In this document: in pieces, positions 1 through 59,115 of the stretch | How positions within the stretch are numbered: position 1 is the first letter of the stretch | Layout of the letters: every line of letters starts with the position of its first letter | Origin: Bacteroidota bacterium | Lineage (GTDB): Bacteria > Bacteroidota > JABWAT01 | Length of the DNA stretch: 59,115 nucleotides | NCBI GenBank assembly: GCA_017303995.1 | Contig: JAFLBE010000026.1 | Coordinates: 1 to 59,115, forward strand | Direction of reading: 5' to 3' | Notes under the pieces: model-generated | Database searches by the model: none | What the model saw: only the letters and a program-made list of their open reading frames with translations | Told to the model about the DNA's origin: nothing | Program-made: the position numbers and the translations under genes

Positions 1-4
1 AAGT

Positions 5-120
<116 letters not shown>

Positions 121-134
121 TTTTTTAACCAATC

Positions 135-159
135 AAAAGCCACCCTCCGGGTGGCTTTT
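135..159 (+). terminator. Rho-independent terminator after 5S rRNA
   Basis: An 11-bp perfect stem (AAAAGCCACCC / GGGTGGCTTTT) with a 3-base loop ends in a T run, 15 bases after the 5S rRNA. It is the likely end of the rRNA operon transcript. Confidence 0.85.
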
Positions 160-302
160 GTCGTTTATGCGCAGAGTGATAACTATTTATTTTTCTGCAT
201 TAGTTTTATCAATTTCCTCTTCCTTAAATTAGATATTCTATTCCTTTGATAAACCCTTCACGTTTCGGTATTTTAGCATTCCTGTAAAGATTGAGATTAA
301 AA

Positions 303-2354
303 ATGGCCGATAAATTTAAACGAATTCTGGTAACTGCTGCCCTTCCCTATGCCAACGGTCCGATACATATCGGACATCTGGCCGGCGCCTACCTTCCAGC
401 TGATCTGTATGTTAAATATCAACGCCTCAAAAAGAGAGATATTCTTTTTATCTGTGGTTCGGATGAGCATGGTGTTCCCATAACCATAAAAGCAGACCAG
501 GAAGGTGTATCACCTCAGGATATCGTTGATCGTTATCATAAAATGATGCAGGAATCATTCAAAACGTTTGGAATAGACTTTGATAATTATTCTCGAACGA
601 GCCTGCCCATTCATCACGAGACAAGCAGTGATTTTTTCACAGTTCTTAACAACAAAAAAATCCTTACCGAAAAGACAGAACAGCAATTATATTGTGAACA
701 TGATAATATGTTCCTTGCTGACCGTTATGTTGAAGGTAAGTGCCCTAAATGCGGAGCTGATGGAGCCAGAGGTGATCAATGTGAAACTTGTGGATCCTAC
801 CTTGATCAAACTGAGCTCATCGATCCAAAATGTAAAATTTGCTCAAACTCACCAATTATCAGAGAAACAAAACATTGGTACCTTCCGTTAGGGAAATACC
901 AGGATCAACTTCAAACCTGGATCCGGTCAAAACCTGACTGGAAAGATAATGTAGTCAACTATTGTGAAGGCTGGTTCAGAGAAGGACTGGAAGATCGTGC
1001 TGTAACACGGGACCTGAAGTGGGGTGTCAAGGTTCCCTTGCCTGACGCAGAAGGAAAGGTTTTGTACGTATGGTTCGATGCCCCAATCGGGTATATTTCA
1101 TCGACAAAAGAATGGGCTATAAAAAAAGGACAACCAGAACTCTGGAAGGATTACTGGCAAAAACAAGATACCAAACTTATCCATTTCATCGGAAAAGATA
1201 ACATCGTTTTTCATGCTATCGTCTTCCCTGCTATGCTAATGGCACATGGTGACTTTGTTTTGCCTGAAAATGTTCCGGCCAATGAATTTCTGAATATTGA
1301 AGGAAAGAAACTCTCTACTTCAAGAAACTATGCTATATGGCTGCATGAGTACCTCCAGGACTTTGCACCTGACTCACTCAGATATGCTCTTGCAAGTACA
1401 CTTCCAGAAACTAAAGACTCTGATTTTTCTTGGAAAGAGTTTCAAGCAAGACACAATAATGAGTTGGCGGATATCTTAGGAAATTTTGTTAACAGAACAT
1501 TCACCTTTGCACACAAATATTTCAATGGCCAGGTTCCCGCTTTAAAGAATCAAAAACCAGCTGATTTTGAGGTTGAAAAATATCTCACTGACATTCCTGA
1601 GAAAATTGGATCATTGTATGAAACTTACCATTTCAGGGAAGCCGTTCAGGAATCAATGAATGTAGCCAGAATGGCAAATAAATACTTTAACGATTCTGAA
1701 CCCTGGAAAACACGAAATTCGGATCTTGTTCAATGCGGAAATACAATCCACGTTAGTCTTCAGATTTGCCGTTCACTTGCTTTAATATTTCAACCCGTAC
1801 TTCCAGATGCTTCAAAAAAAATCTTAAGTTTGTTGAATCAATCTGATAATCTTAAAAATCTGGATTGGTCTGAAGCAGCTTTTTTTGGGTTGAAGGAAGG
1901 TCAGGAACTTAAACAGCCAGAAATTCTTTTTGCAAAGATTGAAGATGAGATCATTCAGAAACAAATTGATAAACTAACCCAACCCATTCAATTACCTGTT
2001 GATAAAAACCCGGTAGAATCTTTAAAACCAGAAATTTCGATTGATGATTTCAACAAAATTGATTTGCGAACAGTTACTGTTTTAGAGGCCGAAGTTTTCA
2101 AAGGAACTGACAAACTTCTAAAACTTCAGGTAGATCTTGGTTCAGAAAAACGTCAGGTATTGGCCGGACTTCAACAACATATCAAACCTGAAGATTTGGT
2201 CGGGAAAAAGGTAATTTTGGTTGCCAATTTGGCTCCAAGAAAAATGAAGGGTGAAGAATCAAAGGGAATGGTTCTGGCGATTGAAGATCCGAACGGAAAA
2301 TTAATTCCAGTATTTACACCAGATCAGGTTTTGCCAGGTTCAACAGTAAGGTGA
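303..2354 (+). CDS. metG: Methionyl-tRNA synthetase with C-terminal tRNA-binding domain
   Basis: This enzyme charges initiator and elongator tRNA-Met with methionine in the cytoplasm. The 683-residue protein has the class I HIGH signature (H22-I-G-H25), a zinc-knuckle region with paired CxxC cysteines at about residues 145-180, and the KMSKS loop in the variant form KLSTS (336-340). The C-terminal 100 residues match the Trbp111/EMAP-type tRNA-binding domain (IDLRTVTVLEAE, NLAPRKMKGEESKGM). An in-frame TTG at 291 would add four residues, but the ATG at 303 gives the family-typical N-terminus. The length is normal for the dimeric bacterial form. The stop is directly followed by the ATG of the next gene. 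Confidence 0.97.
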   Translation: MADKFKRILVTAALPYANGPIHIGHLAGAYLPADLYVKYQRLKKRDILFICGSDEHGVPITIKADQEGVSPQDIVDRYHKMMQESFKTFGIDFDNYSRTSLPIHHETSSDFFTVLNNKKILTEKTEQQLYCEHDNMFLADRYVEGKCPKCGADGARGDQCETCGSYLDQTELIDPKCKICSNSPIIRETKHWYLPLGKYQDQLQTWIRSKPDWKDNVVNYCEGWFREGLEDRAVTRDLKWGVKVPLPDAEGKVLYVWFDAPIGYISSTKEWAIKKGQPELWKDYWQKQDTKLIHFIGKDNIVFHAIVFPAMLMAHGDFVLPENVPANEFLNIEGKKLSTSRNYAIWLHEYLQDFAPDSLRYALASTLPETKDSDFSWKEFQARHNNELADILGNFVNRTFTFAHKYFNGQVPALKNQKPADFEVEKYLTDIPEKIGSLYETYHFREAVQESMNVARMANKYFNDSEPWKTRNSDLVQCGNTIHVSLQICRSLALIFQPVLPDASKKILSLLNQSDNLKNLDWSEAAFFGLKEGQELKQPEILFAKIEDEIIQKQIDKLTQPIQLPVDKNPVESLKPEISIDDFNKIDLRTVTVLEAEVFKGTDKLLKLQVDLGSEKRQVLAGLQQHIKPEDLVGKKVILVANLAPRKMKGEESKGMVLAIEDPNGKLIPVFTPDQVLPGSTVR

Positions 2355-2903
2355 ATGATGAAACTATATAATATGGTTTTGACTTTTTTGATTCTTTTAA
2401 TTCAGACCGAATCTCATGCGCAATTATTTACAATAGAGTTTAATGCTGGTCCGGCTGCAATTGATCATTTTCGTGCACCGGTATCATATGGTGGCTGTCT
2501 GAGGTTCGATGTTGACCCTGAATGGCTGCTTGGTATAAATTATCATCATTGGAAAGGAAATGACAACCGTACAAATTCGGGAGTTAAGGGATCAGAATTG
2601 TATTTCGGAAATAATGGTGCAAATATTCAAGCTTATTTTCGGAATCCACTGACTCGCAATTCAGGGTTATTACTTGGCGGGGGGCTTGGTATTTATGAAA
2701 TGAGAAAAACAAACACCTCTGCAAGAGAAAGATCCTACTTGCAGCCTGCACTAAGTTTGAGCTCTGAACTTTACTACGCTATTGCAAGACACGTTTATAT
2801 AAACGGACAACTTACAATAAGCTCACCGGTAGTCTATAAAGGAATTCTGATAACACATCCAAGATGGCTATTTCTTTCCTGTGGTATTGGATTCATTATC
2901 TGA
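2355..2903 (+). CDS. Small exported outer-membrane-type protein, unknown function
   Basis: The 182-residue protein starts with a signal peptide (hydrophobic stretch, then SHAQ before the likely cleavage site). The rest alternates polar and hydrophobic residues with many Gly and Tyr and ends in an aromatic/hydrophobic tail (LSCGIGFII), as in 8- to 10-stranded outer-membrane beta-barrels. The gene begins on the base after the metG stop, so it is probably co-transcribed. Its 3' end overlaps the converging alkyltransferase-like gene by 8 bp. I do not recognise a specific family. Confidence 0.75.
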   Translation: MMKLYNMVLTFLILLIQTESHAQLFTIEFNAGPAAIDHFRAPVSYGGCLRFDVDPEWLLGINYHHWKGNDNRTNSGVKGSELYFGNNGANIQAYFRNPLTRNSGLLLGGGLGIYEMRKTNTSARERSYLQPALSLSSELYYAIARHVYINGQLTISSPVVYKGILITHPRWLFLSCGIGFII

Positions 2904-3279
2904 CTAAGGCCAACCGAAAAGCTGCCGGAAGTTCATCTGATGGAATCCAGCAATGTTTTTCCATGTTGACCTGATCCTCCTGAATAAATTCAATTTCTTC
3001 AGAAAGCAATCTTTCTTTCATTGTATTCTGGGTTTCAAAGTGAAATTTCCCAGTTAACAAACCTGATCTGTTTACTACGCGGTGTGCTGGAATATCAATA
3101 CGGTCCCCCACTGCATTCATTGCATAGCCCACCATCCGTGCTGATGATTTTGCTCCCAAAAACTCACCAATCATTCCATAACTTGTCACCCGGCCTGGTG
3201 GAATCTCCCTTACGACAGCGTAAACCCGTTCAAAAAAATCAAGTTTGGCAGAAAGGGAAGATTTATCCTTTTTGCTCAT
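2896..3279 (-). CDS. Alkyltransferase-like protein (MGMT family, no catalytic Cys)
   Basis: The 127-residue protein matches the DNA-binding domain of O6-methylguanine-DNA methyltransferase (FFERVYAVVREIPPGRVTSYGMIGEFLG). The active-site PCHR motif reads P64-A-H-R67, so the alkyl-accepting cysteine is alanine. Members of this ATL group bind O6-alkylguanine and flag it for nucleotide excision repair rather than repairing it themselves; that role is inferred here from the family. The winged helix, Tyr and Arg finger region (YGMIGEFLGAKSSARMVG) is intact. The start overlaps the upstream gene by 4 bp (ATGA). Confidence 0.88.
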   Translation of the reverse strand: MSKKDKSSLSAKLDFFERVYAVVREIPPGRVTSYGMIGEFLGAKSSARMVGYAMNAVGDRIDIPAHRVVNRSGLLTGKFHFETQNTMKERLLSEEIEFIQEDQVNMEKHCWIPSDELPAAFRLALVR

Positions 3280-3473
3280 TTATTCATTATCCCGATCCAG
3301 CCATGACTTTCCATAAGATAATAAATTACATAAAGCCAGCTGAAAATACCATGGATAATTGCCCAGAGTACTGATTTATTTATTGACCATGAAATGGTTA
3401 TTGCCAAAGCACTTCCAAATCCAATCCCACTTTTAACCGTTGATTTAACTGCGCTATATCCTTCTTGTGCCAT
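3276..3473 (-). CDS. Small membrane protein, unknown function
   Basis: This is a 65-residue protein with two hydrophobic segments, about residues 16-28 and 34-54, and no recognisable catalytic motif. It sits tightly between the HI0933-type flavoprotein (1-base gap upstream) and the alkyltransferase-like gene (4-bp ATGA overlap downstream). The three genes therefore look like one reverse-strand operon. Such short proteins are seen in related genomes, but I know of no assigned function. Confidence 0.65.
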   Translation of the reverse strand: MAQEGYSAVKSTVKSGIGFGSALAITISWSINKSVLWAIIHGIFSWLYVIYYLMESHGWIGIMNK

Positions 3474-3474
3474 T

Positions 3475-4716
3475 TTATCCTCCGTTTATTTTTTCTGAAG
3501 CACTTTTCCCGGCAACCCAGCCACTGCTCCATGCCCATTGAAAATTATAACCACCAATTATACCATGAACATTTACAATTTCCCCCGCTGCATACAATCC
3601 CGGAAATCGTTTAAATTCCATGGTTGCCAGGTTTAATTCTGAAAATGGAATTCCGCCTGCTGTAACTTCTGCTTTTTTATATCCTGAATGTCCTGAAATA
3701 ACTGGTTTAAAATCAGTTAGTAATTCAATTAATTTATTTCGTTTCTCTTTTGATAAATGCCCAATGGAAATATCAGGAGAATCAAGCCGGTTTTCAAGGG
3801 CAACTGCCAGCCTTTCTGGAAGTTTTGTTTTGAGCAGGCGGATTAATTTTGAAGCTGGTGTTTTTTTTATTTCACTCCCCAACCAATCACGGATTTCATT
3901 CTCATTTTCGTTCGGGAAAAAACTGATTGAAAGTTCAGCGGGTTTCTTTAAATCATTTCCGGTAAACCACTCACTTGCATTTAATATTCCAGGCCCACTC
4001 AACCCATCATGTGTAAACAACAAGGAATTTTCCTGATTGAAAATCACTTTTCCATCAACTCTAACTCTGAATCTGCACCATATTGTCAATCCAGAAAGTG
4101 TATGTAAATCCTGGTCACTGCATTTTAGAGTGGTTAATGCCGCTTTAGGAGAAACGAGTGAAACCCCTAACTTTTCCAAAACTTTCCAAAGTACACCATC
4201 ACTGCCAGTATGTGGATAGGAAAATCCACCCGGTGCCAGAACCAGTGACCTTCCCAAGAAAACCTCATTTTGAGTGGTTACCTTCCACAATGATTTATCA
4301 AAGGAAAAAGAGATGACTTTTTCAGGAAATTTTAAATTGACATGGTTTTTTCTTACTTCATTCAGCAAGGTACTCAATACTGTTTGTGCAGAATCACTGA
4401 CCGGAAATATTTTATGCCAGGGTTCCTCTGTTTTTGTTTTAACGCCTAGCGAATTAAAAAACTGAATGACCTTTTCAGGCGGAAATTGGAGGATCACTTT
4501 TTTAATCCCATTTGCAGATTCACCACGAAAATCCCGAAAATCCAATTCAGCATTGGTCAGGTTGCATCTTCCCCCACCCGACATGACTATTTTTGTTCCG
4601 GGTCGTTCTGATGCATCCAAAAGAAGAACCTGATCAGCCCCAGCTCTCTTAGCAGAAATTGCGGACATAAAACCCGCTGCACCCGCTCCTACAACAATTA
4701 CTTGATAAATCTGCAC
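3475..4716 (-). CDS. HI0933/YhiN-family FAD-dependent oxidoreductase
   Basis: The 413-residue flavoprotein has an N-terminal Rossmann dinucleotide-binding motif (VVGAGAAGFMSAISAKRAG), the family signature SGGGRCNLTNA at about 46-56, and a C-terminal FAD-contact region ending in PGLYAAGEIVNVHGIIGGYNFQWAWSSG. These are the hallmarks of the HI0933/YhiN family (COG2081), whose substrate is not established. It is the first gene of a three-gene reverse-strand operon and is divergent from the ccm operon, with 175 bp of shared upstream DNA (4717-4891). Confidence 0.92.
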   Translation of the reverse strand: MQIYQVIVVGAGAAGFMSAISAKRAGADQVLLLDASERPGTKIVMSGGGRCNLTNAELDFRDFRGESANGIKKVILQFPPEKVIQFFNSLGVKTKTEEPWHKIFPVSDSAQTVLSTLLNEVRKNHVNLKFPEKVISFSFDKSLWKVTTQNEVFLGRSLVLAPGGFSYPHTGSDGVLWKVLEKLGVSLVSPKAALTTLKCSDQDLHTLSGLTIWCRFRVRVDGKVIFNQENSLLFTHDGLSGPGILNASEWFTGNDLKKPAELSISFFPNENENEIRDWLGSEIKKTPASKLIRLLKTKLPERLAVALENRLDSPDISIGHLSKEKRNKLIELLTDFKPVISGHSGYKKAEVTAGGIPFSELNLATMEFKRFPGLYAAGEIVNVHGIIGGYNFQWAWSSGWVAGKSASEKINGG

Positions 4717-4891
4717 CTGTTTTACCTGTCCTAATATTGCCCAAAGGTAGAGATTTTAAATCACGATGAAAAACTAATCCCAATTGAAACTAACAATATT
4801 CGGTTGTAGAGTTAAGTCTCTTTATATTCTTAATTTATACCTAATCGTAACTGATTGGGATAAGTTTTGCGAAAGTCGTATTTTTAAGCTT

Positions 4892-5560
4892 ATGAATTCA
4901 TTTTTTCAACCGGTGTGGGTACTTGTCAAAAAGGAATTTAAAATAGAATTCCGCAGCAGGGTTGCCATCAACGGCCTACTTTTATTTGTGTTTGTATCTG
5001 TAGCATTAGTCAATTTTTCTGTTGGCTATATGAAACTTCAGGTACCTATATTTTTTGGTTTAATCTGGCTTTGTTTGTTTTTTTCTTCGATGTATGGGCT
5101 TTCACGTACATTTGTAGCTGAGGCCGATCAGGGTACCTCCGATTTTCTCAGACAACTTGCCAGACCTTCCCAGATTTTTTTATCAAAACTGATTTTCAAT
5201 CTGGTTTTGTCTATGCTGATAGCAGTAGTTCTGTTTTTTTCATTTTTTTTCTTTTTTGAAGCACCTGAAATTAAATGGGCTTATTTTATTGCCGGACTTT
5301 TTCTTGGAGCCATTGCAATTGCGAGTACCACAACTTTTTTAGCATCAATTGTCTCTCAGGCCGACAGTAAAGGAGCACTTTTCCCTGTTCTGTCTTTTCC
5401 ACTGATGATTCCTTTAATTATGACGCTGGTGACCTGGACAAAAAACTGCGTCAGTGAAGATACAATTTCGGCACTTTGGGAACCCTTTTCCGTCCTGATT
5501 GCTTTTATCGGGGTTACCACAACCGCATCAATTTTACTTTTTGATTATATCTGGGACTGA
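4892..5560 (+). CDS. ccmB: Heme exporter subunit CcmB
   Basis: The 222-residue integral membrane protein has six hydrophobic segments and matches CcmB, the permease of the CcmAB ABC module in system I cytochrome c maturation. The ATG at 4892 gives the usual CcmB length; an upstream in-frame start at 4784 would add 36 residues without family support. It opens a same-strand ccmB-C-D-E-F group. The ATPase gene ccmA is not present in this window. The ccmC start lies one base after its stop. Confidence 0.93.
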   Translation: MNSFFQPVWVLVKKEFKIEFRSRVAINGLLLFVFVSVALVNFSVGYMKLQVPIFFGLIWLCLFFSSMYGLSRTFVAEADQGTSDFLRQLARPSQIFLSKLIFNLVLSMLIAVVLFFSFFFFFEAPEIKWAYFIAGLFLGAIAIASTTTFLASIVSQADSKGALFPVLSFPLMIPLIMTLVTWTKNCVSEDTISALWEPFSVLIAFIGVTTTASILLFDYIWD

Positions 5561-5561
5561 T

Positions 5562-6233
5562 ATGCAACCTGTTTCGTCACGATATACCTGGTTTGTTGGC
5601 ATCTGGCTTTCCCTGATTGTGGTTTTTGGAATGTTGCTGCCGATTCCAAACATTCCTATTTTGAAAGAAACTGCAAGAAATATCTACTTTCATGTACCAC
5701 AATCTTTTGCAATGATTTTTGTTTTAACACTCAGTTTCTGGAACAGTTTTCAGTACCTCAGAAAACGTGATCTTTCCTTTGACAGAAAAGCAGAAAGTGC
5801 GGCATCTGTTGGAATGTTATTTGGATTTACAACTATTGTAACCGGAGCAGTCTGGGCAGATTTTACCTGGGGTGTGTTTTGGAACTGGGACCCCAAACAA
5901 ACCTTGTTTTTGGGATTACTTTTTATTTATACTGCTTACTTTATTCTTCGGATGTCAGTTGATGATCCATCCAAAAAGGCTACGCTTTCTGCAGCTTATA
6001 ATTTATTTTCCTTTGTTCTGATGCCGTTTCTGGTTTTTGTTCTGCCCAGAATGCTGCCAGGCCTTCATCCTGGGAGCCCTGAAGAAGGTGGCGCAAACAA
6101 TCCGGTATTTACAGGCATCAACCTGATGATCAGAATTATGCTTTATTCTTCTGTACTTGGATTTTGCATGTTGGGTTACTGGCTTTATAATATCAGATAC
6201 AGACTTACAACTTTAATTAATAAAATGGACTAA
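5562..6233 (+). CDS. ccmC: Cytochrome c maturation heme-handling protein CcmC
   Basis: The 223-residue membrane protein has six hydrophobic helices and the tryptophan-rich WWD heme-handling motif (WGVFWNWDPKQT) at about residues 105-116. Histidines predicted to ligate heme flank it (YFHVPQS near residue 45 and LPGLHPGS near 175). In system I, CcmC delivers heme to CcmE with CcmD. The start was placed at the ATG one base after the ccmB stop rather than at an overlapping start at 5499. Confidence 0.94.
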   Translation: MQPVSSRYTWFVGIWLSLIVVFGMLLPIPNIPILKETARNIYFHVPQSFAMIFVLTLSFWNSFQYLRKRDLSFDRKAESAASVGMLFGFTTIVTGAVWADFTWGVFWNWDPKQTLFLGLLFIYTAYFILRMSVDDPSKKATLSAAYNLFSFVLMPFLVFVLPRMLPGLHPGSPEEGGANNPVFTGINLMIRIMLYSSVLGFCMLGYWLYNIRYRLTTLINKMD

Positions 6234-6243
6234 CGGGACTCTC

Positions 6244-6363
6244 ATGGAAATTTACCTGGTTACCGGGATATTACTTATCATCTGGCTGAGTATCTTTTTT
6301 TACGTCAGGTCATTGGACAAAAAACTCAAAATGTTGGAAAAAGCAGAAGGGGAGAAAAAGTGA
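6244..6363 (+). CDS. ccmD: CcmD-like small membrane protein
   Basis: A short open frame of 39 residues lies exactly between ccmC and ccmE. It encodes one transmembrane helix (YLVTGILLIIWLSIFFYV) followed by a charged, lysine-rich cytoplasmic tail. Size, topology and position match CcmD, which helps CcmC release holo-CcmE. CcmD proteins are too short and diverse for sequence identity to decide, so the name rests mainly on context. Its stop overlaps the GTG start of ccmE (GTGA). Confidence 0.8.
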   Translation: MEIYLVTGILLIIWLSIFFYVRSLDKKLKMLEKAEGEKK

Positions 6364-6752
6364 ACAAGAAATTACTTGCCGGGGGGCTATTTATCGTAGC
6401 CTTCGCTGTTTATGGAATTTTTGCCTTTAAGGAAAATGTGAACCCATACACCAATTTCAAAGGTGCAGAAACAGCGTGGGGAGCAGTCCAGATTAAAGGT
6501 GTTTGGGATCAATCCAAAGAAAGCAGCTATTCTGTTGAGGATCACACATTTACTTTCTGGCTCAAAGATGAAACTGGCGAAATACGACAAGTTTTGTTTC
6601 ATGGCTCAAAACCAAACAATTTTGAACACGCAACTTCGATTGTTGTAAAAGGCAGTTTAGAAAATAATGTCTTTTCCTCTGACCGGATTTTGGTAAAATG
6701 CCCAAGTAAATATCAGTCAGAACAGGCTGATGGCATCAAATTCCAATCTTGA
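6360..6752 (+). CDS. ccmE: Heme chaperone CcmE, cysteine (CxxxY) variant
   Basis: The 130-residue protein has one N-terminal membrane anchor (residues 4-23) and an OB-fold periplasmic domain. The covalent heme-binding site, HDExY in most bacteria, here reads C114-P-S-K-Y118. This is the cysteine variant known from archaea and some sulfate reducers. The GTG start at 6360 overlaps ccmD by 4 bp. No CcmH-type thiol reductase is encoded nearby, which fits the variant system often called I*. Confidence 0.93.
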   Translation: MNKKLLAGGLFIVAFAVYGIFAFKENVNPYTNFKGAETAWGAVQIKGVWDQSKESSYSVEDHTFTFWLKDETGEIRQVLFHGSKPNNFEHATSIVVKGSLENNVFSSDRILVKCPSKYQSEQADGIKFQS

Positions 6753-6761
6753 TTTTTGGGT

Positions 6762-6798
6762 AAAACGGAATCACCCAACACGCGATTCCGTTTTATTT
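6762..6798 (+). terminator. Terminator-like hairpin between ccmE and ccmF
   Basis: A perfect 11-bp inverted repeat (AAAACGGAATC / GATTCCGTTTT) with an 11-base loop ends in TTTTATTTT. It lies 10 bases after the ccmE stop and 44 bases before ccmF, so it may end or attenuate the ccmBCDE transcript. Confidence 0.65.
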
Positions 6799-6841
6799 TC
6801 CTGAATTTCCGTATCTTCCCAACCCTAACAAAGTAAAACAA

Positions 6842-9094
6842 ATGATATACAAAAGTCTGGTTGTTTTTGCCCTGATCTTTTTTTCACTTTCTACAATTGG
6901 TTTTTTTCTGGCAACAAGAAAAAAAGAAGATCGTTTTGATCAGTGGATGTTGGTCTCACGACTCTCGTTTGCGTTAGGAACAGTATTAATAACTGCCGTT
7001 TTTGCAGTACTCATTTATCTGCTAACCACTCACCAGTTTCAGTATAACTACATTTATTCGTACAGTTCAATGGATTTGCCTCTCAAGTACCTTGTCTCAA
7101 CATTTTGGGCGGGTCAGGAAGGTTCATTTATTCTTTGGATTTTTCTTCTTGGGTTGATTGGCCTTTTTGTCATGCAATCTTCAAAGGATTATGAACCTTA
7201 TGTGATGTCCATTTTTTCATTGGCGATTACCTTCCTGATTACCATGATTGCCGGGATACATATTGGTGATATTACAATTGGTTCAAGTCCGTTTAAAACA
7301 ATTTATGAAGCATTTCCCGGTCAGGTTCCTGCAGGATTCATTCCCCCAGATGGGCGTGGACTAAACCCACTTCTTCAAAATTACTGGATGACCATCCACC
7401 CACCCATTTTATTTACCGGATTTGCTTCCGCCCTGGTTCCTTTCGCTTTTGCACTTGCAGCTTTATGGCGAGAAAAATATGACGACTGGATTCGCCCTGC
7501 AATGCCATGGACGTTGTGGTCTGCTCTTGCACTTGGAACAGGAATCATGCTTGGCGGATATTGGGCTTACGAAACGCTGGGTTGGGGTGGTTATTGGGCA
7601 TGGGATCCTGTTGAAAATGGTTCTTTGGTTCCCTGGCTGGCAACGGTTGCCTGTATTCATACCATGTTGGTTCAACGAAAAACAGGAACACTAAAGCGTT
7701 TTTCAATTTTTACTGCTCTTTTTGCTTTTGTCATGGTCGTTTATTCCACTTTTTTAACAAGAAGCGGCGTTCTTGCTGATTTTTCGGTTCACTCTTTCTC
7801 AAGTTTGGGACTTTACAATCAGTTACTTCTTTTTATTTTGACATTTGCGGGTCTTGGAATTGGACTTCTGATTTACAGGTGGAAACGAATTCCCTATCCA
7901 AAATATACCAAAGAAATTTATTCCAGAGAATTTGCAATGATTGTGGGGGCTTTACTACTCACTTTGCTTTCAATTGCAACCATCATTGGGACATCACTTC
8001 CCGTTTTTACAAAAATGTGGGGACAACCTGTCATTATTGATGCGGCAGGATTCAATTCAGTGGCTCTTCCAATTGCAACCCTGATCGCACTCCTTATTGG
8101 AGTTGGTCAACTCTTGTGGTTTTCTAAAACCGGACTTAAAACACTTGCAATAAATCTGATTGTGCCGGGTTCCCTTGCATTGGTCTCCACAATTATTGTT
8201 ATCATTCTTGGCATTCGCCATTTTGGAATGATTTTGCTGGCATTTTCAGCATTGTTTGCACTTTTTTCAAATCTGATGGTTCTGTTCAGAATAATTAAAG
8301 GACACGCTCAGTTGGCTGGGGGTGCAGTTGCACATATTGGAATTGCTCTTCTTTTAATTGGTTTTATCACCTCCGGGAAGTACGATGAAATTCAAAGTTA
8401 TGCACTTCCTAAGGATAAGGAAGTTGAAGTTTTTGGCTATAACCTGACTTACAAGGGTCCATCTGAACGGGATGGAAAAGGTGCGTTCAGAATTGTTGCC
8501 ACAAAAAATGGAAATGAGTATCAACTTGATCCCATTTTTTATTTCAGTGAATATTCAGAAGCCTGGATGAAAAGCCCAGATATTCTCGTTCAACCCACTT
8601 ATGATATTTACATCGCACCGGTTACCCTTGAAAAGGCTGAATCTGAAACAAACTTGAATTCTCTTCAGTTTAAAAAATTGGAAACCAAACAAGTTGGTAG
8701 TTCAAAATTAACTTTTGCAAGATTTAAACCTCTTTCAATGAATCCAGATGATATCCAAATTCAACTTGATTTTGCCCTTGAACAAAATGGAAAAGTTGAT
8801 TCAATTTCAGCAATTTATGGAATTGGACCTGACCGTATTCCAGTTTCAACTCCAGGAAAAACAAAAGCAGGTGTTTTGCTTACAGTGAAGAACATTGATG
8901 CCAGTAATGGACTGATTGTCGTTTCTATTGACGGACTTGATGATAGTAGTCCTGTTCAAAAACCAGAAACACTTATTGTAGAGGCATCAAAAAAACCTTT
9001 TATTGGCCTGGTTTGGCTTGGGACTCTCATAACCATGGGCGGACTTTCACTTTCAATTTTCAGAAGATGGAAAAATAAACAGATCGCAATATGA
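6842..9094 (+). CDS. ccmF: Cytochrome c heme lyase CcmF
   Basis: The 750-residue polytopic protein attaches heme to apocytochrome c. It has about 15 hydrophobic helices and the WWD signature (WGGYWAWDPVENGSLVPW) at about residues 243-260, with conserved histidines in flanking loops (MTIHPPILFTGFA near 182). A large soluble periplasmic domain occupies about residues 520-720 and is followed by a final helix. Length and layout are those of CcmF. A hairpin separates it from ccmE. Its stop overlaps the next start (ATGA). Confidence 0.96.
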   Translation: MIYKSLVVFALIFFSLSTIGFFLATRKKEDRFDQWMLVSRLSFALGTVLITAVFAVLIYLLTTHQFQYNYIYSYSSMDLPLKYLVSTFWAGQEGSFILWIFLLGLIGLFVMQSSKDYEPYVMSIFSLAITFLITMIAGIHIGDITIGSSPFKTIYEAFPGQVPAGFIPPDGRGLNPLLQNYWMTIHPPILFTGFASALVPFAFALAALWREKYDDWIRPAMPWTLWSALALGTGIMLGGYWAYETLGWGGYWAWDPVENGSLVPWLATVACIHTMLVQRKTGTLKRFSIFTALFAFVMVVYSTFLTRSGVLADFSVHSFSSLGLYNQLLLFILTFAGLGIGLLIYRWKRIPYPKYTKEIYSREFAMIVGALLLTLLSIATIIGTSLPVFTKMWGQPVIIDAAGFNSVALPIATLIALLIGVGQLLWFSKTGLKTLAINLIVPGSLALVSTIIVIILGIRHFGMILLAFSALFALFSNLMVLFRIIKGHAQLAGGAVAHIGIALLLIGFITSGKYDEIQSYALPKDKEVEVFGYNLTYKGPSERDGKGAFRIVATKNGNEYQLDPIFYFSEYSEAWMKSPDILVQPTYDIYIAPVTLEKAESETNLNSLQFKKLETKQVGSSKLTFARFKPLSMNPDDIQIQLDFALEQNGKVDSISAIYGIGPDRIPVSTPGKTKAGVLLTVKNIDASNGLIVVSIDGLDDSSPVQKPETLIVEASKKPFIGLVWLGTLITMGGLSLSIFRRWKNKQIAI

Positions 9095-9771
9095 AAAAAC
9101 TTGTCGTATTCTCCTTGCTTTTTATTCTGAACTTTTCAACAAGTCAGGCTCAGGAAACACCAATAAAATCAAAGTCGGTAAAATATATCCTTTACTCACT
9201 AGCCATTCCTGGTCTGGGAGAATATCAGCTTGGTGAAAAGGGTTATCTGAAATATTTTCTTACAACAGAAGTTGTTCTGTTAATTGGTGCCTATTCCTTA
9301 GATTACTATTCTGTTTCATTGCTCGATAATGCTTTGAATTTTGCTCAAAACAAAGCTGGTTATAGTGGAAAGGAAAGATCCAGAAATTTTATTCTTGCAA
9401 TGGGTTCATATAACTCACTTGCAGACTATAATGTTGCTATGCGCCAGGAACGAAATCTGAGTGCCGTTTTCCCTGAGAATGACTCCCAATATCATTGGGA
9501 ATGGCAAAATCAGAATGATCGGGTTAAATACAGAGAAAACCGCAGAACTTCTGATCTTGTCGGTTATTCAGTTCCCTTTGTACTTGGTGCAGTTTTTATC
9601 AATCACGCCGTAAGTGCATTTAATGTCCTAAGAATTCAGAGAACAGAACCCAAAACTTCTGAAGCTAAACCTCTAGGATCAGGTGAATCAACTTTGTGGG
9701 CAAGTCCGGTAGATCCGTTTATGGGAACCTGGGGAAGTGGAATTCAGCTCAATTACCGTTATCAGTTTTAA
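9091..9771 (+). CDS. DUF5683-family exported membrane protein
   Basis: The 226-residue protein has an N-terminal signal peptide (cleavage likely after SQAQ, residue 20) and the DUF5683 pattern: a hydrophobic YSLAIPGLGEYQLGEKGYLKY block, another helix, a polar central region with repeated Tyr/Asn, and a late hydrophobic segment (VPFVLGAVFINHAVSAFNV). The C-terminus ends in an aromatic barrel-like strand (GIQLNYRYQF). The family is common in the Bacteroidota group and its function is unknown. It is translationally coupled to ccmF by a 4-bp overlap. Confidence 0.8.
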   Translation: MKKLVVFSLLFILNFSTSQAQETPIKSKSVKYILYSLAIPGLGEYQLGEKGYLKYFLTTEVVLLIGAYSLDYYSVSLLDNALNFAQNKAGYSGKERSRNFILAMGSYNSLADYNVAMRQERNLSAVFPENDSQYHWEWQNQNDRVKYRENRRTSDLVGYSVPFVLGAVFINHAVSAFNVLRIQRTEPKTSEAKPLGSGESTLWASPVDPFMGTWGSGIQLNYRYQF

Positions 9772-9778
9772 TATTTAA

Positions 9779-10546
9779 ATGACCCACCGATACGCCTTTA
9801 AGGTTGAGTATAATGGCCTCCAATTTAACGGGTGGCAACTTCAGCCACCATCCAAAGCAAAAAAGACGGTTCAGGGAACCCTTGAATCAACCATCCGGAT
9901 TATTGAACCCCAATTTAAGGGACATATTTCGGGAGCAGGTCGAACGGATACTGGCGTTCATGCCTCTGGACAATATTTTCACCTCGACCTTGATCACAAA
10001 ATAGATCTTTTTGTTTGGATGCATAAAATAAACGGAATCCTTGATCAGGAACCAGTTACTTTGCTAAAGGGGTATGAGGTTCATCCCGATTTTCATGCCA
10101 GGTTTTCTGCAAGTCACCGAACTTATGAATACACACTAAATTCCCTTCCATCACCCTTAAACCGTCATCAGGAATGGTTTTATCCGTGGAATATCAATTT
10201 CAATTTGCTTCAGGAATATGCCAAAGTAATTTTAACCCAAACTGATTTTACTTCATTTTGCCGGTCAAGAGATGAATCAGACACAAAAGACTGCCGGATC
10301 ATGACTTCAGAATGGGCACAAATTGGAAGCCGTTACCGGTTTACAATCAGGGCAAACCGGTTTCTTTATGGCATGGTCAGAGCATTGGTTGGCACACAGC
10401 TTCAGGCAATGCGTGAAAATCAATCTGCAGAACAATTTGCCAAAATCTTTGATGAACTAAAAAGAACCTCAGCCGGCCCTTCTGCAAAAGCCCACGGTTT
10501 GAATTTAGTTGAAGTTGCCTATCCCGAACATCTTTTTCTGATGTGA
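9779..10546 (+). CDS. truA: tRNA pseudouridine(38-40) synthase TruA
   Basis: TruA converts uridines 38-40 of the tRNA anticodon stem to pseudouridine. The 255-residue protein carries the catalytic-Asp motif GAGRTDTGVHA with D57, the conserved FHARFSASHRTYEY block at about 103-116, and the C-terminal NRFLYGMVRALVGTQ helix. The length is typical. It follows the DUF5683 gene by 7 bases on the same strand. Confidence 0.96.
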   Translation: MTHRYAFKVEYNGLQFNGWQLQPPSKAKKTVQGTLESTIRIIEPQFKGHISGAGRTDTGVHASGQYFHLDLDHKIDLFVWMHKINGILDQEPVTLLKGYEVHPDFHARFSASHRTYEYTLNSLPSPLNRHQEWFYPWNINFNLLQEYAKVILTQTDFTSFCRSRDESDTKDCRIMTSEWAQIGSRYRFTIRANRFLYGMVRALVGTQLQAMRENQSAEQFAKIFDELKRTSAGPSAKAHGLNLVEVAYPEHLFLM

Positions 10547-10606
10547 TTTCACCAATTCTTTTTCGTAAATTCAGGTTTATCTAAATAATTAACCGGAGAC
10601 CGCCCG

Positions 10607-11542
10607 ATGGCAAAACTGACCATCGTTATTCCGCTTCTGAATGAGGAAGAATCTCTTCAGATCCTTCGTGATCAGATCAATGAATCCTGTACAAAAGCTG
10701 GTCTTGATTATGAAATCCTGTTCATTGATGACGGCAGTACTGATAATTCATGGTCTGTTCTTACTGAACTGGCCGCAAAAAATTCCAACATAAAAGTGAT
10801 TCGTTTCCGGAAAAATTACGGAAAAAGTGCCGCTCTAGCAGTTGGATTCCAGGAAGCTGAAGGTGAATTTGTCATTACTATGGATGCCGATCTTCAGGAT
10901 GACCCCAGCGAAATTCCAAATCTTTACAATAAATTGGTTTCAGAAAACTGGGATTTGGTTTCCGGATGGAAAAAGATTCGCCACGATCCGGTTTCAAAAA
11001 CCCTTCCAAGTAAACTATTTAATTATGTAACCGGTAAATTAGTTGGCCTAAGACTCCACGATTTTAATTGTGGATTTAAAATCTACAGAAACGAAGTGGT
11101 TAAAGATGTTCACGTTTATGGTGAACTTCACCGTTACATTCCTGCTTTGGCACATCTTTCAGGGTTTAAGGTAACTGAACACCCGGTCATTCACCACCCA
11201 CGTCAGTATGGCAAATCAAAATTCGGAATGGATCGGTTTGTGAAAGGTTTTCTTGATCTGGCTACCGTTTTGTTTATTACCCGTTATATGCGCAGACCGT
11301 TACACTTCTTTGGCGGATTGGGAAGTCTGTTTCTTGCTGGTGGGCTTGGTATTAATATTTGGCTGACGATTGGCTGGCTTCAGGGTGAAATTGCAATTTC
11401 AAAACGGCCCATTCTTTTCCTTGGGATTTTACTTACTATTTTGGGCATCCAGTTCATGTCGACTGGATTTATCGGTGAAATGATCACCAAAATGTACTCA
11501 AAAACTGAATCCTACTCAATCCGTAAAAAACTTAACTTTTAA
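10607..11542 (+). CDS. GT2-family glycosyltransferase (DPM1/GtrB type)
   Basis: The 311-residue protein begins with a GT-A domain: TIVIPLLNEEESL, nucleotide-binding DDGSTDNSW at about 48-56, and the metal-binding DADLQDDP at about 93-100. Two C-terminal hydrophobic segments (about 232-250 and 268-290) place it in the group that makes polyprenyl-phosphate sugars. It opens a cluster of surface-glycan genes reading forward to 17142. A GGAGA ribosome-binding site precedes the ATG. The sugar is not identifiable from sequence. Confidence 0.92.
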   Translation: MAKLTIVIPLLNEEESLQILRDQINESCTKAGLDYEILFIDDGSTDNSWSVLTELAAKNSNIKVIRFRKNYGKSAALAVGFQEAEGEFVITMDADLQDDPSEIPNLYNKLVSENWDLVSGWKKIRHDPVSKTLPSKLFNYVTGKLVGLRLHDFNCGFKIYRNEVVKDVHVYGELHRYIPALAHLSGFKVTEHPVIHHPRQYGKSKFGMDRFVKGFLDLATVLFITRYMRRPLHFFGGLGSLFLAGGLGINIWLTIGWLQGEIAISKRPILFLGILLTILGIQFMSTGFIGEMITKMYSKTESYSIRKKLNF

Positions 11543-11548
11543 GTCCAG

Positions 11549-12373
11549 ATGAAATACGATCCAATTAAAAATAAATTTTCTTCTCTACTCAGAAATTCCC
11601 CTCCACTTAAAATATTGTTCTTTAATCTTTTACGGGTTTTGTTTCTTCGTGAATGGTATATCAGACGAATGATTCGGAAAATTTTTCCGAAGCTAAAGCC
11701 CAAACATATACTTGACGCCGGAATGGGATTTGGACAATATTCTTACTTCATGTCAATTAACCAGCCAAAAGCCAAAATTGATTCTGTTGATTTAAATACT
11801 GAACATATTAATGCCTTTGGAGAATTTTGCAGACGGCTAAATTTACCAATTGCGGTCAGTGAAGCAGATCTTACAAAGTATGTCAATCAGAACAATTATG
11901 ATTTCATTCTTTGTGTCGATGTAATGGAACATATTGAAGATGATCGTTCCGTACTCAAAAACTTTTATGCTTCAATGAAATCGGGTGGCCACCTTCTTAT
12001 TTCAACTCCAAGTGATCAGGGTGGTTCAGATCATGATCATGACCACGACTCTGATCATGGAAATAAAGGAACCGGCTTTATCGATGAACATGCACGGGAT
12101 GGATATTCGGTAGAAGATATGACTGAAAAATTGGTTTCGGCTGGGTTTAAACCTGAAGAAATCAGATACACTTATGGAACCTTCGGAAAATGGAGCTGGA
12201 AACTCGCAATCAAATTCCCAATTTTGCTTCTTAATAGTTGGATGGGTTTTGTGGTATTACTTCCCTTCTACTATTTCATTACACTTGTCCCCATCCTGAT
12301 TTTACATCAGCTTGATACAGCTGTTCGCTGGAAAACCGGCACAGGACTTCTTGTCCACGCAACGAAACCCTGA
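11549..12373 (+). CDS. SAM-dependent methyltransferase, membrane-associated, with Asp/His-rich loop
   Basis: The 274-residue protein has a class I methyltransferase core: SAM-binding motif I (ILDAGMGFGQYS, 54-65), an acidic residue after strand 2 (VDLN, 80-83) and motif post II (DFILCVDVMEHIEDD, 118-132). After strand 5 comes an unusual DHDHDHDSDH run at 161-170, followed by GFIDEHARDGYS. The C-terminus has a hydrophobic segment (about 225-250). It lies 6 bases after the GT2 gene. The substrate is unknown; a glycolipid or polyprenyl-linked intermediate is plausible from context. Confidence 0.85.
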   Translation: MKYDPIKNKFSSLLRNSPPLKILFFNLLRVLFLREWYIRRMIRKIFPKLKPKHILDAGMGFGQYSYFMSINQPKAKIDSVDLNTEHINAFGEFCRRLNLPIAVSEADLTKYVNQNNYDFILCVDVMEHIEDDRSVLKNFYASMKSGGHLLISTPSDQGGSDHDHDHDSDHGNKGTGFIDEHARDGYSVEDMTEKLVSAGFKPEEIRYTYGTFGKWSWKLAIKFPILLLNSWMGFVVLLPFYYFITLVPILILHQLDTAVRWKTGTGLLVHATKP

Positions 12374-12399
12374 TTTTAAAAGAAAGGTTCTTGACCCCG

Positions 12400-14829
12400 A
12401 TGAAACCCGGTCAAAAAACACAAAAGCCTATTGTAACTGAAAAATCTGTATCATCCGGATTGCCGGTCTTGAATACTGGTATTGATATCCACTTCTGGCT
12501 GGCAATTGCATTTATCATAATCATTCCTGTGATTTTCATGTTTCCGTTGGTATTCGAAGGGAAAACTTTTTCAGCTTCCGATACCCAACAATGGCTTGGC
12601 ACAGCTAAAGTGATGATTGATTATGTAAAATCAACTGGTGAAATGGCGCTTTGGAATTCACACACTTTTGCAGGAATGCCAGGCTACATGATCAGCCTTC
12701 CAAACCCGGTTCCGGGATTTGATACCTGGGTGTTGAGTTTGATTAGCAAAATACTTGACTGGCGTGTAGTTTATCTCATTTTTATGGGAATTGGCGCGTT
12801 TCTTTACTCCAGAGTTTTCACAAAAAACTCCTATCTAGGCGCTTTTGCTGCAGTTGCATTTATGCTCTCCACCTATTTTATTATCATTTTAAAAGTGGGT
12901 CACAATACAAAATTTCAGGCCATTGCTTACATGCCCTGGATGTTCCTGAGTTTCCATTATCTGTTAAAAACCCTCGATTGGAAACCGGCAGTTGCCTTCG
13001 CTCTTGCACTTTCACTTCAGCTTCGGGCCGGGCATCCGCAAATCACCTATTATACCTTAATTGCGCTTGGAATATTAGGTCTTTTCTGGCTTGCTGATTT
13101 AATCACCAAAAAGGAATGGAAACCCCTCAGCACGGGCACAATATTAATTATTGGTGCATTTATTCTTGGGGCGCTCTCGATTGCTTTCCCCTATCTGATC
13201 AACTACGAATATTCAAAATTTACAATTCGTGCAGGTACAATTGCTTCCGGGACATCCGGTCTGTCAACCGACTATGCCCTTTCCTGGTCGTATGACTGGG
13301 TTGAATCTGTTTCCTTTTTTGTTGCTGATTACTTCGGTGGTCATTCTCCATTTTATTGGTGGCAAATGCCGTTTACTGAAGGTCCTCAATATCTTGGGGC
13401 CATTTTATTATTACTTGCCTCGTTGACTTTTATCAGTAAACCGGGTCGCGTTGTCATTTCTCTCTGGGCGGTTTCATTTGTTGTCTGGCTTTTTTCAATG
13501 GGATCAAATTTTCAGATTCTTGCTGACTTTCTTCTGAATTATTTCCCAATGTTCAACAAATTTCGTACGCCGTCAATGATTCTGGTTGTCTTAAGTGTGA
13601 CCCTTCCTATTCTTGCCGTCTTGGGAGTTAAGGGCTTTCTCGATGGAATTGCAGATAAAAAAACAAGTGAAAGCTATCTGAAAAAAGCCTATTTGGTTTT
13701 TGGCGGAATCATTGCGTTCGGGATTGTACTTTTAATCGTTTCAGGTTCAATGTCTTTTCTTAAACCTACTGATCCGGGTCAGTATGATGCCCAAACTCTG
13801 GAGTTTTTAAAAAATGAACGAAACGGACTGGCAGTTTCTTCCGTCTGGAAATTCCTGATTTTCAATTTGATTGCAATCACATTACTTCTATTAACTGCAT
13901 GGGGAAAAATCAAAGAAACCCTGCTTGGCTTTGGTCTTTTGCTTTTGGTTACAGTTGACTTATATAGTTACAGTCATCAATATCTTTCAGATCTGAAACC
14001 TAAGAAAACTTACGAAGCTTCTTTTGCAGCAAGTCGCCTTGATGATTTCTTACTATCAGACAAATCTGACTACCGGATTTTACCTGTTGGAAATTTATTT
14101 CAGAGTACCCGGTTTAATTATTATCACCAATCAATTGGCGGCTATCATGGAGCCAAATTGGCAAATTTCCAAAACATCTATGATCAGTGTTTATACAAAG
14201 GTGTCGACCCGCAACTCCCGTTTAATTGGGGTATTCTTCAATCTTTTGGTGTAAAATACCTGATCATTCCCCAACCGGTTAATCAGCAGATTGGTCCGCT
14301 GAGACCCTCTTTTGTTGACCAGGAAACAAAGGAATCTGCTATGGAATTTGCAGGATATCATGGCAAATATTTCTTCGTTGAAAAAGTTGAAACGGTTCCT
14401 GACCTGAAAGCAAAAACTGAAAAGCTTAATATTCCAGGATGGGATCCAAAACAAATTTCTTACCTGACCAAAGAATTACCAAATCCAGTTGGATACGATT
14501 CTGCGTCTTCTGTGACCGAACTCAAATTTAATCTTCAGGATATTGAGCTTGAAGTTAATACCGGAACAACAGGGTTTCTTTTCCTCTCTGAGATATATTA
14601 TCCCGCTGGATGGAAAGCATACATAGATGGCGAGGAAACTGAAATATTTGAAACAAATGTTGCCTTCCGTGGTTTGGTAATCCCTGCTGGAAAACATAAA
14701 GTCACGATGGAATTTCGTCCGGTTATTGTATCATCTTCCCTTTGGATGAGCAGTATCGGCTCCGTTTTATTATATGGATTAAGTCTAACAGCTTTGATCA
14801 TTCTTTTCAGAAACCGGAAAAATGTCTGA
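12400..14829 (+). CDS. YfhO-family large membrane protein
   Basis: The 809-residue protein has an N-terminal hydrophobic anchor, some 12 transmembrane helices, and a soluble C-terminal domain (about 530-780) before a last helix. The loop SDTQQWLGTAKVMIDY and the segment WNSHTFAGMPGYM match the YfhO family, thought to be GT-C-like enzymes that decorate surface polymers with sugars. The AAGAAAGG ribosome-binding site (12379-12386) sits well before the ATG at 12400 but too close to the TTG at 12391, so the ATG was chosen. It overlaps the next gene by 8 bp. Confidence 0.88.
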   Translation: MKPGQKTQKPIVTEKSVSSGLPVLNTGIDIHFWLAIAFIIIIPVIFMFPLVFEGKTFSASDTQQWLGTAKVMIDYVKSTGEMALWNSHTFAGMPGYMISLPNPVPGFDTWVLSLISKILDWRVVYLIFMGIGAFLYSRVFTKNSYLGAFAAVAFMLSTYFIIILKVGHNTKFQAIAYMPWMFLSFHYLLKTLDWKPAVAFALALSLQLRAGHPQITYYTLIALGILGLFWLADLITKKEWKPLSTGTILIIGAFILGALSIAFPYLINYEYSKFTIRAGTIASGTSGLSTDYALSWSYDWVESVSFFVADYFGGHSPFYWWQMPFTEGPQYLGAILLLLASLTFISKPGRVVISLWAVSFVVWLFSMGSNFQILADFLLNYFPMFNKFRTPSMILVVLSVTLPILAVLGVKGFLDGIADKKTSESYLKKAYLVFGGIIAFGIVLLIVSGSMSFLKPTDPGQYDAQTLEFLKNERNGLAVSSVWKFLIFNLIAITLLLLTAWGKIKETLLGFGLLLLVTVDLYSYSHQYLSDLKPKKTYEASFAASRLDDFLLSDKSDYRILPVGNLFQSTRFNYYHQSIGGYHGAKLANFQNIYDQCLYKGVDPQLPFNWGILQSFGVKYLIIPQPVNQQIGPLRPSFVDQETKESAMEFAGYHGKYFFVEKVETVPDLKAKTEKLNIPGWDPKQISYLTKELPNPVGYDSASSVTELKFNLQDIELEVNTGTTGFLFLSEIYYPAGWKAYIDGEETEIFETNVAFRGLVIPAGKHKVTMEFRPVIVSSSLWMSSIGSVLLYGLSLTALIILFRNRKNV

Positions 14830-16117
14830 CCTTAAACCGGTTCTCATTGTCAGTTACTATTTCCCACCGGCAGGTGGACCGGGCGTTCAAAGAGTCCTGA
14901 AATTCTGTAAATATCTTCCTCAGTTTGGTTTTCGCCCAATCGTTCTCACAGTTGAGAATGGTGAATTCCCCGCTGAGGATGCTTCACTCTTCAAAGATAT
15001 TCCACCTGAAACTGTCATTTGCAGAACCTTCATCCCCGAACCGTATTCTATCTATAAACGGTTTACAGGAATGAAAAAGTCTGATAAATTTGGCGTTGCT
15101 TTCGTGAAAAAGGAAGCAAAGTCACGGGAATCCTGGAAAGAAAAGTTTGCTGTCTGGACCCGTGGTAATTTTTTTATCCCGGATGCGAGAGTTTGGTGGC
15201 GTTTGACTGCAGTTTCTGCCGGAAAAAAACTGGTCAAAAAATACGGAATAGAGGTTGTGTTCAGTTCAGGTCCGCCACACAGCGTTCACTTAATCGCAAA
15301 TTCGATCCGTAAATCAACTGGAATTTCATGGGTCGCTGATTTCCGTGATCCATGGACTGGAATTGATTATTACGCCAAATTGAAACTGACCTGGCTGGCA
15401 GATAAACTTCATCATCATCTTGAAAAATCAGTTTTAACTGATGCTGATCAGATTACAGTTGTATCCGAATCAATGAAACGTGATTTTTCGGCGATTACTT
15501 CAAAGCCAATTTCAGTAATTCCAAACGGGTTCGATGCAGAAGAACTCCCCTTAAATCCCAAAACTCCGGCTCACGATAAACTGGTCATCAGTTATATTGG
15601 AAATATGTATCCGGTTGAAAATTGGGCTTCTGTTTTTTCAACTATCAGAAACTGGATTAAACAATTTCCGGAGCTCAAAGACCAACTTGTACTTAAATTT
15701 GCCGGCACTCAAGACGGATCAGTATTGGCTCTGGTTAAAGAAAATGGCCTGGAGTCAAACCTCCAGCTTTTGGGATATTTGAACCACGACCAAGCTTTAA
15801 TTGAGCTATTTGACTCAACAGCAGTTCTTTTAGTCATCAACAGTGAACCCGGCAATGAACACGTTCTTACTGGCAAGTTATTCGAATATTTGAGTACGGG
15901 TAAACCCATTCTCTTTTCAGGTCCAATCCCGGGAGATGCCTGGACTTTACTGGAAAAGGCCGGAAATGCAATTAAACTTGAAAATGTAAATCCGCTTGAT
16001 TTAAAAACTATGAAACCGGCACAAAGAGGAATTGACTCCTTCACCCGGAAAAAGCTAACCGAAGAGTTGGCAATACTACTGACCCAATCGATTGAACAGA
16101 AGAGGAAACGACCGTGA
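14822..16117 (+). CDS. GT4-family glycosyltransferase
   Basis: The 431-residue protein has a GT-B fold. The N-terminal glycine-rich loop reads SYYFPPAGGPGVQRVLKF (residues 11-28), and the C-terminal half carries the nucleotide-sugar signature region GNEHVLTGKLFEYLSTGKPILF at about 342-363. The central VSESMKRDF and VIPNGFDAEEL blocks are typical of retaining GT4 enzymes. It overlaps both neighbours (8 bp with the YfhO gene, 4 bp GTGA with the oxidoreductase), which indicates translational coupling within the glycan cluster. Confidence 0.92.
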   Translation: MSDLKPVLIVSYYFPPAGGPGVQRVLKFCKYLPQFGFRPIVLTVENGEFPAEDASLFKDIPPETVICRTFIPEPYSIYKRFTGMKKSDKFGVAFVKKEAKSRESWKEKFAVWTRGNFFIPDARVWWRLTAVSAGKKLVKKYGIEVVFSSGPPHSVHLIANSIRKSTGISWVADFRDPWTGIDYYAKLKLTWLADKLHHHLEKSVLTDADQITVVSESMKRDFSAITSKPISVIPNGFDAEELPLNPKTPAHDKLVISYIGNMYPVENWASVFSTIRNWIKQFPELKDQLVLKFAGTQDGSVLALVKENGLESNLQLLGYLNHDQALIELFDSTAVLLVINSEPGNEHVLTGKLFEYLSTGKPILFSGPIPGDAWTLLEKAGNAIKLENVNPLDLKTMKPAQRGIDSFTRKKLTEELAILLTQSIEQKRKRP

Positions 16118-17142
16118 AACAACTTTCTATTGCCCTTGTCGGATGTGGAAGAATTTCTGAAAAACATTTTGAAGCTTTGATGAAACTGGAACAGGATTAT
16201 AAAATCACCTCGGTTTGTGATGTTGTTAAAGAAAATCTTGACAAAGCCGTTGAGTTGACCGGTGCCAAAGGTTACTTGAATTATGATGACCTTCTTGAAA
16301 ATGAAAAACCAGATTTGGTTGTGTTATGTACACCATCAGGGTTACATGCCGGACAAGGAATTAAGGCAGCAAAAAAGGGTTTCAACATTTTGTCAGAAAA
16401 GCCAATGGCCACAAAGCTGAAAGATGCAGACCTTTTGATTAAAACCTGTGATGAAATGGATGTCAAACTTTTCGTCGTCAAGCAAAACCGGTTAAACTCT
16501 ACCATTCAGCTTTTGAAAAAAGCACTCGATAAAAAACGATTTGGCAAGATTTACATGGTAGAAGTCAACGTTTTTTGGGCTCGCCCTCAGTCTTATTACG
16601 ATGCAGCAAAGTGGAGAGGAACCTGGGAATTTGATGGCGGGGCGTTTCTGAATCAGGCGAGTCATTATGTAGATTTGCTTACCTGGCTGGTTGGTCCGGT
16701 TGAATCTGTTTGTGCAATGACCGGAACGCTCGAACGTAAGATTGAAGCTGAGGATACCGGTGCAGCAGTTATCCGATATCGGAATGGTGCAATAGGAACG
16801 ATGAATGTGACTATGCTAACCTATCCGAAAAACCTTGAAGGCTCAATTACCATTATGGGTGAAAAAGGAACTGTTAGGGTTGGCGGAATTGCAGTGAATG
16901 ATATCAAACACTGGGAATTTGATAGTTATGATGATGACGATAAATCAGTCGAAACGTCAAGTTACAAAGTTGAATCTGTTTACGGGTTTGGACATCAGGG
17001 TTACTACAAAAATGTTGCTGATGCCCTGCTTCGTGGTTTAGATCCGCATACTGATGGTCGTGAGGGTCGTAAATCTCTTGAATTAATCGAAGCCATTTAC
17101 ATCAGTGCAAAAGAACGCCGTTTTGTAAATCTTCCGCTGTAA
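16114..17142 (+). CDS. Gfo/Idh/MocA sugar oxidoreductase, WbpB/WlbA-like
   Basis: The 342-residue NAD-dependent oxidoreductase has an N-terminal Rossmann motif (LVGCGRISEKH, residues 8-18) and the catalytic-lysine EKP motif (SEKPMATKL, about 94-102). The central region (VKQNRLNSTIQLL, WARPQSYYDAAKWRGTWEFDGGAFLNQASHYVDLL) closely follows WbpB/WlbA, which oxidise UDP-GlcNAcA at C3 on the way to diacetamido uronic acids. That substrate is inferred. The GTG start at 16114 overlaps the GT4 stop and has an AGAGGA ribosome-binding site. Confidence 0.9.
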   Translation: MKQLSIALVGCGRISEKHFEALMKLEQDYKITSVCDVVKENLDKAVELTGAKGYLNYDDLLENEKPDLVVLCTPSGLHAGQGIKAAKKGFNILSEKPMATKLKDADLLIKTCDEMDVKLFVVKQNRLNSTIQLLKKALDKKRFGKIYMVEVNVFWARPQSYYDAAKWRGTWEFDGGAFLNQASHYVDLLTWLVGPVESVCAMTGTLERKIEAEDTGAAVIRYRNGAIGTMNVTMLTYPKNLEGSITIMGEKGTVRVGGIAVNDIKHWEFDSYDDDDKSVETSSYKVESVYGFGHQGYYKNVADALLRGLDPHTDGREGRKSLELIEAIYISAKERRFVNLPL

Positions 17143-17148
17143 AAAACC

Positions 17149-17206
17149 GTGACAAGTGACCAGGGATAGGTGACGATCGTATCACTTATCACTGACCACT
17201 TGTCAC
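17149..17206. repeat. Long imperfect inverted repeat of 7-bp units between convergent genes
   Basis: Two 25-base arms (17149-17173 and 17182-17206) match in reverse complement at 21 of 25 positions around an 8-base loop. Both arms are themselves built from 7-bp units: GTGACNA-like on the left, and ACTTRTC or ACTGACC on the right, the right array continuing to 17211. It fills the gap between the WbpB-like gene and the M1 peptidase and could end transcription from both sides, although it has no long T run. Confidence 0.75.
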
Positions 17207-17214
17207 TTGTAATT

Positions 17215-20160
17215 TTAATCTGCAATCATTCCAACAATATCACCCATCACATTCAGGGTTACATGCAGACGAAATTCGGTATTGTTTTCGCCCTGAACCG
17301 GATCTGAAACCCACAACGGAACGGAAATAACAGCAGGTCCCACACGGTAACCGATTCCGGCATCATAAATCAGCTTGCCGGCATCAAATTCGTCGAGATT
17401 TTTGTAAACATTTCCTGCATCAGCGAAAATTGAAAATCCGCCAGGTACAAATAATGTTAATTTGTTTGACCATCCGGTACGACCATTGACTTGTTCTGCA
17501 TGTTTACCCGCACCATATCCCGGCATATCCATTCCTGATCCATCAGAAATTCCGTGAAGAACAGAAAAACCTCCCGCTCTTGATAATCCCCACTGCTGGC
17601 GTCTTGGATCTGCTGTTCCGCCGGCAAAAATAGTTTCCTGAGTTGGGACCGATCCAAATGCACTTCCGAAATATGTTCTGAAGGCAAGTTTCAACTCCGA
17701 AGTGAAGTTCTGTCGGTATGAAAATGAGGTTTCAAACCGGGAAAAATCAGCATCAGAATCTTTGCTCTTAACTGACTTTGAAACTTCAGCATGCCAGGTT
17801 GCCAGATACGAACGAATTGAATTTTTTGCTTTGAGCTTCAGGCTCACCAGATTATATGAGGTTTCCTGATAAATGAGTTTATTCATGTACGAATCGTTAT
17901 AGGTTACAAAACGACCCAAACTCAATTCGGCACTTGATTCATAATTACGTTTTGAATGAACCAGACGGGAATAAACTTCCTGCCGTTTAAATCCTTCCTG
18001 ATCCAACACACTAAAGCCATAATCCATATAGTTTAGCAAAAACCGGGGAAGTCGTGACTTGTAATGATATCGGTAGCCAATATCTCCAGATTCAGTTCCA
18101 TAATAAACGGTTGCAAACTGAAGATTCTTTCCTGTAATTGGATTTCCGCTCCAGAATCCGGCACCGACCTGGAATTTATCGACCTCTGGCTCCCAGGCTA
18201 AAACCGGGAAAACGTTGATGTCATAGGAATCAATTTTTGGAATTGCCAGAAACCAATTAAAATTAAACTCAGGCCATTGTTTGTTGTTTGTATTGTCAAG
18301 TTCAAGAACTTCAAGTCCGAGATTGATACCAACCGTTTTTACACTTGCTTCATGGTCGAATATTACCGTTTTTTCTTTTCTGGGATCCCACTTAGCAATG
18401 AGTGTGTCCCCTTTTTCTGTGATCAAATAAACCGGCGCAGGCATTACCATGTTTCCCTTATTTTCGGGAGTAACCATTGTTTTGTAACCTGATCCCGATT
18501 TTTCTGTTGAATAATCAGCAATAATAAAATCATTGACGGCAGTCGTATTGACCCACTGATCAAAAAACCACATTAAATCTTCTCCTGCAGATTCACTGAT
18601 TGCAGAATAAAAATCTTCAGGTACAGGATGTTTGAATTTCCATTTCTCATAATAGGATTGCATGGCTTTATCAAACTTCTGTTCACCCAGATACCACTTC
18701 AATGCCTCAAGCATTAACCCGCCTTTTTGATAGGTAATGACCATATTCCCATTCCACATTTGGTCAGTGGCATGAACATTATTTGGCAGATCACTGTTTC
18801 TCCAGAACAACGCCTGACACATCATCGAGTAAAACTCAGTTGAACCCAAGGGTCTAAGAAATTTATTGACAAAAGGGATTTCCATAGAATCCGGATTGCT
18901 GATAAAGGAATTTGATTTGCCATACTTTGCATTTAAAGTTCTCATCTCATAAAAGGTATTGATTCCTTCATCCATCCAGGCATATTCACGTTCGTTACTT
19001 CCAAGAATCCCCTGAAAATAATTGTGTCCGACTTCATGCGTGATTACCTGATCAAGCAGGGTTAATCCTTTCACTGCACCCTGACTGATCACCGTGATCA
19101 TTGGGTATTCCATACCACCGCCAGCATCCAAAGCACCATCTACGACTGAGGCTTTCGGGTGTGGATACTTTCCAATCCAGCCACTGTAGTATTTGATTGC
19201 GTCGGTAGCAAACACTGCAGCATCTTTCCATCCATCCCAATTTTCCGGTTGGATAAGCGCATAACTGATCACCCCGTTCACCCCTGTTGATTTTCTGATC
19301 AGGAAGGATTCACTTGCAAACCATGCAAAATCCTGCACATTTTCAGCTTTGTACCGAACTGTTTTTTTAACCGACCAATCCCGGTTTTTCTCAATTGATT
19401 CCTTAAATTCTTTTCTGAATTTCGATTTTTCTTCTCCACCCAGGATTTTATAGTAGTTCTCAAGAACACCAGCCAGAGAATCCATAAAAGCAACTTCTGA
19501 ATTGCTGTTTGTGAGCATTCCGGTTGCATCAATAACATAAGATTTCGGAAGGGTCAGACTTACATCCCAACTACCATATTCACCATAAAACTCTCCGTAA
19601 TCCAGGTAGGAATCGGGATGCCAGCCTTTTTCATCATAAACGACAACTTTCGGATACCATTGTGTTCCCCCAAAATTATCTTTGTCATAGCCGATCCGGC
19701 TGAATACTTTAGGAAATTTAGTCTCAAATGAAATGGCTAATGTAATCGATTCACCTGCCTTTAACGGTTTGGGAAGTGAAACCTTCATTTCATCAATAGC
19801 ATCAGGCTTAACACTTGTTTCGAGTTTTTTGCCCTCCAGTGAAAACTCTGCATTCATCCAACCTTTTTCTTCAGGTTTACTTTCAGTATAACCCCATCGT
19901 TTCATTTGAACCATTTGTTTTGCAAAGGGTGTAGTTTCATCCTTAAAAGCATTCGGGTAAAGATGAAACCAGATTTCTGTCAGGATTTGGGGTGAATTGT
20001 TTTTGTAAGTAAATACCAGATCCCCCTTTAACGTTTTGGTTTCAGGGAATAATTCTGCTGAAATTTTGTAGTCAACATCTTGTTGAAAGTAACCGGTTTT
20101 TTGAGCAAAGGAAGGAAATGTGAGTAAAATCAGGGAAAAAGCGATAGCAGTTCGAATCAT
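17215..20160 (-). CDS. M1-family metallopeptidase with C-terminal outer-membrane barrel-like region
   Basis: The 981-residue protein begins with a signal peptide (cleavage near SFAQ, residue 20). The aminopeptidase region carries the M1 zinc motif HEVGH (H375, E376, H379) with the third ligand E398 in WMDEG, and GGMEYP in place of the usual GAMEN exopeptidase loop. After about residue 640 the sequence becomes beta-rich with alternating aromatics, and its end (FADAGNVYKN, DAGIGYRVGPAVISVPLWVSDP) resembles the last strands of Omp85-type barrels. It is probably a surface-anchored protease. It stands alone between two convergent or divergent neighbours. Confidence 0.87.
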   Translation of the reverse strand: MIRTAIAFSLILLTFPSFAQKTGYFQQDVDYKISAELFPETKTLKGDLVFTYKNNSPQILTEIWFHLYPNAFKDETTPFAKQMVQMKRWGYTESKPEEKGWMNAEFSLEGKKLETSVKPDAIDEMKVSLPKPLKAGESITLAISFETKFPKVFSRIGYDKDNFGGTQWYPKVVVYDEKGWHPDSYLDYGEFYGEYGSWDVSLTLPKSYVIDATGMLTNSNSEVAFMDSLAGVLENYYKILGGEEKSKFRKEFKESIEKNRDWSVKKTVRYKAENVQDFAWFASESFLIRKSTGVNGVISYALIQPENWDGWKDAAVFATDAIKYYSGWIGKYPHPKASVVDGALDAGGGMEYPMITVISQGAVKGLTLLDQVITHEVGHNYFQGILGSNEREYAWMDEGINTFYEMRTLNAKYGKSNSFISNPDSMEIPFVNKFLRPLGSTEFYSMMCQALFWRNSDLPNNVHATDQMWNGNMVITYQKGGLMLEALKWYLGEQKFDKAMQSYYEKWKFKHPVPEDFYSAISESAGEDLMWFFDQWVNTTAVNDFIIADYSTEKSGSGYKTMVTPENKGNMVMPAPVYLITEKGDTLIAKWDPRKEKTVIFDHEASVKTVGINLGLEVLELDNTNNKQWPEFNFNWFLAIPKIDSYDINVFPVLAWEPEVDKFQVGAGFWSGNPITGKNLQFATVYYGTESGDIGYRYHYKSRLPRFLLNYMDYGFSVLDQEGFKRQEVYSRLVHSKRNYESSAELSLGRFVTYNDSYMNKLIYQETSYNLVSLKLKAKNSIRSYLATWHAEVSKSVKSKDSDADFSRFETSFSYRQNFTSELKLAFRTYFGSAFGSVPTQETIFAGGTADPRRQQWGLSRAGGFSVLHGISDGSGMDMPGYGAGKHAEQVNGRTGWSNKLTLFVPGGFSIFADAGNVYKNLDEFDAGKLIYDAGIGYRVGPAVISVPLWVSDPVQGENNTEFRLHVTLNVMGDIVGMIAD

Positions 20161-20353
20161 TCTATGCTCCAGTTTAAGTAGAAACAGTCATTTACGGGAA
20201 AACTAATGAAAAGGTTTTACATGGTCTTATTTAAAAATTAAAAATGCATTTTTCCTGCCAAAAATAAAACTGAACAATTACAATAGTTGTAACTTGAATT
20301 TCACCAAACGGATAAGTAAACTATTGCTTTTAAAAATGCTTCGGGAGAAAAAT

Positions 20354-21277
20354 ATGAAAACTGTCGTAATAGGTGCTGGTGGGGTTGGCGGATATTTTGG
20401 CGGACTTTTAGCTGAACATTATGCAGGTAAACCCAAAGAAGAAGTTGTTTTCATAGCAAGGGGTGACCACGGGAATCAAATCAGAACCCACGGTTTGACT
20501 CTCATCACCGATACTGAAACCCGCATAATTAAACCCACTGCAGTATTAAGTCACCTGACCGAATGTGGAATTGCCGATCTGGTTCTTATCGCAGTAAAAA
20601 ATTATCACCTCGAAGATCTTATTCCGCAAATCCGCTCAATCTGCAATGAGAAAACGGTTATCATCCCACTACAGAACGGAATTGGTAATTTTTCGATGCT
20701 TCAGCAAGCCAGATTACCCGGAAAGCTTTGTGACGGGCTGGTTTATGTTATTTCTGAGATCCAATCGCCGGGCATTATTCGCCGTCAGGGATCAGTTCAG
20801 AAGTTGATTTTTGGACGGGAAGGCGGACCCGTTGAGGATTTAAAGGCCGTGGAATCCTATTTGGCTGATGCGGGAATTTCGGTAGTTTTATCTGATCATC
20901 CTACCCGATACAAATGGTTGAAATTTCAGTTTATTGGGGCTTTAAGCGCAGTAACTGCAGCGCATGATAAAACTATTGGCGAGGTACTTGATAACCCGAA
21001 AACGTCTGAAGCCTTCATCAATATTATGGAAGAAATAGAATTTGTAGCTGCTGCCACCGGAATTCAATTGCCAGAAACAGCAACTCACAAATCTTATGAA
21101 ATTGCAAAAAACTCACCACCTCATGCAACAACTTCATTCCAGCGTGATTTCAAGGCGGGTAAACCAAACGAACTTGAGGCTTATCTCGGAAATTTTATCA
21201 AAATTGCAAAAGAAAAGGAAATCCCGGTTTTGGTAACTGAATCATATTACAAAGAATTGAAAAAAAGAAGTAAGTAG
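20354..21277 (+). CDS. panE: Ketopantoate reductase family protein (PanE/ApbA)
   Basis: The 307-residue NADPH-dependent reductase has the N-terminal GxGxxG motif (VVIGAGGVGGYFGGLLAEH), the family block AVKNYHLEDLIPQI with K at about 78, and the PLQNGIGN loop near 108-115. The C-terminal catalytic region includes KWLKFQFIGALSAVTAAHD and SFQRDFKAGKPNELEAYLG. It would reduce 2-dehydropantoate to pantoate for coenzyme A synthesis, although paralogues with other substrates exist. The ATG at 20354 follows GGGAG and starts directly at the Rossmann fold; an upstream in-frame TTG at 20294 is less likely. Confidence 0.88.
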   Translation: MKTVVIGAGGVGGYFGGLLAEHYAGKPKEEVVFIARGDHGNQIRTHGLTLITDTETRIIKPTAVLSHLTECGIADLVLIAVKNYHLEDLIPQIRSICNEKTVIIPLQNGIGNFSMLQQARLPGKLCDGLVYVISEIQSPGIIRRQGSVQKLIFGREGGPVEDLKAVESYLADAGISVVLSDHPTRYKWLKFQFIGALSAVTAAHDKTIGEVLDNPKTSEAFINIMEEIEFVAAATGIQLPETATHKSYEIAKNSPPHATTSFQRDFKAGKPNELEAYLGNFIKIAKEKEIPVLVTESYYKELKKRSK

Positions 21278-21291
21278 AAAATCGGGAGTGT

Positions 21292-21326
21292 AAAAAAGGG
21301 CGACCATCCGGTCGCCCTTTTTTATT
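21292..21326 (+). terminator. Rho-independent terminator after panE
   Basis: A strong hairpin (AAAAAAGGGCGACC / GGTCGCCCTTTTTT) with a 4-base loop and a T tract lies 14 bases after the panE stop. The A run before the stem lets it serve the converging DUF1761 gene as well. Confidence 0.9.
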
Positions 21327-21330
21327 TTTC

Positions 21331-21366
21331 ACTTGTAACTTACCACTTTATAACTTGTCACTGATT
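21331..21366. repeat. Degenerate 7-bp tandem array (ACTTRTN type)
   Basis: Five consecutive units of 7, 7, 8, 7 and 7 bases each begin ACTT or ACTG. The array starts 4 bases after the panE terminator, and its last unit (ACTGATT) overlaps the TAA stop of the DUF1761 gene read on the other strand. Confidence 0.75.
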
Positions 21367-21763
21367 AATGCCATGCTCCCAAAATTGCTCCCATGATGGT
21401 AAACATGACGGTAAAATAACCGGCATTAATAGCAAAAAGCTTTACGGAAGTCATTTCAAAAAGGGTCAGTATTCCCAAACAAGGTAACACAAATCCGATC
21501 CCGGTGAGAAATCCGTAAAGAATTCCACCCTGCAAATCCACCTTCCCACCAAAGAACATGGCCAGATTAAAAGCTGCAAAAAGGGTGAGAAGAAAAGCAA
21601 GTCCCATAATCAATCCGGTATTGGCTGTTTTTGCTTTTTCTTCGGTTAAACCTGTTTCTTTCATCCAGACCTTAATAAAAAGAACCGGTGAATACCAGAT
21701 TGCACCGAGTCCAAAACCGGCAATTCCCGCAACTAAAACCGCCCAGATATTTAAACCTTCCAT
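21365..21763 (-). CDS. DUF1761-family membrane protein
   Basis: The 132-residue protein has four predicted transmembrane helices. The first carries the DUF1761 signature pattern (AGIAGFGLGAIWYSPVLFIKVWMKETGLTEEKA, about residues 13-45, in which the GAIWYSP block is diagnostic). The family is widespread and has no assigned activity. It is encoded alone on the reverse strand. A perfect inverted repeat lies 41 bases upstream of the start. Confidence 0.85.
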   Translation of the reverse strand: MEGLNIWAVLVAGIAGFGLGAIWYSPVLFIKVWMKETGLTEEKAKTANTGLIMGLAFLLTLFAAFNLAMFFGGKVDLQGGILYGFLTGIGFVLPCLGILTLFEMTSVKLFAINAGYFTVMFTIMGAILGAWH

Positions 21764-21803
21764 TGAATGATCCCTTTCAAAAAGTAATTGTGGAAGAAAA
21801 GGT

Positions 21804-21824
21804 AATTAAGATTTTATCTTAATT
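21804..21824 (-). promoter_or_regulatory. Perfect inverted repeat upstream of the DUF1761 gene
   Basis: AATTAAGAT and ATCTTAATT flank a 3-base spacer, making a 21-bp AT-rich palindrome. It lies 41 bases before the DUF1761 start codon and could be an operator; no known regulator consensus was recognised. It is also downstream of clpB, but it lacks a GC-rich stem and so is a poor terminator. Confidence 0.35.
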
Positions 21825-21896
21825 GCAAAAATACCAGCCAATAATTTGAATATATTAATCTTTCTGGCCGATACTTCCGAACACCTGCCAATTACC

Positions 21897-21938
21897 ACTT
21901 GTAACTTATAACTTATAACTTGTTGTTTGTCACTGATT
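21897..21938. repeat. Six-unit 7-bp tandem array overlapping the clpB stop
   Basis: Six units in exact 7-base phase, mostly ACTTRTN and ending in GTTTGTC then ACTGATT, span the 3' end of clpB. The clpB stop codon (21930-21932) and its last codons lie inside the array. The final two units parallel the end of the array at 21353-21366. Confidence 0.78.
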
Positions 21939-24554
21939 TGTGTACGCAACTTTCCCGAAGTCAAATCCAATTTCCGTCTGGATAATTTCAAGGTGATCAC
22001 CAGATTTTATTAATCCGGAAAGTATTTTTTCGGAAAGCGGATTTACAATATACTTTTGAAGCAATCGTTTTAACGGACGGGCACCAAACTGAGGATCATA
22101 GCCCATATCCGCAAGTCGATTTTTGGCATTCTCATCCAAAGTGAGAAAAATTCCAGTCTTTTCTGCAAGTTTTTGAATCCGTTTGAACTGAATGGCAACA
22201 ATTTCGCCTACTTCTTCCCTGTTAAGCGGATGGAAAACAATTATTTCATCCACCCGATTCAGAAATTCAGGCCGAAGGGTTTGCCTCAGCAGTTTAAGCA
22301 GATTTTCACGGATTTCTTCCAAAATGACCGACCGGTTATTACCCGTCAGATTGGCCAATTCTTCCTGAATCATGTGTGCACCCAGGTTACTTGTCATGAT
22401 CACGATCGTATTCCTGAAATTCACTGTTCTGCCCTGGTTGTCAGTTAGCCGACCATCATCAAGAACCTGGAGCAGGACATTAAAAACATCGGGGTGTGCC
22501 TTCTCAATTTCGTCGAGCAAAATTACCGAATAGGGTTTTCTTCTCACGGCTTCGGTCAGTTGCCCGCCTTCATCGTAACCAACATATCCCGGAGGTGCCC
22601 CGATTAATCGTGACACTGAGTGTTTTTCCATATATTCACTCATGTCAACACGGATAATTGCCTGTTCATCATCAAACATGAATTCTGCAACAGCTTTTGC
22701 AAGTTCAGTTTTACCAACACCAGTCGTTCCAAGAAAAATAAAGGAGCCAATAGGTTTATTCTCATCCTGCAAACCTGCCCGAGACCGTCTGACTGCCGCT
22801 GAGACTGCTTCAACAGCTTCCTTTTGTCCGACCAAACGGGTTTTTAAACGGTCTTCCATGTTCAACAATTTCTGCCGTTCAGATTCGAGCATCCGGTTAA
22901 CCGGTATTCCTGTCCATTTTGCAACAATTTCGGCAATATCTTCTGCTTCAACTTCCTCCTTCAGCATTTTTCTGGAAGTTTGCAAATCTGCCAGTTTTTC
23001 ATTCGTTTCTTTGATGGATTTTTCTAGATTTACTATGGTTCCATAACGGATTTCTGCAACTTTTCCATATTCGCCTTCCCGTTCGTATTGCTCGGCCTGG
23101 GTTTTCGCAGTATCAATGGCAGTTTTAAGTTCCCTCAGGGTTTGAATAAAACCTTTTTCCTGAAGCCAGTGTGCCTTAAGTCCTGATCGTTCTTCTGAAA
23201 GCTGGGCAATTTCTTTTCGGATCTGACTAAGCTTTCCTTCGTTCAATTCATCTTTTTCGCGCTTGATTCCTTCCTGCTCAATTTCAAGTTGCCTGATAGA
23301 TCTTTCAATGATGTCGAGTTCTTCGGGCATGGAATCAATTTCCATTCTCAGTTTGGATGCTGATTCATCAATCAGGTCAATGGCTTTGTCTGGCAGAAAC
23401 CGATCAGAAATGTACCTGTCTGAAAGTTCAACGGCAGCAACAATGGCCGAATCGGTAATTCTCACGCCATGATGGACTTCATATTTTTCCTTGAGTCCCC
23501 GAAGAATTGAAATTGCATCTTCGATTCCCGGTTCACCAACCAAAACCGGCTGAAACCGTCTTTCAAGAGCAGCATCTTTTTCGATATATTTTCTGTACTC
23601 GTCGAGGGTGGTTGCACCAACAGCACGGAGTTCTCCTCTAGCCAAGGCTGGTTTCAGAATATTGGCAGCATCCATCGCACCTTCTGCTGCACCAGCTCCG
23701 ACCAGTGTGTGAATCTCATCAATGAAAAGAATGTACTCGCCATCTGATTCCACAATTTCTTTAACAACCGCCTTTAGCCGGTCCTCAAATTCTCCACGAT
23801 ATTTGGCACCTGCAATCAGTGCACCCATATCCAAAGCAAAAACCCGCTTATTTTTTAATCCTTCGGGAACGTCACCGGCAACCATTCGCTGGGCAAGTCC
23901 TTCGGCAATAGCCGTTTTACCAACCCCGGGCTCACCAATTAAAACCGGATTATTTTTCGTCCGGCGGCTAAGGATTTGCAAAACCCGCCTGATTTCGTCA
24001 TCCCGGCCAATTACAGGATCCAGTTTCCCGCGACGGGCAAGATCATTCAAATCCCGTGCATATTTTTCAAGGGCCTGATAACGCCCTTCCGCATTTTTAT
24101 CAGTTACCCGCTGATTTCCACGAATCTCTTTTAAAACTTTTAATATCGCAGGGAAAGTTATTCCGTAAGTTTTCAGGGCATCACCCACTGGCGTTTTCCA
24201 TTCTGTCATGGCAAGTAAAACATGTTCAGATGAAATAAATTCATCCTTCAGGTCACCCGCAATCTTTTGAGCAAGATCAAATAATGCACCCGTTGTATTA
24301 CTCAAAAAGGGTTGCTGAACTGAACTTCCTGTTACCTTCGGATATTTTTCAACTGACTCCCGAATCTTTCCGATCAGGGGTTCATAAGATCCGGTCAGTT
24401 TTTTAAGGATGGATGGAATAACACCATCTGGTTCAGAAACCAAACCCAGAAAGATGTGTTCAGGTTCAATGGATTGATGGTTCAGGTTACCTGCAAGTTG
24501 AATTGCGTTTTGAATAGCTTCCTGGACTTTATCTGTTAATTTTTCAAAATTCAT
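21930..24554 (-). CDS. clpB: ATP-dependent disaggregase ClpB
   Basis: ClpB is a hexameric chaperone that pulls proteins out of aggregates together with DnaK. The 874-residue protein has the N-terminal Clp repeat domain (about 1-150), AAA1 with Walker A GEPGVGKT (207-214), a long coiled-coil middle domain (about 400-530), and AAA2 with Walker A GTTGVGKT (about 605-612). The C-terminus has the [15 protein letters not shown] block. AGGAG precedes the ATG at 24554; a longer frame to 24599 lacks support. The last residues (TNQ) are encoded inside a 7-bp repeat array. dnaK lies 2.8 kb away. Confidence 0.97.
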
Positions 24555-24822
24555 TTTTAAACTCCTGAAATGATTCAAATTGTGACTAATTTTTAGCAAA
24601 TAGAATCAACTCCTATGCCGGAAATTTACAACTCTTTTTGTCAAGAATTCAGGAAATATTTTCCGGATTATGGTCTCAATTAGTCAGAGTTTACGCAAAT
24701 CTGGCAGACTCACTGCCAATTCACCTGTCTTCAAATCAGCAATTACTCTCAATCCTTGGTATATTGGCAACGTAAAAATTATTCTTAATTTCGTTTTTTA
24801 AAAACGAGTGTTCACTTGAATT

Positions 24823-24826
24823 GGAG
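24823..24826 (+). promoter_or_regulatory. Ribosome-binding site supporting a TTG start for the M14 gene
   Basis: GGAG lies 6 bases before the TTG at 24833, which is followed directly by a signal peptide. The earlier in-frame TTG at 24821 would overlap this site, so 24833 is the better start. Confidence 0.6.
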
Positions 24827-24832
24827 TTACCC

Positions 24833-27241
24833 TTGAATCGTTTTCTGCTTATTTGTTTATTGTCGCTTCCCTTTTCTCTTTTCGCACAAACCTATGAAGT
24901 TGATATTTTATTTTCAGGATCAGAAGAATTAAAAAAACTGTCAAGTGTTGGAATTCCAACTGATGATGGCGTTTTACAAAAATCACCGTCAGGTTACAAA
25001 ATCAGAGCATTTTTAAATCCAAAAGAATTTGAATCCCTTGAAAGATCTGGTGTTCAATATTCACTGATTTCAGATAATTGGGAAAAAAAGTACAGTGAAA
25101 ACCTTAAAGCAGATAAAAATCGTCTTGCAAAAGCTGCCGATTCTTCAAGAGTAAAATCTTTCAGATTGGGTTCAATGGGTGGGTATCTCACACTCGACCA
25201 GGTCACGGCTCTTTTAGATTCGATGGCCGAGGCAAATCCACAAATCCTTTCCGCAAAAATTTCCATTGGAAAAAGTCATGAAGGACGGGATCTCTGGATG
25301 TGGAAGTTATCAGACAATCCAACGAGTGATGAATCTGAACCGGAAGTTCTTTTTACCGGACTTCATCATGCCCGTGAAGGCCAGGGAATGACATCAGCTC
25401 TTTATTTCGTTCTTTATCTGATTGAAAATTACGGCAAAGAATCACAAACTACTTTTCTTGTTGATAACCGTGAAATTTATTTCGTTCCTGTTGTGAATCC
25501 CGACGGATATGTTTTTAACGAATCAACCAACCCAGATGGCGGTGGAATGTGGCGAAAAAACCGTCGTTTAAATGAAGATTTTTCATATGGTGTAGATCTG
25601 AACCGCAATTATGGTTTTGGCTGGGGTCATGATGATGAAGGTTCAAGCCCTGATCCATCAACAAACGTTTATCGGGGGGCTGAACCTTTTTCGGAAAAAG
25701 AAACACAGGTTATGCGTGATTTTTGCAATTCCAGACAATTTAAAGTGGCACTTAATTACCACTCTTATGGAAATTTGCTTATGTATCCCTGGGGGTATCT
25801 TAATTCCACACTTACACCAGATTCAGTTCAGTTTACCCAAATGGCAACCGAAATGACCAGATTAAACCAGTTCACCATTGGTACAGGCGATCAGGCACTG
25901 GGTTATAAAACAAACGGAGATGCAGACGACTGGATGTACGGTGAGCAAACTTCAAAACCCAAAATTATAGCAATGACGCCGGAAATTGGTACAAATGACG
26001 ACGGATTCTGGCCACTCCCGTCACGCATTCTTCCACTGGCAGAATCGTGTATGGAGATGAATTTTCGGTGTGTCTGGATGGCTGGCGGATATCCTGTGCT
26101 TGAATCAACAACTATTTTAGATGAAAGTGGTGATGGGTATTTTAGTGCCGGAGAAAAAGTGACTGCTGAGTTTTCATTTAAAAACCTGGGAAATGAACAG
26201 CTTGGATCAAGTTCTTACAAACATGGAGTTATGTTTTCAAATTTGGGGACATTTATTATGTTTCCCATTCCATTAGACCCCATTGAACCTCAGAAAAAAA
26301 CCTTGATTCCCATTACCTTTTCACTGCCTGATACCCTTTCTACAGGATCTTTTTTTTATGTTTACTTAGATTTCGAAAATTCGGGAAGCCATTTTTCTTT
26401 TAAAAGTGACACTTTGTTTTCAGGAATTCCTGTTCTCGTATTTTCCGATTCATTTGACTCAACTTTAAATAAATGGACGATTTCAGGTGGCTGGAAACAG
26501 GTTACCAATGAGGCAGTAAGCCTGCCATCAAGTTTGCATGAAAGTCCGGATGGAAATTATCCTAACAAAGTTGAATATTCAATCAAAACAAAAAATTCCA
26601 TCTTATTACCTGTCAAACGTCAACAAACCTTTATTCAATTTAAAACACGATGGGATATTGAACGGGATTATGACAAAGGACAAGTTTTGATTTCGGGTGA
26701 CGGAGAAAATTGGATTCCAGCCAGAGGAAAGCTAACATCACCGGGTTCTGGAATTGGGTTACAGGTTTTAAATGAGCCGGTTTATGACGGAATTCAAAAT
26801 GAATGGGTGGCTGAGCAAATAAATTTAGCGAACTGGAAGCATTCTTCACTTTTCATTCAATTTCTCTTTAAATCGGACGGATTTACAACAGGTGATGGTT
26901 GGTATATTGATGATCTGAAGGTTTTATCCTACGAGGGGAAAAATCCGACTCATGTCGAAAACTTCAACCAAAAGGAAAATAGCTTTGTTGTTTATCCTGC
27001 TTATCCTAACCCGTTTAATCCTGAAACTCAGATTTCGTTTAACCTTCCTAAACCTGGCGAAGTCAACTTTTCTCTTTTTGATTCTCAGGGGAAAAAGGTC
27101 ATGGAAATCAACAAAAAGAACTATCCGGCAGGGTTTAATACATTTGCAATTAACGGTTCAAACCTTTCAACGGGTGTTTACTTTTTCCAGTTAAGATTTG
27201 AATCCAGTTTCAAATCAGGGAAAATCACGTTGATCAAATAG
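24833..27241 (+). CDS. Secreted M14 zinc carboxypeptidase with T9SS C-terminal sorting domain
   Basis: The 802-residue protein starts with a signal peptide (NRFLLICLLSLPFSLFAQ). The M14 catalytic domain (about 110-410) has the zinc ligands H179 and E182 in HARE and H310 in NYHSYG, plus the catalytic glutamate E384 in TPEIG. The middle region has beta-rich accessory domains, including one typical of immune-inhibitor-A-like proteins (KTRWDIERDYDKGQVLIS). The last 85 residues form a type IX secretion sorting domain (YPAYPNPFNPETQISF ... STGVYFFQL). It is probably exported across the outer membrane for peptide scavenging. It is transcribed divergently from clpB across 278 bp. Confidence 0.93.
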   Translation: MNRFLLICLLSLPFSLFAQTYEVDILFSGSEELKKLSSVGIPTDDGVLQKSPSGYKIRAFLNPKEFESLERSGVQYSLISDNWEKKYSENLKADKNRLAKAADSSRVKSFRLGSMGGYLTLDQVTALLDSMAEANPQILSAKISIGKSHEGRDLWMWKLSDNPTSDESEPEVLFTGLHHAREGQGMTSALYFVLYLIENYGKESQTTFLVDNREIYFVPVVNPDGYVFNESTNPDGGGMWRKNRRLNEDFSYGVDLNRNYGFGWGHDDEGSSPDPSTNVYRGAEPFSEKETQVMRDFCNSRQFKVALNYHSYGNLLMYPWGYLNSTLTPDSVQFTQMATEMTRLNQFTIGTGDQALGYKTNGDADDWMYGEQTSKPKIIAMTPEIGTNDDGFWPLPSRILPLAESCMEMNFRCVWMAGGYPVLESTTILDESGDGYFSAGEKVTAEFSFKNLGNEQLGSSSYKHGVMFSNLGTFIMFPIPLDPIEPQKKTLIPITFSLPDTLSTGSFFYVYLDFENSGSHFSFKSDTLFSGIPVLVFSDSFDSTLNKWTISGGWKQVTNEAVSLPSSLHESPDGNYPNKVEYSIKTKNSILLPVKRQQTFIQFKTRWDIERDYDKGQVLISGDGENWIPARGKLTSPGSGIGLQVLNEPVYDGIQNEWVAEQINLANWKHSSLFIQFLFKSDGFTTGDGWYIDDLKVLSYEGKNPTHVENFNQKENSFVVYPAYPNPFNPETQISFNLPKPGEVNFSLFDSQGKKVMEINKKNYPAGFNTFAINGSNLSTGVYFFQLRFESSFKSGKITLIK

Positions 27242-27265
27242 TGAAGGTCTCCATTTTTTTCCAAT

Positions 27266-27295
27266 AAAAAACCCGGCTCATCACCGGGTTTTTTA
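27266..27295. terminator. Bidirectional terminator between the M14 peptidase and dnaK
   Basis: An AAAAAACCCGG / CCGGGTTTTTT hairpin with a 7-base loop lies between two convergent genes. A and T runs on both sides allow it to stop transcripts from either strand. Confidence 0.9.
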
Positions 27296-27322
27296 TTTAC
27301 AGTAAGTAGTGAATCGGGAAGA

Positions 27323-29317
<1,995 letters not shown>

Positions 29318-29503
29318 TTATCAATTAATGCCTTGTTTTTGAATGGTTTCCCTTACCCAACTGCATCATTTGCACTGTTTTTGTAATTCTTGTCAGACCT
29401 CGCAACCCAATAACAATTGAAACCTGACAAAATTTCTTACTAATAGCGGATACCATTGTGTTTTTACTTATTTTTGAGAATGACAAATCAACGAGGTGTT
29501 AAA

Positions 29504-30844
29504 ATGAAAAAATGGATATCAGTATTGGCATTCATGATTTTGTCTGTGGTTTGTTCTGGTCAGAGTCAGGTTCAGCTTCCTTTTGATTCCGGCAAAAAAA
29601 TATTTACCCTGACACCAAGCTCTTCCGGGCTTTCAATCTGGCAGATCGATACCCTAACCTTTGATAAATTTGAACTTTTCAAATTGGGCGACAACACCAT
29701 ATCGGCTGAATTATCGAAACTTATTGCCGGGCAGAAAGTTCGTTCTGTTTCAAAAATATCAGAAAGTGATTACCAAACCAGACTCCTGATGATGGATTCC
29801 CTTCTCATCTCAGGTATTGTAACCACTGAAACCACAACCAAAGAATCAAAATCTGACCTTAAATTTGACTTTACCCTTGGACATGTGGGTTTTGTATCAG
29901 CATACCACGCCTGGGCGATTCCCTATGGAGTTCTGGATTCAAGAAATCTAGGTATTTACTTTCTGCTCTCAGGGTCAAGCTACTTTGCAGTTAATCAACT
30001 GGCAAAAAACAGCCGGTTAACCCGTGAAAATGTTACAGGGAGTATTGAAGGACACATGAATGGTATTGCTCAGGGTCTTGTTACGGGGTTCGTTTTAAAT
30101 GACACGAAAACAAGTCTCACGTTGGGTACTATTGGTGGTTTAACCCATGCCTATACGTCCTTTAGGCAATTCAATCAGCCTGATATAAAACCAGTCGAAC
30201 TTTTTCTGGCAACCAAAACTGAATTATATTCACTAATCTGGCCATTTGCATTCGCCGGAACGTTTTTTGAATTATCAGATTCAAAAGCAAGGACCGTGGC
30301 AGGTTTGAGTCTGGTAACAAGTTTATCTGCACCCCTATGGGCAAATTCAGTATTTGGCTTTAAGAATTACAAGTTAACCCTTTCAGATGCCATGCTGGTT
30401 GAGGATTTTCACCTTGCAACCGTTCTAACAGTTTTGGGTGCGAATCTCGCAGTCAAAACTACAAACGGAAAAGTTATCATGGGAACAATGGGACTTTCAA
30501 GCCTTGTCGGATTTTATGGCGGGATTTTAAACAACCAGAACCAGGGGTTCACACCTGCAGAAACCCGGTTGGCAAAACGGTTTACTTACGGAGGAACCCT
30601 GATGGGGTTCGGTGCGTTTTTACTGACTGAAAATGAAAGACTTGTTGCGCTTTCTGTTGCAGCAGGAACCTGGATCGGTTATTTTGCCGGTAAAGCCTAT
30701 GCCCATGAGAATGACTATTCCTCGGCCGGTCCCGAAATAAAGCTGATGCCCGAAAATATTCTTCTGGCAAATTTTTTAGATACAGGTCAAAACGAATCGC
30801 ACCCATTGAGTCTGCCATTTTTAACTCTTAACTGGAGTTTCTAA
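29504..30844 (+). CDS. Exported protein with Gly-rich hydrophobic segments, unknown function
   Basis: The 446-residue protein starts with a signal peptide (KKWISVLAFMILSVVCSGQ). A polar N-terminal part (to about 120) is followed by some seven or eight glycine-rich hydrophobic stretches, each about 20 residues, joined by short charged loops (for example GFVSAYHAWAIPYGVLDSR, KVIMGTMGLSSLVGFYGG). Repeated Asn-Arg-Leu and GxxxG-like spacing suggests a membrane-embedded or repeat-built body. I recognise no family. GAGGTG lies before the ATG at 29504. It is divergent from dnaK and upstream of the M23-bactofilin group. Confidence 0.72.
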   Translation: MKKWISVLAFMILSVVCSGQSQVQLPFDSGKKIFTLTPSSSGLSIWQIDTLTFDKFELFKLGDNTISAELSKLIAGQKVRSVSKISESDYQTRLLMMDSLLISGIVTTETTTKESKSDLKFDFTLGHVGFVSAYHAWAIPYGVLDSRNLGIYFLLSGSSYFAVNQLAKNSRLTRENVTGSIEGHMNGIAQGLVTGFVLNDTKTSLTLGTIGGLTHAYTSFRQFNQPDIKPVELFLATKTELYSLIWPFAFAGTFFELSDSKARTVAGLSLVTSLSAPLWANSVFGFKNYKLTLSDAMLVEDFHLATVLTVLGANLAVKTTNGKVIMGTMGLSSLVGFYGGILNNQNQGFTPAETRLAKRFTYGGTLMGFGAFLLTENERLVALSVAAGTWIGYFAGKAYAHENDYSSAGPEIKLMPENILLANFLDTGQNESHPLSLPFLTLNWSF

Positions 30845-30938
30845 TAGAGAAATGGCTCTTAGTCAGATTTTTAATCAACCATCCAAATTGACTTTTTTTT
30901 GGATTAAATCTATCTTGCCTATCTCTTAATTTTACTGA

Positions 30939-31880
30939 ATGTCGCAATTTAATACACCACAAAAACGCCCTTCTTTTTTTCAGGTCATTGTTTACAATAC
31001 CTCACAGGTATCTAAAAAACCTTTTGAACTGAAATTCAGACCAGGTGTTTTCTGGTTTCTGGTCTCTTTTGTTCTTTTACTTTTTGTTGGAATTGGTGTC
31101 GGGCTCAGTTTTTACACGCCCGTTCTTAAGTTCGCACCGGGTGTTGTTGACAAAGACACATACTATCGTGATGTCACTCTCAATAAAATGAAAATTGACT
31201 CCCTGAAGGAGTTGGTCAAATCAAGAACCGATTATTTCTCGCAGTTTAAACTGCTTATGAAACCAGACACACTGGATACCACAAGCAAACCAATGAAACT
31301 GGGGGTTGAAGGCGTTATCGGGATTAGTTCTCCTGATCTAACACCGAACGAGTCTAAAAACAAGATTCTAACTGATGCCTTCTATCCGGATGAAAACGAT
31401 AACCGTTCAATTTCACCAGAAAATGATGGTGAGGCACTTTCCTCCTCTGATCTGTCCGGAGGAATAGGAAGTGGAACTTTTGACCTAATTACCCTAAATC
31501 AGTTTGTTGCGGTTTCTCCAATCAAAGGAATTTTTACACGTGGGCTTCAGCCCACAATCAGCCATTATGGTGTTGATATAGCAGCAAAAAAAGGAACGGC
31601 CGTTTCGTCGATGAGTTCAGGTCGGATTATTTTTGTAGATTGGACTTATCAATCTGGTTACACCGTTGTAATTCAGCATGCATCCAACTTTATTTCTGTT
31701 TATAAGCACTTAAGTTCGTCGCTTGTTAAAAACAACCAGATTGTAACCTCAGGTGAAGTCATCGCATTGTCGGGGAATACAGGTGAATTAACCTCAGGAC
31801 CTCATCTTCATGTTGAACTCTGGCATAGTGGCAATTATCTGAATCCAATGGACTATTTTTTAAAGTCGGAAATTAAATAA
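30939..31880 (+). CDS. Membrane-anchored M23 (LytM) peptidoglycan endopeptidase
   Basis: The 313-residue protein has a cytoplasmic N-tail, one membrane helix (about 35-60), a linker, and a C-terminal LytM domain. Zinc ligands are visible as H209 and D213 in HYGVD and H291 in HLHVE; H289 is also part of the HLH motif. It would cleave peptide cross-links in the cell wall. The stop overlaps the bactofilin start by one base. M23-bactofilin pairs act together in cell-shape control in other bacteria, and the same link is likely here. Confidence 0.93.
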   Translation: MSQFNTPQKRPSFFQVIVYNTSQVSKKPFELKFRPGVFWFLVSFVLLLFVGIGVGLSFYTPVLKFAPGVVDKDTYYRDVTLNKMKIDSLKELVKSRTDYFSQFKLLMKPDTLDTTSKPMKLGVEGVIGISSPDLTPNESKNKILTDAFYPDENDNRSISPENDGEALSSSDLSGGIGSGTFDLITLNQFVAVSPIKGIFTRGLQPTISHYGVDIAAKKGTAVSSMSSGRIIFVDWTYQSGYTVVIQHASNFISVYKHLSSSLVKNNQIVTSGEVIALSGNTGELTSGPHLHVELWHSGNYLNPMDYFLKSEIK

Positions 31881-32257
31881 TGGCATCTAAAAATACCGGT
31901 TACGCTTCTGATATCAATCTGATTAATGTCAGCACAATAATTGAAGGTACAATCACAAGTAAGGGCAGTATCAGAATCGACGGCAAACTAACAGGAACGA
32001 TGACTGCCGATGGTGGACTTGTTGTTGGTACCACCGGTGATATATCTGGAGATGTTTCCGCAAAAACACTGGTTTCAGGCGGAAAAATTCAGGGGAAAGT
32101 GATTATTCAGGATCGAACGGTGCTCGAAGCAACAAGCAATTTTACCGGAGAACTTTTTACACAAAAACTGATTATTGAAGAGGGCGCCATTTTTGATGGC
32201 CAATGTTCAATGTCAGACTCCACCAGCAAATATGGACAATCAGAAACCAAAGTTTAA
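31880..32257 (+). CDS. Bactofilin (polymer-forming cytoskeletal protein)
   Basis: The 125-residue protein consists of the bactofilin beta-helix: repeating strands with Gly at turns (STIIEGTITSKGSIRIDGKLTGTMTADGGLVVG...TGDISGDVSAKTLVSGGKIQGKV), with short polar tails at both ends. Bactofilins form membrane-associated filaments that position wall enzymes. It lies between the M23 peptidase (1-base overlap) and atpZ (26-base overlap), so it is both paired with a wall hydrolase and joined to the ATP synthase operon. Confidence 0.93.
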   Translation: MASKNTGYASDINLINVSTIIEGTITSKGSIRIDGKLTGTMTADGGLVVGTTGDISGDVSAKTLVSGGKIQGKVIIQDRTVLEATSNFTGELFTQKLIIEEGAIFDGQCSMSDSTSKYGQSETKV

Positions 32258-32465
32258 ATCAAGTCTGGCCAGAGATCTTTCCTTCTATTGGGAAATTAGC
32301 AGCCAGATCGTTATCAGTCTTTTTTTGTTTGGGCTTATCGGCTATTTCATCGATGAATATTTTAAAAGTCAATATGTTTTTACCATTATTGGGTTCGTTG
32401 TTGGCTTATATATCTGCTTTATCAGTGTTCGAAAAATTATAAATAAATGGTTTAACCAGAACTAA
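32232..32465 (+). CDS. atpZ: AtpZ/AtpI-family F-ATPase accessory protein
   Basis: The 77-residue protein has two membrane helices (about 19-39 and 47-67) joined by the short loop FIDEYFKSQYV, with basic ends, as in the AtpZ/AtpI accessory family found at the head of F-type ATP synthase operons. The ATG at 32232 was chosen over the upstream in-frame start at 32175 because it starts the family-like region. It overlaps the bactofilin gene by 26 bp and its stop shares one base with the next start. Confidence 0.82.
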   Translation: MDNQKPKFKSSLARDLSFYWEISSQIVISLFLFGLIGYFIDEYFKSQYVFTIIGFVVGLYICFISVRKIINKWFNQN

Positions 32466-32833
32466 TGACCCGGAACTTTATTCTCTGGTTATCTGCTGCC
32501 TTTCTTTTCTCTCTGATAGCATCAGGAGTATGGATTAATTTTCAGGCAGAAATATTACTTCCCGGGTCAGTTCTTTTTATAAGTACTTTGGTAGGGTATT
32601 TACTTACCCGAAAATCTCTTTTCTCATCAATGCGAATGCTTATGACAGCAATTTCTTTATTAACCTTGTCAAAAGTAATTCTTATTGCATTGATGCTCGT
32701 TTTTGCTTCATTCTATGAAAAATTAGACCTTCGGGTTTTTGCTGCCAGCACAATATTACATTATTTACTTTTCACGAGTATTGAAACTGGATTTCTTTAT
32801 CGTGAATCTCAAAATTCTCAGGTTAAATCATGA
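32465..32833 (+). CDS. AtpI-like membrane protein of the ATP synthase operon
   Basis: The 122-residue protein has four hydrophobic helices and little else. It occupies the position of the subunit I gene (atpI/atpR) between atpZ and atpB and overlaps both neighbours (1 base upstream, 4-base ATGA downstream). Subunit I assists c-ring assembly in other bacteria. Sequence likeness is weak, so the assignment rests on topology and location. Confidence 0.7.
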   Translation: MTRNFILWLSAAFLFSLIASGVWINFQAEILLPGSVLFISTLVGYLLTRKSLFSSMRMLMTAISLLTLSKVILIALMLVFASFYEKLDLRVFAASTILHYLLFTSIETGFLYRESQNSQVKS

Positions 32834-33744
32834 TCAGAGGCGTTTTTACCGTTGTTCTGCTTTCTTTTATCCTCGCTGGATCACCCAGAGTTGCAAGTTG
32901 TGAACCTGCACCTTCTGATACCCTGGCCGCTGAAAAAAAAGAAGGAAAAGCCGATTTTATTATCCATCACATTGTTGATGGAGACAAAATTGATTTTGAA
33001 CCATTTGGTACAGTTGTGCTTCCAAAATGGAAACCGATTCAAATTGGCTCCTTCCAGGTTGACCTTTCACCCACCAAACATACTGTATTCCTTTGGTTTA
33101 ACACCTTCTTAATTCTTCTTCTCGCATTAACTGCTGCCTCTGCCTACAGAAAAAATTCTTCAGGAAATTTTGTTCCCTCAGCGATTGGGAACTTATTTGA
33201 AATCATGATTGAATTTATCAGGGATGATATTGCAAAACCCATGATTGGTGAACATCATTATAAAAAATTCCTGCCTTTTTTACTTTCAGCATTTTTATTC
33301 GTTCTGATTAGTAATTTCATGGGTCTAATTCCTTTTGGACTTTCAATTACCGGAAACATAAATGTTACAGCCGCGCTTGCACTTGTAACTTTTTTAACCG
33401 TGCATATTTACTCAGGCAAATCGTACTGGAAACATATTTTTCTTCCTCATGTACCGTTGGGCCTATATCCGATTATGATTCCCGTAGAAATACTGGGAAT
33501 GTTCACAAAACCATTTGCGCTGGCAGTTCGTCTATTTGCAAACATGACTGGCGGCCACCTTGTGATTTTGACCTTTATTGGGTTGATTTTCATTTTGGAA
33601 AGTTATTACGTTGCACTTTTATCTGTTCCTTTAGCACTTTTTATTTACTTGCTTGAACTTCTGGTTTGCCTTATTCAGGCTTATGTATTTACAATGCTAT
33701 CGGGTGTTTTCATCGGAATGGCTGTTCAAAACGAAGAACATTAA
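32830..33744 (+). CDS. atpB: ATP synthase F0 subunit a
   Basis: The 304-residue proton-channel subunit has the helix bearing the essential arginine (LAVRLFANMTGGHLV, Arg near 234) and the C-terminal LIQAYVFTMLSGVFIGMA block. The N-terminus is long, with a signal-peptide-like segment and a periplasmic stretch (about 20-90) before the first channel helix, a form common in Bacteroidota and Chlorobi relatives. It overlaps the preceding gene by 4 bp (ATGA). Confidence 0.95.
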   Translation: MIRGVFTVVLLSFILAGSPRVASCEPAPSDTLAAEKKEGKADFIIHHIVDGDKIDFEPFGTVVLPKWKPIQIGSFQVDLSPTKHTVFLWFNTFLILLLALTAASAYRKNSSGNFVPSAIGNLFEIMIEFIRDDIAKPMIGEHHYKKFLPFLLSAFLFVLISNFMGLIPFGLSITGNINVTAALALVTFLTVHIYSGKSYWKHIFLPHVPLGLYPIMIPVEILGMFTKPFALAVRLFANMTGGHLVILTFIGLIFILESYYVALLSVPLALFIYLLELLVCLIQAYVFTMLSGVFIGMAVQNEEH

Positions 33745-33793
33745 TTATTTACTTTAACATCTCTCAAAATCAAGACATATCTGGAGGTTTCAA

Positions 33794-34030
33794 ATGGAAG
33801 GTTTAGCTTCAATGGGCGCATATATTGGAGCAGGAATTGGTGCCGGTCTGGCAGCAATTGGTGCTGGTATCGGGATCAGTAAACTCGCAGCTTCAGCTAT
33901 TGAATCCAGTGCCCGCCAGCCTGAAATGGCCGGTGATTTTCGTGGTACTGCTATTCTTTTCGCTGCACTTATTGAAGGGGTTGCCCTGATTGCAGAAGTA
34001 ATCGGATTCCTTCTCGTTCTTACCAAATAA
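33794..34030 (+). CDS. atpE: ATP synthase F0 subunit c
   Basis: The 78-residue proteolipid forms the rotor ring. Helix 1 has the glycine/alanine packing motif (GAGIGAGLAAIGAGIG), the loop has the conserved RQPE (41-44), and helix 2 carries the ion-binding glutamate E61 in ALIEGVAL. The residues typical of sodium-binding rings (Gln in helix 1, Ser after the Glu) are absent, which suggests a proton ring. A second glutamate, E68, lies two helical turns after E61 inside the membrane helix, which is unusual. A GGAGG ribosome-binding site precedes the ATG. Confidence 0.95.
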   Translation: MEGLASMGAYIGAGIGAGLAAIGAGIGISKLAASAIESSARQPEMAGDFRGTAILFAALIEGVALIAEVIGFLLVLTK

Positions 34031-34051
34031 GAAAAAACAGGAACAGAATCT

Positions 34052-34080
34052 AAAACCTGATCAGTCAGATCAGGTTTTTC
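34052..34080 (+). terminator. Terminator-like hairpin between atpE and atpF
   Basis: A perfect 11-bp stem (AAAACCTGATC / GATCAGGTTTT) with a 5-base loop and a short T run lies 21 bases after the atpE stop, inside the atp operon. Partial termination here would raise c-subunit mRNA relative to downstream genes. Confidence 0.7.
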
Positions 34081-34125
34081 GTATTTGTATTTACTTATTG
34101 AAGCAATAGGTCTAACAGGTTAATT

Positions 34126-34647
34126 ATGAATATTCCTGCCCTTATTTTACTCGAAGGAGGATTACTTGATCCTCACGTCGGTACCATTTTCTGGGTTTTT
34201 GTCACCTTTCTTCTGCTCGTTTTTATACTGCAGAGGTTTGCGTGGAAACCAATTATCCATGCCCTGGAAGAACGGCAAGCCCGTATTGACGAGTCTTTTA
34301 AAAAGGCTGAAGAATCAAACAAGGAAGCTGCCAGAATCATGGCTCAGTTTGATCAGATTGTTGCAGAAGCAAGTGAAAAAGCTGATGTAATTGTTAGAAG
34401 TGCGAGAGATTCCGCTGAAAAAATTAAAGCTGAAACCCTTCATAAAACAAAGGAAGAAGCTGATAAACTTATTGCAACTGCCAAGTCAGAAATTGATCAG
34501 CAGCGCAATTCAATGGTTCTTGAACTCAGGCAGGAAATGGTCGGAATCATCATTTCAGTAGCAGGCAAGGTCATTGAAACCAACCTGAATGATGAAAAGA
34601 ACCGCACATTGGTAAACAACGCAATTCAAAATTTATCCGGAAAATGA
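34126..34647 (+). CDS. atpF: ATP synthase F0 subunit b
   Basis: The 173-residue peripheral-stalk subunit has one N-terminal membrane helix (about 17-37, GTIFWVFVTFLLLVFILQRFAW) followed by a long charged coiled coil (about 45-140), with the conserved WKPIIHALEERQARID junction. The length is typical. It follows atpE after a terminator-like hairpin and lies 7 bases before atpH. Confidence 0.94.
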   Translation: MNIPALILLEGGLLDPHVGTIFWVFVTFLLLVFILQRFAWKPIIHALEERQARIDESFKKAEESNKEAARIMAQFDQIVAEASEKADVIVRSARDSAEKIKAETLHKTKEEADKLIATAKSEIDQQRNSMVLELRQEMVGIIISVAGKVIETNLNDEKNRTLVNNAIQNLSGK

Positions 34648-34654
34648 ACTTGTT

Positions 34655-35188
34655 ATGAGCAATTACACAATTGCAAGACGTTATTCCTCTGCTCTGTTTA
34701 AGGCCGCCGAAGAAAAAGGCATTCTTGCTGCAGTAGAAAGTAATCTTACACAGATTGCGCCTTATTTCAAGTCTCACCAGGATCTTGTTTCAATTTTATC
34801 AAATCCGGTTTTAACCGGCGAAGAAAAGCTAATTATTCTCAAAAAGGTTTTTCCTTTTTTTGATTCACTGACCTCAGACTTTTTTAAACTCATTATTGAA
34901 AAAAAGAGAGAACCTCAGTTAGCCGAAATTGTAGCACAATTTCTAGAACTTGCAGATAAAAAGAACGGTATTCTTAGGGCATTGGCTGTAACAACCAGTA
35001 CGTTGACTGACGACCAAAAAACAGCGCTGATAAAAAAACTTACAGATATGACCGGAAAAAAAATTGTTCTCACCACCCAGCTTGATTCTGAGATCAAGGG
35101 CGGACTGATTGTTAAAATTGGGGATACAGTTTATAATTCAAGTGTATCACATCGGCTTGAAATTATCAAAAAACGGTTAATGAACTAA
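34655..35188 (+). CDS. atpH: ATP synthase F1 subunit delta
   Basis: The 177-residue protein links the b stalk to the alpha/beta head. It begins with the family pattern SNYTIARRYSSALFKAAEE and has the C-terminal signature IKGGLIVKIGDTVYNSSVSHRLEIIKKRL. The length is normal. It lies between atpF and atpA on the same strand, 35 bases before atpA. Confidence 0.94.
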   Translation: MSNYTIARRYSSALFKAAEEKGILAAVESNLTQIAPYFKSHQDLVSILSNPVLTGEEKLIILKKVFPFFDSLTSDFFKLIIEKKREPQLAEIVAQFLELADKKNGILRALAVTTSTLTDDQKTALIKKLTDMTGKKIVLTTQLDSEIKGGLIVKIGDTVYNSSVSHRLEIIKKRLMN

Positions 35189-35223
35189 TAAATTTGAAAT
35201 TATTTTAGATAAGGTACATCGCA

Positions 35224-36795
35224 ATGGCTGAAGTTAGACCAGACGAAATATCTGCCATATTAAAAGCTGAGCTTGCTCTGGCTGAAACCCGTATTGATAT
35301 TTACGATACCGGAAAAGTGCTGCAAATCGGCGACGGTATTGCCCGTGTTTACGGGTTGCGTAATGTCATGGCAGGCGAACTTGTTGAATTCCCTGGCTCA
35401 GTTATGGGAATGGTTCTAAACCTTGAAGAAGACAACGTCGGGGTTGTTCTATTTGCCGACTCTGAAAAAGTTAAAGAAGGCGACCTGGTTAAACGTACCA
35501 AAACTATTTCCTCGCTGATGGTTGGTGAAGAAATGATTGGCCGTGTGTTAAATCCGCTTGGTGAACCCCTTGACGGGCACGGTCCGATTAAGGGTGAAAT
35601 CAGAATGCCAATCGAAAGAAAAGCACCTGGTGTAATTTACCGTCAGCCTGTAAAAGAACCACTCCAAACTGGTATTAAAGCAATTGATGCTATGATTCCA
35701 ATTGGTCGTGGTCAGCGGGAATTGATAATTGGTGACCGTCAAACAGGAAAAACTGCAGTCGCTCTGGATACTATTATTAATCAAAAAGGCCAGAACGTAA
35801 TTTGTATTTATGTTGCTATCGGGCAAAAAGCCTCTACAGTTGCCGATATAGTTTCGACTCTACAGGCTAATGGAGCAATGGAATATACAATCATCATTAC
35901 TTCGTCTGCATCTGATCCGGCCGCCTTAACCTACATGGCACCTTATACAGGTGTAACGATTGGTGAATATTTCAGAGATACCGGCCGTCACGTTTTATGT
36001 ATTTATGACGATTTATCAAAACATGCGGTTGCTTACCGGCAAATGTCACTACTTCTCCGTCGCCCACCAGGACGGGAAGCTTATCCTGGCGATGTGTTTT
36101 ATCTTCACTCCCGGTTACTCGAACGTGCCGCAAAAATAATTGAAAATGATGAACTCGTGAAAACCATGAATGATTTGCCTGAAGCATTAAAAGGCAAAGT
36201 AAAAGGTGGCGGATCATTAACTGCTCTTCCTATTATTGAAACTCAGGCTGGTGACGTTTCTGCTTATATCCCAACCAATGTTATCTCAATTACAGATGGT
36301 CAGATTTTCCTGGAATCAAACCTGTTCAACTCGGGTGTTCGTCCGGCTATCAATACAGGGATTTCGGTTTCACGGGTGGGCGGATCTGCCCAAACTAAAG
36401 CAATGAAAAAAGTTGCTGGAACTTTACGGCTTGATCTTTCTCAGTTCAGGGAACTTGCAGCATTTGCAAAATTTGGTTCTGATCTTGATGCAGCAACACA
36501 AGCTCAACTTCGTCGCGGTGAACGCCTTGTCGAAATCCTGAAACAGGATCAATTTGTTCCAATTCCAGTTGAAAAACAAATTGCAATTCTTTTTGTTGCT
36601 ACCCAGGGGTTACTCGATGAATTGCCTGTAAAGAGCTTGAAACAATTTGAGGCTGAGTTTATTGAATCTCTTGAACTCAATCATCCTGATTTGCTCGCAG
36701 GATTGAAAAAAGGGGCATTAACTGATCAGGTCAACGCAGATCTGAAAAAAATGTCAAAAGAATTTATTGAAAATTTCAAACGCAAATTGAAATAA
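35224..36795 (+). CDS. atpA: ATP synthase F1 subunit alpha
   Basis: The 523-residue non-catalytic nucleotide-binding subunit carries Walker [12 protein letters not shown] (about 170-180), the family signature [17 protein letters not shown] (about 379-395), and the arginine-finger region within it (SVSRVG). The N-terminal beta-barrel and C-terminal helical domain are complete. The matching beta subunit gene (atpD) is not in this window. Confidence 0.98.
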
Positions 36796-36807
36796 CACCG
36801 GAACATT

Positions 36808-37698
36808 ATGGCAACTTTAAGAGATATCCGGTCCAGAATCAAAGGGGTTAAAAATACCCAGCAAATTACTAAGGCCATGAAAATGGTGGCCGCTGCTAAA
36901 TTGCGGCGCGCCCAGGATAGTATGCTGGCTGCCCGGCCATATTCAAGGAAAATAAAGGCACTTTTAACTGATCTGGTCACTGATGAAAGAGTGCAGGAGC
37001 ATCCGTTGGTTAAAGCCAGAGCTGAGGTGAAGACTATTGCCCTGGTTGTTGTGACTGCCGATCGTGGTTTGTGCGGATCATTTAATTCCAACCTGATTAA
37101 ATCGGCAGTTAGGTTAATAAACTCAGAGTTCGCAGATTATCAGGAATCTGGAAATTTGAATCTGATTACTATTGGCCGGGTTGGAAGTGAATTCTTCAAA
37201 AAACGTGGATATAAGGTTACTTATTCCAACTTTGGTTTATTCGGGCATCTTTCTATGAGCGAGGCAAAAACAATCAATGCGCACCTTAATGATGGATTTC
37301 TATCTGGCAAGTACGATAAGATTGTTGTGATCTCAAATGAATTCAAGAATGTAATGACCCCGAAAGTTACGATTACCCAATTGCTTCCGGTTCAGCAACA
37401 AACTTCGGTTTCAGATGATAATCATTATCATGCGGATTACATTTTCGAACCTGATCCGGTTCAAATAATTGAATCGCTTGTTCCCCTCTATCTTTTACAG
37501 CAAATCTGGCAGGTTTTGTTAGAGTCTTACGCTTCTGAACAAGGAGCCAGAATGTCGGCAATGGATGCTGCAACAGAAAATGCAAAAGAGTTATTGCGCA
37601 ATTTGACCCTTAATTATAATCGTGTCCGTCAGGCAGCTATCACAAAAGAAATCCTTGAAATTATCTCAGGAGCTGAATCTCTGAGTAAATCTTCATGA
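36808..37698 (+). CDS. atpG: ATP synthase F1 subunit gamma
   Basis: The 296-residue central-stalk subunit has the N-terminal coiled coil (RDIRSRIKGVKNTQQITKAMKMVAAAKLRRAQ), the Rossmann-like middle domain (TADRGLCGSFN at about 85-95), and the C-terminal signature ASEQGARMSAMDAATENAKE with the final rotor helix (NYNRVRQAAITKEILEIISGAE). It ends the operon without atpD/atpC. A 12-bp palindrome (TGTCAATTGACA, 37699-37710) follows the stop directly, and a 7-bp hairpin without a T run lies at 37740-37756. Confidence 0.96.
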   Translation: MATLRDIRSRIKGVKNTQQITKAMKMVAAAKLRRAQDSMLAARPYSRKIKALLTDLVTDERVQEHPLVKARAEVKTIALVVVTADRGLCGSFNSNLIKSAVRLINSEFADYQESGNLNLITIGRVGSEFFKKRGYKVTYSNFGLFGHLSMSEAKTINAHLNDGFLSGKYDKIVVISNEFKNVMTPKVTITQLLPVQQQTSVSDDNHYHADYIFEPDPVQIIESLVPLYLLQQIWQVLLESYASEQGARMSAMDAATENAKELLRNLTLNYNRVRQAAITKEILEIISGAESLSKSS

Positions 37699-37773
37699 TG
37701 TCAATTGACAATAGAACATTGTGATTGTATTTTTGCAGTCCTGTTTAGAAAACAGGGTACATACAGCTCATCC

Positions 37774-37856
37774 GGAGAGCTAGTCTAATTGGTAAGGCAG
37801 CGGTCTTGAAAACCGCCGTGAGTGATCACTTCGGGGTTCGAGTCCCCGGCTCTCCG
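37774..37856 (+). tRNA. tRNA-Ser (anticodon UGA)
   Basis: A class II tRNA folds with acceptor stem GGAGAGC / GCTCTCC, a 7-base anticodon loop CTTGAAA (anticodon TGA, 37807-37809), a 15-base variable arm forming its own stem (GTGA / TCAC), and a T-arm CGGGG-TTCGAGT-CCCCG. CCA is not encoded. It starts 75 bases after atpG. Confidence 0.95.
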
Positions 37857-37891
37857 CAACATTTTGATATTTTGATTTCCGGTTCAAAACT

Positions 37892-37982
37892 GGAGGGGTG
37901 GCCGAGAGGCTTAAGGCAACGGTTTGCTAAACCGTCGTAGTGTTGTAAAGCGCTACCGAGAGTTCGAATCTCTCCCCCTCCG
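37892..37982 (+). tRNA. tRNA-Ser (anticodon GCU)
   Basis: A class II tRNA folds with acceptor stem GGAGGGG / CCCCTCC, anticodon stem CGGTT-like with loop anticodon GCT, a long variable arm (about 37938-37956), and T-arm GAGAGTTCGAATCTCTC. CCA is not encoded. Its 3' end from 37951 or 37966 onward is copied downstream at 38284 and 38358-38398, which marks it as the target of the adjacent GIY-YIG unit. Confidence 0.94.
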
Positions 37983-38006
37983 CTAAAAAGCCAGTTATCC
38001 GACTGG
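37966..38006 (+). repeat. 41-bp direct repeat, copy 1 (tRNA-Ser 3' end plus terminator stem)
   Basis: The 41 bases covering the T-arm 3' side, acceptor 3' strand and terminator stem are identical to 38358-38398. The GIY-YIG gene lies between the two copies. The layout resembles attL/attR sites of elements that enter at tRNA 3' ends. Confidence 0.92.
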
Positions 38007-38014
38007 CTTTTTTT
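37985..38014 (+). terminator. Terminator after tRNA-Ser(GCU)
   Basis: An AAAAAGCCAGT / ACTGGCTTTTT hairpin with a 6-base loop and a T run starts three bases after the tRNA. It is part of the duplicated segment, so a second, slightly changed copy follows the GIY-YIG unit. Confidence 0.9.
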
Positions 38015-38033
38015 ATAATCCCGGGAAAATAGT

Positions 38034-38279
38034 ATGTTTTTTGTTTATATCCTGAAAAGCGAGAGTTCAGGCAAATTTTATTACGGCAGTTCTGAAAACC
38101 CAGATTTACGTTTAATAAATGAGCACAACAAGGGAAAGGTTAGAGCAACCAAATCTGGATTGCCCTGGATTTTGATTTATCAGGAAGAATTTGCAACCCG
38201 GGGCGAAGCATATCAACGTGAACACTATTTTAAAACATGGGCAGGAAGGCGTTGGTTGAAATCAAAAGACATTACATGA
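38034..38279 (+). CDS. Small GIY-YIG nuclease-domain protein
   Basis: The 81-residue protein is a bare GIY-YIG domain. FVYILKS and FYYGSS supply the paired beta strands with the conserved tyrosines, RLINEHN supplies the catalytic arginine helix, and GEAYQREHYFKTW carries the conserved glutamate region. Single-domain members (URI/UPF0213 group) are common in Bacteroidota relatives and have no settled role. The GGGA before the ATG is a modest ribosome-binding site. It lies inside a 41-bp direct repeat made from the tRNA-Ser 3' end, which suggests that it acts on that target. Confidence 0.9.
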   Translation: MFFVYILKSESSGKFYYGSSENPDLRLINEHNKGKVRATKSGLPWILIYQEEFATRGEAYQREHYFKTWAGRRWLKSKDIT

Positions 38280-38283
38280 CCAA

Positions 38284-38374
38284 CGCTACCGAGGAGTTCT
38301 CCAAGGCCCCGCTTTGCGGGACCGCGGACCCGTCGTCAGCCATATGACTGACTCGGGGAATCTCTCCCCCTCCG
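38284..38374 (+). pseudogene. Partial, interrupted copy of the tRNA-Ser(GCU) 3' half
   Basis: The copy starts with CGCTACCGAG and ends with the acceptor 3' strand, but the T-arm is interrupted by about 60 bases that include a CCCCGC-TTT-GCGGG hairpin and a second stem, CCCG..GTCAG / CTGAC.CGGG. There is no 5' half, so no functional tRNA can be made from it. Confidence 0.75.
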
Positions 38375-38398
38375 CTAAAAAGCCAGTTATCCGACTGG
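38358..38398 (+). repeat. 41-bp direct repeat, copy 2
   Basis: This segment is identical over 41 bases to 37966-38006 and lies downstream of the GIY-YIG gene. The two copies diverge immediately after ACTGG, where copy 1 continues CTTT and copy 2 continues TTTT. Confidence 0.92.
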
Positions 38399-38407
38399 TT
38401 TTTTTTT
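38377..38407 (+). terminator. Terminator after the GIY-YIG unit (copied stem)
   Basis: The copied AAAAAGCCAGT stem is followed by ACTGG and a run of nine or more Ts. One G-C pair of copy 1 has become G-T, so it is slightly weaker but still terminator-like. Confidence 0.75.
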
Positions 38408-38478
38408 GCCATTTAAAATCATTAGTTGTGATTCATCTTCCTATCCGTTATTTTTAGTCCAATCGAAAGAACTGAACT

Positions 38479-39378
38479 ATGGCATTTTTGGTTGATGATT
38501 ATCAAACACCTGCAGGGAACCAGGTTGAAGACCTGCAAAAAAACCGTTTACGGTTTCTTGTAAAAAAACCTCAGGATTTCCTTTCCGAACTTTCTGTTCT
38601 GAATCCGCTTCAACTCAAAGAAGTTCAGGAATATCTTTGGGATTGTATCATGGAGGAATCTACAAAGAAAAACCTTCATGTAACACGTTCTGATATTATT
38701 TCAAGGTTTGAACCCACGACAAATTACCAGTACCGGGCTGGTTGCAAAGAGCCTTTAGGATATTGTACACTCAATATGTGTATCAAACTTGACCCTAAAT
38801 GTTCAATCAACCGGCTAAGGGGAATGATTGAAATTCTCAGAAAAATTTTAGCCGACATATATAAAGCAGAAGATCTCGACCGTCGGATTTCGGAACTTGA
38901 AGTCAGTTCAAGAAAAATTCCGGTTGCTACCCCAATTATAGATTCAAAAGAAGGGGAGCAAACCCACAAAGGACATTCAGTAACCCACACTCTGAAATCA
39001 AAAATAAAAAATCTCAGAGAAATTTTATTTTCGATCATTGAGTTAGATGGTGCCGAAACTGTTTGTTTAATGGATTCCCATGCTAAAATTGTGGAACTTG
39101 TCAGCAATCAGAAAATGAACAGCAGTTCCTTCAGCAAACAAATATCAGAATTGGTAAAATACTACCAGAAACTGCTTCCAAAATTGAAAGCTGAAAGTAT
39201 TCAAACTGTTACAAATGAATATTACCAGGGATTGATGGTCATTCATTTATTGAACCATGATTTGTTTTTGATGGTGATCAGCCGAACAACTGATGTGCCG
39301 GCTAAAACACTCAAACGGGTGGTTAGAATATCGGAAGAACTGAATGAGCTTTTTGACAATACGTTAAAGGAAAAATAG
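38479..39378 (+). CDS. Unknown protein with C-terminal roadblock/LC7-like domain
   Basis: The 299-residue soluble protein has an N-terminal helical region with five cysteines spaced through CKEPLGYCTLNMCIKLDPKC and an upstream DCIMEES, a polar linker (about 148-170), and a C-terminal domain (about 180-295). The C-terminal pattern (IIELDGAETVCLMDSHAKIVELVS ... YYQGLMVIHLLNHDLFLMVISR) resembles roadblock/LC7 domains that bind small Ras-like GTPases such as MglA. No such GTPase is encoded in the window. It sits alone between the GIY-YIG unit and tmRNA, 8 bases before the latter. The function is not assigned. Confidence 0.75.
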   Translation: MAFLVDDYQTPAGNQVEDLQKNRLRFLVKKPQDFLSELSVLNPLQLKEVQEYLWDCIMEESTKKNLHVTRSDIISRFEPTTNYQYRAGCKEPLGYCTLNMCIKLDPKCSINRLRGMIEILRKILADIYKAEDLDRRISELEVSSRKIPVATPIIDSKEGEQTHKGHSVTHTLKSKIKNLREILFSIIELDGAETVCLMDSHAKIVELVSNQKMNSSSFSKQISELVKYYQKLLPKLKAESIQTVTNEYYQGLMVIHLLNHDLFLMVISRTTDVPAKTLKRVVRISEELNELFDNTLKEK

Positions 39379-39386
39379 ATTTAACC

Positions 39387-39734
39387 GGGGGTGACAGGTT
39401 TCGACGGGATGAGTGTTGGTCTGGAATGCGTGTAGAGTTCTCCGAAATTCTCTTTAAAAAGGCGGAACAGCTTAACTGCTGAAAACAACTACGCACTCGC
39501 AGCTTAATTAAATAAGTTGCGCGCTGTTACCTTCCATTGTCTGTCGGGATTTTAACAGCGTCATATTGACGGACTGCTATTCCGGATCGTCCCGATCCGG
39601 AATTTAAGATCAGGGGCTGGGAAACTCCAAGGTTGTTACTGTCTGAGGAGAATCTGAGATCTAAACAGTGACTACACACGTAGATGTCTTGATGGGCGCC
39701 TTTTCGGACGCGGGTTCAAGTCCCGCCACCTCCA
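39387..39734 (+). ncRNA. ssrA: Transfer-messenger RNA (tmRNA)
   Basis: The 5' end (GGGGGTGACAGGTTTCGAC) and 3' end (GGACGCGGGTTCAAGTCCCG then CACCTCC) form the alanine-tRNA-like domain. The tag reading frame ends GCT-GAA-...-GCT-TAA (39478-39507), giving ...AENNYALAA, a typical degradation tag. The exact resume codon is uncertain; the frame is open upstream through codons for NSLT. A second in-frame-like TAA run follows. Pseudoknot regions lie at about 39520-39610. CCA is not encoded. Confidence 0.95.
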
Positions 39735-39770
39735 CATGGAAGTTGATTTAACATGAGATCAATCCTAAAC

Positions 39771-39801
39771 AAAAAAGCCAGTTGAACGACTGGCTTTTTT
39801 G
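39771..39801. terminator. Terminator after tmRNA, shared with the hydrogenase operon
   Basis: An AAAAAAGCCAGT / ACTGGCTTTTTT hairpin with a short loop and T run on both strands lies between ssrA and the converging HypA-like gene. Its stem is closely related to the tRNA-Ser terminator at 37985. Confidence 0.88.
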
Positions 39802-39802
39802 T

Positions 39803-40066
39803 TTAATTTAAGTCAACACCCACAAGTAAAATATCAGAAACCTCAGGATCATCAATTGTTTCAACAAACTGAAGGGATAGACGTGCTCCTTCTGCAACAG
39901 AACCTACCGATATTTCACTGAAATGATCTCTGAACTTTTCAGGTGAAATAAAACTGTTTTTCCCGAACCGAACCGCAATTCTACTAACATGTTTGGCCTC
40001 TTGCTGTTCGGCAACTGCTTCAATTTTGCTTAACAGATCAGACATTGAATGAACGTGAATTTTCAT
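39803..40066 (-). CDS. HypA-like protein lacking the zinc domain
   Basis: The 87-residue protein matches the N-terminal nickel-handling half of HypA (AEQQEAKHVSRIAVRFGKNSFISPEKFRDHF ... AEGARLSLQ). The canonical start MHE is changed to MKIHVHS, and the C-terminal zinc loop with its two CxxC motifs is missing altogether; there is no cysteine in the protein. It is the last gene of the hydrogenase operon, 7 bases after the protease gene. A role in nickel insertion or in binding the large subunit is inferred from position. Confidence 0.7.
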   Translation of the reverse strand: MKIHVHSMSDLLSKIEAVAEQQEAKHVSRIAVRFGKNSFISPEKFRDHFSEISVGSVAEGARLSLQFVETIDDPEVSDILLVGVDLN

Positions 40067-40073
40067 TTTCTTC

Positions 40074-40514
40074 TCAATTGATTAAATTTTCAAGGGCAGA
40101 CATTGCCTCTGGAATACTTGCAACAACATCATCTGATAAACCAGCTCCAAAAGAAAAATCAGAACCGGTTACGGTGAATAAGGTGAGCTTCGGGATTTTT
40201 GGATGAAACATTTCAGCAAATGAAACCATTTCATCGAAATCAAATTCGTGATTTAATGGTTTTTCAGTAGCGTGACCTTTTTTAACCTCGTTTATTGAAA
40301 TATATCCAGGATTGCCCGAAACAGCTGCATCGATAAATAAAACCTGGTCAAACTCACCAAACCGTGCTGCCATTTCTGGAACAAGCTGAATGGACATCTG
40401 GCATTCAACCTGGGGCAAACTATACTTTTTTTCAAGCTCCTCAGCTAAAACCCAGCCAACTCCATCGTCACCACGAAGTGGATTCCCGTACCCGATCACC
40501 AATGTTTTTTTCAT
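40074..40514 (-). CDS. hoxW: Hydrogenase maturation protease (HoxW/HybD family)
   Basis: The 146-residue endopeptidase removes the C-terminal tail of the [NiFe] hydrogenase large subunit after nickel insertion. The start has the family motif GYGNPLRGDDGVGW with the conserved metal-sensing Asp. FIDAAVSG near residues 60-67 and the later histidine region (LNHEFDFDEM) are typical of the family. It follows the large-subunit gene after 125 bp and precedes the HypA-like gene, so it is probably specific for this enzyme. Confidence 0.9.
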   Translation of the reverse strand: MKKTLVIGYGNPLRGDDGVGWVLAEELEKKYSLPQVECQMSIQLVPEMAARFGEFDQVLFIDAAVSGNPGYISINEVKKGHATEKPLNHEFDFDEMVSFAEMFHPKIPKLTLFTVTGSDFSFGAGLSDDVVASIPEAMSALENLIN

Positions 40515-40639
40515 AAATTAACCAAATCACCCTAATAAAAACAGGGCACTTCTTCCCTCGATTCACCTTTCCAGCATTACCGGATAGGAACTCAAGATGA
40601 CACCTTTTGTGTCCTGTTTATAAGTAGTTACCAACCAGT

Positions 40640-42061
40640 TTATCTGGTAATCGTTTTCAAGATCTCACCATTTGGAGCCTGAATGTCAATCTGCATCGGC
40701 ATTTGACCGGCAGCATGAGTCGAACAACTCAAACAAGGGTCAAAGGTTCTGATGACGGCTTCAATCCGGTTCAGCATGCCTTCTTTTGGATTTAATCCGT
40801 CAAGATAATGACGGGCCACCTGCAAAACACCACGGTTCATTGCAAGATTGTTATGCCCGGTCGCAATGATGAGATTGGCCCATTTGATCAACCCATTTTC
40901 ATCTATCCTGTAATGGTGAATCAGGGTTCCACGAGGAGCTTCAGAAACCCCAACGCCATCAAAACAATTCGGATTTGCAATCGCTCTGACATGCGGATTC
41001 ATACACTCATCATCTTTCAAAATATCTTCAACCCGTTCTGCGCAATTTAAAATTTCAATCAGCCGGGCATAGTGATAATGGAAGGAACTTGAAACCGGTC
41101 CTTTTTGGATTGACCGGAAACCGGCAAGTTCTTCATCAGCTAACGGAGTACCGCATTTTGAGGCAATATTGAGCCGGGCCAAAGGACCAACCCTATAAAT
41201 TCCGCCAGGATAGCCCATTGGTTTATAAAACACTGATTTCAGGTAACTGTACGATTCAACTTTTTCACCAATCCAGGTGTCATATTCAGACGGATCAATA
41301 CCATCAGAAACAATATTTCCTGCTGAATCCATAAACCGGAGTGTTCCATCGTAATACTCAACTTCACCATTCTTATTTACCAGTCCCATAAACAAGGTTG
41401 GGAAATTGGCGAAAACCGCAATTTCTTCCTGATAATGCTTTACAACAGGATGGTACCAGTTTAATGCCCTTCTTACAATTTCTTTGATTTCAGGCATTTC
41501 TTTCAGCATCGCAGCACGGTGTTCTGCTGTTAATGCAGCATTTACTCCACCAGGTACAACCCATGACGGATGGATTCGTTTTCCTCCAAGCAGCTCAATC
41601 ATCTGTTGACCAATTTGACGAAGCCGGATTCCATCTTTGGCGAGTTCAGGGCGTTTTGCGGCAACACCCAGAATATTCCGGATTGCAGGATCGGCATCCA
41701 TCCCAAGCAGAAGATCAGGGGACGAAAGATGGAAAAAACTCAGAGCATGAGACTGAATAATCTGAGCCATATTCATGACTTTACGAAGGTTGTGGCCCGT
41801 AACCGGTACTTTCACAGCCATCAGGTTGTCACAAGCTTTTGCTGATGCCATCAGGTGAGATACCGGGCAAATTCCGCAAATTCTTGCCATAAGTGATGGC
41901 ATTTCTGTAAATGGACGGCCTTCAGAAAGTTTTTCAAATCCGCGAAGCTGAGTTACATGAAACTGTGCGTCACTGATCGTTCCGTTATCATCGACATAAA
42001 TTGTAATTTTGGCATGGCCTTCAATCCGGGTAACGGGATCAATTGTAATTGTTTTTGGCAT
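40640..42061 (-). CDS. hoxH: Bidirectional [NiFe] hydrogenase large subunit HoxH
   Basis: The 473-residue catalytic subunit binds the Ni-Fe centre with four cysteines: C62 and C65 in [10 protein letters not shown] and C443 and C446 in DPCLSCSTH. The 24 residues after H449 form the tail expected to be cut by the maturation protease. The N-terminal TRIEGHAKI block is typical. Group 3d, the NAD-linked class, is inferred from the complete hoxEFUYH gene set. It lies 9 bases after hoxY on the reverse strand. Confidence 0.96.
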
Positions 42062-42070
42062 ATATCCTCC

Positions 42071-42604
42071 TTATGCCCCGAACCGGGTTTTGTTGGTTAA
42101 ATCCGGAATTCTTCCGTCAAGCAATTCAGCGACTGCATAGAAAATGGTATCATTTGAAGGCGGGCATCCGGGAATAAAAACATCCACAGGAACGACTTCA
42201 TGAATCGGCATGACACGGGCTAGAAGTTCAGGCAAAGCCGGATGCTTTGGCATCACATCGTGAATAAACGCATTTTCTACATACGCCCGGTTAATAATTT
42301 CCTGAACAGGAATAGGGTTTCTCATAGATGGAACATTGGCATTAATCGCACAATCGCCCAGAGCAATGAGATATTTGGTGTGTTTTCTGATTTTTTTGAT
42401 TTTGGCCAGATCATCTACCGAAGCAACAGCTCCTTCAACAATTGTGACATCGACATAATCAGGGAAGACTTTATTATCAACAAGCGGACTGTAAACCAAT
42501 TCAATCCGGTCTGCAATCGCAAGCAAACGTTCATCTATATCCAGAAAACTCATGTGGCAGCCGGAACATCCATCCAGCCATGTGGTTGCAATTTTGGCTT
42601 TCAT
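42071..42604 (-). CDS. hoxY: [NiFe] hydrogenase small subunit HoxY
   Basis: The 177-residue electron-transfer subunit has the proximal [4Fe-4S] ligands in DGCSGCHMSF (C13, C16), ALGDCAINANVPSMRN and FIPGCPPSNDT. The protein is short, like other soluble HoxY subunits, with no twin-arginine signal, so the enzyme is cytoplasmic. It overlaps hoxU by 4 bp (ATGA). Confidence 0.95.
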   Translation of the reverse strand: MKAKIATTWLDGCSGCHMSFLDIDERLLAIADRIELVYSPLVDNKVFPDYVDVTIVEGAVASVDDLAKIKKIRKHTKYLIALGDCAINANVPSMRNPIPVQEIINRAYVENAFIHDVMPKHPALPELLARVMPIHEVVPVDVFIPGCPPSNDTIFYAVAELLDGRIPDLTNKTRFGA

Positions 42605-43326
42605 ATTTTTTCCTTCCGGCGTGCGGTTAAGTAGGGCAGGAATCCTGACCGTTTGGTATTTTCTGCTACTGATCTTCCCTTTTCACTGAGTGCTCCAACC
42701 GGACATACATTTACACATTTTCCGCATTGGGTGCAGGTATCTGCAGATCCCCAGGGTTGATTTAACTCGGTAATCACTTTGGCCTGAATGCCACGACCTG
42801 AAACATCCCAGACGTGAGCACCTTCAATTTCATCACAAACCCGAACACACCTTGTACAGAGAATACAACGGTTATGATCTAGAATGAAGTAAGGATGACT
42901 GGCATCAACTGCAAATTTCGGGAACCGGTAAGGCACCCTGATGTGATTGATTCCCAGTTTTTGTGATAAAAACTGAAGTTCACAATGGTTATTCGAGACA
43001 CAAACCGAGCAGGTATGATTCCGTTCTGAAAAAATCAGTTCCAGCGTCATTTTACGGTAATGTGCCAGTTTATCATTGGTAGTTGTAACTTCCATTGCTT
43101 CACTGACCATTGTTGTACAGGCGGGAAGTAATTTTCTCTGACCTGCAACTTCGACCATGCATAACCTGCAGGCACCAATGTTTGAAAGTCCTTCGAGATG
43201 ACAGAGAGTCGGAATGAAAAACTCATTTTCACGGCAAACCTGCAAAACAGTTTGATCTGAACGTGCTGAGACATCTTTTCCGTCAATCTTAAGCGTAAAA
43301 ATTTTAATTTGTCCGTTAGCAGCCAT
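42601..43326 (-). CDS. hoxU: Hydrogenase diaphorase iron-sulfur subunit HoxU
   Basis: The 241-residue protein has an N-terminal ferredoxin-like [2Fe-2S] domain (CHLEGLSNIGACRLCMVEV, plus CTTMV), a His/Cys [4Fe-4S] segment (HTCSVCVSNNHC), and two C-terminal [4Fe-4S] motifs (CILCTRCVRVC and CTQCGKCVNVCP). This wiring carries electrons between HoxF and HoxY. It is homologous to the N-terminal part of complex I NuoG. It lies 12 bases after hoxF. Confidence 0.94.
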   Translation of the reverse strand: MAANGQIKIFTLKIDGKDVSARSDQTVLQVCRENEFFIPTLCHLEGLSNIGACRLCMVEVAGQRKLLPACTTMVSEAMEVTTTNDKLAHYRKMTLELIFSERNHTCSVCVSNNHCELQFLSQKLGINHIRVPYRFPKFAVDASHPYFILDHNRCILCTRCVRVCDEIEGAHVWDVSGRGIQAKVITELNQPWGSADTCTQCGKCVNVCPVGALSEKGRSVAENTKRSGFLPYLTARRKEKI

Positions 43327-43338
43327 AATAGAATCTCC

Positions 43339-44949
43339 TTACTCCTGGTTGACTTCAGCCTGAATCCGTTCCATATACTCATGTTTGAAATATTTCAAGG
43401 TACTGAGTACAGGATTGGGTGATGACTGCCCAAGACCACAGAGACTGGTATTTCTTACCACATCGCAAAGTTCTTCGAGCAGGGTTAAGTCGGCTTCTGT
43501 AGCCCTTCTTTCGGCAAATTTGGTCAGAATATCATAAATCTGAGCAGTGCCGACACGACAAGGGACACATTTGCCACAAGACTCAGACATGCAGAATTCC
43601 ATAAAATATCTGGCTACATCAACCATGTTGGAATTTTCATCCATCACAATCATCCCACCAGAACCCATAATGGAACCCAATTTGGTCAGAGATTCATAGT
43701 CAACTTTGATATCAAGAAATTCTTCGGGAATACATCCACCAGATGGTCCACCGGTTTGAACGGCTTTAAACTTTCTTCCGCCCGGAATTCCGCCACCGAT
43801 ATCAAAAATGATCTCACGCAGCGACATCCCCATCGGCACTTCGATAAGTCCGGTATTGACAACCTGACCAGCGAGTGCAAAAACTTTTGTTCCTTTGCTC
43901 GTTTCTGTTCCGATTGAGGCATACCAGTCAGCACCCTTTCTGATGATTGGTGCAATATTGGCAAAAGTCTCGACATTGTTGATCAGAGTTGGTTTCCCCC
44001 ACAGTCCTGATTCAGCCGGATAAGGCGGTCTCGGTCTTGGCGTTCCCCGTCCGCCTTCAATAGAAGCAATCAGGGCAGTTTCTTCACCACATACAAAGGC
44101 GCCGGCTCCAAGCCGGATACTGATTGTAAAGTTAAAGGTGGTTCCAAAAATATTATTTCCAAGAAGACCTTTTCTTTCAGCTTGCTTAATTGCAACTTTA
44201 AGTCTTGAAATTGCCAATGGATATTCAGCACGGACGTAAATAAATCCTTCGTCAGCGCCGATAGCATAGGCAGCAATGGCCATTCCTTCCAATATCCGAT
44301 GCGGATCTGATTCAAGAACTGACCGATCCATAAAAGCACCAGGATCACCTTCGTCAGCGTTACAAATCACATATTTTTTGGAACCAACGGCCTTGGCAAC
44401 AGTTGACCATTTCAGTCCGGTCGGATATCCACCACCTCCACGACCTCTGAGACCCGATTTGATCAGGTTTTGTACCACTTCATTCTGATCAAGATCATGT
44501 AAAACCGTATAAAGTCCCAAATAACCATCAAAGGCTATATATTCTTCGATTCTTTCCGGATTAATTACACCGCAATTTTCGGTGACAATTTTGTACTGTC
44601 TTTTGAAAAAAGGTGAATCGGAGGCGAGATCATTGGTCGTTTTCTTTCCTTTTTCCAGATTATCAGTAACCAGAAAGGCATTTGCCGGATTAATCTCCTG
44701 AAACATCCGGTTTTCAGGTTCAATGGAAACGAGCGGACCAGCAGCACACAAGCCCATGCAACCAACACCCTTCACATCAATCTCTTTTGCCAACCCTTTT
44801 TCTTTAAGCTGCCCTTCAATAGTGTTTAACACTGCTTCAGCATTTTGAGACATGCAACCGGCAGCAACACACACATGGATTGATTTTTTCTTTTGGCTTC
44901 TGGCAAGTTCTTCACCAGCTTTAATTTCCTGTAGTTCTTCTAAGGTCAT
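43339..44949 (-). CDS. hoxF: Hydrogenase diaphorase subunit HoxF (NAD and FMN binding)
   Basis: The 536-residue NuoF-type subunit exchanges electrons with NAD(H). An N-terminal thioredoxin-like [2Fe-2S] domain ([21 protein letters not shown]) precedes the FMN/NAD domain with [13 protein letters not shown] (about 169-181), [15 protein letters not shown] and [12 protein letters not shown]. The C-terminal [4Fe-4S] motif is [13 protein letters not shown] with a later cysteine (TSLCGLG). It lies 3 bases after hoxE. Confidence 0.96.
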
Positions 44950-44952
44950 GGT

Positions 44953-45447
44953 TTACTCCCACTTTGTAAGTTTGGTGAGGGTATCAGCAACGGTCAGTTT
45001 GCCGTTCACTTCGCCATCAAAAACACCGGCAGGAGCAAGTCCGCAGGCACCAATACAACGGGCGGTGACGAGTGAAAGATTTCCGTCATCAGTCGTTTCA
45101 CCCGGATGGACGTTATATTTCTTTGCAATGGTTTCCATGAGTTCCCCGGCACCTTTAACATAGCATGCAGTTCCCATACAAATCACACAAGTATGTTTTC
45201 CCTGTGGCTTGAGTGTGAAAAAGTGGTAAAAGGTTGCAACTCCATAAACCTTGCTTAACGGAACATTCAAGGCTTTTGAAACAAACCGTAGAGAGTCATC
45301 ATCTAGAAAACCAAATGATTCCTGAACGGTATGCAGGGTTTCAATCATGGCATTTGACTGGTAACCGTGTCTTTTCATGGTAGCCATGACCAGTCCCCAC
45401 CGTTTATCTTCTGTTGGTGGCTGAACTTTCACGGGATAGGCGGGCAT
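44953..45447 (-). CDS. hoxE: Hydrogenase diaphorase subunit HoxE
   Basis: The 164-residue NuoE-type protein has a thioredoxin-like [2Fe-2S] fold, with cysteines in ICMGTACYVKGAGEL (about 97-111) and ARCIGACGLAPAG (about 134-146). It is the first gene of the reverse-strand operon hoxEFUYH-hoxW-hypA-like. A strong AAAGGAGG ribosome-binding site precedes its ATG. The 284 bp upstream are shared with the divergent DUF5916 gene and contain a GTTTAAAC palindrome near 45570; I see no clear FNR site. Confidence 0.94.
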   Translation of the reverse strand: MPAYPVKVQPPTEDKRWGLVMATMKRHGYQSNAMIETLHTVQESFGFLDDDSLRFVSKALNVPLSKVYGVATFYHFFTLKPQGKHTCVICMGTACYVKGAGELMETIAKKYNVHPGETTDDGNLSLVTARCIGACGLAPAGVFDGEVNGKLTVADTLTKLTKWE

Positions 45448-45731
45448 AGAACCTCCTTTTTCACTCCTGGACTAAAATTGGTCAGATTTTTTTGATTCTA
45501 TTTTCAAAATTAAATACTGCTTTTGCGGATAAACAGAGCTTTTTTTCCTGTTTTATTTTCAAAATCGCGTTTAAATAGGTTTAAACGATACTTTTCCCCT
45601 TAGAAAAGTTAGGTAATTTCGACTCAAAAAAACGTTAATTTCCGATTAGATTATCCGATTTGAAACCTTTTACTTTTCTTTCCGTAATCAGGCAGTCAGC
45701 AATCAAAAAAGAAAAAAGCGGGGAAAAGGGA

Positions 45732-47987
45732 ATGGGATTATTTGCAGTTTTCATACTTACACTGGTTCAATTAAATTCACCCTCAGAGCCCCCGGGTGAA
45801 CCTTCGAAATCAACTCCTATCCCGCAATCATTTTCCCCTGTTTTCAATCCTGTTCTTGTTTTATCACCGACCTCTGACCCAATTGAAATCGACGGGGACC
45901 TGAATGAAGCGGCCTGGCAGCTGGCATCAAAAGCAGATAACTTTACAGAAAACTGGCCTAAAAATCTGATGCAGCCAGGCGTTGGTACCCATGCACTTTT
46001 GACCTATGATAAATCAAACTTATACATAGCATTTGTTGCAGAATCCAATTCTTCACAAACCAGAGCAACCCTCAGAGACCGTGATGAAATTTTTTCTGAT
46101 GATTACATGGGAATTCTAATTGATACCTATGGGGATGCCTCCTGGTATTATGAATTTTTTGTCAATCCGTTGGGAGTTCAGGGCGATCTGGTTGCAACCA
46201 GCAATGGCGAAGACGCCGGTGCAGATTTTATTTTTTACTCTCAAGGAAAAGTCACTGAAACCGGGTACCAGGTTGAACTTGCAATTCCCTTCGCCAGCCT
46301 AAGATTCCCTGATAACGAAGAGCAAATCTGGAAGGCCACCATCTGGAGAGATCATAAAACTGAAAGCCGTCGAAAATACAGCTGGGCGGCAATTGATCAG
46401 GATAAACCCTGTTTTCCATGTCAGTTTGGAACCATACGGGGAATCCGGGGTATCAACCGGCCAAGTGCAGTTGAGATTCTTCCCTATTTTATGACCAATC
46501 AAGCCGGAGCTAAAGATAATGCCGGAAGATTTAAAAACGATCCGATAAAGGGTGAAGTTGGATTCAGTGCCAAATACATGGCAACCCCTGAATTAACAGC
46601 AGAAATCTCATTAAATCCTGATTTCAGTCAGATTGAATCTGATGCAGAACAAATTGATGTCAATAATAACTTTGCATTGGATTTTCCGGAAAAACGACCC
46701 TTTTTTCAGGAAGGAAGTGATCTTTTTTCGACACCCGCATCCATAATTTATACCCGAAGCATCAATGACCCCGATTTTTCTGCAAAATTAACAGGAAGGA
46801 CGGGAAAAATGAATTTTGTTTATCTGGCCGCAAGAGATGCCAACACCCCGTATTTGATTCCAACTGAAGAGAGAACTTTATTTACAGCAGGGCAAAATAG
46901 TTTTTCGAATATTTTAAGGGGAAAATATGCTTTTGACGATGGAAAGTATATTGGCACTGTATTTACGAGCCGGATTAATGAATCGAACGGATATAACCTG
47001 GTCGGTGGAATTGATGGCTCTTACCGGTTCTGGGAATATTATTCTGTTAACGCACAGGGACTTTTCAGTAAAACGCAAGAACCCAATGACACACTAATGA
47101 CACCATCAGATGATTTCACCAATCTTGTTTTTGATAAAAAACATGATACCCGGTTTAACGGTGAAACTTTTGAAGGGCTTGCACTCATCACCAATTTCAA
47201 CAGGTATTCAAAATATTACAATGTTGAAACCCAGTTTATTCATGCCGGAAGTTCATTCCGTGCGGAAAACGGATTTATTGACAGAAGTAATTACAACCAA
47301 TGGTATTTCTGGAACCGGTACAATTTTTACCCTGATATTCCATTTGTTAACCAGATTGGACCTGGTTTTATAACTGGCCAGATTCATAATCTTGACGGCG
47401 TTCTTAAGGATGAATGGCTGGCGTTCTTTGTAAACTTTGATTTTGCAGCCCAGACAAACTTCCGTGTTGAATACATGATCAACAACGAACGTTGGGCAGG
47501 AAAATGGTTTGGTCAGAAAAACCGGTGGGAGTTTAATCTTTCAACTTCATTCAGCCAATATTTCTCAGCAAATTTATGGGCAGAAACAGGTCGGTTTATT
47601 AACAGAGAAAGGTCATTTCCCGACGTTGGAGACGGAATCAATGCAGGTGCTTTTTTATCGGTAAAACCGACTGATCAATTGGTGATTGAGCCGGGTCTTG
47701 ACTATGCAGAACTATTTCAGGACAACGGGCCCGCCTATTTTGCTGGTTATGTTTTCAGAACTCGGGTAAAATATCAATTTACCCGAGAACTCTCGGCAAG
47801 ATTTATTGTTCAGTATCATCAATTCAGGGATAAAATTTCACTGGAACCGTTAATAAGTTATAAACTCAATCCGTTCAGTGTATTTTATATCGGGGCGTCC
47901 AGTCAAATGAAATACACACCAACGAAAGAATACCAGCAGTCTTCACGTCAGTATTTTATGAAATTTCAGTATCTGTTTTCAACGTGA
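45732..47987 (+). CDS. DUF5916 outer-membrane protein with N-terminal CBM9-like domain
   Basis: The 751-residue protein has a signal peptide when started at the ATG at 45732 (GLFAVFILTLVQ), with GGGG 8 bases upstream; the TTG at 45660 would add 24 charged residues. Residues about 40-235 form a carbohydrate-binding-like sandwich (IEIDGDLNEAAWQLA ... YDKSNLYIAFVAES). The rest is DUF5916, beta-rich with barrel-like strands and the block NPDFSQIESDAEQIDVNNNFALDFPEKRPFFQEG. The ligand is unknown. It is divergent from the hydrogenase operon. Confidence 0.88.
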   Translation: MGLFAVFILTLVQLNSPSEPPGEPSKSTPIPQSFSPVFNPVLVLSPTSDPIEIDGDLNEAAWQLASKADNFTENWPKNLMQPGVGTHALLTYDKSNLYIAFVAESNSSQTRATLRDRDEIFSDDYMGILIDTYGDASWYYEFFVNPLGVQGDLVATSNGEDAGADFIFYSQGKVTETGYQVELAIPFASLRFPDNEEQIWKATIWRDHKTESRRKYSWAAIDQDKPCFPCQFGTIRGIRGINRPSAVEILPYFMTNQAGAKDNAGRFKNDPIKGEVGFSAKYMATPELTAEISLNPDFSQIESDAEQIDVNNNFALDFPEKRPFFQEGSDLFSTPASIIYTRSINDPDFSAKLTGRTGKMNFVYLAARDANTPYLIPTEERTLFTAGQNSFSNILRGKYAFDDGKYIGTVFTSRINESNGYNLVGGIDGSYRFWEYYSVNAQGLFSKTQEPNDTLMTPSDDFTNLVFDKKHDTRFNGETFEGLALITNFNRYSKYYNVETQFIHAGSSFRAENGFIDRSNYNQWYFWNRYNFYPDIPFVNQIGPGFITGQIHNLDGVLKDEWLAFFVNFDFAAQTNFRVEYMINNERWAGKWFGQKNRWEFNLSTSFSQYFSANLWAETGRFINRERSFPDVGDGINAGAFLSVKPTDQLVIEPGLDYAELFQDNGPAYFAGYVFRTRVKYQFTRELSARFIVQYHQFRDKISLEPLISYKLNPFSVFYIGASSQMKYTPTKEYQQSSRQYFMKFQYLFST

Positions 47988-47991
47988 GATG

Positions 47992-48026
47992 GTGGTAAGT
48001 GACAGGTGGTATGTGGTTGGTGGCTG
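47992..48026. repeat. Five-unit 7-bp tandem array, G-rich arm
   Basis: Five units in exact 7-base phase (GGTGGTA, AGTGACA and variants) start 4 bases after the DUF5916 stop. They are the reverse complement type of the ACTTACC units at 48153-48173, so the two arms can pair across the gap between the convergent genes. Confidence 0.72.
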
Positions 48027-48103
48027 CGTAAAACCACCCCGGCTTCGCCACCCCTCCTTGAAAAGTTGTAAATCCCGATTATTTCGGGGGAGGGGAATTT
48101 ACC

Positions 48104-48173
48104 ACTTATAACTTATCATCCCGAAGCTAGTTCGGGACCTTCGCTTCGCTTGGCTTATCACTTACCACTAATT
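48104..48173. repeat. 7-bp tandem array interrupted by a palindrome, entering the radical SAM gene
   Basis: Units ACTTATA and ACTTATC (48104-48117) are followed by 35 bases containing the palindrome TCCCGAAGCTAGTTCGGGA (48119-48137), then units GCTTATC, ACTTACC and ACTAATT (48153-48173). The radical SAM stop codon (48127-48129) lies in the palindrome and its last codons are made from repeat DNA. Confidence 0.72.
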
Positions 48174-50736
48174 TTTTGTCTTCCATATCAACAATTTCTT
48201 TAGAAACCGGCAAAAGTCTGATTTGTTCTGACGGAAGATCCAACAAACCTGCAATCAGAACATAGGGGCTCACTGTGGCGCCGGCTTCATTTGCCTTTAC
48301 TCTGAGACAAAGCTGTCCGTTATCCACCCAAACTTTTATGATATTATCTTCTAACTGAATGGGTTTTTCCCGATTGATCACCGTGCGGTTAAGCATGCCA
48401 AGTTCAAACTGACTTGCAATCTGACTGAAATCAACACCAGCAACCGAATCCTTTAACCGGTAATCTGCACTTTTAATAGTTGGCATTTTTGAGTTGGGCA
48501 TTTCTCTGATTAGAGTCACTTCCATTCCTTCAGGGAGAATCTCAGTGAACCTTTTTGCCCAATCCTGCAGACTTCCCGGTAATTCATCACGAAGCTGAAT
48601 AACAAAAATCTCGCTGTGTGATTCCATACCAAGCGGAAGTGCCCCCACATTTTTTATGATTGGCCGTTGGTTGAATCCTTGAGTATAATGAAACCGGATT
48701 TTCAAACGGCGAAGTGCCTTTTCAAAAATTTCAATAGTAACATGGTGCGCCAGATATTTTGCGAGTCCGGTTTTTTTGAAAATAATCTGATAGTGCCTGA
48801 TCGTATATTGCTTCAGCTTTCGGTCAGCAACTAATTGTTTAACATCCTCAAATCCCAGATTTTTTACATGATATTTTTCAGGAACGGGAGACAGTTTGAT
48901 ATCCTCATAATTTCCCGGAATTCCGCACTTTTGGCAATCTCCCCATTTACAATCGGGAATCGGTTCTGCTGATTCTTCAAAGGCTTTTTTATACTCGGCC
49001 TTAAGGTAACTTTTTGAGGTTCCGGCATGAATAAAATCCCATGAAAATACTTCATCAAGTTCACGGGTTTCATAAACCCGGTTGATATCATAACCAAACT
49101 GATTCCAGATTTCAACCCACTGGTCGTATTTAAATCCTTCTGAAAACGATTCGAAAATCATTCCCCGTTTATAGGCTTCATAAATCAGCGCAGACTGACT
49201 GCGGTCACCCCGTGAATAAAAAGCTTCGACCTGAGCAAGTTCCCAATCAGACCAGGAGATTTTAACACTTCGGTTTCCACGGAAATATTCGCGGACATAA
49301 TTAATGTGAGCCATGGTTTTTTCACGTTCCATAAACCCAACCCATTGAAACGGCGTCACCGGTTTTGGAACAAAAATACCAATGCTTGGATGTACGGTAT
49401 TAAACGGACTGTACTTTCTGCCAATTTTAACAAGCCCTTCAATCAATCCGCAAAAAGCTTTCATATCCTCCATGTTTTCAGACGGAAGACCAACCATGGT
49501 GTACAGCTTGATATTGTGGAATCCGTTTTTAAAAACACCTTCGGCGGCATCATACATATCCTGATCAGAAATCGTTTTATTAATGATTTTCCTGATGCGT
49601 TCAGAGCCAGTTTCAGGTGCAAATGTAGCACTGTGAGCATTGCTCATAGCCCCAACTTTTTGAGCAAGAGCCTGTCCATAACTATTTGCACGAAGGGACG
49701 GAAGCGAAAGATCAACGCCTTCAAAATCATCATCCTGAAGCAGGTAATTTGTTACTGCTTCGGCTTGCCCATAATCAGCTGTCGACAGACTCAGAAGTCC
49801 AACGGTTCTTTCACCGGTTGCAGCCAATCCTTCTTTTGCCAGATCAATGACATCATCTGCTTTGAGTTCACGGTTTGGTCGATACCAGTAACCGGCCTGG
49901 CAAAACCGGCAACCCTGTGTACATCCTCTCATGACTTCTACCGAAAACCGATCATGAACCAGGTTCATGTTCGGGACAACATTTTTTATGGGATAATCTT
50001 CTTTGTTCAGAACTTCAACCCAATGACGTTTTATTCCCTTTGAATAGTTGTACGATCCTTTTGCCCCATCAAAATCAGGGACAAATTCGCCTTTTTCATT
50101 CTTCGTAACTTCAAGCAGAACAGGAACATAGACGCCTTTTAATTCGGCAAGTTTTTTCAGGATTTCAATTTTGGAAAGATTATTTTTTCGCCCTTCACCA
50201 ATAATCCGGAGAATCTGAACTGCGAGAATTTCACCATCACCAATCACGAAAAGATCATAAAAATCGGCAACCGGCTCTGGATTTGCCATACAGGGTCCGC
50301 CACCAATTACAAACGGGTCAGAATCAGCACGGTCACGGGAAAATGCATTTAATCCGGCAAGTTCAAGCAAAAAAGGAACGTTCGTAAAATTTAACTCTGT
50401 CTGGAGGGAAATTCCAATTGCGGAAAAAGAACGAACCGGACGATGACTCTCAAGTGTATAAAGTGGAATATCATGCAGTTTCATCTGGTCTGCCATATCT
50501 ATCCACGGTGCAAATGCACGCTCGGCAGCAAGATCAGGCTCACGGTTGATTAAATGATACAGTACTTTCGTACCGTTGTGTGACATACCAATTTCATAGA
50601 CATCAGGGAAAACCAATGCCATGGATGCAAGAACAGTTTCCTGATTTTTCCTAACCTGATTTGCCTCACCGCCAATATATCGTCCAGGATTGGTAACATT
50701 CGGCAGAATCCGGTCCAACTTCTCAGTAAAATTCAT
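48127..50736 (-). CDS. B12-type radical SAM protein fused to DUF2344 domain (TIGR03960 type)
   Basis: The 869-residue protein has an N-terminal B12-binding-like region (about 30-200, with YEIGMSHNGTKVLYHLIN and FVIGGGPCMANPEP) and a radical SAM core with the [4Fe-4S] motif CTQGCRFC at about 270-278. A C-terminal DUF2344 domain follows (from about 645, TIRHYQIIFKKTGLAKYLAHHVTIEIFEKALRRL). This fusion is a known family without a proven reaction; a role in RNA or methylthio-type modification has been suggested only by likeness. Its last 13 residues are encoded by intergenic repeat sequence. Confidence 0.93.
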   Translation of the reverse strand: MNFTEKLDRILPNVTNPGRYIGGEANQVRKNQETVLASMALVFPDVYEIGMSHNGTKVLYHLINREPDLAAERAFAPWIDMADQMKLHDIPLYTLESHRPVRSFSAIGISLQTELNFTNVPFLLELAGLNAFSRDRADSDPFVIGGGPCMANPEPVADFYDLFVIGDGEILAVQILRIIGEGRKNNLSKIEILKKLAELKGVYVPVLLEVTKNEKGEFVPDFDGAKGSYNYSKGIKRHWVEVLNKEDYPIKNVVPNMNLVHDRFSVEVMRGCTQGCRFCQAGYWYRPNRELKADDVIDLAKEGLAATGERTVGLLSLSTADYGQAEAVTNYLLQDDDFEGVDLSLPSLRANSYGQALAQKVGAMSNAHSATFAPETGSERIRKIINKTISDQDMYDAAEGVFKNGFHNIKLYTMVGLPSENMEDMKAFCGLIEGLVKIGRKYSPFNTVHPSIGIFVPKPVTPFQWVGFMEREKTMAHINYVREYFRGNRSVKISWSDWELAQVEAFYSRGDRSQSALIYEAYKRGMIFESFSEGFKYDQWVEIWNQFGYDINRVYETRELDEVFSWDFIHAGTSKSYLKAEYKKAFEESAEPIPDCKWGDCQKCGIPGNYEDIKLSPVPEKYHVKNLGFEDVKQLVADRKLKQYTIRHYQIIFKKTGLAKYLAHHVTIEIFEKALRRLKIRFHYTQGFNQRPIIKNVGALPLGMESHSEIFVIQLRDELPGSLQDWAKRFTEILPEGMEVTLIREMPNSKMPTIKSADYRLKDSVAGVDFSQIASQFELGMLNRTVINREKPIQLEDNIIKVWVDNGQLCLRVKANEAGATVSPYVLIAGLLDLPSEQIRLLPVSKEIVDMEDKKLVVSDKPSEAKVPN

Positions 50737-50872
50737 TCAGTTTCTTTCTAAGTTCATTATTTACTTAAAAGTACGAATTGAGGAAAATAATTCCGAATGA
50801 ATGGAAAGAAGAGTAATTCTTAAGGAAGAAAGGGAGGGGACGATAAAAAAAGTAATTTTTTCGGAAGTAGAT

Positions 50873-53371
50873 TTACTTTTTCAGATGTGTTGCGATAGTT
50901 GAGAAGAGGTTTTCAGGTTTAAAGGGTTTACTAATGTAATCATTCATACCAAATCCCAGTGCCAGATCCCTGATGTCTGCTGTAGCTTCAGCAGTTAAAG
51001 CAATGATAGGAATTAACTTATTAAACTCCCTGATCGCACGTGAAGCTTCATAACCATCCATAACAGGCATCTGAAGATCCATCAAGATAAGGTCAAAAGG
51101 TTCATTTTTAACCAATTCAACAGCGACTTCCCCATTTTCAGCAACAGAAACAACCGTATCCCAACGTGCGAGAAATTTTTGGGCAATTTTTACATTGAGA
51201 GCATTATCTTCCACAAGTAAAATTCTAGCGTTATTCAGACTTTTTACTTCCTCAATTTCGTTTAAACGTTTTTCTATCAGGGGTGCCTGTGCGATTGGCA
51301 AGCGGATCCGGAAAAAGAAACGTGAACCCTGCCCAACGGTACTTGATACATGAATTTCACTATTCATTTGAAAAATAAGCCGTTGCGCAATGGCCAATCC
51401 CAATCCTGTCCCGCCAAATTCCCGGGTTATTGAAGAGCTTGCCTGAGTGAAAGTATCAAAGATTCCTGTTAACTTTTCCTTTGGAATACCAATGCCCGTA
51501 TCTTCAATTCCAACGAAAAATACTGCATCTGAGGCTGTCCATTTTTCAACATGAACAGACAGAATCACACTTCCTCTTGACGTAAATTTGATCCCGTTGC
51601 TGAGCAAATTCCCGATAATCTGTCCCATTCTGACTGAATCACCAATAACCATTTCGGGCATCATGTCATCAATCTCAAGAACCAGATCCAGATTTTTTTC
51701 GGAAGCACGGGGAACAAATGACTTGATCAGGTTCTGACAAATTTCTTTAAAACTGAAAGGTGTTTTTTCCAGATCAATCTTATTTGCTTCGATTTTACTG
51801 AAATCCAAAATGTCATTGAGAAGGGCAAGCAGATTCTCTGCCGAAAACTTAAGGATATTGAGATTTTCAAGCTGATCAGGACGAGGGTCTTCCCTGAGCA
51901 AAAGGTGAGACATTCCAATAACTGCATTCATTGGAGTTCTGATTTCATGGCTCATGACTGATAAAAATCTGGATTTGGCAATTGTGGCTTGTTCAGCAGC
52001 TTCCTTTGCCTGAATCAACAAAATTTCAGTTCTTGCTTTTTCATCAATTTCCCGTTGCAGATTATCATTTATGACCTGAAGTTGCCGGTTGGTAAGCTGA
52101 ATTTGCTGATTGGCTTCCCGGAGGGATTTAGCCTGAATTTCGATTTCTGTGTTTTGTCTTTGGATTTCCTGATTTTTCTGATTGAGTATCTGATTGGTTT
52201 TTCTCCTGCTGTTATTGGTTCGAAGGAGAATGAAAATCAGAACCAGTGTTAATGATAAACCAATAATAACTGAAATTACGACGATTCTCTGTCTTTTAAT
52301 CTCGGTTTGACTTAGCTCCTTGTCTTTGATCAGAAGCGCAATCTGAGATTTTTGTTTTTCTTCCTGAAAGTTTTCAAGAAGGGTTTGAATCCGGTTTGCC
52401 CGCTCTCTTGAAAAAACAGAGTCCTTCATTTTTGAATTTAGTAAAAGGTGTTGATAGGCAGTATGAAACTCACCGGTCAGGTAAAAACATTCGTGCAAAA
52501 CTGCAGTTGCTTTTCGGGTTAGTGAAAGAGATCCAATTTTTTTTGCAACGGTTAATCCCTTTTCAGCATTTTGAATTGCAATCAGGTAACGACCTTGCTT
52601 CTGATGTACGGTAGCAATACTGATTGAAGATTCAGCAAAACCTGGAAGGTCATTCAGACTTGTTCTGATTGAGACTGCATGTTCCAGAAATTTTAATGCT
52701 TCTGCATATTTGCCTTCTTCAGTTAAAAGTTCCCCTGTTTTATTCAGACAAACTGCCATTTGACCAAAATCACCCAAGCCCTCTCTGATGTCACCCGACA
52801 GTTTATAGAAGTTATATGCCTCAATAAACTTCCCTTTTTGCTGATAAACTTCGCCCAGCCTGATGGCAGAATAGGCACGTCCCTGTTCGTTGTTAATTTT
52901 TGTAAAAACAGTCATGGCACGTGAAATGTACTCTATAGCCTTATCTGATTCGCCCTGGATTTTATAGATTTCACCTATATTATTGTTTGCGTATCCAATT
53001 TCAATGTAGATAGAATCATTTTCGGCAATTCTGAGTGCTTCAATAAAATACTCAAGGGCTTTGGGAAAATTTTCTTTATTTCTGAATGCAATACCAATGT
53101 AATTGTACGAACTGGCCACACCTCTCATGAATTTTAATTTCGAGGCAATCTCTGCAGCTTTTTTAGAATAAGTGATAGAAAGATTCGGATTGGAATTTCT
53201 TATTTCCCAGGCATTCTGATTTAGAATTCTAACCGCTGCTGTATCTGCAGTTTTAATTCCAAGCTGAGAAAGTATGGTGTCTGAGGGCGGATTTTGTGCC
53301 CAATTTCTTTCCGCTCCAGAAAGGAAAAACAATAAAAACAGAAGCGTAAAAAGAATTGAGTTGATTTTCAT
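50873..53371 (-). CDS. TPR-sensor hybrid histidine kinase
   Basis: The 832-residue protein has a signal peptide, a periplasmic TPR region (about 60-320, repeats such as [31 protein letters not shown]), one membrane helix (about 363-385) and a coiled coil. Then come the HisKA domain ([18 protein letters not shown], phospho-His near 476), HATPase motifs ([28 protein letters not shown]) and a C-terminal receiver domain ([29 protein letters not shown], phospho-Asp near 761). It has no output domain, so a separate regulator must exist. The ATG at 53371 starts the signal peptide. Confidence 0.94.
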
Positions 53372-53454
53372 TTGCCAATTTCTTTGGTAAGTCTGCAAAT
53401 CTCACGAAAATGAATTCAAATAACAATTATTCATTTAAGCCAAGGTTAACTGCA

Positions 53455-54420
53455 TCACGTTTTCTTTTTCCAAACGCCCCAGAAAAAGTCGGATTCGATG
53501 GATCCGCCGGATATCAATTTTTCCTCTTCCTTGATAACTCGTCCAACGAATTCATGACCTCTTTCTAAAAAATTTCCACCAATTTCATCAAAAAGAGGTT
53601 GAAGAAGCGTACCCCCGTAATTCTTCAGAATGACCCGTTCAAATGAGTCAGGAATTGAAGTTCGAATTGATTCAGAATCAGGTGCTTCGGAAGGATCTGA
53701 TAGCCACATTGTGAAAACCCCTGGCCGGTAAACTTTTTTCTTCACCCCTCCGCCCTTAAAAGTGCGAAGTTCATCAGGGATTTCAGGAAGAAGCTGGTTA
53801 ATTGCCGATAGTTGATTTTTCTGCCATTGAAAACGATTAGGGCCAGCATACTCGTTTAAAACCAGAAATCCACCGGGTCTGAGTAAACTTTCTGCCTTCC
53901 GAAGTGCTTCAGAAACCGGATTGAAGTGGTGAAGTGCTCCTTCAAAAATAATAACATCAACCTTTTCCAGAATTTTATCATCCGACAAAAACTCTGCAAC
54001 ACGGAAGTTTAATATATTATCAAGTTTTTCAGAAATTGAATGATTGTTGGCAGCCTTAATTCGTTCAGGGCTGAGATCAATTGCTTCAAGTTTTGAAAAT
54101 ATTCCGGTTTTTGCCCACTCAATTTCAGCCGTTCCCGTTCCGCAACCAACTGAAAGTCCTGTTAAATTCTTTCGTCCGGCAAGGAACGTTCCGGCAATCC
54201 AGATTCTTGGACTGATATTCGGATCCCCTGTTACCTTAAAATTCCAATGAGACTGAATCTGTGGTAAATCCCAGCAATTCAGAACTGGTGAACTTGTGTG
54301 CGACCATGATGCCTGAACCCGGTTTACCCCAGGCAAAAGTTTCAACAAAAGCTGCCTGCCTTTTCCCTGCCTGATTTTCCTTACCAGTTTTCTTACATCA
54401 TTCCAATGAACCCATGCCAT
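53455..54420 (-). CDS. SAM-dependent methyltransferase in the bio operon
   Basis: The 321-residue protein has a class I methyltransferase core at about 105-235: SAM motif LSVGCGTGTAEIEWA, acidic AIDLSPERIKAA, and DVIIFEGALHHFNPVSEALRKAESLLRPGGFLVLNEY. The N- and C-terminal parts are not of a family I know. It starts one base after the bioA stop, so it is co-transcribed with bioD and bioA. BioC, the pimelate-pathway methyltransferase, is shorter (about 250 residues), so identity with BioC is unproven. Confidence 0.82.
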   Translation of the reverse strand: MAWVHWNDVRKLVRKIRQGKGRQLLLKLLPGVNRVQASWSHTSSPVLNCWDLPQIQSHWNFKVTGDPNISPRIWIAGTFLAGRKNLTGLSVGCGTGTAEIEWAKTGIFSKLEAIDLSPERIKAANNHSISEKLDNILNFRVAEFLSDDKILEKVDVIIFEGALHHFNPVSEALRKAESLLRPGGFLVLNEYAGPNRFQWQKNQLSAINQLLPEIPDELRTFKGGGVKKKVYRPGVFTMWLSDPSEAPDSESIRTSIPDSFERVILKNYGGTLLQPLFDEIGGNFLERGHEFVGRVIKEEEKLISGGSIESDFFWGVWKKKT

Positions 54421-54421
54421 G

Positions 54422-55738
54422 TTAAACCGGTTCTTTCAAAATCCAATTTAACGATTCCAAGATGAGATCGTGAATCTTCCCGAGGTTTTCAGGTGAAATA
54501 CAAAAGGGCGGAAGGATGTAAACAGTGTTGCCAAGCGGCCTAAGCAGCACGCCGTTTTTTAGATAAAAATCATAAAGTTTGGGTCCGATAGCTGAGAAAT
54601 ATCCACCATCCGGATTTTTAATCTCGACTGCAAAAATGGTTCCCTGAATTCTGGCATCTGCAACCAGCGGATGGTTTTCATAATCTTTCAATCTTGACTG
54701 ATGCAGGTTTTCGATTGCAACTATTTTTTCAAGCGTTTTTTCTTCTTCAAATACATCAAGAGATGCATTTGCTGCGGCACAGGCAATCGGATTGGCTGTA
54801 TAGGAATGTCCATGAAAAAAAGCTTTCATCCGGTCATCACTTAGAAATTGCTCGTAAATTTCTTCGGTACACATCGTAATTGACATGGGAAGAAATCCGC
54901 CGGTAAGTCCTTTTGAGAGACAAACGATATCCGGAAATACTTCTTCATGGTTACAGGCAAACCATTTTCCTGTCCTTCCAAAGCCCGTCATAATTTCATC
55001 AGCAATCAGATGAATTCCGTACTTTGAAGTCAGTTTTCTGATTTCTGAAAGTGCACCCGGCGCCCACATCAGCATTCCCGATGCACCATGAACTAAGGGT
55101 TCAACAATAATTGCCGAAACCGATTCATGATGAAACTCCAGATATGACATCAGGGAATCGAGACAGTATTGTTTGTGCTCTTCTGCTGAGGGTCCTGATT
55201 CTGCAACCGGGGAAGGCATTCTCACCACTTCAAATAAAAGTGAATGAAACGGAGCCGTCCAGATAGATCGTTCCCCAACTGACATGGCACCAAGTGTATC
55301 ACCATGATAAGCATGTTCAAGCGCAATAATTTGATTTCGTTTTTTATTTCCCTGATTCACCCGGCTTTGAATCGACATTTTAAGTGCAACCTCAACGGCC
55401 GTGCTTCCGTCATCAGAAAAAAAAGAACGGGTAAGATGATTTTGCCAGAGTACAGAAAGCCGTTTGCTCAATTTTGCTGCAGGTTCATGAACAAATCCGG
55501 CAAAAATCACCTGTTCGAGGGTTTTTGCTTGACTCGCAATTGCTTCTGCAATTTTTGGATGCGAATGTCCGTGAAGGGTTACCCACCAGGACGAAATTCC
55601 GTCAATTAACCGGGTTCCATCTTCAAGAAAAAGATATTCCTTTTCTCCGCGGATAACCGGAAGTGGCGCCGGAGCAGTTTTCATCTGTGTAAACGGGTGC
55701 CAGATATGATTCCGGCCATCTTCAATCCAGTTGTTCAT
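54422..55738 (-). CDS. bioA: Adenosylmethionine-8-amino-7-oxononanoate aminotransferase
   Basis: BioA converts KAPA to DAPA in biotin synthesis, using SAM as amino donor. The 438-residue class III aminotransferase begins with the BioA-typical HIWHPFTQMK and has DGISSWWVTLHGHSHP (46-61), IADEIMTGFGRTG (245-257) and the PLP lysine K276 in CLSKGLTGGFLPM. The length is normal. It overlaps bioD by 4 bp (ATGA). Confidence 0.96.
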   Translation of the reverse strand: MNNWIEDGRNHIWHPFTQMKTAPAPLPVIRGEKEYLFLEDGTRLIDGISSWWVTLHGHSHPKIAEAIASQAKTLEQVIFAGFVHEPAAKLSKRLSVLWQNHLTRSFFSDDGSTAVEVALKMSIQSRVNQGNKKRNQIIALEHAYHGDTLGAMSVGERSIWTAPFHSLLFEVVRMPSPVAESGPSAEEHKQYCLDSLMSYLEFHHESVSAIIVEPLVHGASGMLMWAPGALSEIRKLTSKYGIHLIADEIMTGFGRTGKWFACNHEEVFPDIVCLSKGLTGGFLPMSITMCTEEIYEQFLSDDRMKAFFHGHSYTANPIACAAANASLDVFEEEKTLEKIVAIENLHQSRLKDYENHPLVADARIQGTIFAVEIKNPDGGYFSAIGPKLYDFYLKNGVLLRPLGNTVYILPPFCISPENLGKIHDLILESLNWILKEPV

Positions 55739-56370
55739 GATTTAAATAAAGTTTGATCAAAGTGATTGTTAAAAATATCAAGAAGTATTTGCCTGTCTGG
55801 TGACTGATTCATAACCGGAATCCAACCAGAAACAGAAATTCCCGAAAATTGCTCAATGGTTAGCCGGTTATCCTTATTTTCGGGTCCGTTCAAAATAATG
55901 CTGTGGATTGGAATTTGTCTGGATCTCAGGCTTTCAACAGTTAAAAGCGTGTGATTGATGGTTCCAAGTTGAGTGGACGCCACAATAATAATGGGTAATC
56001 CTGCTTTTTGAAACCAGTCTATCTGAAGTAATCTCCTATTAAAAGGAACTAAAACACCGCCAGCACCTTCTACAATCCAATTCCTTTCACCAAAATCTGG
56101 TAATTCAAAATCATCCAAATTAAGGGTAGTATTTTCAAGTTCAGCAGATAAATGGGGTGAGGCGGGAAATTTCAGGCGGAATCGTTCCGGATAAATATCA
56201 TCTGGATTGCAACCAGAAACCCGAAGTACAAATTCTGAATCAGTTTCCTCTTCAAGCCCAGATTGAACCGGTTTCCAGTATCTGGCGTCCAAAGCTGCAA
56301 CCAAAAGTGACGAAACAACTGTTTTTCCAATGCCGGTATGAGTTCCGGTAATCATATAGTGATGTGTCAT
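55735..56370 (-). CDS. bioD: Dethiobiotin synthetase
   Basis: BioD carboxylates DAPA to dethiobiotin with ATP. The 211-residue protein has the P-loop-like motif GTHTGIGKT (9-17, usually GTDTGVGKT), KPVQSGLEEETDS (about 33-45) and EGAGGVLVPF (about 98-107). It is first in a reverse-strand bioD-bioA-methyltransferase operon. The bioB and bioF genes are not in the window. Confidence 0.94.
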   Translation of the reverse strand: MTHHYMITGTHTGIGKTVVSSLLVAALDARYWKPVQSGLEEETDSEFVLRVSGCNPDDIYPERFRLKFPASPHLSAELENTTLNLDDFELPDFGERNWIVEGAGGVLVPFNRRLLQIDWFQKAGLPIIIVASTQLGTINHTLLTVESLRSRQIPIHSIILNGPENKDNRLTIEQFSGISVSGWIPVMNQSPDRQILLDIFNNHFDQTLFKS

Positions 56371-56491
56371 AGATCAAAAATAGGTCGTCAAATTGGGAAT
56401 TTCACCTTTAAAGGCAACCTTTTAAATACCCTGCCGTAAAAAGACGAAGACATTGCCCACAGGCAACAACGAACGATTAATGAGGTTTACC

Positions 56492-57034
56492 ATGAAAAAT
56501 ACAATTTACCTTTTTGCCATTGCTTCTCTGGCGGTTTTTACTGCCTGCGGACCTGCAAAAGAAACCCAGATGTCACAACGTGGTGATGCACCCGACTGGG
56601 TAAATAAAGGAGCCGGTGCATTTGATGATGAAAACATGCTTTATGGAGTTGGTTCATCATCAGTTTCTGACCGTTCTGCATCCAGAATGCAATCTGGTGA
56701 CCGGGCGAAAGCAGAAATCGCATCACAACTTGCGGTAAAAATTAAATCTTTATCTAAAAACTACACAACTTCAACTTCCGGAAAAAAGGGAACCACAACC
56801 GACGTTTACGCCAACGTTACTGAAAACATCGTAAACAGAAGCCTTGTTGGCGTGAGTGTGATTGATTATTATTTCGATCCGGATGCGCGGGTTATGTATG
56901 CCCTTGCAAAAGTTGATCTTGAGAACATCCGTGAAGCAATTGATCAGCAAAACGATCTTGATCCTGACATGAAAGCCGATATGAAGACTAAAATGCAGGA
57001 AATGTTCAAAGAATTAGAGTCAAAAACCAAGTAA
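56492..57034 (+). CDS. LPP20-family lipoprotein
   Basis: The 180-residue lipoprotein has a signal peptide with lipobox FTAC (Cys near residue 20). The mature part (APDWVNKGAGAFDDENMLYGVGSS, then an Ala-rich helix and a beta region with VMYALAKVDLENIREAI) matches the LPP20 fold. The ATG at 56492 follows GAGG and starts the signal peptide. It is the first gene of a three-lipoprotein operon with an LpoB-like gene, which suggests a role in the cell envelope, probably at the outer membrane. Confidence 0.85.
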   Translation: MKNTIYLFAIASLAVFTACGPAKETQMSQRGDAPDWVNKGAGAFDDENMLYGVGSSSVSDRSASRMQSGDRAKAEIASQLAVKIKSLSKNYTTSTSGKKGTTTDVYANVTENIVNRSLVGVSVIDYYFDPDARVMYALAKVDLENIREAIDQQNDLDPDMKADMKTKMQEMFKELESKTK

Positions 57035-57052
57035 TTTATCGTGGAGGATACT

Positions 57053-57673
57053 ATGAAAAATTCAGGCCTGCTTTTAACAGCCCTGACCGTGAGTGCTCTG
57101 GCAATTGCCGGATGCTCATCAACAGAACCGGCAAAACGTACCGTAAGCCGTATTGAAACCGATAAACAAATTGACCTCAGCGGAAAGTGGAACGATACCG
57201 ATTCAAAATTGGTCGCTGAAGAAATTATCACTGATGCATTAAACTCACCCTGGCTTGAAAGTTCTGATTATACCACAGAGAAAAAGCCTGTTGTAACGGT
57301 AGGAACAATCACAAATAAAACGGCAGAACATATTGATGTAAGTATATTCATCAAAGATATTCAGCGTTCAGTTATCAATTCGCAAAAGGCAAAATTTGTT
57401 GCTGCCAAACCCCAAAAGGAAGAACTCAGAGACGAACGCCGGGAACAGCAGAAATATTCCCGTGAAGAAACAGTAAAACAAATGGCTGCAGAAACTGGCG
57501 CTGATATCATGCTTCAAGGACAGATTTCATCCATCATTGACCGTTATGAAAATCAAAGAGTCATTTTCTATCAGGTTGATCTTGAAGCCGTAGATATTGA
57601 ATCGGGTGAGATTATCTGGCAGGGACAAAAGAAAATTAAAAAATTCATTGATCAGGATAACTGGCAATTATGA
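57053..57673 (+). CDS. lpoB: Penicillin-binding protein activator LpoB-like lipoprotein
   Basis: The 206-residue lipoprotein has a lipobox (LAIAGC) and the LpoB domain: IDLSGKWNDTDSKLVAEEIITDAL, VVTVGTITNKTAEHIDVSIFIKDIQ, and ADIMLQGQISSIID. In Escherichia coli, LpoB reaches from the outer membrane to switch on the transglycosylase PBP1b; the same job here is inferred. GTGGAGG precedes the ATG at 57053. Its stop overlaps the next start (ATGA). Confidence 0.87.
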   Translation: MKNSGLLLTALTVSALAIAGCSSTEPAKRTVSRIETDKQIDLSGKWNDTDSKLVAEEIITDALNSPWLESSDYTTEKKPVVTVGTITNKTAEHIDVSIFIKDIQRSVINSQKAKFVAAKPQKEELRDERREQQKYSREETVKQMAAETGADIMLQGQISSIIDRYENQRVIFYQVDLEAVDIESGEIIWQGQKKIKKFIDQDNWQL

Positions 57674-58662
57674 AAACATCAATTTATTTAACTCTCGTTG
57701 TTTTTTCTGGTCTGGCACTTGCCGGATGCGGTTCATCAAAAGAAGTTGCTGGCCCTCCAGAATGGCTGAACAAACCCATGGCAGGCTTGGATGAAGGTGC
57801 CTATGCAGCAACCGTTGGAACCGGTGCAACTGTTGAAAAGGCTAAAGAAAGGGCAGTTCGTGAACTGGGATATTACTTCCAGACGAACATCAAAACCCGT
57901 TCTACTCAAAGTACGATGTACAAGGAAACTTCAGACGGCGACAAATCAACCTCTGAACGAACCGACAGGGTTGCAGAAGATATCTTTATCACTTCAGCCA
58001 ACCAGCTCAGTTATGTTACCGTCGAAGAAACCTATCTGAAAGATGGGACCTGGTATGCGAGAGCGATTCTTGATAAACCTGCGTTTGGAATGTATCTAAC
58101 CCAAATCATCACCCGGGAAATGGAATCATTCAAATCTCAGTTTGATGAAGCTCAGGATAAACCCATTTCGCTTTTAAAATTTTCGGCAGGTGCAGACCGG
58201 AAAACTGCAAGAATCAAACAACTTGATAATTACCTTTCCGTTTTGAATCAGTCTACCGGAATTTCTGAACTGACTGAAGTTGAAAAGGAATTGAATACCT
58301 TCAGGCAAAACGTTGCCTTTATGGTTGAAATTCAGTTTAAAGATTCAACAAAGGCAAAAAAGCAAAATATGGCAACCAGCGCTTTACGTGATGAGCTAAA
58401 ACGGTCAGCGCCCGAACTTCGGTTTGGCGAAAATGGAACACCCCAGTTTTATTTATCCTGCCAGGTTAAAACACTTGCGGAAAATTGGATCAGACCAGAT
58501 AATTTTGCTCAACTAAGCTTTGATTACTACATTCTTGATGGTGAGAAAAAACCGCTTGAAAAACTGTCAGGTACAGCAAAAGGCGCTGGAACGACAGAAG
58601 AAGAAGCTTTTCGCCAGGCAGGTATTAACATCGCCAGACAGATTGTTTCGAAGTGGAAATAG
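57670..58662 (+). CDS. LPP20-like lipoprotein, long form
   Basis: The 330-residue lipoprotein has a lipobox (LALAGC, Cys near 20) and an N-terminal LPP20-like domain (about 28-165: GPPEWLNKPMAGLDEGAYAATVGTG, then an Ala/Glu helix and DGTWYARAILDKPAF). The extra C-terminal half (about 205-330) is another mixed alpha/beta region ending EEEAFRQAGINIARQIVSKWK. It is coupled to lpoB by a 4-bp overlap. The three proteins may form one envelope complex. Confidence 0.83.
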   Translation: MKTSIYLTLVVFSGLALAGCGSSKEVAGPPEWLNKPMAGLDEGAYAATVGTGATVEKAKERAVRELGYYFQTNIKTRSTQSTMYKETSDGDKSTSERTDRVAEDIFITSANQLSYVTVEETYLKDGTWYARAILDKPAFGMYLTQIITREMESFKSQFDEAQDKPISLLKFSAGADRKTARIKQLDNYLSVLNQSTGISELTEVEKELNTFRQNVAFMVEIQFKDSTKAKKQNMATSALRDELKRSAPELRFGENGTPQFYLSCQVKTLAENWIRPDNFAQLSFDYYILDGEKKPLEKLSGTAKGAGTTEEEAFRQAGINIARQIVSKWK

Positions 58663-58670
58663 GAATTGGT

Positions 58671-58698
58671 GGTACGGGGTACGTTGTACGCGGTACGA
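58671..58698. repeat. Four-unit 7-bp tandem array (GGTACGN type)
   Basis: Four units in exact 7-base phase share the core GTACG, with the first base G or T and the last base varying. The array lies 8 bases after the LPP20-like stop and 28 bases before the terminator. The unit differs in sequence from the ACTTRTN arrays but has the same period and the same 3' intergenic position. Confidence 0.75.
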
Positions 58699-58725
58699 AA
58701 TAAAGAAAATTCGAATTTGTACAAT

Positions 58726-58758
58726 AAAAAAAAGCCGGGAATATCCGGCTTTTTTTTA
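58726..58758. terminator. Bidirectional terminator after the lipoprotein operon
   Basis: An AAAAAAAAGCCGG / CCGGCTTTTTTTT hairpin with a 6-base loop lies between convergent genes and has A and T runs on both sides. It overlaps the stop codon of the reverse-strand gene by 3 bases. Confidence 0.9.
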
Positions 58759-59100
58759 TTCGGTTATGACAACCCGAACCGAGTCGAATTCAAATGAGAG
58801 TTCCTTATTCAGGAAAATCATTTGGAGCAGGCTTCGGTAAAATCCGTATAGTGGAATAGAACGTGAAAGTTCCTGCCTGAACATATCCCGGTTTAATTTG
58901 AAAGACTTATGAGACGGCTCTGACATGTGATCGAGTTCCATGTAATAATTCACCAACGGCTGAAACTGAATTTCAAACATGTGTTCCTGCCACCTGACCA
59001 CACTTTTGATAGCCTGCCAACCGGTTTTTTTCTTTTGCTCGGGTGGACAAAATAAATAATCCTTCGTCTCCAGAAATTCTACCGGACTTACCTTATTCAT
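58756..59100 (-). CDS. Hypothetical protein
   Basis: The 114-residue soluble protein is rich in aromatic and basic residues, with no signal peptide or membrane helix and no motif I recognise. The middle (RWQEHMFEIQFQPLVNYYMELDHM) looks helical. The start ATG is 15 bases from the window edge, so its upstream context cannot be seen. Its stop codon lies in the T run of the shared terminator, which supports a real 3' end. Confidence 0.6.
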   Translation of the reverse strand: MNKVSPVEFLETKDYLFCPPEQKKKTGWQAIKSVVRWQEHMFEIQFQPLVNYYMELDHMSEPSHKSFKLNRDMFRQELSRSIPLYGFYRSLLQMIFLNKELSFEFDSVRVVITE

Positions 59101-59115
59101 AAAATTTCGGCTTCT

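Follow-up and report, generated by a model that had tools for sequence, protein, structure and literature searches.

We describe a small unit at a tRNA-Ser(GCU) gene of a Bacteroidota bacterium, which is probably one member of a large family of minimal homing-endonuclease cassettes specialised on tRNA-like genes; its cleavage and movement are inferred. These units share a plan: next to a bare GIY-YIG ORF, one part of the host tRNA has been duplicated in such a way that a whole tRNA is retained on one side, and the leftover fragment is broken by short palindromes. The stretch of DNA analysed, 59,115 nucleotides in length, is called the window below.

The tRNA-Ser(GCU) locus

The locus comprises the following features.

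37892..37983, + strand: intact tRNA-Ser(GCU), the host gene (ARAGORN and Rfam)
37966..38357, + strand: inserted unit of 392 bp as defined by the repeat register (repeat spacing 392), containing tRNA tail, terminator, ORF, tRNA fragment and hairpins; missing at the counterpart locus of genome G002
37966..38014, + strand: copy 1 of the tRNA 3' tail with its intrinsic terminator
38034..38279, + strand: ORF of the 81-aa GIY-YIG nuclease, a bare domain (Pfam PF01541, 1.9e-15; invariant residues)
38284..38299, + strand: copied piece of the local tRNA, variable arm and 5' T-arm, CGCTACCGAGGAGTTC
38300..38357, + strand: two hairpins, 58 nt in all, inserted into the broken copy's T-loop (fold -27.1 kcal/mol)
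38358..38406, + strand: copy 2 of the tRNA 3' tail with terminator

The initial annotation had reported an 81-residue bare GIY-YIG protein beside tRNA-Ser(GCU), two identical 41-bp segments, a 10-bp match with a period of 333 and no integrase, all of which we confirmed. The 41 identical nt lie within a 49-nt tail repeat (37966-38014 versus 38358-38406, one mismatch, spacing 392), one of whose two copies is formed by the 3' portion of the tRNA gene from the T-loop onward (37966-37983). The second occurrence of the 10-mer CGCTACCGAG is at a spacing of 333, and the 59-bp gap between the two spacings corresponds to the 58-nt two-hairpin T-loop insertion in copy 2 plus one extra G; two periods had thus been noted because the hairpin insertion splits copy 2. 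Nowhere else in the 59-kb window does an exact 20-mer recur within 1 kb, so the repeat is not due to chance. It had also been proposed that the unit copied the 3' end of tRNA-Ser: the tail is indeed duplicated, but not alone, as the copied stretch also takes in some of the variable arm and the T-arm's 5' side. In this broken copy, the variable-arm/T-arm piece precedes the second tail and the T-loop is interrupted at GTTC^GAATC. The two tails differ by one base, a comparison that bears on the question of a foreign replacement tail, and copy 2 (38358..38406), colinear with the flank of the empty site, is probably the original one.

The 81-aa ORF is the sole ORF content of the 392-bp unit. An integrase/att element is ruled out, as the unit encodes no integrase. 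A search of the locus against Rfam revealed neither a known RNA family nor a group I intron at the unit, and an intron is excluded by this absence and by the intact tRNA. The 58-nt hairpin region occurs elsewhere in the genome only in one sister unit (L002), and this confinement to two sister units rules out a dispersed palindromic repeat. REP/RAYT elements combine dispersed palindromes with an HUH transposase; such an element is ruled out too, the palindromes being limited to the units in this genome and the enzyme being GIY-YIG. Between the unit and the tmRNA lies a 299-aa gene (38479-39378), found at the same position in G002 and G001, with no Pfam family above cut-off.

Residues Y5, Y16, G18, R26 and E63 of the nuclease are invariant in 31 relatives, the median dN/dS of the family is 0.14, and the protein appears to be under strong purifying selection. 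The nearest solved structures to its domain are those of UPF0213 and of SLX1, a eukaryotic repair nuclease, and the window protein has no separate DNA-binding domain. A tblastn search with this protein against 50,697 phage records found no phage homologue, and a phage origin is hence not supported.

Sister units, empty sites and arrays

A search of the source genome with the window protein returned five GIY-YIG matches, four of them 3' of a same-strand tRNA (Ser-GCU, Ser-GGA, Ala-GGC and Asp-GTC). At all four tRNA-linked loci, the tail of the tRNA recurs with its terminator past the ORF, and the tRNA fragment contains hairpins. Two extra ORF-less units (~127 bp each) are present at the Asp locus, and the Ala locus, as well as the Ser-GGA locus of G001, runs into the truncated start of another GIY-YIG ORF. 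The proteins of the Ser-GCU and Ser-GGA units share ~82% identity, and the tRNA pieces of each unit match its own local tRNA; target switches happen between similar tRNAs, as exemplified by this pair. The fifth GIY-YIG gene (L005, 1000-2300) is away from any tRNA, amid palindromic repeats (CTCGATACGCC...CCCCGAGT...ATCGAGG).

Occupancy proved to be patchy at five tRNAs among related genomes of the same genus or family. In G002, of the same genus, the locus of the window is conserved, with two tRNA-Ser genes, one terminator and the same downstream gene, and the unit is absent: this is the empty site with one tRNA end and one terminator that the initial annotation had called for in a close relative. 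When four related genomes were compared, the Ala tRNA carried a unit in G000 and G002 and none in G001; the Asn tRNA carried one in G001 and G003, was empty in G002 and had a truncated ORF start in G000; at the Asp tRNA, G000 and G001 possessed an ORF, G002 had ORF-less scars and G003 a decayed ORF; and the Ser-GGA unit was found in G000 and G001 and was absent from G002. Old units decay into ORF-less scars. Tandem arrays occur in single-contig genomes (five copies at a 450-bp period, for example), and the tRNA-proximal copy was the better preserved in 15 cases versus 2, with 10 ties.

An ORF-less scar of the head type described below, a tRNA-Ser 5' piece with a D-loop hairpin, lies upstream of tRNA-Ser(GCU) in G003 (L060), beside the very tRNA that bears the unit in the window. 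In three relatives (L061, L060 and L065), a common sequence like TTGAACTTACGA..AGTAGGTGTCAG is found 3' of tRNA-Ser genes; it is perhaps the attachment site of an unrelated integrase element.

A widespread family linked to tRNA genes

With the window protein as the sole query, a same-strand tRNA was found within ~500 nt at 21 of 28 loci of other Bacteroidota genomes, and on 14 of 24 genome contigs, many of them from Patescibacteria. The larger sample was drawn with a profile of 31 members, all chosen as tRNA-linked, which biases the later linkage counts. Of the 394 Bacteroidota genomes searched with this profile, 248 gave matches, as many as 14 in one genome and often in tandem. A profile score of 80 or more was reached by 140 distinct ORFs, of which 116 are accompanied by a same-strand tRNA no more than 600 nt away, and the tRNAs within 300 nt of relatives are on the same strand in 121 cases versus 1 on the opposite strand. 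Two units lacking a tRNA begin at or just past the 3' end of a tmRNA and have a duplicated tmRNA tail; in the tmRNA unit L081, hairpin sequence lies in the T-loop. Lower-scoring GIY-YIG matches (L005 and L024-L026) are not at tRNAs. Related units occupy a wide variety of tRNAs in phyla that are only remotely related.

Of 100 tested units, 89 carry a segment of the local tRNA once more on the far side of the ORF, as compared with 3.6% for a null made of tRNAs of other isotypes. Homologues therefore do recur beside tRNAs with a partial copy of the same tRNA, and the selfish unit originally suspected at a single tRNA is supported over a range far wider than the window locus (its movement is inferred, neither transfer nor cleavage having been observed). 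Entry at tRNA 3' ends holds for the 62 units of the tail type, in which the intact tRNA is followed by the ORF and then by a 3' part, but not for the 38 of the head type, in which a 5' part and the ORF precede the intact tRNA, and some units are at tmRNA. The hairpins in the broken copy, the tandem arrays and the entry at 5' ends and tmRNA had not been foreseen.

Short palindromes interrupt the broken copies; 34 of the 51 inserts in tail units are located in the T-loop, and 21 of the 34 in head units in the D-loop. These 85 insert sequences are all distinct, and for 76 of 79 the fold is better than that of their own shuffles; what the inserts conserve is pairing, not sequence. As the ORF of tail-type units can begin 1-10 nt past the tRNA 3' end, tRNA 3' processing could, by inference, release its mRNA.

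The same nuclease family was also observed within protein genes (L126, 1528-1746 and flanks, L037, L103, L121 and L043), where the insertions have inverted ends such as CCCCGTGAGATA/TATCTCACGGGG. A 23S_rRNA_IVP gene is interrupted by the L126 relative, the break falling between positions 47 and 48 of the profile, and the L121 unit splits an integrase-like gene. Patescibacteria-type units (L046, L047 and L051) have inverted ends CCCCCACACCA/TGGTGTGGGGG, with left ends alike in L042 and L054; L046 and L047 are exactly at gene starts, L042 and L054 in tRNA genes.

In a poorly resolved tree of 97 nuclease proteins, we counted 30 changes of tRNA isotype (60.9 in shuffles) and 49 of host family (62.4 in shuffles). 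Of 85 best matches from another host family, 56 agree in isotype, where 13.6 would be expected. Related nucleases thus retain their tRNA target while switching hosts, as expected for site-specific mobile nucleases.

Proposed mechanism and alternative explanations

We propose that the nuclease would cut its cognate tRNA gene where a chromosome lacks the unit, close to the T-loop in the tail type and to the D-loop in the head type, and that recombinational repair templated by the unit-bearing copy would then insert the unit. The anatomy demonstrates that an intact tRNA with its terminator remains, so that insertion would be nearly harmless, harmlessness itself being inferred. The other tRNA end observably persists as a fragment with T- or D-loop hairpins; these may block re-cutting, tRNA processing or recombinational loss, and their role is unknown. 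The tandem pile-up, with the best-preserved copy beside the tRNA, is a recorded pattern that may arise because the intact tRNA is still a target or because the repeats recombine.

This homing cassette, which we regard as the probable explanation, is supported by the tRNA linkage, tRNA repeats, loop inserts, empty sites, scars and decayed units, isotype tracking, dN/dS, invariant catalytic residues and array polarity, and to these may be added the targeting of tmRNA and the 23S_rRNA_IVP gene split by a relative. The units fulfil three criteria of a free-standing, SegB-like homing endonuclease (a GIY-YIG nuclease with its active site, presence or absence at one cognate site in close relatives, a lineage tied to its target), the cutting of unit-free alleles and their conversion being inferred, and one criterion of a tail-replacing ORF (a gene end present twice, the native one left behind past the ORF, in the same 89 units and in the window). 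On the opposite side, no cutting or transfer has been observed, the protein has no separate DNA-binding domain, a foreign tail has not been demonstrated and the profile is biased; these leave the explanation probable, not established. Its weak point is that the intact tRNA still holds the supposed target; self-cutting must be tolerated or avoided.

The placement of the hairpins in tRNA loops also fits a structure-guided single-strand element, in which an SLX1-like nuclease would nick tRNA- or hairpin-shaped single-stranded DNA at loops, with the hairpins as transposition substrate (compare REP/RAYT). We doubt this, while counting it possible: all 85 hairpin inserts differ yet keep their pairing, tmRNA and many isotypes are targeted, and among solved structures UPF0213 and the structure-specific SLX1 come nearest, but the isotype fidelity of related nucleases implies sequence as well as structure, the intact copy lacks hairpins and there is no strand-transfer enzyme. 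Unequal recombination or slippage might instead have duplicated a tRNA segment with its adjacent GIY-YIG gene, the extra copy then decaying without any mobility. Recombination certainly operates in the arrays, and the arrays themselves and the 41 identical bp agree with this; since it leaves unexplained the same-genus empty sites, the many isotypes and their tracking across host families, and the loop-placed hairpins, we consider it unlikely. Very unlikely, finally, is a domesticated nuclease serving the host (in tRNA processing, repair or defence, for instance) and kept by tRNAs for co-transcription: patchy occupancy and decay to scars within one genus, the many different tRNAs, the head-type units and the relatives inside protein genes stand against it, in spite of the strong purifying selection and of ORFs that often begin within 10 nt of the tRNA 3' end, where tRNA processing could release the mRNA.

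Beyond the homing cassette itself, one might speculate, as a tentative possibility, that these are cross-phylum integrase-free elements of ~300-450 bp whose bare, structure-guided GIY-YIG nuclease recognises tRNA-shaped DNA (T-arm/D-arm). The loop hairpins would then be functional, tagging the copy already used and permitting jumps from one tRNA gene to another, and the host tRNA would stay working.

Relation to known systems and significance

The UPF0213 proteins and SLX1 share the domain sequence family of the units, from which they differ in that the lower-scoring matches of this kind are not at tRNAs. Tyrosine-integrase elements at tRNA 3' ends similarly have a tRNA 3' end on both sides and keep the tRNA whole, whereas the units have no integrase, span only 392 bp in the window and insert at 5' ends too. 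On our best reading, the closest analogues would be the tail-replacing ORFs of fungal mitochondria and phage SegB. The fungal mobile ORFs provide a gene with a substitute end and leave its native end stranded, as in atp6 of Allomyces and atp6, atp9, cox2 and nad3 of Glomus (PMC3630166). They resemble the units in having an endonuclease ORF with a duplicated gene end, a host gene that stays whole and a native end stranded downstream; the units differ in that they target tRNA/tmRNA genes of bacteria, occur in both head and tail forms, have hairpins within the copy left stranded, encode a bare domain of 75-80 aa and form tandem arrays, and no foreign tail has been demonstrated for them. SegB of phages T4/T6 is a free-standing GIY-YIG homing endonuclease of the tRNA region that drives tandem tRNA amplification (PMC2988022, PMC13096335). 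It shares with the units the link of a GIY-YIG enzyme to tRNA genes and the tandem amplification of tRNA segments, but it lies within a phage tRNA intergenic region, and the accounts consulted mention neither a duplicated piece of tRNA nor hairpins in its loops. For free-standing GIY-YIG enzymes, the donor allele is reported to be cut inefficiently (PMC13096335).

We found no description of bacterial tRNA units of this kind in the open-access literature, subscription journals and preprints being outside our scope, and novelty is thus provisional. If our explanation is true, ~63% of the sampled Bacteroidota genomes (248/394), and members of several other phyla, would bear selfish genes parasitising essential tRNA genes, and the units would rank among the smallest known mobile elements encoding their own nuclease. 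This would account for many small GIY-YIG genes of such bacteria and for broken tRNA copies near tRNAs, and would provide a source of nucleases whose tRNA targets are readable from position. The strategy of homing with gene repair known from fungal mitochondria would then extend to bacterial RNA genes.
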